39,786 bases of DNA from an uncultured Eubacteriales bacterium (lineage in GTDB: Bacteria; Bacillota; Clostridia; Peptostreptococcales; Anaerovoracaceae), in the NCBI GenBank assembly GCA_902774265.1, contig CACYHR010000028.1, positions 1-39,786 on the forward strand, read 5' to 3'. The notes below the pieces were generated by a model. That model was not told where the DNA came from, searched no databases, and was given only the letters and a program-made list of their open reading frames with translations. The stretch's first letter is position 1, and every line of letters begins with the position of its first letter. Position numbers and translations under genes: made by a program. This document shows positions 1 to 39,786 of the stretch, in pieces.

Positions 1-600
1 AATTATATTTGCGGCACCGATAGTATCAGGACCAATGATGGCATCTGCAGGTAAAGTGGCACCAAAGCTTGGAAAAGCATTGAAGTATTCACCGAGGGTC
101 ATAAATGGTATAACTATTATAAAAGACCGGATTTTATAGGTATAGTGCAGCGCATATTCAGCAATCGGGAACGCCTTCTACGGGAGGCGTTTTTTGGTAT
201 GACGGGTATCCAGCCTGAGCAGAACCTCAGTGCGGTCATGCTTGATCTCAATGGACTCAAGCTTGCCAACGACACATACGGGCATGAGGCAGGCGATGAA
301 CTGATAAATATAGCAGCCGACTGCATGCGTAAAGCTTTTTACGTGACCGACAGGATTTACCGCATAGGCGGGGATGAATTTGCTGTGATACTCGACGGAA
401 CAGCAGTGGACGCGGAACCGTTTCTCAAAGAACTTGACAGGATATGTGCCGGCGCAAAGGGTCAGTATATCGAAGGCGTTTCCATCGCGTACGGTGTTGC
501 CGGCTCGGAAGAAACGGGCAATATAGACCCGGTCGTCAATCTGTGGTGAAAGTCTACAAGGGTACATTTCCTATCAACGGAGTGACTAAGACGGGTCATG
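1..600 (+). pseudogene. Truncated GGDEF-domain remnant with unrelated flanking fragments
   Basis: The reading frame from a GTG at 145 to the stop at 549 encodes the core of a diguanylate cyclase-type domain: DLNGLK and NDTYGHEAGDEL, then the signature RIGGDEF at about nucleotides 355-378. The N-terminal part of the domain, usually containing an LTGLxNR segment, is missing. The frame stays open upstream to about 55 but with unrelated sequence. The C-terminal helices that normally follow SIAYGVA are also missing, and the frame ends shortly after that motif. No RxxD inhibitory site is seen before GGDEF. A second frame (2-139) is open from the window edge, and a short open stretch (525-617) follows in another frame; neither is recognised. 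The block looks like a gene remnant. The GGDEF identification is firm, but activity is doubtful. Confidence 0.6.
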
Positions 601-630
601 TGGAAGATGCAGTATAGGCGGCAGGGTTTT

Positions 631-1497
631 TCATCCGAGAATCCGCATCGGATTTCTCCCAAGCATCAGATCGATCTCGTCTTCTGTGATTCCCCGGTCT
701 TGCAGAAGTGGCAGGAAGCTTGTGAACAGATGAGTATAGCCAAAGCCGCCGCATTGCCGGAGGTCCTGCTGTTCGCACAGATCCATTGAAAGCGTCACCT
801 GTGAAAGAAATCCCCGATCCCGGAGCATGGCGACCATATCCGCGCGGTATTCGTCCCGATCCTGTCCGTTTTGACCGATCATGTCAATGCCGATATTCAC
901 CCCAAGTTCCAAAAGCGCAAAAAGAGCCGTTTCATTGGGGAAAAACTCCGCATGACCTATTATGATCTTTTCAGGCTTTATTCCCCGCTTTATGAGGAAT
1001 TCTGCCTGCGGAATCTGCTCGGGTCCTATACTCGGGTGGGTAGAGATCACCGCGCCAGTCTTCGCGGCCGCGATACTCATGGACTCCCATACCTTGCATT
1101 CAAGTATTCCCGGCTTCGGCGCGGACCAGGCGATCTCGCCGATGACGCCGGCCGTATACCCTTCTTCATCGATCCCCCACGTCAGCTCCCGCACAGACTC
1201 TTCGACCAGTTCTTCTATCGTACGCGTCCGGATATCCGGCGGCATATATGTTTCAAGATAATATCCGGTGGAGGGGATCAGATTGATGCCTGTGGCAGAT
1301 GCGAGGGCGCGAAGCACATCCGGTTTCCTTCCCATGCCCTGATTGGTGAGATCTACGATATTCCGTACCCCAAAGGTATACAGTTCCGTAAGCTCACGAT
1401 AAAGGATGTCGATATCCGTCCCGCCCAGATCTCCGGGCGAGAGATCAATGGTGAGATGCTCATGCATCAACGTATACCCGTCTTTTAATCTGATCAT
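631..1497 (-). CDS. Phosphotriesterase-family (PHP-like) metal-dependent hydrolase
   Basis: The 288-residue protein has the amidohydrolase-superfamily layout of phosphotriesterase-related proteins (PTE/Php/YhfV). An HxH metal pair lies in MHEHL (residues 12-14), a Glu in VIGEIAW stands where PTE relatives place the bridging carboxylate or lysine, and histidines follow in STHPS and GHAEFF. A late Asp in SMDLCEQQDL would complete the binuclear site. It is probably a cytoplasmic hydrolase of a lactone or ester; substrate unknown. I chose the ATG at 1497 because AAAGGA sits about 7 bases upstream; a longer frame to 1560 has no ribosome site and adds an atypical basic extension. A good promoter on this strand lies at 1568-1597. 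The gene stands alone, divergent from the transporter cluster at 1876. Confidence 0.8.
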   Translation of the reverse strand: MIRLKDGYTLMHEHLTIDLSPGDLGGTDIDILYRELTELYTFGVRNIVDLTNQGMGRKPDVLRALASATGINLIPSTGYYLETYMPPDIRTRTIEELVEESVRELTWGIDEEGYTAGVIGEIAWSAPKPGILECKVWESMSIAAAKTGAVISTHPSIGPEQIPQAEFLIKRGIKPEKIIIGHAEFFPNETALFALLELGVNIGIDMIGQNGQDRDEYRADMVAMLRDRGFLSQVTLSMDLCEQQDLRQCGGFGYTHLFTSFLPLLQDRGITEDEIDLMLGRNPMRILG

Positions 1498-1567
1498 TTG
1501 ACATTTCCTTTTCTGCTGCTGTTTAGTGTAACTGTGAAAAGAGAACCGGCTCTGTTTCATGGAGAGA

Positions 1568-1597
1568 ATTATATCCTCGCCCGGGGATTACCGTCAA
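1568..1597 (-). promoter_or_regulatory. Sigma-A-type promoter of the phosphotriesterase-family gene
   Basis: Read on the minus strand, TTGACG (1592-1597) is followed by an 18-base spacer and a perfect TATAAT (1568-1573). It sits about 70 bases upstream of the chosen start at 1497. Confidence 0.6.
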
Positions 1598-1706
1598 TCT
1601 TTACAGATTATACTCCGGGGATCAGGGCGCTTCCGGCTGACTCTCCGCCGGGGACAAAGGCCTTTGGATCATTCCGCCCAGCCGGCGAAAAGCCACGGTC
1701 CAGGAG

Positions 1707-1735
1707 TTGACATCTATATAGTTATTAGGTAAATT
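1707..1735 (+). promoter_or_regulatory. Sigma-A-type promoter of the transporter/envelope cluster
   Basis: A perfect -35 TTGACA (1707-1712), a 17-base spacer and TAAATT (1730-1735) precede the start at 1876 by about 140 bases. The long leader carries two pairs of direct repeats, annotated separately. Confidence 0.6.
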
Positions 1736-1739
1736 ATGT

Positions 1740-1840
1740 GCAGTATTTGCCAGACTGCAGTATTTGCCAAACCATTGAAAAATGCGACATAGCGACATGA
1801 TACATGACAAAATACAGAAACATGTGATATGACAAAATAC
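1740..1840 (+). repeat. Two pairs of short direct repeats in the transporter leader
   Basis: GCAGTATTTGCCA occurs at 1740-1752 and again at 1757-1769 (17-base period). ATGACAAAATAC occurs at 1804-1815 and 1829-1840 (25-base period). Both pairs lie between the promoter at 1707-1735 and the start codon at 1876, in an AT-rich stretch without a gene. The position is that of operator-like or RNA-level control. The rest of 1498-1875 holds only the two divergent promoters. Confidence 0.55.
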
Positions 1841-1875
1841 GGCAGCATGCATGAACAAGATAGTGGAAATTGAAA

Positions 1876-3672
1876 ATGAATAATGGAAAAACACAGAGAG
1901 CGACTGTATACGCATCCGATTCCAAAATGCTTACAGTGCTCCTTTTTCGCCTTCTGCCTGTTCAGATCCTCATTGCGGCAGTCGGCACGGTGAACGGTAT
2001 TGTATCCGGTCTTTTTGCAGGCAACTTTGTCGGAGAGGCTGCCATGAGCGCTATTGCGCTTTATAGTCCCATCAAATTACTGATGAACGCATTGAGTGCC
2101 CTGCTTTTCGGCGGCTCTACAATTCTATGCGGCAGATATCTGGGCCGAAACCAGCAGAACAAAATACAGAGTTTATTTTCACTGGATATTTTTCTGGCAG
2201 CTGCAGCCGGGACGGTCTTCTGCCTTGTCATGATCATGATCGGTTCCTTTGATCTCAACACAGTTCTGATCCGTGACGATTCTGTTCGTGTGGTTTTTAA
2301 ACAGTATCTGCTGGGACAGGCTGTTGGCGTTTTGCCGTTTTTTCTCGGAAGACAGCTTTCGGTTTTCCTGACCATGAGAAATCAAATCAATCAGACAACG
2401 ATTGCAAGTCTGATTATGATAGCCGTAAATGCGCTGCTGAACATCCTTTTTGTCATGGTTATGCATTGGGGCGCATTCGGTGTCGCACTGGCATTCTCAT
2501 TGGGCAATTGGGCCTTCTTTGCTGTTCAGGCGTACTATCTTATGCGCAGCAGCTACGCTCCCCGTTTTGACCTCCGTCAGGCTTCGTGGCGGGATTGCGG
2601 ACAAGTGATAAAAATCGGTCTGCCGGGGGCGGCTTCTGCCATCTATCAAAGCTTGCTCGGGATCATTGTAAATAGCCTGATCACTGTATATGTCGGGAGC
2701 GCCGGCCTCTCGGCCTTTGCCGCAGCTGATTCCATTCTCTGCTTCTTCTGGTCGATCCCGGCCGGTATGCTCGCAGTCTCACGCATGCTGCTCAGCATCA
2801 GTATAGGGGAAGAGGACCGGCAGACGCTGACGGACGTGATGCGCAACATGTTCCGCTGTTTTGTGCCATTGATGTGCGTGGTTTCCGTGGTCATTACCCT
2901 CCTGGCGGAGCCTTTCACACATCAGTTTTTCCGCGACCCATCTGCGCCGGTCTATATGATGACAGTCAGGGCTTTTCAGATCCTGCCGCTCAGCATGCCG
3001 CTCAGTGTTATTTGTATGCATTTTGTCTGCTATGGGCAGGTATCTGATAAACAGGCGTTGATCCATATTCTTTCTGTCCTCGACGGCGTTATATGCATTG
3101 CCGCTTTTTCGGCGCTGCTGATTCCAAACCTAGGTATGAACGGCGTTTACATTGCCAACGTCCTTAATGGTGTGGTCACGCTGCTTACGGTTTTCCTCTA
3201 TTCCGTACTGAAAAATCATCGCATCCCGGGAAACATGGAGGAGTTGATGGTAATTCCGGACAGTTTCGGCGTTTCGGAGAATGACCGGATGGATCTGACG
3301 ATCAGGAGTATGGATGAGGTCGTGCATGTCGCTGAAAAGGTTCAGCAATTTTGCCTGGAGAAGGGTCTGGATGCGCGCCGCGCTGCTCTGGCGGGGCTTG
3401 CCATGGAAGAAATGGCAGGCAATGTGGTAAGCCATGGATTTCGGAAGGATAATAAAAAGCACAGCGTGGATATCCGCGTTGTGTACAAAAATAATGGAGT
3501 GGTGCTGCGCATCAAGGACGACTGCAAACCTTTTGATCCGGGCGAACGGAAGAAGTCGACAGTTCCGTCAGATCCTGTCAGCAACATCGGGATCCGGCTT
3601 GTTTTTAAAATCGCTGAAAGCGTTGAATATCAGTCTGTTCTCGGATTGAATGTCCTGTCTGTGCGGATATAA
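1876..3672 (+). CDS. MATE-family (MOP superfamily) transporter fused to a C-terminal HATPase domain
   Basis: Roughly the first 450 residues form a multi-helix polytopic membrane protein of MATE type: an N-terminal VNGIVSGLFAG stretch, then GGSTILCGRYLGR and a second bundle with IGLPGAASAIYQSLLG. The last 140 or so residues form a soluble ATP-binding fold of the RsbW/anti-sigma type. Its N-box EEMAGNVVSHGF lies near residues 511-522, followed by LRIKDDCKPFDP and a degenerate glycine box NIGIRLVF. Neither part alone would be unusual, but the fusion suggests nucleotide sensing or phosphorylation coupled to export. ATG at 1876 has GGA 8 bases upstream; an upstream TTG at 1870 is too close to it. 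The gene is followed after 15 bases by the PIG-L deacetylase. The domain calls are solid; the transported substrate (drug, lipid-linked sugar or other) cannot be told. Confidence 0.82.
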   Translation: MNNGKTQRATVYASDSKMLTVLLFRLLPVQILIAAVGTVNGIVSGLFAGNFVGEAAMSAIALYSPIKLLMNALSALLFGGSTILCGRYLGRNQQNKIQSLFSLDIFLAAAAGTVFCLVMIMIGSFDLNTVLIRDDSVRVVFKQYLLGQAVGVLPFFLGRQLSVFLTMRNQINQTTIASLIMIAVNALLNILFVMVMHWGAFGVALAFSLGNWAFFAVQAYYLMRSSYAPRFDLRQASWRDCGQVIKIGLPGAASAIYQSLLGIIVNSLITVYVGSAGLSAFAAADSILCFFWSIPAGMLAVSRMLLSISIGEEDRQTLTDVMRNMFRCFVPLMCVVSVVITLLAEPFTHQFFRDPSAPVYMMTVRAFQILPLSMPLSVICMHFVCYGQVSDKQALIHILSVLDGVICIAAFSALLIPNLGMNGVYIANVLNGVVTLLTVFLYSVLKNHRIPGNMEELMVIPDSFGVSENDRMDLTIRSMDEVVHVAEKVQQFCLEKGLDARRAALAGLAMEEMAGNVVSHGFRKDNKKHSVDIRVVYKNNGVVLRIKDDCKPFDPGERKKSTVPSDPVSNIGIRLVFKIAESVEYQSVLGLNVLSVRI

Positions 3673-3687
3673 CAGAGGAAAAGCATA

Positions 3688-4344
3688 ATGAGCAAGAAAA
3701 TCATATTCACGGAAGACGACCGGATCGCCATCATTGCCCCGCACCCTGACGACGAATGTATGTATGCGGCGGGGGTACTTCTGCTTGCTTCCGACAAAAC
3801 AGATATTTTTGTGCTTACAGACGGGAGTCACGGCAATGAAGAACGTTCCATAAAAGAAGAGGCTGCCATTAGGAAGAAACAGTTCGATGCTGAAATGGCG
3901 TATATCAAACCACATGCCGTAACCTGGTTTGGGGTAGAGGATACAAAACTTTTAGAAAACGCCGGGATCATACGCGAAATTGACTTTACCCCCTATACAA
4001 GGATTTTTCTTCCATGGATCGAAAGCCTGCATCCGGATCACAGAGCGGCGGCATCAATGTGTATAGACGAGATCAGGAAACAGGGCTGCCATGCCGAATG
4101 CTACAGCGGAGAAATCTTTAAACCTTTTCCTGCTCCGAGCCATTATATCGATATTACTTCTCTGGAGGAGGAAAAACGCAAGCTCATCCGCTTTCATGAA
4201 GATCAGGCAGCGTTGGAGGAGGTTGTCCTTTCTCTGAATGCGTTCAGGGCTGCTCAGATGATGTATATGCCGGAATGCAGGTTCGCGGAATGTTTTGATA
4301 AAGTCAGGATATGGGAAAATGACAATGCCGATCATAAGAGATGA
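3688..4344 (+). CDS. PIG-L/LmbE-family deacetylase
   Basis: The 218-residue protein has the zinc-binding signature of PIG-L deacetylases near its N-terminus, IAPHPDDE (residues 14-21), and the second histidine motif LHPDHRAA near residue 115. Family members remove acetyl from N-acetylglucosaminyl groups in lipid-linked sugars, mycothiol or bacillithiol precursors, or antibiotics. There is no signal peptide, so it should act in the cytoplasm. It starts 15 bases after the MATE-HATPase gene, behind AGAGGAAAAGCATAATG, and its end overlaps the next gene by about 25 bases. This suggests co-expression and perhaps translational coupling. The substrate is unknown; the context favours an envelope glycan or a lipid-linked precursor. 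Confidence 0.82.
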   Translation: MSKKIIFTEDDRIAIIAPHPDDECMYAAGVLLLASDKTDIFVLTDGSHGNEERSIKEEAAIRKKQFDAEMAYIKPHAVTWFGVEDTKLLENAGIIREIDFTPYTRIFLPWIESLHPDHRAAASMCIDEIRKQGCHAECYSGEIFKPFPAPSHYIDITSLEEEKRKLIRFHEDQAALEEVVLSLNAFRAAQMMYMPECRFAECFDKVRIWENDNADHKR

Positions 4345-4993
4345 TGAAATGTATGCATCCGCTTTGGCGGAATGCTCAGAGAATATAAAACAGTTCCTTG
4401 CGCTTCTCAACCGGAAAACTTCCGATATCGACTGGGACAGACTGGAATACGACGGATGCGTTCAACCGGACGGTTCTCTTTTTTGTGTCCTTTCTACAAT
4501 GCGTACTGCGGAGGAACAAATTGAGTGTTTTAAGATGGGAAGAAAAGGGGTGGAATATAATCAGAGAATTCTGTCAACGCCAAATCCCTTTTGTTCACAA
4601 ACCCCGGCGATCCAATATGAGTTGATTTCATGCGGTACGATCGAAGATGAAGACGAACTTGCTACCTATGCCTGGGCAGGGCAGAGTTATCACAATTGGG
4701 GGCTCGCGATCGATCTGATCCTGATAAAGTTCGGCGATCCGCTTTATCTGGAATTGCAGGATAAAACGATTTCGATACAGGATTACTATGCCCTTACCGG
4801 TCTATCTCAGCTTGCCTCAGCCTGCAGCCTTCAATGGGGCGGAACCTGGACAGATTTCCCGGATATTCCGCATTTTCAGGATACAGTCTGCAAAATTCCT
4901 CCGAAGGCATATCATTACGACAAAAACATGAACTTTTCCTTTATACAAAGCTTATATAACTGCACACTTTCAACTGATAAGATCGAAAAATAG
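4319..4993 (+). CDS. VanY-like M15 D,D-/L,D-carboxypeptidase or endopeptidase
   Basis: The protein of about 224 residues carries the M15 zinc-peptidase pattern: SYHNWGLAIDL supplies the first His and the Asp ligand of the SxHxxGxAxD motif, and WGGTWTDFPDIPHFQ supplies the final histidine. This arrangement is typical of VanY/endolysin-type enzymes that cut D-Ala-D-Ala or L-Ala-D-Glu bonds in cell wall. No signal peptide is evident, so secretion or a cytoplasmic precursor substrate is unclear. Candidate starts are a TTG at 4295 and ATGs at 4319 and 4325; GGGAA lies 8 bases before 4325 and AGGA 11 before 4319, so either ATG is plausible. It overlaps the PIG-L gene and precedes the GT51 transglycosylase by about 30 bases. 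Confidence 0.78.
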   Translation: MTMPIIRDDEMYASALAECSENIKQFLALLNRKTSDIDWDRLEYDGCVQPDGSLFCVLSTMRTAEEQIECFKMGRKGVEYNQRILSTPNPFCSQTPAIQYELISCGTIEDEDELATYAWAGQSYHNWGLAIDLILIKFGDPLYLELQDKTISIQDYYALTGLSQLASACSLQWGGTWTDFPDIPHFQDTVCKIPPKAYHYDKNMNFSFIQSLYNCTLSTDKIEK

Positions 4994-5025
4994 AAGATGA
5001 TAAAAAGAATACGAACGATGACCAA

Positions 5026-5853
5026 ATGATATTAGCGATAATTATTGTATGCATGGTATTTTTCCTGGGCGTCTATGTATTTGCTGCATTTCATAAAGCT
5101 CAGGATCTTACCAAAAAAAGACCTGTTGAATACTTGCTGAATGAGCGAAATCGTTCTCCGGATTATTGCCCGTGGGATCAGATATCGGAAGAACTGAAAA
5201 AGTATTTTGTACTGATCGAAGACCCCGGCTTTTTTAAGCGCAGCAGAACACCTCTCAAAAGCTTCATAATAAGAGGGTATTCCTATTATTTCGAGAAGGA
5301 CCAGATCATCCACGGCAGTACTATTTCACAGCAGCTTGCTAAAAATCTGTATCTTCGTTTTGACAGAACCTTATTCCGAAAAATCACAGAATATTTTATC
5401 TGCCTGAAAATAGAACGCCGTCTCACGAAAGAAGAAATATTCACTTTCTATTTGAATATTATTTATTTCGGAAATAATATCTATGGAATCTCAAACGCCA
5501 GTGAATACTATTTTTCAAAAAAGCCGGCTGAACTGACTGCAAATCAGGCAATCTTTATTTCCTGTTTAATTGCCGCCCCAAACGCTGCCGACCCTGTTCA
5601 TTATCCGGATACGTTTTACAACTTCAAGATAAGAAAACTGGAAAAATGCTTTCAGGAAGGTCTGATATCAGAAAAAGAACTCCGTTATTTCTGCTCTTTC
5701 CCGGAAGATTGTCCGGATCCGGAATTTGCACCGTATTTTAGCAGAACCGAAAAAACTCCTGTTGTGCGTATGGAAAACGAATGCTTCGGGCCATTTCATT
5801 CACACGAAACGGAGCAGAAAGCATCAGGGGAAACACCGGAGTTCCGGGAATGA
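5026..5853 (+). CDS. Monofunctional GT51 peptidoglycan glycosyltransferase-like protein
   Basis: The 275-residue protein has one N-terminal membrane anchor (about residues 1-21), then a GT51 lipid II polymerase domain. Visible motifs are EDPGFF with the presumed catalytic Glu near residue 65, GSTISQQLAKNLYL, and RRLTKEEIFTFYLNIIYFG. There is no transpeptidase domain, so it resembles MtgA-type enzymes. The His-x-Gly that normally follows EDxxF is replaced by an Arg/Ser stretch (KRSRTP), so activity is less certain. It would polymerise glycan strands outside the membrane. The start ATG has only weak upstream purines. Codons are more AT-rich than in neighbouring core genes, hinting at acquisition. 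It ends the transporter/deacetylase/peptidase cluster, and a hairpin follows at 5914-5947. Confidence 0.8.
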   Translation: MILAIIIVCMVFFLGVYVFAAFHKAQDLTKKRPVEYLLNERNRSPDYCPWDQISEELKKYFVLIEDPGFFKRSRTPLKSFIIRGYSYYFEKDQIIHGSTISQQLAKNLYLRFDRTLFRKITEYFICLKIERRLTKEEIFTFYLNIIYFGNNIYGISNASEYYFSKKPAELTANQAIFISCLIAAPNAADPVHYPDTFYNFKIRKLEKCFQEGLISEKELRYFCSFPEDCPDPEFAPYFSRTEKTPVVRMENECFGPFHSHETEQKASGETPEFRE

Positions 5854-5913
5854 TGTATATTATGACTGCTTTGATTCTGTCGTAAGAATGTCAGTTCGAA
5901 ATGAAAGCAAGAG

Positions 5914-5947
5914 AAAAGCCCACAATCCTTTGGAATCACGGGCTTTC
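5914..5947 (-). terminator. Intrinsic terminator of tRNA-Arg (possibly bidirectional)
   Basis: An AAAGCCC/GGGCTTT stem with a T-rich tail on the minus strand lies just past the tRNA 3' end. The stem also has T residues on the plus strand, so it may stop the GT51 transcript too. Confidence 0.55.
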
Positions 5948-5962
5948 AGCTTTGTTATTATT

Positions 5963-6038
5963 TGGTGCGCCAGGCGAGGATCGAACTCGCGGCCCCTTCA
6001 TTCGGAGTGAAGTACTCTATCCACTGAGCTACTGGCGC
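5963..6038 (-). tRNA. tRNA-Arg (anticodon CCG)
   Basis: The minus strand folds as a complete cloverleaf. The acceptor stem is GCGCCAG/CTGGCGC. The D arm is GCTC/GAGT. The anticodon stem CTTCA/TGAAG encloses loop CTCCGAA, giving anticodon CCG, which reads CGG codons. The variable region is 5 bases and the T arm is GCGAG/CTCGC with TTCGATC. The CCA end is encoded (5963-5965). It stands alone, with no neighbouring tRNAs. Confidence 0.95.
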
Positions 6039-6131
6039 ATAGATGTGATCAACTGAAGTGTCTGATCCTTTTAAGACGAACACTATATTACTTTACACTC
6101 GGAACAATCCATAGTCAAGGAATAACCGGAC

Positions 6132-6971
6132 TCATTCATCAGAAGACTTATCGCAGCTGTCATATTTATCACAGCCTTCGCACCCGCCGCGGTCATCATG
6201 CTTATTGCTGTTATCATATAAATAGAGGCCGTCAAAATTAACGCTGTCATCGGAATTCAGCTCTTTGACGAATGCCGCCGTAATTATACATGAAGGCAAT
6301 GCGACGATAGCTATACCTACAAAAGAAGAAATCATTGATATGAGCCTGCCGGCTACAGTCACGGAATAAATATCCCCGTAGCCAACAGTCGTGAGCGAAA
6401 CGGTTGCCCAGTAGACAGCATCGAAGAAGGTGTCAAATGTCTGGGGCTCTACATTGAACATTATGAGCGCAGTTGAAAGAATATATCCGACGGCCAGGGC
6501 GGTAACGATTATAAGAGCGTCCCTGGAGTCGCGCAGTACTTTTGCAAGTACAGCGGTTGATCGAGTATATCTTACAACTTTGAATATCCTGAGCGTCTGG
6601 GCGATACGAAAAACACGCGTATAACGATGCATCCTTACTACTCTCAGCACTTTAAAAGACTCATGAATGAAACCAAGCGACGGAAGGATCGATAAGAGGT
6701 CTATTATAGCTATAGCCGAGAAAGGATATTTTATAAACGACTTGAAGCCCATTTCATATTTGAGGTCGGCAGTGATAAGACGCAGACCATAATCGGCGAT
6801 AAACACCCAGACAATAATAGAATCCAACTTTATCATAGCAGGAGTAATCTCCTTGAAAAGCAGAGGAATAATGCTGACCGCAATACAGCAAAGCATAAAA
6901 ACAGAATAAGCTTTGTTCAGCGCCGGATACTTTTCACCAGTTTCAATAATATCGTAAATCGCTCTTCTCAT
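6132..6971 (-). CDS. Voltage-gated-type potassium/ion channel
   Basis: The 279-residue membrane protein has the six-helix voltage-gated channel plan. The S4-like segment is rich in spaced arginines (RVVRMHRYTRVFRIAQTLR). The pore loop has the potassium selectivity filter TTVGYGD at residues 194-200, followed by S6. The channel presumably conducts K+ across the cytoplasmic membrane as a tetramer. The cytoplasmic tail (about 252-279) is short, acidic and cysteine-bearing (C264, C267, C273), which is not part of the usual fold. The start ATG lacks a good ribosome site, so a leaderless or weakly translated message is possible. It is transcribed alone, away from the converging terminator of gpsA. 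Confidence 0.88.
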   Translation of the reverse strand: MRRAIYDIIETGEKYPALNKAYSVFMLCCIAVSIIPLLFKEITPAMIKLDSIIVWVFIADYGLRLITADLKYEMGFKSFIKYPFSAIAIIDLLSILPSLGFIHESFKVLRVVRMHRYTRVFRIAQTLRIFKVVRYTRSTAVLAKVLRDSRDALIIVTALAVGYILSTALIMFNVEPQTFDTFFDAVYWATVSLTTVGYGDIYSVTVAGRLISMISSFVGIAIVALPSCIITAAFVKELNSDDSVNFDGLYLYDNSNKHDDRGGCEGCDKYDSCDKSSDE

Positions 6972-7077
6972 ATCGGTATTTTAGCATAAGCACGGATAAT
7001 TGTACCATTACTTGTTAAGCAGCAGGAGCAGCGGAGATTACACCGTGTAACTACCGGCCAACCGGCGTAAATAATAC

Positions 7078-7108
7078 AAAAGCCTTGAAGATATAAGTCT
7101 CCAAGGCT
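7078..7108 (-). terminator. Intrinsic terminator downstream of gpsA
   Basis: On the minus strand GAGCCTTGGAGA pairs with TCTTCAAGGCT, and TTTTGTATT follows. It lies about 60 bases after the gpsA stop. The rest of 6972-7167 shows no gene. Confidence 0.65.
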
Positions 7109-7167
7109 CAGATTCAATTCAGTTCTCAGTTCGATACAGCGCGGCGGTCAATTCAACCGGAAGCGCG

Positions 7168-8160
7168 TTATATCTCCGATTTTCTCGGTCTGCCCATCAA
7201 GGCTTCAAGCGCGTCGGATACGTTCAGTTTGCCGTTGATTACATTGTATATCGCTTCGGTGATAGGCATCTCAACGCCGAACTTCTTTGACAGCTGATAA
7301 GCAGCTTCTGCGGTGAACATACCCTCAACGACCATTCCGATGGATTTACGTGCTTCTTCCGGATCCATTCCCTGACCGATCAGTCTGCCGCAGCGGAAAT
7401 TTCTCGAATGCATGCTGGTGCATGTAACGATCATGTCGCCTACTCCGGAAAGACCCGCAAAAGTTTCGGACCTTGCGCCCATAGCGAGCCCGAGACGAGT
7501 CATTTCTGCAATACCTCTTGTCATCATTGCAGCACGTGAATTATCACCGAATCCCAATCCGTCTATGATTCCGGAGCCGACGGCCATAACGTTCTTGACA
7601 GATCCTGCCAGCTCCATGCCGAGCATGTCCTCATTTATGTAGATCCTGAAACGGTTGGTGGTGAAGAGATCCGCGAGTGCATTCGCAGTCTCTGTCTTGC
7701 GCGAAGAAACGGAAACTGCGGTCGGGACGCCGATGCCGACCTCCTCTGCATGTGAAGGGCCGGATATGCATACATATCTGTCCATGTCGAAATATTCTTC
7801 GGCGACTTCGGACATCCTCTTGAGAGTCTTCTGTTCTATGCCCTTGGCGATATTCATGACCAGAGCATCATCCCTGATGAAAGGAGCTGCTGCGCTTATA
7901 GCGCTTCTGAAATGCTGAGCCGGAAGAGCGAAAACCACATAATCCGCATCCTTAAGTGCAGCCTCGTTATCAGTATAGAAATGATAATCGCCTTCAAGCT
8001 TGACACCCTTGAGATAATCAGTATTCTCCATCGCCTCTTCCATGCGTTTCAGATGAGGCTGATCGATATCAAAGATGTTGACCCTGCAGCCCTTTGCTGC
8101 GACTATCGTTGAAAGAGCAGTTCCGAAACTGCCCGCACCTATAAATGTTACAGTTGCCAT
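7168..8160 (-). CDS. gpsA: NAD(P)H-dependent glycerol-3-phosphate dehydrogenase
   Basis: This 330-residue enzyme reduces dihydroxyacetone phosphate to sn-glycerol-3-phosphate for phospholipid synthesis in the cytoplasm. The Rossmann dinucleotide motif GAGSFGTAL is at residues 8-16. Family signatures include NIAKGIEQKT, CISGPSHAEEV (GPSHAEE being diagnostic) and the active-site lysine in ELAGSVKNVMAVGSG; the C-terminal substrate domain has GLSGVGDMIVTCTS and SRNFRCGR. Length is normal for GpsA. The start is certain: AAGGAG lies 8 bases before the ATG. It appears monocistronic, with a terminator at 7078-7108; the usual partners plsY or der are not adjacent here. Confidence 0.96.
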   Translation of the reverse strand: MATVTFIGAGSFGTALSTIVAAKGCRVNIFDIDQPHLKRMEEAMENTDYLKGVKLEGDYHFYTDNEAALKDADYVVFALPAQHFRSAISAAAPFIRDDALVMNIAKGIEQKTLKRMSEVAEEYFDMDRYVCISGPSHAEEVGIGVPTAVSVSSRKTETANALADLFTTNRFRIYINEDMLGMELAGSVKNVMAVGSGIIDGLGFGDNSRAAMMTRGIAEMTRLGLAMGARSETFAGLSGVGDMIVTCTSMHSRNFRCGRLIGQGMDPEEARKSIGMVVEGMFTAEAAYQLSKKFGVEMPITEAIYNVINGKLNVSDALEALMGRPRKSEI

Positions 8161-8242
8161 ATATGATCTCCTTATAATTTATTAATGATTAGCTTCCCCG
8201 GTGTTTGCATTCTTCAAATACCCTCTTTTCCGTGTTCTTTTA

Positions 8243-8319
8243 ATTATACTTATTTTTCAGAAAAAATAAAGACAGCCGGTTCGTCCATATATCGGCTTGG
8301 CTATATATGTCTGCTGTCT
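8243..8319 (-). promoter_or_regulatory. gpsA upstream region: -10 element and nested hairpin
   Basis: On the minus strand a perfect TATAAT (8243-8248) lies about 85 bases before gpsA; no good -35 is seen. Further upstream is a nested inverted repeat: outer arms AGACAG (8270-8275) and CTGTCT (8314-8319), inner arms CATATAT (8286-8292) and ATATATG (8303-8309). On the minus strand the fold is followed by TTATTTTTT, so it could be a terminator shielding gpsA from read-through. I see no gene elsewhere in 8161-8492. Confidence 0.35.
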
Positions 8320-8492
8320 GCCAAAAGTCAATTTGAAAATAACAGACACCTGACTCATATTGAGTATGCACGAAGTGCCGATTCGGGGCCGGAAGCATAC
8401 CTTTTACTCCGATGTTGTGTTACAATACAAGGCAGAATGTATACGATAAATGATATTGTAAGATATTGATGTAATACCGGGGAGGAACAGGA

Positions 8493-9113
8493 ATGGCGAG
8501 CAGAAATTACAGAGAATTACACTTCCAGCTCAATGATGATGATTACAAGGCTTTTGGCCGCTACCGCATATTGTACACATCAGGCGGACGGAAAATGGTC
8601 AGAAGGACTATGCTCTCATATGTCGTGATAGGTGTCGGCATGGCGGTGCTTTTCACACTGTTTCCTGTTGACCCGAATTTCAGAAAACTGATGTATCTTG
8701 TGTCGGCGCTGTGCGTTTTGTACGGAGTGTTCTTTTCGGAGCGCAATATGCTGAAACAGCAGGACAGAGCTATCGAAAACGGAAAGATGGATATCGAAAG
8801 AGTTCATCCTGCGATGAATGTAATAAATTTCGGTGATGAAAGTTTCACCACATCATCAGGTGAGGAATCTGCTGAGTTCAGATATGATGAGATCCGGCTG
8901 ATAGACCTTGCCGAAACGGCCATTTATATGTGGATGAGCGATACCATGATAATGACAATACCTCTCCATGCGTTTAGGAATATGGATGAAATGAAAGAAC
9001 TGTATAAATGGCTCAAGGCAAAGAAAGAAGGCGGGGAGCAGAAAACCGGCGAAAAGGAAGCAGATGCAAAGAAAACTGACGAAGAGGACGCCGGCAAAAA
9101 AGAATCCGAATAA
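8493..9113 (+). CDS. YcxB-like membrane protein
   Basis: The 206-residue protein begins with a short soluble segment, has two adjacent membrane helices (about residues 41-60 and 64-82), then a YcxB-like C-terminal domain ending in the pattern IPLHAFRNMDEMKELYKWLK. The last 35 residues are a highly charged Lys/Glu/Asp tail. YcxB-like proteins are of unknown function, with a PH-like cytoplasmic fold inferred for the family. The ATG has GGGGAGG 7-8 bases upstream. It stands between the divergent gpsA and the metNIQ promoter, with no obvious terminator before the latter. The family call rests on the helix pair plus the C-terminal motif. Confidence 0.72.
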   Translation: MASRNYRELHFQLNDDDYKAFGRYRILYTSGGRKMVRRTMLSYVVIGVGMAVLFTLFPVDPNFRKLMYLVSALCVLYGVFFSERNMLKQQDRAIENGKMDIERVHPAMNVINFGDESFTTSSGEESAEFRYDEIRLIDLAETAIYMWMSDTMIMTIPLHAFRNMDEMKELYKWLKAKKEGGEQKTGEKEADAKKTDEEDAGKKESE

Positions 9114-9165
9114 ACGAATCAAGCACGTACTTTGTTTAAAACAACAAAAAATTATAAAAAACCGG

Positions 9166-9194
9166 TTGACATTGACAACAAAGATTGTTATATT
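9166..9194 (+). promoter_or_regulatory. Consensus promoter of the metNIQ operon
   Basis: A perfect TTGACA (9166-9171), exactly 17 bases of spacer and TATATT (9189-9194) would start RNA near 9201, at the foot of the 5' hairpin. Confidence 0.8.
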
Positions 9195-9204
9195 AACAAA
9201 CGAA

Positions 9205-9249
9205 CCGGAGAACAGGGCAAAAAGATGGACAGATCCTGACATTCTCCGG
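9205..9249 (+). other. 5' hairpin of the metNIQ leader RNA
   Basis: CCGGAGAA (9205-9212) pairs with TTCTCCGG (9242-9249), extended by CAGG (9213-9216) with CCTG (9235-9238). It would lie at the very 5' end of the transcript and upstream of the leader peptide ribosome site. It has no U-tract, so a stabilising or sensing role is more likely than termination. Confidence 0.55.
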
Positions 9250-9286
9250 ATGATCAAACCTTATTCTATGAAAGGAGCACATTCAC

Positions 9287-9364
9287 ATGACATACAGAAA
9301 AATGATGATGGAAATGGGAATGATGGGCATGTGCATGTGCAGAGCCGGTAATAGCATAGGATAG
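9287..9364 (+). CDS. Methionine-rich leader peptide of metNIQ (25 residues)
   Basis: The ATG at 9287 has AAAGGAG 8 bases upstream, better than the site of metN itself. It opens a 25-codon frame with nine methionines and two cysteines, densest in KMMMEMGMMGMCMC (residues 5-18), ending at TAG 9362-9364. The gene lies between the consensus promoter and the methionine-importer genes, 69 bases before metN. Runs of codons for the pathway's amino acid upstream of its transport or biosynthesis operon are the hallmark of leader peptides that sense charged tRNA by ribosome stalling. The downstream RNA (9370-9426) can fold into hairpins next to the metN start. No SAM riboswitch or T-box motif is visible. 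The coding call rests on sequence only. Confidence 0.75.
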   Translation: MTYRKMMMEMGMMGMCMCRAGNSIG

Positions 9365-9369
9365 GGTCA

Positions 9370-9426
9370 TAACGAAGCCGATACTATGAGTTTTCTCATG
9401 TTGCATAGTCAGAGGGCAGGTCGTTA
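9370..9426 (+). other. Foldable RNA between leader peptide and metN
   Basis: TAACGA (9370-9375) pairs with TCGTTA (9421-9426), with GCC/GGC just inside. The interior holds ACTATG (9383-9388) with CATAGT (9404-9409), or alternatively ATGAG/CTCAT (9386-9390, 9395-9399), which shares bases with it. The outer stem ends 8 bases before the metN ATG and abuts its weak ribosome site. A ribosome reaching the leader stop would cover the left arm. No U-tract follows, so translational or Rho-dependent control fits better than intrinsic termination. Confidence 0.5.
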
Positions 9427-9433
9427 GAAGAGT

Positions 9434-10486
9434 ATGACAGAAAACATAATCAGTCTTCAAGGGGTCACAAAGGAATTCGAGACCAGAAACGGTAAAGTGG
9501 TCGCCCTTAAAGACATCAACCTTGACATCGCGCCGGGCGATGCATACGGAATAATCGGACTGTCCGGTGCCGGCAAATCAACACTGGTCAGGACGATCAA
9601 TCTGCTAGAACAGCCTACAGAAGGCAAGGTCATATTTGACGGGAGCCTGCTGACGGGACTGAACAGCCGCGAACTTAACCTGCACAGGCGCAAAATCTCA
9701 ATGATATTTCAGCAGTTCAATCTGCTGATGCAGAGAGACGCGATAGGCAATATCTGCTTCCCGCTTGAGATCGCAGGAGTACCGAAGAGCGAAGCAAGAG
9801 CCAAGGCGGAAGAACTTCTCAAAGTCGTAGACCTCGAGGACAGAGCGCATTCATATCCTTCGCAACTGTCCGGAGGACAGAAACAGAGAGTCGCAATAGC
9901 AAGAGCTCTCGCGTCGGACCCGGATGTGATTCTCTGCGATGAAGCGACATCGGCCCTCGACCCTAAGACGACGAGATCGATACTCAAGCTTCTCAAAAAA
10001 ATCAATGAAGAACGCGGGATCACCCTGGTAGTGATCACCCACGAGATGGACGTCATCAGACAGATATGTACGAAGGTGGCTGTCATCGAAAACGGTGAAA
10101 TCGTAGAGAGAGGCGATGTCGGGGAAGTGTTCGCAAAACCTAAATCCAAGGCAGCCCGCAGGCTCTTCTTCCCGGACGGACGCGACAGAGAAACTGCCGT
10201 AGGCAGGACTTCAACGAGAAACCGTGTCAGACTCGTTTTCGACGAATCGAATGCATACAAGCCAATCATCGCGAACATGATCACAGAACTCGGCGCACCG
10301 GTCAATTTCTTTTACGCAGACCTGGATGTACTCGGCAACAAACAAAAAGGTCAGATGGTCATATGTCTGTCGGAGGACAGGGCTATGGCCGAGAAACAAA
10401 AAGAGTATCTTCGCAGAGAACGCGTTGAGGTAACTGAACTGACAGATGATATTGATGATCTTTTGCAGGAGGAGGGAGAAGCGTAA
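9434..10486 (+). CDS. metN: Methionine ABC transporter ATP-binding protein
   Basis: The 350-residue ATPase energises MetI for import of methionine. Walker A GLSGAGKST is at residues 42-50, the Q-loop at IFQQFNLL, the signature LSGGQKQRVAIARAL near 145-159 and Walker B VILCDEATSALD near 166-177, followed by the switch His in VVITHEMD. After residue 265 comes the NIL domain of MetN proteins, which in the E. coli homologue binds methionine and inhibits transport from inside the cell. Its presence separates MetN from other amino-acid ATPases. The start has a weak AGAAGAG site that lies beside the leader fold, consistent with control by the leader. It overlaps metI by one base (TAATG). Confidence 0.95.
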   Translation: MTENIISLQGVTKEFETRNGKVVALKDINLDIAPGDAYGIIGLSGAGKSTLVRTINLLEQPTEGKVIFDGSLLTGLNSRELNLHRRKISMIFQQFNLLMQRDAIGNICFPLEIAGVPKSEARAKAEELLKVVDLEDRAHSYPSQLSGGQKQRVAIARALASDPDVILCDEATSALDPKTTRSILKLLKKINEERGITLVVITHEMDVIRQICTKVAVIENGEIVERGDVGEVFAKPKSKAARRLFFPDGRDRETAVGRTSTRNRVRLVFDESNAYKPIIANMITELGAPVNFFYADLDVLGNKQKGQMVICLSEDRAMAEKQKEYLRRERVEVTELTDDIDDLLQEEGEA

Positions 10487-11148
10487 TGGATACACATACA
10501 CTGGTAAGCCTCCTCTGGGAGGGAACACTGCAGACCCTGTATATGACTCTGGTCGCTACACTGGTGTCATATCTGATAGGACTTCCGGTAGGAGTTTCGC
10601 TCATAGTTACAGGTCCTAACGGTATCAGGCCGGTCGGCATATACAACAAGATCATGGGCTTCATCGTGAATGTGGTCAGATCGGTACCATTCCTCATACT
10701 CATGATTGCATGCATGCCTTATATACGTAAGATCATCGGCACGGGTATAGGAACATCGGCAACTACAGCCGCACTGATCATAGCAGCATGGCCGTTCGTA
10801 GCAAGAATGGTGGAACAGTCACTTCTCGAAGTCGACCCGGGAGTCATCGAAGCGGCACAGGCAATGGGAGCAAGCAATATGCAGATAGTATTGAAAGTAC
10901 TTCTCCTTGAAGCCAGACCTTCATTGATGAACGGCGCTGCAGTCGCTACAATCACCATACTCGGCTACTCGGCGATGGCCGGAACGCTCGGAGGCGGCGG
11001 ACTCGGAGACATAGCCATCAGATACGGGCACTACAGATTCCAGCCGACAATAATGTGGATAACAATAGTCGTGCTGGTGATACTGGTCCAGATAATGCAG
11101 GAAATAGGTATCAAGGCTGCAGCAAAGCTTGACAACAGGATCAGCTAA
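10486..11148 (+). CDS. metI: Methionine ABC transporter permease
   Basis: The 220-residue permease has about five membrane helices and the cytoplasmic EAA loop that docks to the ATPase (EAAQAMGASNMQIVLKVLL, near residues 124-142). The N-terminal LWEGTLQTLYMTLVATLVSY and the late GTLGGGGLGDIAIRYG are characteristic of MetI-type permeases. It forms a homodimer with MetN in the membrane. The ATG overlaps the metN stop as TAATG, with GGAGGGAGAAG upstream inside metN, so the two are translationally coupled. metQ follows after 208 bases. Confidence 0.95.
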   Translation: MDTHTLVSLLWEGTLQTLYMTLVATLVSYLIGLPVGVSLIVTGPNGIRPVGIYNKIMGFIVNVVRSVPFLILMIACMPYIRKIIGTGIGTSATTAALIIAAWPFVARMVEQSLLEVDPGVIEAAQAMGASNMQIVLKVLLLEARPSLMNGAAVATITILGYSAMAGTLGGGGLGDIAIRYGHYRFQPTIMWITIVVLVILVQIMQEIGIKAAAKLDNRIS

Positions 11149-11244
11149 TACTGTGACAGGTCAAGTGTGACAAGATTAGAACTGATTCCGGTTCGCGGAC
11201 AGTCTCACATGTCACATACAAAGAATAGTTATCAATATAGGATT

Positions 11245-11295
11245 TGGATGTTAATATACCGCCGGACAGGAATTGCTTCGGACCTTTGACATCCA
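11245..11295 (+). other. Inverted repeat in the metI-metQ intergenic region
   Basis: TGGATGT (11245-11251) pairs with ACATCCA (11289-11295), with short CCG/CGG pairing inside. Upstream (11152-11220) are TGTGACA-like direct and inverted copies. The 208-base gap holds no gene. Such structures could set the higher metQ dose by RNA processing or stabilisation, but no terminator tract is present. Confidence 0.4.
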
Positions 11296-11356
11296 CACCA
11301 ATATATCCAATGATAAAGCAAAAAGGTATTAATGGAAAAGGAAAGGAGATTTCAAC

Positions 11357-12205
11357 ATGAAGAACATCAAAAAGACAGGAATCATCGCATTGCTTCTCGT
11401 ACTCGTACTCGGTATACTGACCGCATGCGGCGGCGGATCTGACAGCGGAGAAAGCGCAGACACTGAAGACAGCGCAGATAAGACGATCAAGGTGGCAGCA
11501 TCGCCTACACCGCACGCAGAGATCCTCAATTCTATCGCTGATGCTCTCGCAGCAGACGGATGGACACTCGAAGTAGTTGAATTCGATGACTATGTACAGC
11601 CGAACGTAGCTACAACAGACGGAGATGTAGATGCCAACTATTTCCAGCACGTTCCATATCTCGATCAGTACAATGATGAGAACGGCACAGATCTCGTAGC
11701 AGTAGGAAATGTACACTATGAGGCAATGGGCGCATATAAAGGAACAAAGGATTCATTCGACGCTCTCGAGGAAGGCGACCAGATCGGAGTTCCTAACGAT
11801 GTTACAAACGAGGCAAGAGCTCTGCAGCTGCTCGCAGCAAACGGAGTAATCACACTCAAGGACGGCGTCGGACTCGAAGCAACAAAGACAGATATCGTAG
11901 ACAATCCAAAGGGCATTGAAATCGTAGAACTCGAAGCTGCATCAATCCCTGGAGCACTTCCTGACCTCGCAGTAGGCGTAATCAATGCAAACTATGCACT
12001 CGGAGCAGAGCTGACAGTTGACGATGCTATCGCATATGAAGCAGAGGATTCAGAAGCTGCTGAAACATATGTAAACGTTATCGTTGTAAATGCAGGCAAC
12101 GAGGAAAGCGAAAAAACACAGGCTCTGGTAAAGGCTATCCAGACAGATGAAGTCAAGAAATTCATCGAAGATCAGTACAAGGGCGCAGTTCAGGCTAAAT
12201 TCTAA
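11357..12205 (+). CDS. metQ: Methionine-binding lipoprotein (NlpA/MetQ family)
   Basis: The 282-residue protein starts with a lipoprotein signal peptide: positive N-terminus, leucine/valine-rich core and lipobox LTAC with the lipidated cysteine at residue 24. A Gly/Ser/Asp/Glu linker precedes the NlpA fold, with ASPTPHAEILNSI, DGDVDANYFQHVPYLDQYN and IGVPNDVTNEARALQLL, all typical of D/L-methionine-binding MetQ proteins. It captures methionine outside the membrane and delivers it to MetNI. AAAGGAG lies 8-9 bases before the ATG. A strong terminator at 12251-12288 ends the operon. Codon use (GCA, GAA, ATC rich) suggests high expression. Confidence 0.95.
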   Translation: MKNIKKTGIIALLLVLVLGILTACGGGSDSGESADTEDSADKTIKVAASPTPHAEILNSIADALAADGWTLEVVEFDDYVQPNVATTDGDVDANYFQHVPYLDQYNDENGTDLVAVGNVHYEAMGAYKGTKDSFDALEEGDQIGVPNDVTNEARALQLLAANGVITLKDGVGLEATKTDIVDNPKGIEIVELEAASIPGALPDLAVGVINANYALGAELTVDDAIAYEAEDSEAAETYVNVIVVNAGNEESEKTQALVKAIQTDEVKKFIEDQYKGAVQAKF

Positions 12206-12250
12206 ACAGAAACAATAAAATGCAATTGATACAATTGATGCAATAAGCAG

Positions 12251-12288
12251 ACGGCTTCCGGTCATATTCTGGCAGGAAGCCGTTTTAT
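12251..12288 (+). terminator. Intrinsic terminator of metNIQ
   Basis: ACGGCTTCC (12251-12259) pairs perfectly with GGAAGCCGT (12275-12283), followed by TTTATC. Confidence 0.8.
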
Positions 12289-12315
12289 CAGCCGGCACAT
12301 TAAATGATGGTAGGC

Positions 12316-12460
12316 CGGTGTATGAACTTGAGAGAAAGCCGGAATATTACACCCGAACGGCTTGCTGTGAGGTTAAATAGGGCCATTTGACGGTCATCGG
12401 GTGTAAAAAACAACTGATTTGTGCTGGCCATACACCGTATTTTAGGAAAAACGGTGTATG
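12316..12460 (+). repeat. Interlocked inverted repeats in a gene-free region
   Basis: CGGTGTATG occurs at 12316-12324 and 12452-12460; its complement CATACACCG occurs once, at 12429-12437. The single complement can pair with the near copy (perfect 10-base stem 12429-12438/12451-12460) or with the distant copy. In the second case it would enclose another perfect 10-base inverted repeat, TTACACCCGA (12347-12356) with TCGGGTGTAA (12397-12406). Mutually exclusive folds of this kind are typical of RNA switches, but a miniature mobile element is also possible. The remainder of 12206-12675 shows no gene. Confidence 0.5.
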
Positions 12461-12675
12461 AGATCTGGAAGAATAGAGCTGTTATAGAAATGGTATATTT
12501 GCCTGTATGAAATCATGTATGATAGGATTGACGTCGGGCTAAGCATCGGGAGGCGCCGGTATCACGTATGATATTCCCGGAATTATTATGCAAATGGCTG
12601 CGATGTTCCTGCTGAATAATTAATGAATAAATGATAAGGTATAGGGACGAAACAGCTTAGGACGGTATATAATAT

Positions 12676-13353
12676 GTGGGAGTGGATTTTCTGAATAAAA
12701 AAACTGCAGAATGCGGGGAGTCAGTAGATTGCCCGAGACTGCTGCCGCTTTATTGCCCGGTCTCGGCTGACTGCGACGAGCAGATCAGATTCCAGTATTC
12801 GGATGATGAAGGGAAGAGAGCAAGGATCGACGAGATCTTCGATCCTGAGATTTCAGCAGGTACACGTGATTTTTTCATATACTGTAATTCACTCTCCGGA
12901 GCTTTTGACTTTGACAGCTATGCAGAGGAAAAATCAGTCAGGATTTATACGCCACTTCAGATATACAGAAAGATAGGAAGTCAGTTCAGCCGCATTGGTG
13001 TATTAGCGGCGAATAATATTTCGGCTCATGGAATTGAAAAATCTCTCATGTCGGATAACGAAGATCTGTATGTGATCGGAAACGGGAACATGTCCATTGT
13101 CCGCGAGATAGAGAATGGTCTGCCGCCGGCAGAAATAGTTGACAGATGCGGACTGAGAAATCTTGCGCTGTATATGGAGGCGTGCGGAGCTGAAGCTATA
13201 TTACTCGGATGCACTCATTTCCCTTATTTTAAAGAAGAATTCAGGATGTGCTGCAATGTTCCGGTCATTGATCCTGCCGTCATGATGTATGAAGCACTTA
13301 TATCGGACGGCAACCGGTTCAACCAGGAGCAAAGCTCCAACAAGCTCGCTTGA
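12676..13353 (+). pseudogene. Aspartate/glutamate racemase-family protein, probably missing its N-terminus
   Basis: From a GTG at 12676 the frame encodes 225 residues related to the Asp/Glu racemase superfamily. The first cysteine motif is IYCNSLSG, a central RIGVLAANN is present, and the second cysteine motif is LLGCTHFPYF, followed by VIDPA. Both catalytic cysteines are present. The protein begins abruptly in MGVDFLNKK, where relatives have a beta-strand and nucleophile-loop segment first; a stop lies at 12670-12672 in frame, and no good ribosome site precedes the GTG. The C-terminus runs past VIDPA into an atypical polar tail. It is therefore probably a decayed or truncated gene and not the housekeeping MurI. 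An intact protein with an unusual start cannot be excluded. Confidence 0.5.
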
Positions 13354-13547
13354 TTGGAGCGAGCGACGCCGTACTTATCGGAGGAGCTCAGCCTCCGGAG
13401 ATCAATGCTTCCGACAAGCATTTACAGACACCGGCGCAGGCTGCACAGATAGCAAAACTCATGCAGCCAAAGACAGACAAACACGGACTCATAGACAGTG
13501 TGATAGAGCTGTCATATAGAGTTAGCCGGAAAATTGGCTTTATGTGA
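13350..13547 (+). pseudogene. Unrecognised C-terminal protein fragment after the racemase remnant
   Basis: A second frame overlaps the racemase end and encodes a segment beginning IGASDAVLIGGAQPPEI and ending in LSYRVSRKIGFM. It looks like the last 60 or so residues of a real protein (amphipathic helices, plausible codon use). No ribosome site or full-length upstream frame was found. I do not recognise the family. Together with the preceding gene it suggests a deletion that joined parts of two genes. A strong terminator follows at 13581-13615. Confidence 0.35.
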
Positions 13548-13580
13548 TGAAATTATTAATAAAATGTAAGAATTTTCGGA

Positions 13581-13615
13581 AATCCGCGCGTGTTCCTTCA
13601 AATCACGCGCGGATT
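13581..13615 (+). terminator. Strong intrinsic terminator
   Basis: A perfect 12-base stem, AATCCGCGCGTG (13581-13592) with CACGCGCGGATT (13604-13615), is followed by a short GTTAT. It separates the racemase remnants from the giant repeat gene. Confidence 0.65.
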
Positions 13616-13625
13616 GTTATATAAT
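13597..13625 (+). promoter_or_regulatory. Candidate promoter of the giant repeat gene
   Basis: TTCAAA (13597-13602), 17 bases and a perfect TATAAT (13620-13625) lie about 80 bases before the start at 13704. The -35 sits in the loop of the upstream terminator hairpin. Confidence 0.4.
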
Positions 13626-13703
13626 GCACTATGTATATTTGTGTTGCTGATTTTGGCGTGAAAGCAGCACACCGCACAAAAATCATAAGATAAGGATTGG
13701 ACT

Positions 13704-16700
13704 ATGGACAAAAATTTTATCAAGGTGGACAAATGGGGCACCTGCCTGTGGGGTATTGACGATACCGGCAGGCTGTTTATCAACGGAGGCGAGGCAGAGA
13801 GCGTCTCCGACTCAGGGGTGCCATGGGAAAACTACAGACAGGTGATCACCGAAGCCGTAGCGATTGGCAAGGTGAACTTCCCTGACGGTGCGTCTCTTGC
13901 AAAACTTTTCAAAGGATGCAAGGGTCTTGAAAAGGCAGATCTCAGCGACTTTGTCACGGACAATGTCACGGATATGCATTCTATGTTTGAGGGCTGTATC
14001 AGACTCAAGGATCTTGACATATGCAATTTCAATACATACAGATGCAGCAATATGAACAAGATGTTTGCGAAGTGTGGCAAGCTGACGAATATGATCATCG
14101 GAAAGGAATTCAGCATCACCGGTGACGGCACCACATCCTGTGAAAGACTGGCAATCAAGGAGACCGGTAAATACAAAAGAGCCAAGACTATCTCTGCCGA
14201 AGGTTCTATCATAAGTTATCACCAGAACGGCGGCAACGATGATGTGCAGGAAAGAAAGACTCTGCCGGAGTATAGCTACCTGCTCGAGGAAGTCATGTTT
14301 GAGGCACCGGACAACAGGTCTGTGTTTATAGGATGGAACACAGAGGCGGATGGTAAGGGCACACTGTATAAAGCAGGTGATGAACTTCTCATGGTCGATG
14401 AGGATATCGATCTGTATGCGACCTGGGCAAAGGCACCGGAGATCGGAGAAGTGCGTCCGATCAAAGCTTTTACATTCGGTGAGACAATACCGTTTGAGCT
14501 GCCGCAGATCGTTTCTGTCAACGATCCTACGGTAATGGGCTATCTTGAGATCAGTCCGGACGGATATGAGGATAACTGGAAGGCAATTTCTCACGATGCG
14601 ATACTTCCGGTCTCTTTTGACGGCTATTATCTCAGACTGCACGCCACTAACAAAGTCGGCGAAACAACATCCAATCCTGTAAGGCTTCATATCAGAAAAG
14701 CCAATATAGATATGTCCGGAGTCCTCTGGGCCGAGGATCCTGACATGACATACGACGGCACCACCAAACATGTATGGATAGAAGGACTGCCAAAGGGAGT
14801 CACTCCGATATATACGAACAACGAAGCTGTCAGCGCAGGCCGCTACACTGCGACTGTAAGACTCGAATATGATCAGGAGAATTTCAACGAACCTATCATA
14901 GTCAAGGAGCATGACTGGTCCATCAAAAAGGCATCGATCGACACATCCAGCATGCACTGGAACTACAACAGGGCATTCGAATATAACGGCAGCGAACACG
15001 AGGTCAAGCTGAACAACGTGCCTGCCGGTGTCGAGGTATCATACAGCGGGAACAGAGCCAAGGACGTCGGAGTATATACGGCGGTCGCTACTTTCTCGTA
15101 CGATGAAATGAATTTCGAAAGACCACTTGATCCGGTTCCTCGTGTATGGGAGATAACCAAGGCGCCGGTAGAGCCGGGCAGCCTCAAATGGTCGAGCTAC
15201 AAGGATTTCGTCTATGACGGAGAACCGAAGAGCGTGTATATTACCAATCTGCCTGCCGATGCGATCGTAGAATATGAGGGCTGCGAGGAGACTCCTGCCG
15301 GTAAATACCTGGCAAGAGCCAATCTGTTCGGCAACTACTATTCAACAGGACCGATCGAATACGAGTGGGAGATCGACAAGGCAAGATATGACCTTTCGAG
15401 GGCTGCATGGGATTACGAAGGACCGTTCACATATACAGGCGAGCCTTATTCCGTAGAACTCACAGGCCTCCCTGCTGAACTGGGCGTAAAATACGAAAAC
15501 AACACAGCGGTCGATTCCGGCGATTATATCGCAAGAGCAAGATTTATCAACCCGAATACACATAACTACTATACTCCGCAGGATGTCGGCATCAGATGGT
15601 CCATCACCAAGAACGCTCTTGATATGTCAGGCGTAAGATGGGACTACAGCGGTCCGTTCACATATGACGGCGAGATCAAGCGTATCAGCCTGGTGGGACT
15701 GCCTGACGGTGTATATGCAGAATATGAAAACAATGCCGCATACAATGCGGGAATATATGTTGCTCACGCAACGCTCAAATACGACGCCGCAAACGTGGAG
15801 GTTTCGCAGCCTTCGGACTGCCAGTGGAAAATCAATAAGGAAAAGATTGATGTTGCAGGAGTTTACTGGGATTACACGGCAGCATTCGTATATGACGGTG
15901 CCGATCACGGCGTATATCTGTCGAACCTGCCTGCAAACCTCAATGTAGAGTACACAGACAACCTTAAGGTTGATGCCGGCAAGTACGTTGCTACTGCAAC
16001 ACTGATTCCTGTCGATCCTGCGAACTACGAAACGCCTGAGATAAACGGCTGCACCTGGGCGATCAACAAAGCGCAGATCGAAAAAGACGAGTTCGAGTGG
16101 ACCGATTTCACCGACTTTGTATATGACGGAACGGAAAAGGAAGTAAAGATCATCAGCGATATCGGTGATGACCTGACTGTCGATTATGTATTCAATGTGC
16201 AGAAGAACGCCGGCAGATACTATGCAAAGGCGATATTCATGAAGGGTGTAGTCTGGGATTACACTTCGGAATTCACATATGACGGCAACCGTAAATCCGT
16301 AAGGCTGATCAATGTGCCTGAAGGACTGCAGGTCAGCTACACAAATGCAGACCAGACAACAGCCGGCGAATATGTTGCTGTTGCGAGATTCATAGTGACC
16401 GATACAGACAATTACAGTGTAAATATTCCGGATATGACATTGTTCTGGAAGGTCGCGAAGGCATCATATGACCTGAGTGCGGTCAAGTGGCCGGACGATA
16501 AGTCATATCTTTATGACGGTTTCGAAAAAACTATCAGACTGCAGGGGCTGCCTGACGGACTTGAACCGGTTTATACCGGAAACAGCGCTGTCTATGCCGG
16601 CGAATACACTGCAAGAGTTCGTTTTGAATACGATACTGAAAACTATGAAGAGACTATAATTCCTGAATGCCGCTGGAAGATAGAAAAAGCGCCTGTGGAT

Positions 16701-19700
16701 CTTACAGGTATCTCCTGGGATTATGAGTCGGCGTTCGTATATGACGGCTCCGAAAAATCCGTAGAACTCAAGAGATTGCCTGATGATTCATATGCCGAAT
16801 ACAGCAACTCAAAGGCAACACAGGCAGGAACATATGTAGCCTCGGCAGATGTCATTTCAAATGATCCGGACAACCGCCTCGCCAGCAGGATGGACAATCT
16901 CGTATGGCGTATTGAAAAAGGCGATTACGATATGAGCCATGTTTACTGGGATTACGATTCACCGTTCACTTATGACGGAGAAGAGCACACAGTTGTCCTC
17001 AAGGGTCTTCCTGCGGGAGTGACGCCGCTCTACAGATATAACTCCGCTATCGATGCAGGAGTGTACGAGGCGACAGTATCGTTCAGGATAGCCGATGAGC
17101 GCAACTACAAGGTGCCTGAATTCGACAGCTGCAGATGGGTCATCAACAAGGCTGATTACGATATGTCCACTGTACAGTGGAATTACGGCGGTGAATATAA
17201 GTACACCGGCAGGATGTACGAGGTCGTTCTGAGGGGACTTCCTAAAGAGGTCAGGGTCGTTTATGAAGGCAATGTTGCCGCTCTTACCGGCAAATATGAA
17301 GCAAGCGCCGACATCATTCCTTATGATCCGGATAACTACAACAAGCCGTATGTAAACAACTGCAGCTGGGAGATCATCAAGGCTGATTATGAGATGTCAG
17401 CAGTCAGATGGGACTACACCTTGCCAAAGGTATTCAACGGAAGACCGCAGAACATCATGCTCGAGCATCTGCCTACCGGAGTACTGGCTGAGTATGTTGA
17501 GAACGAGGCTGTAGATGTAGGCGAATACACGGCAAGAGCAATACTCAAAGTCACGGATGAGGCAAACTACAACATCCCTCATATCGATGACTGCGTATGG
17601 GAAATAGTCAAGGCTGACTATAATATGTCTGCCGTGGCATGGAACTACATGCCGGGAGATTTCGTATATAACGGACACAGACACAGGATAGAGCTTGAAA
17701 ATCTGCCTGACAGTGTAGTCGCAAGCTACGACGGCAATACAGGCGTACACGCGGGAGACTATCTGGCAACAGCCACATTCCGCACAACCGACACCAATTT
17801 CAACGCTCCTGAGACCGCAACTTTCCCATGGAGCATCGGAAAGACGGAATACGATATGAGCAGAGTCAGATGGGACTACACTAGCGAGTTCACATATGAC
17901 AAGACTCCAAAGAGAGTCGAATTGCTCGGGCTGCCTGAGGGCGTCAGCGTAGAATACGAAAACAACACTGCCATAGACGCAGGCACTTACATAGCTGTAG
18001 CCAGATTCAGTTCGGCATCAGAGGACTATATCGTGCCTGAGGACATGGTATGCAGATGGACTATCAACAGAGCGGATGCGGATATACGCAGAGTAAGATG
18101 GGATTACTCACAGCCGTTCGTATACGACGGAACTGTCAAAGCAGTTGAGCTTGCCGGCGTTCCTTCGACACTCAGAGTTGAGTACACGGGTAATACAGCT
18201 GAGAGAGTCGGCAGATACAATGCGCATGCGGACCTCATTCCTGTCGATCGCGCCAACTATAATGTACCTACTATAGGCGACTGCCAGTGGGATATTACAA
18301 AGGCAGATTACGATATGTCGGATGTCAGATGGTTCGGTGACATGCAGTACACATATGACGGTTCTGCAAAGACCATCACTCTGATCGGACTGCCTGAGGG
18401 CGTAGAGCCTGTATATACGAATAATGTTGCTACCGAGGTAGGCACATACACCGCAAAGGCAAAGGCTATCTATGACGAAGTCAATTACAATAAGCCGGAG
18501 ATAGAAGAGCAGGTATGGTGCATCACCAAGGCGTCCTACGATATGAGCCAGGTATACTGGGATTATGATGACAACTATGTCTATGACGGCGGAGTCAAGA
18601 CCGTGACCCTGCGCAATCTGCCTGCGGGAGTGGTTCCTGTATACAGCGGAAACAAGGGCGTCGACGCCGGAGACTATGAAGCGTATGTATCGTTCTCATC
18701 ATATGATGACCGCAACTACTATAAGCCTGAATTCCCTGGATGCGGCTGGACTATAGAGCTGGCCGAGAATCCTGCTGTGATAGGCGATATAAAATGGAAT
18801 TACAGGGGACCTTTCGTTTACGACGGCAAGCAGAAAGGCGTTGCGCTGACAGAGAGAGTTATCGAACAGGGCTTCATGGACAGACTGCGCGGACGCAGCG
18901 AGATCATAGAGATAGAAGGCGTTCCTGAAGGCTTCGATGTAATCTACGAGAACAATGTTGCGACCAAGGCCGGCGTATACTATGCTACTGCCAGACTCGT
19001 CAACAGGGATAATCCGAACTACAAGGATTTCATCGTAGACGAGTGCAGATGGGAAATAGTCAAGGCTGTGCCTGACATGTCCTCCGTCAGATGGGATTAC
19101 AGAGGCGCGTTCGTTTATGATGGCGGTGAGAAGAGAGTCGAACTGCTCGGCCTGCCTGATTCCGTGACTGCTACATACACAAACAATACAGCCACAAATG
19201 CAGGCGAATACGAAGCTCTTGCGGTCGTGATGGCAAAGGACCCTGAGAACTGGGAGATGCCGAAACCTGTCAGAGGATGCTGGTGGCAGATCGACAAGGC
19301 GAGATACGATATGTCTCATGCCGAATGGGATTATGAGGATAACATCATATACAACGGCAAGGAAAAGACAGTCAGAGTCGTCGGACTGCCTGAAGGCGTC
19401 AGAGTCGAGGCGTACAGAGGCAACAAGGGTCTCGAAGCCGGCAACTATCTGGCAGAAGCCGTGCTGGGATACAGGAATGCAGAGAACTATGAGGAACCTT
19501 CACTGCCGAACCTCAAGTGGCGTATCCACAAGATGAAGATCAGCACGGAAAACGTCAGATGGAATTATGACGAGAGTTCTGCTCAGGTATACGACGGCAA
19601 GCCAAAGGAAGTAAGGCTGGTCGGTGTGCCTAGCGAAGTCGAAGTATCCTATATCGACAATATCAAGAGCAATGCCGGAGTCTACACTGCAAGGGCGAGA

Positions 19701-20006
19701 CTTTCATACGATGTCCGCAACTGCGAGGTAGAGGATATTGCAGACCTGAGATGGAGGATAGACAGAGCTACATACGATACAAGCAGAGTACGCTGGAGTT
19801 ATGAGGGACCGTTCACATATGACGGCTACGAGAAGAACATAGCTCTCCTCAATGTACCGGGAGGAATCGATGTAAGATACCGTGACAACAAGGCTTCATC
19901 GCCTGGTACATACACGGCAAAGGCTTACCTCACTTACGACAGCGAAAACTACAATACACCTGATATCGATACGACCATCGACTGGGAGATCGTTGTCAGA
20001 GACTGA
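13704..20006 (+). CDS. Giant repeat protein: BspA-type repeats, InlB-type repeat and 23 MBG-like domains
   Basis: The 2100-residue protein has three zones. Residues about 60-125 carry surface-protein (DUF285/BspA-like) repeats with MFEGC and MFAKC units. Residues about 195-240 resemble a Listeria-Bacteroides repeat (GWNTEADGKGTLY...LYATW). Residues 332-2100 are 23 tandem units of about 77 residues with the pattern YDMSxVRWDY, FxYDG, GLPxGV, YxNN, AGxYxA, then W-x-I-x-K, like MBG/Ig-type repeats of bacterial surface proteins. Such repeats normally sit in secreted adhesins, yet no signal peptide, membrane helix, LPXTG or other anchor is visible. In-frame sequence upstream reaches a stop at 13686 without adding one. 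AAGGA precedes the ATG by about 8 bases. Role unknown; a large elastic scaffold or adhesin exported by an unusual route is possible. Confidence 0.8.
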   Translation: MDKNFIKVDKWGTCLWGIDDTGRLFINGGEAESVSDSGVPWENYRQVITEAVAIGKVNFPDGASLAKLFKGCKGLEKADLSDFVTDNVTDMHSMFEGCIRLKDLDICNFNTYRCSNMNKMFAKCGKLTNMIIGKEFSITGDGTTSCERLAIKETGKYKRAKTISAEGSIISYHQNGGNDDVQERKTLPEYSYLLEEVMFEAPDNRSVFIGWNTEADGKGTLYKAGDELLMVDEDIDLYATWAKAPEIGEVRPIKAFTFGETIPFELPQIVSVNDPTVMGYLEISPDGYEDNWKAISHDAILPVSFDGYYLRLHATNKVGETTSNPVRLHIRKANIDMSGVLWAEDPDMTYDGTTKHVWIEGLPKGVTPIYTNNEAVSAGRYTATVRLEYDQENFNEPIIVKEHDWSIKKASIDTSSMHWNYNRAFEYNGSEHEVKLNNVPAGVEVSYSGNRAKDVGVYTAVATFSYDEMNFERPLDPVPRVWEITKAPVEPGSLKWSSYKDFVYDGEPKSVYITNLPADAIVEYEGCEETPAGKYLARANLFGNYYSTGPIEYEWEIDKARYDLSRAAWDYEGPFTYTGEPYSVELTGLPAELGVKYENNTAVDSGDYIARARFINPNTHNYYTPQDVGIRWSITKNALDMSGVRWDYSGPFTYDGEIKRISLVGLPDGVYAEYENNAAYNAGIYVAHATLKYDAANVEVSQPSDCQWKINKEKIDVAGVYWDYTAAFVYDGADHGVYLSNLPANLNVEYTDNLKVDAGKYVATATLIPVDPANYETPEINGCTWAINKAQIEKDEFEWTDFTDFVYDGTEKEVKIISDIGDDLTVDYVFNVQKNAGRYYAKAIFMKGVVWDYTSEFTYDGNRKSVRLINVPEGLQVSYTNADQTTAGEYVAVARFIVTDTDNYSVNIPDMTLFWKVAKASYDLSAVKWPDDKSYLYDGFEKTIRLQGLPDGLEPVYTGNSAVYAGEYTARVRFEYDTENYEETIIPECRWKIEKAPVDLTGISWDYESAFVYDGSEKSVELKRLPDDSYAEYSNSKATQAGTYVASADVISNDPDNRLASRMDNLVWRIEKGDYDMSHVYWDYDSPFTYDGEEHTVVLKGLPAGVTPLYRYNSAIDAGVYEATVSFRIADERNYKVPEFDSCRWVINKADYDMSTVQWNYGGEYKYTGRMYEVVLRGLPKEVRVVYEGNVAALTGKYEASADIIPYDPDNYNKPYVNNCSWEIIKADYEMSAVRWDYTLPKVFNGRPQNIMLEHLPTGVLAEYVENEAVDVGEYTARAILKVTDEANYNIPHIDDCVWEIVKADYNMSAVAWNYMPGDFVYNGHRHRIELENLPDSVVASYDGNTGVHAGDYLATATFRTTDTNFNAPETATFPWSIGKTEYDMSRVRWDYTSEFTYDKTPKRVELLGLPEGVSVEYENNTAIDAGTYIAVARFSSASEDYIVPEDMVCRWTINRADADIRRVRWDYSQPFVYDGTVKAVELAGVPSTLRVEYTGNTAERVGRYNAHADLIPVDRANYNVPTIGDCQWDITKADYDMSDVRWFGDMQYTYDGSAKTITLIGLPEGVEPVYTNNVATEVGTYTAKAKAIYDEVNYNKPEIEEQVWCITKASYDMSQVYWDYDDNYVYDGGVKTVTLRNLPAGVVPVYSGNKGVDAGDYEAYVSFSSYDDRNYYKPEFPGCGWTIELAENPAVIGDIKWNYRGPFVYDGKQKGVALTERVIEQGFMDRLRGRSEIIEIEGVPEGFDVIYENNVATKAGVYYATARLVNRDNPNYKDFIVDECRWEIVKAVPDMSSVRWDYRGAFVYDGGEKRVELLGLPDSVTATYTNNTATNAGEYEALAVVMAKDPENWEMPKPVRGCWWQIDKARYDMSHAEWDYEDNIIYNGKEKTVRVVGLPEGVRVEAYRGNKGLEAGNYLAEAVLGYRNAENYEEPSLPNLKWRIHKMKISTENVRWNYDESSAQVYDGKPKEVRLVGVPSEVEVSYIDNIKSNAGVYTARARLSYDVRNCEVEDIADLRWRIDRATYDTSRVRWSYEGPFTYDGYEKNIALLNVPGGIDVRYRDNKASSPGTYTAKAYLTYDSENYNTPDIDTTIDWEIVVRD
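14697..20003 (+). repeat. 23 tandem coding repeats of about 230 bp
   Basis: Units start at a Lys-Ala or equivalent after each W-x-I and repeat about every 77 codons. Unit 7 lacks its C-terminal part and unit 8 its N-terminal part; they meet at about 16244-16250 (KAIFMKG then VVWDYTSEF). Unit 19 has an insertion of about 20 residues (VIEQGFMDRLRGRSEI). Units have diverged in sequence, so the array is old and not a recent slippage product. Confidence 0.85.
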
Positions 20007-20033
20007 TTTATCAAAAAATAACTTTGATGCGGT

Positions 20034-20057
20034 GCACGGGGAAACACTTCCCCGTGT
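20034..20057 (+). other. Perfect hairpin between the giant gene and the CorC-type gene
   Basis: CACGGGGAA (20035-20043) pairs with TTCCCCGTG (20048-20056) around a 4-base loop. It lies 28 bases after the giant gene's stop and just before the ribosome site GGAGG of the next gene. It has no T-tract, so it may be an RNA-stability or partial-termination element. Confidence 0.5.
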
Positions 20058-20072
20058 GCTGCCGGAGGTTAC

Positions 20073-21332
20073 ATGAACGGCTATCTGATAGCAATTATAG
20101 CGCTTGTCCTGTGTTCGACATTTTTCTCGGGTACGGAGACGGCGTTTTCGTCGGTTAACAAGATCAAAATAAAAAATCTTGCGGCGAACGATAATAAAAG
20201 AGCGGAAACGGTACTCGAGCTGACCGAAAATTTCGACAAGCTCATCACGACCATACTGGTCGGCAACACCATTTCCAACATAGTAATGACGACCGTTGCA
20301 ACGGTCTACGGAATCATGACATGGGGACCGAAGATCGGACCTACGATCGCGACCGTCATGGTGACCATACTGGTTCTGGTACTGGGAGAGATTTCTCCTA
20401 AGATAATAGCAAGAGAGTACGCGGAAGAGGTCGCGCTGATGCTGGCTCCGTTTGTCAAAGGTCTCATCGTGATACTGACACCGCTGACCTTTATCTTTAA
20501 CGGGCTCAAGATCCTGCTCAAAAAAATATTCGGCAAGAATACAGAACCTGAATTTTCGGAAGACGAACTGCTCACGATAGTTGAGGAAGCCGAGGCCGGA
20601 GGTGCCATAGGCGAGGAGCAGAGTGAACTGATCGCAAATGCGATCGAATTCAACGATGTCGAGGCGATAGACATACTGACACCGAGAGTAGATATAGTTG
20701 CTATCGAAAAAGGCGCTCCTGTCGACGAGATACGGCAGGTGTTCAGAGATTCCGGCCTTTCGAGACTGCCGGTATATGAGGATGACCTCGACAACATCAT
20801 AGGAGTGCTCAACCAGAAGGATTTCTACAATAAAGATGTACGCAGCGTTGAAGATACGGAAAAGATAATCAAGCCGGTTGCATATGTGGCCGAGACACTG
20901 AAGGCTGCTGTCCTGCTCAAAAAGATGCAGGCCAAGAAAACGCATATTGCGATCGTTGTGGACGAGTACGGCGGAACGACCGGGCTTGTCACGCTTGAAG
21001 ATATAATAGAAGAGATAGTCGGAGACATCTACGACGAGCACGATACAGTCGCGTCAAAGGATGTCAGACCGGCAGGTCCGGATACTTATCTGGTATCCGG
21101 CAGCGCCGACCTTGAGGATTTCTTTGAGATGTTCGGCGAAGAGATAGACGCCAATGCCAATACGATCAACGGATGGGTGATGATCGAGCTTGACAGGATC
21201 GCTAAGACAGGCGATCATTTCGACTATACTTCGAGACATAAGATCTTCCATGTCAAGGTCACAAGGACCGACGGACGGAGGGCGCTGATGACGCGTATCC
21301 ACGTCGAGGACAGACCGGATGAGGAGGATTAA
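20073..21332 (+). CDS. CorC/HlyC (CNNM) family membrane protein with CBS pair
   Basis: The 419-residue protein follows the standard order. An N-terminal CNNM (DUF21) domain has about four membrane segments and FFSGTETAFSSVNK near residues 17-30. A CBS pair follows (ILTPRVDIVAIEKG through VDEYGGTTGLVTLEDIIEEIVGDIYDEHD), then a C-terminal CorC_HlyC domain with INGW. Family members are implicated in magnesium/cobalt or sodium-linked transport and are not haemolysins despite the name. GGAGG lies 7 bases before the ATG. secA follows after 58 bases without a terminator, so the two may be cotranscribed. Confidence 0.92.
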   Translation: MNGYLIAIIALVLCSTFFSGTETAFSSVNKIKIKNLAANDNKRAETVLELTENFDKLITTILVGNTISNIVMTTVATVYGIMTWGPKIGPTIATVMVTILVLVLGEISPKIIAREYAEEVALMLAPFVKGLIVILTPLTFIFNGLKILLKKIFGKNTEPEFSEDELLTIVEEAEAGGAIGEEQSELIANAIEFNDVEAIDILTPRVDIVAIEKGAPVDEIRQVFRDSGLSRLPVYEDDLDNIIGVLNQKDFYNKDVRSVEDTEKIIKPVAYVAETLKAAVLLKKMQAKKTHIAIVVDEYGGTTGLVTLEDIIEEIVGDIYDEHDTVASKDVRPAGPDTYLVSGSADLEDFFEMFGEEIDANANTINGWVMIELDRIAKTGDHFDYTSRHKIFHVKVTRTDGRRALMTRIHVEDRPDEED

Positions 21333-21390
21333 GTTAAATAAGCTAATACTGCTCTCTATGAGCCTGAATATAGAAAAGAGGACATAAACT

Positions 21391-24147
21391 ATGGGATTAT
21401 TGCAAGTGATCTTTGGCGACCTCAATAAGAAAGAAGTCAAAAAGATTGAAAAGACAGTAGACATAATCGAATCGTACGATGAGGCTATGCAGGCTCTCAG
21501 TGATGAAGAACTGAGAGGCAAGACTGCCGAATTCAAGGCCAGGCTGGCAGAGGGAGAGACTCTCGATGACATCCTGCCTGAGGCTTTTGCGGTATGCCGT
21601 GAAGGTGCCTGGAGAAGCCTGGGAATGAAGCATTTCAGAGTTCAGCTCATCGGCGGCGTTGTACTGCATCAGGGCAGGATCGCCGAGATGAAGACCGGTG
21701 AAGGTAAGACACTCGTTGCGACTCTTGCAGCTTATCTGAATGCTCTCGACGGACACGGAGTGCATGTTGTCACAGTCAACGACTATCTGGCAAAGCGTGA
21801 CGCCGAGTGGATGGGAAGGCTGTACAATTTCCTCGGACTCACCGTCGGATGTGTTATCCATGCGGTCGAGGGCGAAAAGAGACATCAGCAGTACATGGCC
21901 GATATCACATACGGCACAAACAACGAGTTCGGTTTCGACTACCTCAGGGACAACATGGTCACCTACAAGGAGCAGCTGACTCAGAGAGAACTGAATTTCG
22001 CCATCGTCGACGAGGTCGACTCAATCCTCATCGATGAGGCCAGAACGCCGCTCATCATTTCCGGAAGAGGCGTCGATTCCAGTTCCATGTACCGCAATGC
22101 GAATTCCTTTGTCAAGACGCTCACTGAGGAAGCGGATTACAAGATCGACGAAAAAGACAATCAGATCGCGCTTACGGATGACGGTGTCAAGATCTGCGAA
22201 CAGTATTTCGGCATAGACAATTTCTCGGATCCTGACAACATGGAGCTGAACCACTACGTTCAGCAGGCTCTGCGCGCCAACTACCTCATGAAGAGGGATG
22301 TTGACTACATCGTCAAGGACGGCGAGATCCTGATCGTAGACGAATTTACCGGACGTCTGATGTACGGCCGCCGTTTCTCGAACGGTCTGCACCAGGCAAT
22401 CGAAGCCAAGGAAGGCGTAAAGGTCAGAAACGAGTCCAAGACGCTTGCAACAATTACGCTGCAGAACTATTTCAGAATGTATCAGAAGCTGTCCGGAATG
22501 ACAGGTACAGCCAAGACAGAGGAAGACGAGTTCCGCGATATCTACAATATGGACGTAGTCGTTATCCCGACCAACAAGCCTGTAGTCAGGGTGGATAACG
22601 AGGATTCCGTATATGCGCATCAGAAGGGCAAGTACAAGGCTATCGTTGACAAGGTAGTTGCGGCTCATGAGACAGGACAGCCTGTTCTGGTCGGTACTAT
22701 TTCGATCGAGATATCCGAACTCATAAGCAGCATGCTCAAAAAGCGCGGCGTTAAGCACAATGTGCTGAATGCGAAGCATCACGAGCAGGAAGCTGAGATC
22801 GTAGCTGAGGCAGGCCGTCTCGGTGCAGTTACAATCGCGACCAACATGGCCGGCCGTGGTACCGATATCATACTGGGCGGAAATCCGGACTTTGAGGCAA
22901 GGCGTGAGATGCGCAAGGAGGAATATACTCCTGAGCAGATTGCATTTGCGACCGGATTTGAGAAATCCGATGATCCTGAGCTGCTTGCAGCCCGTAAGAG
23001 ATACGAAGAGCTGCACGATGCCATCAAGGCTGAGCGCGCGGAGGAACAGCAGAAAGTCGTCGAGCTGGGAGGTCTCTGCATAGTCGGTACAGAGAGACAC
23101 GAATCCAGACGTATAGACAACCAGCTGAGAGGACGTTCCGGACGTCAGGGCGACCCGGGTTCAACACAGTTCTTCATTTCCCTTGAGGACGACCTGATGA
23201 GACTGTTCGGCGGAGAGCGTATGCAGAGCATCATGTCGAGAGTAGGTATCGATGAGGATCAGCCGCTCGAGGCGGGAATGCTTTCACGTTCCATCGAGAG
23301 TGCACAGAAAAAGGTCGAGGGCAAGAACTTCTCCATACGTAAATATGTACTGCAGTACGACAATGTAATGAACAAGCAGCGTGAGATCATTTACGATCAG
23401 AGACGCATGGTTCTTGACGGAGAGGATGTCAGCGATTACATCCGCAATATGACGCACGAGATCATCGACGGCATAATCGATCCTGTCGTTCTCGAATCCA
23501 AGTATCCTGAGGAATGGGATCTGAAGAGAGTCACAGACGGACTTGAGCAGATCACACCTGCATTCAGGGGCAGATTCGAGATAAATGACGAGTATCTGAA
23601 CGGTCTGGATGATCAGAAGCTCAGAGAAGACATAAAGGCTGTTTTCGATCAGATCTATGACGAAAAGGTTGATGAGATCGGCGAAGAGCAGATGAGAGAA
23701 GTCGAGAGAATGATACTGCTGCGTGTCGTAGACAACCGCTGGATGGATCACATCGACGCGATGGATCAGCTCAAAGACGGTATCGGACTCAGAGGAATCG
23801 GCCAGCAGGATCCTGCAGTTGCTTATGCTCAGGAAGGCTTTGCGATGTTCGATGAGATGATCGCCGACATCAGAGAAGAAACTGTCAAGTTCTGTTACAA
23901 TGTAACCGTAACTACAAGGACTCAGAGAAGGAATGTAATTACCGGAAGCACTTCGGCAGCTAAAGAAGAATACAGAGACGACAGCGCTTCTGCAGGACGC
24001 GGCAACATGCCCGGAGCAGCCCCAAAGGCTGAGAAGACCGGCAAGCAGGAGACAATCAGGCGCGACATGCCTAAGGTCGGCCGTAACGATCCGTGTCCAT
24101 GCGGTTCGGGCAAGAAATACAAGAACTGCTGCGGCCGTAATGCATAG
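21391..24147 (+). CDS. secA: Preprotein translocase ATPase SecA
   Basis: The 918-residue motor drives preproteins through SecYEG. Walker A MKTGEGKT ends near residue 107, the DEAD-type motif is in [23 protein letters not shown], and the preprotein crosslinking and helicase domains include [35 protein letters not shown] and [26 protein letters not shown]. The C-terminus has a flexible linker and a zinc-binding SEC-C tail, [17 protein letters not shown], which binds SecB or the ribosome in known SecAs. AAGAGGA lies upstream of the ATG. Length and all motifs are intact. It follows the CorC-type gene and precedes the mini-LemA gene by 87 bases. Confidence 0.98.
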
Positions 24148-24234
24148 GGGCAGCTAATGCGTAAACTGCAGGATCCGCCGGCATTATGGACCTGAAAAAG
24201 AGGCAGAGATGCCTGAAATCTTAAGGAGGGTGAA

Positions 24235-24516
24235 ATGGTCAAAATCATTATAGTTATTTTAGTGATAGCTGCGGTTTTCGTACTTATCTCTTATAACTCG
24301 CTCACTAAGGAGAAGAACCGCATCGAGCTTGCGGAGCAGGAACTCCGAAAATACGAAGCGACCGGTTCCGATCAGGATATAGACAATGCGCGCAAGTATT
24401 ATACAGCTGTGCTGAGAGACTACAATAACAAGGTAGAGAGCTTCCCTACCAGTCTTGTCGCGGATATGTTCAATTTCCCTAAGATGCATACCGATGATTT
24501 CGACGAGGGACTGTAG
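24235..24516 (+). CDS. Short LemA-like membrane protein
   Basis: The 93-residue protein has one N-terminal helix (residues 3-19), then YNSLTKEKNRIELAEQEL, and closes with ARKYYTAVLRDYNNKVESFP, which matches the C-terminal signature of LemA proteins (typically about 185 residues). The central part of LemA, with its helical domain between these motifs, is absent, so this is a half-size form. TAAGGAGGG lies 5-6 bases before the ATG, so it is well translated. It is directly followed by a DUF2207 protein; full-length LemA is often encoded beside DUF2207 or TPM-type proteins, so the shortened form probably keeps that partnership. A family assignment from two end motifs is moderately safe. Confidence 0.7.
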   Translation: MVKIIIVILVIAAVFVLISYNSLTKEKNRIELAEQELRKYEATGSDQDIDNARKYYTAVLRDYNNKVESFPTSLVADMFNFPKMHTDDFDEGL

Positions 24517-24611
24517 GGACTTTAGACCTGCCGCTTAAACGATGCAATGCGAAGGCGGCCGGTGTTTGATAAATTTAGATTAACTCCTGAACAATAGAGG
24601 AGGTTATCAAA

Positions 24612-26597
24612 ATGAGAAATAAAAAAGTATACCGGACGGGTAAGATCGGAAAAGCGCGGAGCCTGCCGCAGAGGCTGGCTGCCGTGTTTGCGATCGCAGC
24701 ACTGATCGTACTTTCGACACCGATCGGAATAGTAACAGATTATGTAAAGGAAACGGGTCTAAAAGATATCGGCGGTCCGGTCTATGCGGCGGACACCACG
24801 ATGGAGGCGCTTGAGTATAATGTCGATGTAAAAGTGGCCGAGGACAATTCCTATGACTATCACGAATATATCGACATCAATTACATAACGCCTCATCACG
24901 GCATTTACAGATATCTGCCGATGCAGGGACAGAAGCTTTCAAATGTGAAGGTTCCGGACTACGATTTCGACACCTATACGGAGAGCGGCAATCTGGTCGT
25001 CAAGATCGGAAGCGGCAGCTATACGCTGACCGGCGAGAATCCTTATGACATTTACTATAATATAGCGATGTACGAGGATGAAAACAGCGAAAAAGATATG
25101 CTCCTTCTCAACCTCATCCCGACAGACTGGCAGACCGGGATAGATAAGGCGACCTGCACGGTCACACTGCCAAAGGAAACTGATCTCAGCACTCTGACGA
25201 TCTACTCCGGAACATACGGAGCAGAAGGGAACGAGGACGGCGCGAAATATAAGGTGTCCGATGACGGGCTGACGATAACTGTCAGTGCAAAGGATCTGCC
25301 TGCATATCACGGGATCACGCTGGCACTTGAACTTCCTCAGGGCTACTGGGTCGGAGCTCAGCAGTTCGGACAGATAGGCGTACTTCCGCTGCTGCTTTGT
25401 GCGCTCGGACCTATCGGAGCATTTGTGCTCTGGTATCTGTACGGACGGGACGATCACATGGTCAAAACGCTTGAATTTTATCCTCCGGATAATCTGACGC
25501 CGGGCGAGATAGGTTACATCATCGACGCAAGCGTTGACAAAGAGGATCTGATTTCCACTATCGTCTATATGGCCGACAAGGGATATATCGATATCGAGGA
25601 AAAAGACCGCAAAGAGTTTATTTTCCACAAGGTTTCTGAGCCGGGAGATGACGAACCGAAATATGTACATACCATATGGAAGGGCCTTTTCAGCAAAAAT
25701 CGCACCTCGGTCAGCAGCAAAAAGCTCGGTTCATCGTTCGGAACCAAATATCAGACAGCAAAGGAACAGCTTGTCGAAATGTTCGAAGGCAGCAACTCGA
25801 TGTTCAAAAATGGAGCACTCATGGCAAGAATGGGCTGTACGATCGCTGCTGTCATGCCGTCGATCGCTTTTGCTACATGGGCTAAGGCAAATGGCGAAGC
25901 TGAATCGGGAATGCTCATGGGATGGGCGGCTTTCCACATTGTGGTAGCAACATCTTTCCTGTGTTCAGCTTATGACAAAGTACGCCGCAGCTCCAAGGTA
26001 AAGACCGTTCTTAAATGCCTTGCCGCAATGTGGTTCTTTGCTGCAGGCGTTGCTCTGCTGCCGATCATGACAGATGCAATGACATACATAAGCGATAAAA
26101 AGGCATTGGTGATCACTGTCGTTCTGTACATCTTTACGCTGATTTCGATGTTCTTCAGCGTAATATCGATAGCGAAGAAGAGTGAGTACACTGCATTGCT
26201 CGGCAGGATACTCGGGTTCAGAGACTTCATAAGAACTGCGGAACTGGACAAATTAAATGAGCTGATAGAGAGCGATCCGGAATACTTCTATCACATCATT
26301 CCTTACGCATATGTGTTCGGTCTGACAAATAAATGGATCAAAAAGTTCGAGGATATCCCTATCTGCATGCCGCGCTGGTACAGAGGCGGATACAGGAGCT
26401 ACGGTGCATTTGACTATTATATGATGGGCAGAATGATGAGCGATTGTTCGGCCAGTGTAAGCAGTCATATAGTGATACCGTCTTCAGGCGGAGGCGGCGG
26501 TTCCGGCGGCGGATCAAGCTGGAGCGGCGGAGGCGGCTTCAGTGGAGGCGGATTCAGCGGCGGCGGTTCCGGAGGCGGCGGAGGCGGCGGCTGGTAA
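24612..26597 (+). CDS. DUF2207 membrane protein with glycine-rich tail
   Basis: The 661-residue protein has an N-terminal signal/anchor (about residues 20-40, ending near VYAADT). An extracytoplasmic beta-rich DUF2207 domain follows, with NYITPHHGIYRYLPM and NLIPTDWQTGIDKATCTVTLP. Next come a membrane helix after about residue 255, a cytoplasmic domain beginning EFYPPDNLTPGEIGYIID, two to four further helices, and FEDIPICMPRWY. The last 35 or so residues are nearly all Gly and Ser with a few Trp and Phe, a usual end for this family. AGAGGAGG lies 10 bases before the ATG. Function is unknown; the gene pairs with the LemA-like gene 96 bases upstream. A weak hairpin lies between them (about 24530-24563). 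Confidence 0.88.
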   Translation: MRNKKVYRTGKIGKARSLPQRLAAVFAIAALIVLSTPIGIVTDYVKETGLKDIGGPVYAADTTMEALEYNVDVKVAEDNSYDYHEYIDINYITPHHGIYRYLPMQGQKLSNVKVPDYDFDTYTESGNLVVKIGSGSYTLTGENPYDIYYNIAMYEDENSEKDMLLLNLIPTDWQTGIDKATCTVTLPKETDLSTLTIYSGTYGAEGNEDGAKYKVSDDGLTITVSAKDLPAYHGITLALELPQGYWVGAQQFGQIGVLPLLLCALGPIGAFVLWYLYGRDDHMVKTLEFYPPDNLTPGEIGYIIDASVDKEDLISTIVYMADKGYIDIEEKDRKEFIFHKVSEPGDDEPKYVHTIWKGLFSKNRTSVSSKKLGSSFGTKYQTAKEQLVEMFEGSNSMFKNGALMARMGCTIAAVMPSIAFATWAKANGEAESGMLMGWAAFHIVVATSFLCSAYDKVRRSSKVKTVLKCLAAMWFFAAGVALLPIMTDAMTYISDKKALVITVVLYIFTLISMFFSVISIAKKSEYTALLGRILGFRDFIRTAELDKLNELIESDPEYFYHIIPYAYVFGLTNKWIKKFEDIPICMPRWYRGGYRSYGAFDYYMMGRMMSDCSASVSSHIVIPSSGGGGGSGGGSSWSGGGGFSGGGFSGGGSGGGGGGGW

Positions 26598-26724
26598 AAC
26601 AGCGCTGCACATTACCGGTGCAAAACAGCCATGATTCAACGCAGAATACCCGCCTGTTATCAGACTGCAGGCATGCGCCGAATTGAAACTGATATCAACA
26701 ATCTAAAGGAGGTTCAGGATAATT

Positions 26725-27417
26725 ATGTGGACAAGACAGGAATTAAAAGCAAAAGGTAAAGAGGCATTCAAGGCCAACTACTGGCCGAATGTACTGGCAG
26801 CATTTCTTCTTATGCTGCTGTCAACAGGAACAAGTGTAGCAACAAGGTCACAGACCAGTGATCAGAATATGCAGAATCAGCTGAACGGTATTCCGGAAGA
26901 TCAGAAGGCATTAGTTGTGCTGACAGTGATCGGAACATTGAGCATGATAATCATTGTATCAGTATTGCTCGACATCTTCCTCTTCAATCCTCTTAAGATA
27001 GGATGCTATGCATTCTTTAAGACGAATGTTCAGGATAACGGACGTGCGGAACTGGGTCTGCTCAAAGAGGGATTTTCCGACTATGGTCATAAATTCATTA
27101 CCATGTTCATCTCAAGTCTTTTCATAGCATTGGGCGCGATATGCTTTATTATACCGGGCGTAGTGCTGGCACTTTCATACAGAATGGTACCGTTTATCGT
27201 TAGGGATAATCCTGAACTGTCACCTATGGAAGTTCTTAAGAAATCTTCGGAGATGATGAAAGGACACAAATGGAACGCATTTGTTCTCGATCTGTCATTC
27301 ATCGGATGGGATCTTCTCGCTGCAGTGACACTCGGACTTGTAGGTCTGTTCTGGTCAAACCCTTATCAGTACAATACAAACGCAGCACTCTATCTCAGAC
27401 TCTCCGGGCAGGAATAA
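26725..27417 (+). CDS. DUF975 family integral membrane protein
   Basis: The 230-residue protein opens with WTRQELKAKGKEAFKANYW, the hallmark start of DUF975 proteins. It has about five membrane segments and the family motif YRMVPFIVRDNPELSPMEVL, with a C-terminal EYN-like region (NPYQYNTNAALYLRL). Role is unknown in the family, though it is common in Firmicutes. AAAGGAGG lies 10 bases before the ATG. It follows DUF2207 by about 130 bases and ends before a clear terminator, so 24235-27417 may be a membrane-protein operon after secA. Confidence 0.9.
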   Translation: MWTRQELKAKGKEAFKANYWPNVLAAFLLMLLSTGTSVATRSQTSDQNMQNQLNGIPEDQKALVVLTVIGTLSMIIIVSVLLDIFLFNPLKIGCYAFFKTNVQDNGRAELGLLKEGFSDYGHKFITMFISSLFIALGAICFIIPGVVLALSYRMVPFIVRDNPELSPMEVLKKSSEMMKGHKWNAFVLDLSFIGWDLLAAVTLGLVGLFWSNPYQYNTNAALYLRLSGQE

Positions 27418-27466
27418 AAGAATCCGGAATCCGGGATCAGATTACAAACTGACAAATGTCTTTAAA

Positions 27467-27505
27467 GCCGGAGAAGCAAACTGAACTGCCACTCCGGCAT
27501 TTTTA
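27467..27505 (+). terminator. Intrinsic terminator after the DUF975 gene
   Basis: GCCGGAG (27467-27473) pairs with CTCCGGC (27492-27498), followed by ATTTTTAA. Confidence 0.75.
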
Positions 27506-27539
27506 ACGGCACTTTCATGTAGGGGACGATTGCTTTGCA

Positions 27540-27569
27540 TTGACCGCCCGACGCCGGCTGGTGTAAGAT
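27540..27569 (+). promoter_or_regulatory. Candidate promoter giving a leaderless HAD mRNA
   Basis: TTGACC (27540-27545), 18 bases and TAAGAT (27564-27569) place the expected RNA start within a base or two of the ATG at 27577, which has no clear ribosome site. Confidence 0.4.
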
Positions 27570-27576
27570 AAAGTTC

Positions 27577-28221
27577 ATGAAAAAGAAATACATCATATTT
27601 GATTTTGACGGCACTCTCGTCAATACCAATGACCTGATCGTGGAATCGTGGCAGGCGACATTCGAGCGATATCTGGGACACAGGCTGGATGAAGATGAAA
27701 TAATCGCTACATTCGGTGAGATCCTTGTCGAAACGATTGCCCGCCTGATACCGGACGAAGACGTCATTGAGGTCCGGAATTTCTACAGTGTTTATCAGGA
27801 CGAGTACTGCAGCAGCAAAGTCCGTGTATTCGACGGGGTCAGAGAGCTGCTTGACGAGCTTAGGACACAAGGCTGCAGGATAGGTATGGCGACCTCCCGT
27901 ACGGGAGAGACCTACAGAAAATACATGGAGGAGCTGGGACTGGCAGACTGCATAGATGAAACTGTCGTTCTGGAGGATGTCAGCGCACATAAGCCTGATC
28001 CGGAATCGGCTCTCAGGGTGATGGAAAAACTCGGGGCAGTTCCGGCGGAAACTATATTTATAGGCGATACGAAATATGACGCAGGCTGCGCGAAAGCTGC
28101 CGGAATCGACTGCGGTCTTGCGGGGTGGAGCCACAAAATAGATAATGAGCAGCTCGAACGTGAAGGATGCATGCCGCAATACATTTTTGACAGACCGGAA
28201 GACATTCTGGAACTGGTTTGA
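27577..28221 (+). CDS. HAD-superfamily phosphatase (phosphoglycolate phosphatase/PpaX-like)
   Basis: The 214-residue protein has HAD motif I FDFDGTLVNT (nucleophile Asp near residue 9), a helical cap in the C1 position, motif II MATSRTGE, a lysine in VLEDVSAHKPDPES and motif III IFIGDTKYDAGCAKAAG. These features match the Gph/PpaX/PgmB group of small-molecule phosphatases acting in the cytoplasm. The substrate cannot be told from sequence. Start context is weak (see the promoter entry). prfB starts 68 bases later with no terminator between, so it may be read together with prfB. Confidence 0.88.
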   Translation: MKKKYIIFDFDGTLVNTNDLIVESWQATFERYLGHRLDEDEIIATFGEILVETIARLIPDEDVIEVRNFYSVYQDEYCSSKVRVFDGVRELLDELRTQGCRIGMATSRTGETYRKYMEELGLADCIDETVVLEDVSAHKPDPESALRVMEKLGAVPAETIFIGDTKYDAGCAKAAGIDCGLAGWSHKIDNEQLEREGCMPQYIFDRPEDILELV

Positions 28222-28288
28222 AAGAACGTATAATAAATAATAAAACCGGATGCGTTCATCGTCGGGCGCTGACGGGATCGGAGGGAAA

Positions 28289-29402
28289 ATGCTTCAATTA
28301 GACGAAATAAAAAGTCAACTTCCCGTTCTTAAGGAACAGATAGAGGAAGTGGGAGGTTATCTTTGACCCGGAAGGGTTGAAGAAACGCGTACAGGACCTG
28401 GAGGATGAAAGCCTCAAGCCGGGATTCTGGGATGACCAGAGAAATGCCCAGAAGGTACTCAAGGAGAAGAAATCACTCGAGGACAGACTCAGCGAATATG
28501 AAAAGCTGTCAGACGGGCTGGAGGAAATGCCTGATCTGATCGAGATAGCTGAGGAACTTGATGATGAGGAAGAGGCAAAGTCCATCATCAGATCTTTTGA
28601 TAAGCTTACTGACGATCTTGAAGATCTTAAGACCAGGATGCTGCTGAGCGGTAAATATGATGCAAAGGATGCGATACTCAGCATCCATTCGGGTACAGGC
28701 GGAGTCGATGCAAACGACTGGGCTGAGATGCTCGAGCGGATGTATCTCAGATACTGCGAAAAGAAAGGCTTTAAGACTAAGATACTCGACAGACAGGACG
28801 ATGTGGATTACGGAATCAAGAGTTCCACAATACAGGTCGAGGGCGATAATGCATACGGCCTGCTGAAGAGTGAGACCGGCGTGCACAGACTTGTCAGGAT
28901 TTCTCCTTTCAATGCGATGGGCAAGAGGCAGACTTCCTTCGCCGCAGTCGAAGTAGTACCGGACATCGGTGACGATATCGAGGTAAATATCGACCCGCAG
29001 GATCTCAAGATAGATACATACAGATCCGGAGGAGCAGGCGGACAGCATGTCAACACGACCGATTCCGCCGTCAGGATAACGCATCTGCCGACGGGCATAG
29101 TGGTCACATGCCAGAATGAAAGATCTCAGATCATGAACCGCGAAGTGGCGATGAAGATACTTGTTTCCAAGCTGACGAGAATAGCTGAGGAAGCACACAA
29201 GGAGAACCTGAACGAGATCAAGGGCGACCAGTCGATGGCTACATGGGGTTCGCAGATACGCAATTATGTTTTCCAGCCTTATACCATGGTAAAGGACACC
29301 AGGACCGGAGCTGAGGTCGGCAATGTAGATGCCGTTATGGACGGAGATATAGACATTTTCGTCAGGGCAAAGCTGTCTCAGGACGCTGCGAACAGAGAAT
29401 AA
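28289..29402 (+). CDS. prfB: Peptide chain release factor 2 with programmed +1 frameshift
   Basis: Release factor 2 ends translation at UGA and UAA. The ATG at 28289 (GGAGGG upstream) opens a 25-codon first part ending CTT followed by in-frame TGA (28364-28366). A +1 slip on CTTTGAC continues at GAC 28365 into the main frame, giving 370 residues. The SD-like GGAGG three bases before CTT is the known stimulator. Classic RF2 elements follow: SPF tripeptide in VRISPFN for stop recognition and GGQ at residues 250-252 (AGGQHVNTTDSAV) for peptide release. As RF2 reads UGA itself, low RF2 favours the slip and so autoregulates. A terminator lies at 29413-29461. Confidence 0.97.
28352..28367 (+). promoter_or_regulatory. 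RF2 +1 programmed frameshift site
   Basis: The site is GGAGG, TTAT, then CTT TGA C. The Leu codon slips onto the overlapping T and the stop is bypassed. The layout agrees with the established bacterial prfB frameshift signal. Confidence 0.93.
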
Positions 29403-29412
29403 GAAATTTTTC

Positions 29413-29461
29413 AGCGCTTTCTATGCTGTGCAGACAGCACGACGCACGGAAAGCGCTTTTA
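29413..29461 (+). terminator. Intrinsic terminator of prfB
   Basis: AGCGCTTTC (29413-29421) pairs with GAAAGCGCT (29449-29457), with an inner GTGC/GCAC stretch and a TTT tail. Confidence 0.75.
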
Positions 29462-29590
29462 TGCATTCTGCTTATGAGAGCGTCGGTCGGGGATTGATAC
29501 CCATCAACGACGGTAAAATATGAAACATACAGATATTTCGGTATTGTGAAAAACTGAGGATAGCAGATATGGAAGGAGTAAGTACTGAAA

Positions 29591-30043
29591 ATGACAGATA
29601 AATCGACCGCACTTACAACCGAAGAAATGTGGGCAATGCTGTTTTCGTCGCCTGACATCGACAGCTTTATGTCAGCTGTCACGGAAAGAGTTGTTCTGCC
29701 CGGACTGAGCGAGTACATCAACGAGCTATGCTCCTCGAGGGATATAAAGCCGGTCACTGTGATAAAACGTGCCAACATTGAAAGCTCTTACGGACACCGC
29801 CTGTTCAGAGGCAGCAGAAATCCGTCGAGAGATACTGTGCTGCAGCTGGCTTTCGGATTCGGGATGGACACTGCGGAAACACAGCAGCTTCTTAAGGTTG
29901 CGAGACATGCCGCGCTGCATCCAAAGGTCAAGCGTGATGCGATAATCGCATTTTGCCTTGAAAACGGCAGAACTGTAATAGACGCGCAGAATTATCTGTA
30001 TGATAATGATATGCCGCTGCTCGGAGGTGCCAGCCATGTTTGA
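29591..30043 (+). CDS. Helix-turn-helix (XRE-like) protein paired with a Ser/Thr kinase
   Basis: The 150-residue protein has an N-terminal acidic helix, then an HTH-like core with VIKRANIESSYGHRLFRGSRNPSRDTV, where the residues after the turn resemble the recognition helix of XRE regulators. FGMDTAETQQLLKVAR follows, and a C-terminal helical stretch ends in LYDNDMPLLG. It probably binds DNA or serves as the kinase's adaptor. AAGGAG stands 12 bases before the ATG. Its last 8 bases overlap the start of the kinase gene, so the two are coupled. No known catalytic residues are seen. Confidence 0.65.
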   Translation: MTDKSTALTTEEMWAMLFSSPDIDSFMSAVTERVVLPGLSEYINELCSSRDIKPVTVIKRANIESSYGHRLFRGSRNPSRDTVLQLAFGFGMDTAETQQLLKVARHAALHPKVKRDAIIAFCLENGRTVIDAQNYLYDNDMPLLGGASHV

Positions 30044-31892
30044 AAAACTCGCAGAAAGGATATATGAGATCCAGAGTGCCATGCAGACTGCCGAACATGG
30101 TCACGAAATTATGGGGCTTGATGGGACGGAACAGTTTGTACTCCCGGGCGGATACGATGCGCTCCCGGCCGAAGAGGGCGAAATGCTTGCCGATTTGCTG
30201 GCAACATACGATTATTCGGCTTATCCTGACAGATTTACAAGAAAATATGTAATAACAGAATGTCTTGCCGAACGCAACGGGATCGACACCTTTGTCGTGC
30301 AGGATAATGAAGGTGAGAAATATGTTGCGAAATGCTATGACCGCAGTATCTGGTCGTTTGAGAACGACGACAGTATTCTTCGTGAGCTCAGCGGCAGTAG
30401 AGCGGACGTACAGCTAAACGGACAGGCAGATGGAATGTCGGACGGGCAGACTTACAGCCGGACAGACGGGCTGCCGAAATACATCGGGACATATTCAAAT
30501 GACCGTATGATAGTCAGGGTGCGCGAATACATCGAAGGCATCTCCCTCGATAAATACGCGGCCGCGCATGAACTGAGCCGTGAGCAGATCACGGATATCT
30601 GCATGCAGCTTTGTGACATACTGGCCAGGCTGCATCACAGAGAAGAACCGGTCATACACAGAGACATCAAGCCGCAGAATATAATAGTGAGGCTTGCGGA
30701 GACCGAAAGCTGGGCCGAAGAAGAGGAAGATCTTCCGGAAGGGACCGAAGGCGCGGTGTTCTGTGAAGAGGCTGAAGAACATGTTACTTTTGATGAAGGA
30801 GGGACTCGGAATGCAGACGACCCTGCTGATGAAGCCGGGTCAAAGAACGAGGAGCAGAACCCGGCGGCCGGTAACGCAGGCAAGGCGTTCGATGCCGCCG
30901 AAGAAGCCGGGCCGGAAGCGGAATCGCCGGCACGCGCAGTTGAAAAGATCCACATAGCACTGATAGATTTCGACATAGCCAGAGTCTACAACAAAGAAAA
31001 TGACACGGATACCAGGTTTTTTGGCACGGTAGCATACGCGCCGCCTGAACAATACGGATTTTCGCAGACCGACGCACGTGCCGATATATACTCGCTCGGC
31101 GTATTGCTCAGATTTCTGCTTACCGGAAGCAGCCGGGAAAACAAAAATGTCAGCGTTTACAAACCGCTCGCGAAGATAATCGACAAATGTACGGCTTTCT
31201 CACCTGAAGACAGATACAGCGATATCGATCAGGTTAAAAAGGCTCTTTCAAAGGCCAATCCGGGAGCGCAGAGGATCAGGCTTGTGAAGATCATCGCTTG
31301 CTGCCTGCTCGCCGCCATTTTGTTCGGATTAACGGCATTCCAGATATACAAGGCCGTGACCTGGTCACCGTTTAATGACGATGCGATACCTGCATTTACA
31401 TCCGACAGCGAGAGAGTTGATGATGCCGTCGAGTATATGAACAATAAATTCAACACGGATCTTTTCAGCGGGGTCACAGGTACACTTGGCGAAACTGAGG
31501 GATCGGATTCCGTTGCGACTATCGGCCTTCTAAAAAAAGTGCTGATCGATTGCTACGGACTGGATGCGGATTACGTAAATGCTCCGAATACTGAAATGCC
31601 GCATGAGAGCGATGAATTCTTCCTGCCGTGGACCTGGGATGATTCTCAGACCATAGGCAGAGGATCGATGGTCTATGTTGCTGTCAAGCTCTACGATCCG
31701 AAGCTCGTTGCCGACTGGTCGAGTCTGGAGGATGACAACGGAGAATATCCGGGCGAAAGAGTTGCAATTGCATTTGCCGAAGAGACCGGGATAATGACGG
31801 GCGTCAACAGACCGGACGATTTGACCGTCGGCGAAATGGCGCTGATCCTGGCCAACACGGACAGAGTATTCGCAGCAGCGGAAGACTCCTAA
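30036..31892 (+). CDS. Transmembrane serine/threonine protein kinase with acidic insertion
   Basis: The 618-residue protein (ATG 30036, GGAGGTG 7-8 bases upstream) is a Hanks-type kinase. The ATP-anchoring lysine is in YVAKCYD (K99), the catalytic loop is HRDIKPQN (208-215), the metal-binding motif is DFDIAR (311-316, Asp replacing Gly of DFG) and the activation/P+1 region is FFGTVAYAPPEQYG. About 80 acidic, Glu/Ala/Asp-rich residues separate HRD from DFD where most kinases have about 20. The glycine-rich loop is degenerate. A single membrane helix (about 415-438) follows, then an extracytoplasmic domain of about 180 residues with FFLPWTWDD, probably the sensor. It overlaps the HTH gene by 8 bases. 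A terminator follows. Confidence 0.85.
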   Translation: MFEKLAERIYEIQSAMQTAEHGHEIMGLDGTEQFVLPGGYDALPAEEGEMLADLLATYDYSAYPDRFTRKYVITECLAERNGIDTFVVQDNEGEKYVAKCYDRSIWSFENDDSILRELSGSRADVQLNGQADGMSDGQTYSRTDGLPKYIGTYSNDRMIVRVREYIEGISLDKYAAAHELSREQITDICMQLCDILARLHHREEPVIHRDIKPQNIIVRLAETESWAEEEEDLPEGTEGAVFCEEAEEHVTFDEGGTRNADDPADEAGSKNEEQNPAAGNAGKAFDAAEEAGPEAESPARAVEKIHIALIDFDIARVYNKENDTDTRFFGTVAYAPPEQYGFSQTDARADIYSLGVLLRFLLTGSSRENKNVSVYKPLAKIIDKCTAFSPEDRYSDIDQVKKALSKANPGAQRIRLVKIIACCLLAAILFGLTAFQIYKAVTWSPFNDDAIPAFTSDSERVDDAVEYMNNKFNTDLFSGVTGTLGETEGSDSVATIGLLKKVLIDCYGLDADYVNAPNTEMPHESDEFFLPWTWDDSQTIGRGSMVYVAVKLYDPKLVADWSSLEDDNGEYPGERVAIAFAEETGIMTGVNRPDDLTVGEMALILANTDRVFAAAEDS

Positions 31893-31895
31893 CAC

Positions 31896-31933
31896 AAAAG
31901 GCATCGGAAATAGCCGTTCCGATGCCTTTTATC
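31896..31933 (+). terminator. Intrinsic terminator of the HTH-kinase operon
   Basis: AAAAGGCATCGGAA pairs with TTCCGATGCCTTTT around a short loop, ending in TTTTATC. It is nearly symmetrical and may also serve the small minus-strand gene at 31948. Confidence 0.8.
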
Positions 31934-31947
31934 GTGCTGGTTACTAC

Positions 31948-32034
31948 TTAGTTATCTATGTCCAGCCACTTGCAAATGTAGTAGCCGGCTACACTTGCTG
32001 CGACAGCGATTAAAAACGAGATACAAACTGTCAT
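31948..32034 (-). CDS. 28-residue hydrophobic membrane peptide
   Basis: On the minus strand an ATG at 32034 follows GGAAGGAGGTG by 9 bases and opens a 28-codon frame: a short start, a membrane stretch (CISFLIAVAASVAGYYI), then the charged end CKWLDIDN. The strong ribosome site and the single helix with a KWLD end suggest a real small membrane protein. The layout (tiny hydrophobic peptide, strong site, shared terminator at 31896-31933) recalls type I toxin or holin-like peptides, but no antisense RNA covering the frame is evident. It is too short for usual gene finders. Confidence 0.6.
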   Translation of the reverse strand: MTVCISFLIAVAASVAGYYICKWLDIDN

Positions 32035-32077
32035 ATGACTAACACCTCCTTCCTGCGCTACAGTATAGGAGAGTAGC

Positions 32078-32114
32078 AACGGAATAAGTATAATGCTGCG
32101 CAATGCTATTGAAG
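32078..32114 (-). promoter_or_regulatory. Candidate promoter region of the small membrane peptide
   Basis: On the minus strand TATACT stands 15 bases after TTCAAT; the same bases give TATAAT on the plus strand (about 32088-32093). Between them lies a near-palindrome GCATTGCGCAGCAT, so the region may fire both ways. Spacing is not ideal. Confidence 0.3.
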
Positions 32115-32179
32115 ACGTTCCGTTTGTTCTGTGGCGACGTTATCGAAACATTTGCTTCTTCAAATAAGATGGTTTAAGT

Positions 32180-32203
32180 GTGGTCTCGCAGACCACCTTT
32201 TTT
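32180..32203 (+). terminator. Intrinsic terminator of an unannotated plus-strand RNA
   Basis: GTGGTCT (32180-32186), loop CGC and AGACCAC (32190-32196), followed by CTTTTTT, form a textbook terminator, yet no gene on the plus strand ends here. An RNA starting near 32100 from the TATAAT at 32088 would be about 105 bases. No other gene lies in 32035-32324. Confidence 0.65.
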
Positions 32204-32324
32204 GTGCGAGAATTCTCTAAAATAGAATTTAACAAATAGCCGCATATGAAGCGTTTGAAAACCTGATGCAATAAAGTGGGAGAATATGCGGACAGTGGTG
32301 CAAAATCAAAGAAAGGAGAATAGT

Positions 32325-33407
32325 ATGAAAAGAAAAATATTCGCAGTATTACTCACAGCGGTGATGGTGCTGACGCTTATGCCTGCAATGGCATTTGCTG
32401 ATGAGTCTGGGCCCAAGGATCTGAGTAATTACGAAATTAAATGCCTGGATCAAAAGGATGGTGACTGGAGAATATTCACCGATACGACTGAAAACATTAC
32501 ACTCAATTTTGAGGTGCGTCATGGTGATTATGTACTGCCGGCAGACAAATATGATTTGAAGATAGAAATGGAATACTGGGACGATAATGATAAGCAGTAT
32601 TTCGTTCCTGTTGAGAACGGAAAGATCAAGCTCGGAGAAAACGGAACCCTGGGTGTTATCGCGTATGCAGTGGCCAAAGAGGGTTCGGGATATACGGGAC
32701 ATACATTCAAAGAATGTTATTTCGATCTTTTTTATAAATACACCATAATGGGATGCAATGTCGACTTTCAGGGAGGACGCATCAGAACAGATATTAATAC
32801 ACCGATGAGTGAAATGTACTACTTTATAGAAGGATCGGAGATACAGGATCCTGTTGTAAGAATAGATGGTCAGACGCTCATAGCCGGAACTGATTATAAG
32901 ATAAGCTATGTCGAAGGATATCTTAACAGGGTTCATGTTAAAGATGCTGAGCGTGGTGATTTTGATGTATACTGGGTGCTGCCTAAGGAAGGCGGAATGA
33001 CATATGATTCCATACCAACTGAAAAGGGTGTGTATCAATGCAAAGTTGAAGCATTGGGTAAATATGTCGGAGTTTATGATCAGACAAATCTGCAGATATG
33101 TGATGAGAATAAAATGAAGGTAACTGCTTCAGCCAAAACTGTAAAATACAGCAAGCTGAAGAAAAAGGCACAGACTGTATCACCGCTCAAGGTCAGCAAT
33201 GCGGCAGGCTATGTAACATATACCGGAAAAGGCACAGATGCCAAATCAAAGAAAGCTCTTAAGATAAATCCTAAGAACGGAAAGGTAACAGTAAAGAAAG
33301 GTACGAAAAAAGGAACCTATAAGATGAAGGTTACCGTATCGGACTCCGGAGACGAAACAACGAATGGAAAAATCGTAACAAAGACAATTAGTATTAAAGT
33401 GAAATAG
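32325..33407 (+). CDS. Secreted protein with C-terminal Ig-like, lysine-rich domain
   Basis: The 360-residue protein starts at ATG 32325 behind AAAGGAG; a longer frame from 32286 lacks a ribosome site. A clear signal peptide (basic MKRKIF, hydrophobic core, AMAFA cleavage near residue 26) directs export. The middle is unrecognised. The last 95 or so residues carry YSKLKKKAQTVSPLKVSNA, NPKNGKVTVKKGTKKGTYKMKV and a final TKTISIKVK, a beta-sandwich type repeat common at the ends of secreted proteins in related Eubacteriales. No sorting motif is seen, so it is either free or bound to the wall by the basic domain. The function of the middle domain is unknown. Confidence 0.75.
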   Translation: MKRKIFAVLLTAVMVLTLMPAMAFADESGPKDLSNYEIKCLDQKDGDWRIFTDTTENITLNFEVRHGDYVLPADKYDLKIEMEYWDDNDKQYFVPVENGKIKLGENGTLGVIAYAVAKEGSGYTGHTFKECYFDLFYKYTIMGCNVDFQGGRIRTDINTPMSEMYYFIEGSEIQDPVVRIDGQTLIAGTDYKISYVEGYLNRVHVKDAERGDFDVYWVLPKEGGMTYDSIPTEKGVYQCKVEALGKYVGVYDQTNLQICDENKMKVTASAKTVKYSKLKKKAQTVSPLKVSNAAGYVTYTGKGTDAKSKKALKINPKNGKVTVKKGTKKGTYKMKVTVSDSGDETTNGKIVTKTISIKVK

Positions 33408-33443
33408 GAATAGCTGCAAATAGCTGCGAAACAATCCGCTTCG

Positions 33444-33473
33444 TTGACTTTCGCCGAACGGCTATATTATAAT
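33444..33473 (+). promoter_or_regulatory. Promoter of the HipBA-like operon with operator 1 in its spacer
   Basis: TTGACT (33444-33449), an 18-base spacer and a perfect TATAAT (33468-33473). The spacer contains the first palindrome, so bound repressor would exclude polymerase. Confidence 0.7.
33450..33465 (+). promoter_or_regulatory. HipB-type operator 1
   Basis: TTCGCCGAACGGCTAT, a half-degenerate copy of the ATAGCCG-NN-CGGCTAT palindrome seen intact in operators 2 and 3; it lies between -35 and -10. Confidence 0.6.
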
Positions 33474-33488
33474 CTTACCGGGTTAAAT

Positions 33489-33504
33489 ATAGTCGTTCGG
33501 CTAT
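33489..33504 (+). promoter_or_regulatory. HipB-type operator 2
   Basis: ATAGTCGTTCGGCTAT, a 16-base palindrome with one mismatch, centred 39 bases after operator 1. Confidence 0.65.
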
Positions 33505-33526
33505 TTTTAATTGAATAATGAAAAAT

Positions 33527-33542
33527 ATAGCCGAATGGCTAT
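33527..33542 (+). promoter_or_regulatory. HipB-type operator 3
   Basis: ATAGCCGAATGGCTAT, a 16-base palindrome, centred 38 bases after operator 2. Confidence 0.65.
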
Positions 33543-33629
33543 GTATTATGCCCGGCATGAGCAGTTAATTAAGCAAAAGCGTGTGAAAAGTCTTTTGAAG
33601 AATTTGAAGCTTTGGTGTGGAATAAAATC

Positions 33630-33848
33630 ATGAAGACAGTAAGAAATGCGGCCGAACTGGGCGCGGAGATAAGACGCAGAAGGAAGGAACTCGGATATAC
33701 TCAGGCTTTTCTTGCAGAATATGCCGGGATCAGCGCCAGCTTTCTGTCGGATCTTGAAAATGGCAAAGAGACAGTGCAGATAAACAAGCTGATGCGTGTT
33801 GTCAGCCTGCTTGGTATGGATCTGATGATCGCGGCGAGAGGAGAATGA
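33630..33848 (+). CDS. HipB-like helix-turn-helix antitoxin/repressor
   Basis: The 72-residue protein is almost entirely an XRE/HTH_3 domain: LGAEIRRRRKELGYTQAFLAEYAGISASFLSDLENGKETVQINKLMRVV, read in parts as helix 1, the turn TQAFLAEYAGIS and the recognition helix. ATG 33630 gives the usual HipB start; a TTG at 33612 would add six residues, and neither has a strong ribosome site. It ends one base before the HipA-like gene starts. In known pairs HipB neutralises HipA and represses the operon by binding palindromes, here probably the three sites at 33450-33542. Confidence 0.85.
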   Translation: MKTVRNAAELGAEIRRRRKELGYTQAFLAEYAGISASFLSDLENGKETVQINKLMRVVSLLGMDLMIAARGE

Positions 33849-33849
33849 A

Positions 33850-35124
33850 ATGCGAAGACTCGATGTTTCCATAGAAATAAACGGTCGTATGAGAGAGGTG
33901 GGCAGCATTAGCGGTGATAACGAATACAATGCCAGCTTCACTTATTCGGAGGATTATCTTTCTTCAGATACAGCAAGACCGATTTCGATAGCGCTGCCGT
34001 TGCGCGAAGAATCCTACGGACCCTTCGAGACGGGTATTTTTTTCGAAGGTCTGCTTCCGGAAGGCTTTCTGAGACGCAAGATAAGCGAGAACAACAGAGC
34101 GGACAGCAACGACTACCTGACTCTGCTCGAAATGCTCGGAGCCGAATGCCTGGGAGCGGTGCAGATCAAGGGAGAGGGATTTGTCGCCGTACAGCCGGAG
34201 TACAGAGAACTCAGCTCCAGTCTGCTGCATGATATCGCAGCTGAGGGCGCGAGTATTTCTGCAGACCTTGTGGTCGAATCGCATTTGTCGCTGACCGGCG
34301 CATCGGGAAAGATAGGAGTATACCGGGATGAAGGCGGCAGATGGTTTCTGCCTGTAGGAAGCGCGCCGAGCACCCATATAATGAAGCAGAGCCATATAAG
34401 ATACGATCACATAGTGCAGAACGAACAGCTGGCCATGCGGACGGCTGAACTGGTCGGGATAGATGTCCCGCGCACGATCATTGTGGAGACCGGCAGAACA
34501 TCTGCAGGGGATAATCTGCTTTTTGCAGCCGAAAGGTATGACCGGACTATGGATGGCAGCGTGACTGAGATATCCGGAATGCCGGCGCCGAGAAGGCTGC
34601 ACCAGGAGGATTTCGGGCAGGCTCTCGGTATACCGTCAGCGGACAAATACGAGCATTCGGGCGGTGCCTACATGAAAAGAATGTTTGATCTTCTCGCCGA
34701 ACGATCAGTTTCGCCGATCGAAGACCAGATGAAGCTCTGGGATATAATAGTGTTCCATTATCTGATCGGAAATACGGACGGGCACATCAAGAATCTGTCG
34801 CTGCTGTACGACAGCAGGCTGAGATCGGTCAGGCTCGCGCCGGCCTACGATATAATCAGCACCATCGTTTATAAAAAGCATTCATCGGAAATGGCGTTTT
34901 CCATAGGCGGTGAGATCGAGTGGAGCCGCATCGGAAGAGAGAATTTCATCAAAGCGGCAGAAGATATAGGGCTGAACAGCAGGATCCTCATGACAAGATT
35001 TGATGAAATGAAGAGCAGATTCAATGATGCGCTCAGCCGGGCGGCAGAGGAGCTTGCGGAAACGGGCTATGAAGAAGTCAACGCTATCGCAGCGAAAATC
35101 AGAGAACTGAGTGCTGATAAGTGA
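33850..35124 (+). CDS. HipA-like serine/threonine kinase toxin
   Basis: The 424-residue protein shows the HipA plan. The N-terminal couple_hipA region has GPFETGIFFEGLLPEGFLR. The C-terminal kinase has LTGASGKIGVY, a P-loop-like WFLPVGSAPSTHIMK, HQEDFGQALGI, the catalytic GNTDGHIKN (Asp near residue 310) and APAYDIIST with the metal-binding Asp near 334. Known HipA enzymes phosphorylate glutamyl- or tryptophanyl-tRNA synthetase and cause dormancy; the target here is unknown. GAGGAGAATGAA precedes the ATG, overlapping the end of the HipB gene, so the pair is translationally coupled. A 7-base palindrome (GACGCAG/CTGCGTC) follows the stop at about 35150-35165 and may be a weak terminator. Confidence 0.88.
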   Translation: MRRLDVSIEINGRMREVGSISGDNEYNASFTYSEDYLSSDTARPISIALPLREESYGPFETGIFFEGLLPEGFLRRKISENNRADSNDYLTLLEMLGAECLGAVQIKGEGFVAVQPEYRELSSSLLHDIAAEGASISADLVVESHLSLTGASGKIGVYRDEGGRWFLPVGSAPSTHIMKQSHIRYDHIVQNEQLAMRTAELVGIDVPRTIIVETGRTSAGDNLLFAAERYDRTMDGSVTEISGMPAPRRLHQEDFGQALGIPSADKYEHSGGAYMKRMFDLLAERSVSPIEDQMKLWDIIVFHYLIGNTDGHIKNLSLLYDSRLRSVRLAPAYDIISTIVYKKHSSEMAFSIGGEIEWSRIGRENFIKAAEDIGLNSRILMTRFDEMKSRFNDALSRAAEELAETGYEEVNAIAAKIRELSADK

Positions 35125-35232
35125 ACAGCGGACCGGTCAAACATCGATCAGACGCAGAGCTGCGTCCGGACATCGGGTGTCTGTTATATTAGTGATGATT
35201 TTCTTGTTTTTATGTCAGGAAAGGAAGCTTGA

Positions 35233-38200
35233 ATGCTCAGACTGTATGCAGGAAGAGAGAATATAGATAAGGAATGCTTCATCTACGACCGTATTGCGGA
35301 AGAGGGCGGAGAGACTTTTGTTCTGGTGCCTAATCAGTATACGCTGGTGGCGGAGGAGCAGGCGCTGAAATATCTGGAAACGGACTGCCTGTTTAATGTT
35401 GAAGTACTGTCGATGAACAGGCTTGGTCTGAGGCTTCTGACAGAGCAGGGGCTGGAATCGGTTCCTATGCTCGACAAATACGGCCGTTTCATGCTGCTCA
35501 CAAGGCTGATCCGCGAGCACATGGATGATTTTGACATTTTCAGACGCTCCGCCGGAAGGCTTACATTCACGAATATGCTGAGCGATTTCATTTCCGAATT
35601 CAAACAGCAGAACTGCAGCCATTACGATTTTGAGAAAATGCTTGCAGTAAGCGGCGAAACCGCAGGCACGGAAGCCTCTCGCGCAGGAGCCGGGCTGGCG
35701 ATTACAGCCAAGCACACAGAGGCCGGACCGATGAATGACACAGAGTATTCCGCAGAAGTAGTGAAAGCAGATTTCGGCAGAATAAGCAGACCCGATCCGC
35801 TGCTTCGTGCGAAGCTTGCAGAACTGCAGGGGGCAGTGCGCGCCTATGAAGAGGCGATAGCAGGCAAATATACGGATTCAGAGGATTACATCGCATCATA
35901 TATCGAAGCGATCGGGAAATCGCAGATGATAAAGGATAAGACCATCTGGATCTACGGCTATGACAGCATAACGCCGAAATTCACTGATGCCATGTTTGAG
36001 CTCGCAGCCGTCTGCAGGTCGGTAAATTTCATCGTAAACAGGTCGGATTTTGATCTGGACGAGCAGATGATCGGTATGCTGTATGCCAAAAGTAAAGAAC
36101 CGGAGTGGGAAGCGCGCGGACTGAGAATAGGACTAGAGGAAATCAGCCCTGCATATGAACTGCCGAGATCGGAAACGATCAGAAGGATAGAGCGCGGATT
36201 GTGGAACAGAGAACTAAGTGCGAAGGAAAAATCCGCAAACGAAACTTTTGTACCCGAAGATCTGACTCTTGTGAAAGCAGTTGATCCTTATGCAGAGGCT
36301 GAGACTGCGGCTGCTTATATATGGCATCTGATCAGGGATCTCGGATACAGGATGAGGGATATACAGATAATAGCAAATGATGAAGGCGGTATGCAGCCTG
36401 TCATCAGACGGGTGTTTGAGGAATACGGACTGCCTGTTTTTGCTGATTCCACAAGAGATATAACCGATACTCCGGCAGTTGCATTTATAGTCAATCTGCT
36501 GTGGTTTGCCCGGTACCGGGGCTCATCACAGTACCTCTTTGCGATGCTCAAGACCGGCCTTGCACCGTACAGCGAGGAACTGACGGAGGATATGGAAAAC
36601 TACGCAAACTCCTATAATATCAAAGGATCGATGTGGGAGCGCGACTTTAAATACGGAGTGGAAAACATCGGACCTGAGAGATTTGCAGCGCTGAATGAGA
36701 TGCGCGCAGACATCTCAAAAAGGATAGGATTGCTGGATGAAATTCTCAGCAGTAAAAAAGCATCTTATGCAGAGCCGGGTACAGTTGAAAGATTTGTGAA
36801 ATGGTTCAGGGAATACCTGAGAGATGTATGGCAGCTGGATCAGGCAGTAGAGGATGCGGCCAATGCCGATGAAGAGGCAGGTCTTCATGATGAAGCTCAG
36901 CGACTGGTTCAAAGTTACCGTAAGGCATTGGAATTGCTGAATCAGATCGTTGAAATAATGGGAGATTCAGAAATGGATCTTGCAGATTTTACGGATATTT
37001 ATGTGGCGGGACTGACAGGTGTGGAAGTAGGGGTTATCCCTCCGGCGGCCGACGGGCTGTCCATGGGAACCATGATAAGGACACGCCCGCGGCCGGTTCG
37101 CGCCGCGGTCATCCTCGGCGCGAACGAAGGCACGCTGCCGCTGTCGCCTTCGCCGGAGGGATTATTCTCAGTAGATGAAAAAGCGTGGTTCAGGCAGGCA
37201 GGATTTCCACTGGGAGCACTTGATGATATTAAGTTGAATGAAGAAAAAGCCGCCATGTACCGCATGATGACAAAACCGTCGGAAAAGCTATATGTCAGCT
37301 GGTCGATGACAGATGTGGACGGTGCAGATAAAGCTCCGTCAGAGCTGATCGAATCTCTCAGGACGCTCTTCCCGAGTATAGACAGCGACGGACTTATACT
37401 AAACGACATAGTGACCGCCGGCTGGAATTCTCATGAGATTTGCGGATCGTCAGACAACAAGGCATATGAAAAAGCTTACAACGCTGACAGGATGATGAAT
37501 ATCACGGATCCGGAATCAGTGGATAGTAAGGCGCATAGCACAGAAACGAAATCAACGGAGACAAAGGAATCCCTTACTTATAAAGAGATAAAGAATGCAG
37601 AAACGGGATCACCGGAGGAAAATGCCCCCCGCATTGATAGAGAGTTATACTATGCAGAATCAGGATCGCCGGATTCACTGAAAAAAATGGTTGTTGGGGA
37701 TTTGTTCAACACTGCGGATGAATCCCTGCGCCACCTGACCGATCACATCAAGGATAAAAATGTTTCAGACTACAGCGATGCCCAGACTAAGGCGTTGCTG
37801 AAATGGTTTGACGACAACAGGCACGAACAGCTGCAGACGATGCTCCGAGCGGCCGCCGACAACAACGACCCGCGGCCGCTCGCGGGCGGCATACCTGCCG
37901 CCCTCTTCGGACGCAGGGACGGGTCCCTGGTCCTCAGCGCATCGTCTATAAACAGCTACTTTGAATGCCCCTTCAAATACTATATAGACAAAGGACTGAG
38001 ACCAAAGGAGGACAGAAATTTCCGAAGTGATCCCCGTTCAATCGGAGATGCATACCATGAATGCCTGATGGCCGTTGCCCGCCGTCTGATGGGAAGCGAC
38101 AAAGAGATACTTGCCCGCATAAGGGATTCCAAAGCGGCAACCGATTCCTCATCGGATTTTGACGGTAAAGCAGATGATACCGGCAGCTACTCCGACTCCG

Positions 38201-39138
38201 GTGCAGCATATGATATGCACAAATCCACTGACTCCGGCTCATCAGATGGGTCAGCAATCGGAAAACCGGAATACGCCGATATCGAACGACTTGTATCAGA
38301 GGAACTGGATAAAATAGCGGCCGGCTACAACGAAGGACTCTTTATTTCTGCGGGAAGCGAGCAATTCCGCATGTCCAGAATAAGAGAAATATGTTCCGCC
38401 GCCGCCAAAGCCATGGCAGAGCAGCTGGCGGCAGATTCCCTCGAAAATGCTGAATTTGAGGAATCATTCAGGCGCGGAGGGAGATTCAGACCGATAACCA
38501 TGGAAATCAACGGCACTAAAGTTTATGTTGAAGGCAAGATCGACCGTGCCGATTACCTGACTGTTCGTAATGAGGACTCTTCTGAGCGCATTCGAGTGAT
38601 AGATTACAAGACAGGCAGCGACAAGCTCGATGTCTGGAAAATGCGAAACGGCTATAAAATGCAGCTCATGATATACATGATCTCCGCGTCGAACGGAGGG
38701 CCTGAACCTGCCGGCATATTCTATTTCAACATCAAAGATCCGATAGAATCAGCCGACAGACTGAGTGACAAAAGACTGGCTGAAGTCAAAAAATCTGATC
38801 TGTCCGATTCATTCAGGCTGAAAGGAAGCTATATAGATGAACCGGGAGTCCTCAGCGCAATGCCTGCGGAGGTTCTGGCAGGCAGCAGATATGCCCATAG
38901 CAGCATGACGCGTGAGGAATACGAATCACTCAGAAATGATGTACTCGACCGCATCAAAGAAACGGCATCGGGAATAATGAGCGGCAATATTAGGATCAGG
39001 CCATTCAAGGACGGCAAAAGACTTGTATGCAATAACTGCAGTTACAAACCGATCTGCAAGCGCGACCGGGAATACGTCCGCAACACAGGCTGGGAACTTC
39101 CGCCCGAACCAAAACCGGAACCTGATACCAAACCCTGA
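35233..39138 (+). CDS. addB: ATP-dependent helicase/nuclease subunit B
   Basis: The 1301-residue protein matches AddB/RexB, partner of AddA in double-strand break processing. The N-terminus reads LVPNQYTLVAEEQAL, and VLSMNRLGLRLL follows. A superfamily I helicase-like fold follows, with VILGANEGTLPLSPSPEGLFS. The C-terminal nuclease has RVIDYKTGSDKLD (D1124, K1126) with the downstream Q of MQLMIYM. Four cysteines for the iron-sulfur cluster are C912, C1266, C1269 and C1275. The Walker A position near residue 7 reads GRENIDKE and lacks a GKS/T, so this subunit likely has no motor ATPase. Three polar insertions (about residues 137-176, 762-816 and 967-1017) expand it. AddA is not in the window. 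AGGAAAGG precedes the ATG. Confidence 0.88.
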   Translation: MLRLYAGRENIDKECFIYDRIAEEGGETFVLVPNQYTLVAEEQALKYLETDCLFNVEVLSMNRLGLRLLTEQGLESVPMLDKYGRFMLLTRLIREHMDDFDIFRRSAGRLTFTNMLSDFISEFKQQNCSHYDFEKMLAVSGETAGTEASRAGAGLAITAKHTEAGPMNDTEYSAEVVKADFGRISRPDPLLRAKLAELQGAVRAYEEAIAGKYTDSEDYIASYIEAIGKSQMIKDKTIWIYGYDSITPKFTDAMFELAAVCRSVNFIVNRSDFDLDEQMIGMLYAKSKEPEWEARGLRIGLEEISPAYELPRSETIRRIERGLWNRELSAKEKSANETFVPEDLTLVKAVDPYAEAETAAAYIWHLIRDLGYRMRDIQIIANDEGGMQPVIRRVFEEYGLPVFADSTRDITDTPAVAFIVNLLWFARYRGSSQYLFAMLKTGLAPYSEELTEDMENYANSYNIKGSMWERDFKYGVENIGPERFAALNEMRADISKRIGLLDEILSSKKASYAEPGTVERFVKWFREYLRDVWQLDQAVEDAANADEEAGLHDEAQRLVQSYRKALELLNQIVEIMGDSEMDLADFTDIYVAGLTGVEVGVIPPAADGLSMGTMIRTRPRPVRAAVILGANEGTLPLSPSPEGLFSVDEKAWFRQAGFPLGALDDIKLNEEKAAMYRMMTKPSEKLYVSWSMTDVDGADKAPSELIESLRTLFPSIDSDGLILNDIVTAGWNSHEICGSSDNKAYEKAYNADRMMNITDPESVDSKAHSTETKSTETKESLTYKEIKNAETGSPEENAPRIDRELYYAESGSPDSLKKMVVGDLFNTADESLRHLTDHIKDKNVSDYSDAQTKALLKWFDDNRHEQLQTMLRAAADNNDPRPLAGGIPAALFGRRDGSLVLSASSINSYFECPFKYYIDKGLRPKEDRNFRSDPRSIGDAYHECLMAVARRLMGSDKEILARIRDSKAATDSSSDFDGKADDTGSYSDSGAAYDMHKSTDSGSSDGSAIGKPEYADIERLVSEELDKIAAGYNEGLFISAGSEQFRMSRIREICSAAAKAMAEQLAADSLENAEFEESFRRGGRFRPITMEINGTKVYVEGKIDRADYLTVRNEDSSERIRVIDYKTGSDKLDVWKMRNGYKMQLMIYMISASNGGPEPAGIFYFNIKDPIESADRLSDKRLAEVKKSDLSDSFRLKGSYIDEPGVLSAMPAEVLAGSRYAHSSMTREEYESLRNDVLDRIKETASGIMSGNIRIRPFKDGKRLVCNNCSYKPICKRDREYVRNTGWELPPEPKPEPDTKP

Positions 39139-39170
39139 CCTTGAATCAATCCCCGGCACCGGGCAGTCAA

Positions 39171-39653
39171 AGTAGTTCCTGAATCAAAAAAGTCACATAC
39201 AGGAACTACTGCAAGCATACATGTACGCTGATTCTGACCGGCAGAGTAGTTCCTGGAGCAAAAAAATCACGTACAGGAACTACTGCAAGCATACATGCAC
39301 GCTGATCCTGACCGGCAGAGTAGTTCCTGGAGCAAAAAAATCACGTACAGGAACTACTGCAAGCATACATGTACGCTGATTCTGATCGGCAGAGTAGTTC
39401 CTGAAGCAAGAAAAAGTCATACAGGAACTACTGCAAGCATACATGCACGCTGATTCTGACCGGCAGAGTAGTTCCTGAAGCAAGAAAAAGTCATACAGGA
39501 ACTACTGCAAGCATACATGCACGTTGATTCTGACCGGCAGAGTAGTTCCTGAAGCAAGAAAAAGTCATACAGGAACTACTGCAAGCATACATGCACGTTG
39601 ATCCTGACCGGCAGAGTAGTTCCTGAATCAAAAAAGTCACGCGCAGGAACTAC
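39171..39653 (+). repeat. Seven-copy tandem array of 74-bp hairpin units
   Basis: Units start at 39171, 39245, 39319, 39393, 39467 and 39541, exactly 74 bases apart, with a partial seventh at 39615. Each unit has AGTAGTTCCTG, an A-rich loop of about 18 bases and CAGGAACTACT (perfect 11-base arms), then a conserved 33-35-base linker containing GCAAGCATACATG and ending in CGGCAG. Arms hardly vary (the seventh right arm is cut short) while loops change in two forms. The period is not a multiple of three, so it is not coding, and no unique spacers exist, so it is not CRISPR. No T-tract follows the stems. Confidence 0.92.
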
Positions 39654-39662
39654 CCTCCGCTC

Positions 39663-39679
39663 TTGAATACTATATTCAA
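39663..39679 (+). repeat. Short inverted repeat at the end of the hairpin array
   Basis: TTGAATA (39663-39669), loop CTA, TATTCAA (39673-39679). It lies between the array and the three-way-junction element and could mark the boundary of an insertion. Confidence 0.5.
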
Positions 39680-39688
39680 TAACAAAAG

Positions 39689-39783
39689 TCAACTACCCCC
39701 GCTTAGATGCTGATGCATCTTGAAGCGGGGGCTTGAAAGAGCCTTCGTTTCAAGATCTCAGTCATCCGAAAAGGAGTAGTTGA
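39689..39783 (+). other. Three-way-junction fold at the right edge, possibly the end of an IS200/IS605-type element
   Basis: An outer stem TCAACTAC (39689-39696) with GTAGTTGA (39776-39783) encloses two hairpins. One is CCCCCGCTT-AGATGC (39696-39710) with GCATCT...AAGCGGGGG (39715-39731); the other is CTTGAAA (39732-39738) with TTTCAAG (39748-39754). AAAAGGAG overlaps the outer stem, and the last base could begin an ATG at 39786. The CCCCCGCTT/AAGCGGGGG hairpin next to CTTG resembles structured ends of TnpB-bearing IS605-type elements, but no transposase is inside the window. A structured leader of the next gene is the alternative. Confidence 0.5.
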
Positions 39784-39786
39784 GCA

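Follow-up and report, generated by a model that had tools for sequence, protein, structure and literature searches.

Attenuators of the trp, his and leu type consist of a short open reading frame (ORF) rich in codons for the cognate amino acid and, after it, an intrinsic terminator, both standing before an operon for that same amino acid. For Firmicutes, accounts of methionine control usually centre on SAM riboswitches and T-boxes. The closest precedent found for a leader peptide at a methionine importer is metL of Streptomyces lividans TK24, a leader peptide upstream of metNIQ that is proposed to act as an attenuator (PMC8079986), and the literature searched, with subscription papers and preprints mostly outside it, yielded no other Met leader-peptide attenuator among the titles and abstract openings listed. 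In bacilli, a His leader peptide has been described at hisS/hisZ, together with sensor switching in which T-box and leader peptide replace one another, and methionine transporters are reported to have a T-box (PMC2965389); the accessible text of that paper holds nothing on Met codons, metN or Met-rich sequences.

The window, by which we mean the whole stretch of 39,786 nucleotides that was analysed, comes from an assembly (3.26 Mb in 110 contigs) of the genus Candidatus Crickella, which are gut bacteria. NCBI taxonomy places this genus in the Anaerovoracaceae (Peptostreptococcales), to which the family of the window is accordingly assigned. It carries a Met-rich ORF ahead of an importer operon, with the following features:

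9131 to 9148, + strand: conserved palindrome-like element TTTGTTTAAAACAACAAA (TTTGTGAAAAACAACAAA), 5′ of the −35 box
9166 to 9194, + strand: sigma-70-type promoter TTGACA-17-TATATT, 11 of 12 consensus matches, with TG preceding the −10 box
9271 to 9277, + strand: Shine-Dalgarno (SD) sequence AAAGGAG of the leader ORF, read from the sequence and invariant across the 24 rows of alignment A1
9287 to 9364, + strand: Met-rich leader peptide ORF of 25 codons, translation MTYRKMMMEMGMMGMCMCRAGNSIG, nine Met
9434 to 10486, + strand: metN, methionine importer ATPase (best NCBIfam match TIGR02314, 339 bits, below cut-off)
10486 to 11148, + strand: metI, importer permease (NCBIfam NF008049, 197.7 bits, below cut-off)
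11357 to 12205, + strand: metQ, substrate-binding lipoprotein (NCBIfam NF008285 and TIGR00363, both below cut-off; best MetQ match 186.1 bits)

The identities of the three genes were taken from their best NCBIfam matches, all under the curated cut-offs, and from gene order, and they place the leader 5′ of an operon for the amino acid whose codons it carries. In our reading, the metNIQ 5′ leader is most likely a ribosome-mediated transcription attenuator for methionine that responds to the charging of Met-tRNA. Like the trp, his and leu attenuators, it joins a cognate-rich ORF with an intrinsic terminator (in relatives of the window) before the cognate operon; it differs from them in that its cognate amino acid is also the initiator, in that one arm of a helix, the 5′ arm of P1 (see below), lies upstream of the leader SD and, as far as modelling goes, perhaps in polarity. 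It resembles S. lividans metL, which is likewise a short Met/Cys ORF (...CMCRRMCAF) upstream of metNIQ, whereas metL has 29 codons with few Met, a leaderless transcript and no typical Rho-independent terminator (PMC8079986). That peptide is reported from one genome of another phylum, while the Crickella leader is Met-dense, has an SD, is followed by terminators in relatives and is found genus-wide. As with the His leader of bacilli, a Firmicute leader peptide stands in for another sensor, which there is the T-box; the bacillar leader senses His (PMC2965389), whereas the Crickella leader has Met codons and stands where sister families have SAM riboswitches.

An earlier note, made from the window alone, had described a consensus promoter before metNIQ and a 25-codon ORF with an AAAGGAG site and nine Met codons, and each of these was found again, the promoter as TTGACA-17-TATATT at 9166-9194 and the others within 9271-9364. 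Met occupies codons 1, 6, 7, 8, 10, 12, 13, 15 and 17 of MTYRKMMMEMGMMGMCMCRAGNSIG, which also has two Cys, and the window leader thus combines an SD-preceded ORF with an enrichment in cognate codons, as amino-acid attenuators do. In a survey of ORFs of 12-48 codons on both strands of the whole window, nested starts counted, it had the highest Met density of 1374, with eight Met in the 14 post-start codons; the best ORF unrelated to it had four, and the maximum in each of 20 triplet-shuffled windows was 3 or 4 Met per 14 codons. The survey and the shuffled windows rule out chance as the source of this density. A promoter-like match was also present in all 27 leaders scanned, namely those with an SD motif, and an element similar to TTTGTTTAAAACAACAAA in 26 of the 27; its end lies 14-18 bp 5′ of the −35 box in 25 leaders and 4 bp in L030. 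The element, counted in leaders from the window and L002-L030 with a loose pattern composed after inspection of the sequences, may serve as an operator or as an UP element.

We then consider conservation within the genus. MetN matches were found in all 60 relatives searched, some of them a distant ABC ATPase only. At 30 metN loci, the window included, leader ORF and SD were intact in 27; contig ends truncate the leaders of L006 and L020, and the start region is missing from L009. The Met-rich frame, which the earlier note had expected homologous metN leaders to share, is kept. A covariance model, R1, built from 24 of the 30 loci (L004, L006, L009, L010, L020 and L028 were excluded as truncated or deleted), matched 44 of the 47 genus genomes; of the three misses, G002 has its leader cut by a contig end, and in G007 and G011 the best MetN match is a distant ABC ATPase. 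Against a sample of 393 genomes of the order, with nine candidates scored per genome, R1 matched 26 genomes, all of the genus Candidatus Crickella, and gave no match outside it.

A set of 45 distinct leaders was collected by their Met core, so that conservation of the core is built into it. In 43 of them the start codon that follows the SD shares the reading frame of the core, and the N-terminus varies by whole codons, with 10 to 13 codons 5′ of the core; the remaining two lack the region of the start. The stop codon lies directly 5′ of CATAGG in 29 of the 45. The nucleotide sequence of the core hardly varies, and Met has a single codon, which leaves little room for synonymous substitution in the frame. 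As a pattern, the core was found in 48 stretches, in genome records entitled, for example, Candidatus Crickella, Mogibacterium sp. or Clostridiales; where a title gives a host, it is goat, sheep, water buffalo or horse. All but one (47/48) carry the leader ORF; the start region is missing from L108, and L082 and L113 are truncated where their contigs end. The match in L091 (Prevotella) was set aside as chance in an unrelated coding stretch. L105, labelled Oscillospiraceae, has both a Crickella leader and a Crickella metN and is therefore probably a misassigned contig. The core pattern had no match in viral contigs. The closest relative of the window is L002, with a MetN 94% identical.

Two conserved helices, P1 and P2, enclose or overlap the ORF, and a further hairpin precedes them:

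9205 to 9249, + strand: extra 5′ hairpin CCGGAGAA/TTCTCCGG of the window copy, from window folds
9260 to 9270, + strand: 5′ arm of P1, CTTATTCTATG, pairing with 9355-9365
9277 to 9289, + strand: 5′ arm of P2, GCACATTCACATG, over the SD end and the start codon, pairing with 9328-9340
9316 to 9328, + strand: loop stretch GGGAATGATGGGC, invariant in the 24 rows of A1, synonymous Gly sites included
9328 to 9340, + strand: 3′ arm of P2, CATGTGCATGTGC, comprising the MCMC codons, with covariation in alignment A2
9355 to 9365, + strand: 3′ arm of P1, CATAGGATAGG (P1 being CTTATTCTATG with CATAGGATAAG), with covariation in A2

In A2, P1 (11 pairs) was paired in 99.6% of cells and P2 (12 pairs) in 100%, each with two pairs showing two-sided changes. 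Over the 22 distinct rows the two helices together had 99.3% of cells paired and four two-sided pairs, a result reached by 0 of 500 shuffles; slid controls had at most 53.4% of cells paired, and the −2 control, at 50.1%, yet showed three two-sided pairs. In the window fold, P1 formed with all but its innermost pair, and P2 was not the minimum-energy pairing. One A-U pair of P2 has become G-C in L007, L027 and L029, turning a Cys codon into Arg, which indicates that structure overrides Cys there. The earlier note had suggested that the Cys codons may add sulfur status; Cys beside Met recurs in other genera, whereas the Crickella Cys codons sit in a base-paired helix and one of them gives way to Arg in these three leaders. 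Alignment A1 has 24 rows, L001, L004, L006, L009, L010 and L020 being excluded; its invariant stretch GGGAATGATGGGC belongs to no supported helix, and G012 differs there. The divergent leaders of G005, G031 and G061 seemingly do not keep P1, as judged by eye, and in L028 the 5′ arm of P1 is deleted, naturally or in assembly. The 5′ hairpin CCGGAGAA/TTCTCCGG is absent from the two relatives aligned with the window (L002 and L003); the earlier note had missed it, as it had the intrinsic terminator of the relatives, which the window has lost.

Downstream of the ORF, the aligned Crickella relatives have a variable hairpin, P3, and then an intrinsic terminator, with the following counterparts in the window:

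9370 to 9379, + strand: 5′ strand of a candidate antiterminator, TAACGAAGCC, from the window fold
9384 to 9388, + strand: candidate alternative pairing P4, CATAG of the P1 3′ arm with CTATG, a weak inference
9386 to 9399, + strand: site of hairpin P3 (ATGAG-TTTT-CTCAT) of relatives, from folds of L003 and L002, its sequence varying between subclades
9413 to 9427, + strand: intrinsic terminator remnant (5′ arm and loop), from alignment with L002 and L003

In the window fold, ACUAUG/CAUAGU takes the place of P3. Compared with L002, three things are missing from the window: the 3′ arm of the terminator, the U-tract and the spacer that usually precedes metN. The terminator between ORF and first gene that characterises attenuators is present in the aligned Crickella relatives, and the window keeps only its 5′ arm and loop. 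The loss is either natural, leaving the gene possibly constitutive or metN under translation control, or an assembly deletion. The antiterminator candidate pairs 9370-9375 with 9421-9426 and 9377-9379 with 9415-9417 in the window fold, and most of the Crickella relatives modelled showed a similar pairing (UAACGA:UCGUUA) when folded as truncated transcripts. The register GGUC..GACC, the first that was tested, is just part of the antiterminator story: 94.4% of its cells were paired, with two two-sided changes, 9 of 500 shuffles scored as high and a control slid by +3 gave three two-sided changes, and the sequence covariation for it is weak. A UCUAAC/GUUAGA or CUAAC/GUUAG complement occurs at the matching position in three divergent Crickella leaders and in two other genera; in one of these leaders, G288, the pair had almost no weight in the model. 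In L004 and L010, the segment between leader stop and terminator is deleted, again naturally or in assembly.

The wider distribution of Met leaders was obtained by inspecting metN upstream regions and not from R1. In the order, 84 metN-like upstreams were inspected, a set that includes some metN genes placed after metQ or of uncertain start, and L168, a second MetN-like locus of a Crickella genome. A Met-rich ORF, holding four or more Met within 14 codons, was present in 20 of the 84; among the controls, 5 of 1680 mononucleotide shuffles and 1 of 84 reverse strands had one. These 20 leaders represent 12 other genera, with 18 among 47 loci of the Anaerovoracaceae (family f1) and two among six of a second family (f2); the other 29 metN-like loci of the Anaerovoracaceae have no Met-rich ORF. 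At the class level (40 loci), G472 and G664 carried five or more Met within 14 codons, the SD of G472 being unclear; G545, G759 and G718 were chosen by eye for their SD and Met/Cys content, and L247 and L251 reached four Met without a convincing SD or position. The 20 order-level leaders, the weaker L177 and five class-level ones (G472, G664, G545, G759 and G718) make up 26 candidates outside Crickella, and an intrinsic terminator of −11 kcal/mol or better lies between ORF and metN in 25; the lone exception, L179, has a hairpin with a T-rich tail that fails the terminator rule. As a control, 3 of 260 shuffled 150-nt segments reached −10 or better, in a two-base-block shuffle and with real segments that differ in length. 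The earlier note had recognised the ordinary pattern of amino-acid leader peptides and proposed attenuation, and the attenuation reading is strengthened by the terminators of the relatives and by these Met-rich leaders in other genera. The dipeptide MC occurs in 21 of the 23 Met-leader peptides listed from other genera, and also in the Streptomyces metL peptide.

A search of Rfam, including matches with E up to 5, returned no family for the window leader, and neither the SAM-I riboswitch (RF00162) nor the T-box (RF00230) matched there or at 14 relatives. Either element is thereby ruled out at the window leader, in agreement with the earlier note, in which neither had been visible. At Rfam gathering thresholds, no SAM riboswitch or T-box matched any of the 20 order-level Met-leader loci or the 33 of 47 Anaerovoracaceae loci that were run. 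In the other families of the order, where 35 of 37 loci were run, a SAM riboswitch occupied the same place before metN at 24 and a T-box at two. The class-level loci, of which 22 of 40 were run, gave one T-box and no SAM riboswitch, with no match at the Met-leader loci among them, so that the SAM contrast holds only within the order. There, codon-based and SAM-based sensors seem to replace one another at metN.

According to the attenuator model, stalled ribosomes most likely signal methionine shortage through the leader. We infer that the leader is translated, that it senses Met-tRNA, that the response has the polarity set out here and that P1, P4 and the antiterminator compete. The Met-rich ORF would be translated behind RNA polymerase. 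With Met-tRNA scarce, the ribosome would stall in the Met run or fail to initiate, and the antiterminator (UAACGA..CC with GG..UCGUUA) could then fold between ORF and metN, allowing metNIQ to be transcribed. With Met plentiful, the ribosome would read on to the stop codon, located at the P1 3′ arm or immediately 5′ of it, and the GC-rich intrinsic terminator downstream would form and end transcription. P2, in which the leader SD and start would pair with the leader's own Met-Cys codons, probably limits re-initiation.

Ten relatives were folded with ribosome footprints masked, the transcript ending after UCGUUA (first end) or after GACC (later end). Without a ribosome, the antiterminator core had a probability of at least 0.78 in 8 of the 10 at the first end, and in those 8 it stayed at 0.73 or above with a ribosome in the Met run; at the later end, without a ribosome, it exceeded 0.78 in 4 of 10, within a range of 0.17-0.98. 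With the P1 5′ arm masked, P4 rose to at least 0.6 in 5 of 10 relatives and the antiterminator fell to no more than 0.12 in 7 of 10 at the first end; by the later end the antiterminator was back at 0.7 or above in 8 of 10. With a ribosome at the stop codon, the antiterminator was at least 0.5 in 6 of 10 (first end) and 9 of 10 (later end). In five divergent leaders the antiterminator strand starts 1-14 nt 3′ of the stop; a ribosome there lowered the antiterminator in G031 and G061, left it the same in G005 and made it more probable in G336; for G288 the value was about zero throughout. In full-length RNA, modelled for three sequences, the terminator won wherever the ribosome was placed. Equilibrium folding therefore neither explains nor proves the polarity, given the results for the stop codon and for full-length RNA. 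P4 as an off-switch and the stop-codon ribosome as a blocker of the antiterminator were both modelled with mixed results and are not claimed.

The formation of the antiterminator without a ribosome suggests a default-ON design, as a hypothesis, and such a design would fit methionine, with which translation also begins. Tentatively, and with a good deal of doubt, one may go further and see here a class of default-ON Met attenuators with a combined Met and Cys sensor that, in several lineages of Clostridia, took over from SAM riboswitches at metNIQ. Both the untranslated state, with P1, P2 and the antiterminator, and the stalled state would then give readthrough, since methionine starvation also starves initiation, and full translation of the leader alone would give termination; the interleaved Met and Cys codons would sense both sulfur amino acids.

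The strong nucleotide conservation, which extends to synonymous sites and to the GGGAATGATGGGC loop in the 24 rows of A1, and the covariation of P1 and P2 could also be those of a conserved RNA, with P1/P2 and the terminator forming a riboswitch for Met or SAM and the Met-rich frame being incidental. We regard this as very improbable: the N-terminal length changes are of whole codons, the stop stands directly 5′ of CATAGG in so many leaders, the leaders of other genera differ in sequence and retain Met-rich ORFs, and Rfam has no match. A nascent peptide that arrests in the exit tunnel and senses a metabolite (Met, SAM or Cys), in place of codons that sense tRNA charging, would fit the recurrent Met-Cys adjacency, that is, the MC dipeptide of the listed peptides; it is improbable in that the peptides of other genera are alike in composition with little fixed sequence, and Cys positions have become Arg in L007, L027 and L029. 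Composition of the MxM and MCMC kind resembles copper-binding stretches, and it is this resemblance that speaks for a functional, metal-binding Met/Cys-rich micropeptide co-transcribed with metNIQ. Such a product is extremely improbable, as the ORF lies upstream of metN with a terminator between them in nearly all of the candidates outside Crickella, its termini vary and RNA helices constrain its codons; leader copies away from metN were sought with R1 and the core pattern only.

For the genome of the window alone, and compatibly with Met-tRNA-dependent attenuation in its relatives, attenuation may have been lost, so that an antiterminator-like fold controls the translation of metN or the gene is constitutive. 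We see the chances here as evenly balanced. The terminator 3′ arm and U-tract are absent from this copy, and in the fold of the window the antiterminator strands are paired immediately 5′ of the metN start; against this, the copy comes from a single draft assembly in many contigs, in which a deletion by assembly is possible.

Of the 47 genus genomes, one has a MetH activation domain, in a search that covered MetH bearing that domain, and a MetE catalytic domain was likewise found in one; the genus probably relies on imported methionine. SAM riboswitches are present in 44 of the 47, and in the genome of the window one precedes metK. T-box matches were found in 36 of the 47, three above the cut-off, and one lies directly 5′ of thrS in the window's genome. 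An importer with an apparent codon-based sensor and a metK with a SAM riboswitch thus occur in the same genome, and readouts of charged tRNA and of SAM may be divided between import and use. Since Met is the initiator, a Met leader also raises a question absent from trp-like systems, that of starved initiation, and the several genera provide natural variants.

Some Crickella assemblies contain more than one leader copy. Two leader copies per assembly were seen in G017 (contigs C46 and C83, C46 ending inside metN) and G018 (contigs C31 and C90), which reflect a strain mixture or duplication. In L005 and L006, a decayed second Met-rich leader copy lies between terminator and metN (G016:C3:28583-28682 and G019:C145:3125-3224, respectively), which suggests tandem duplication of the leader.
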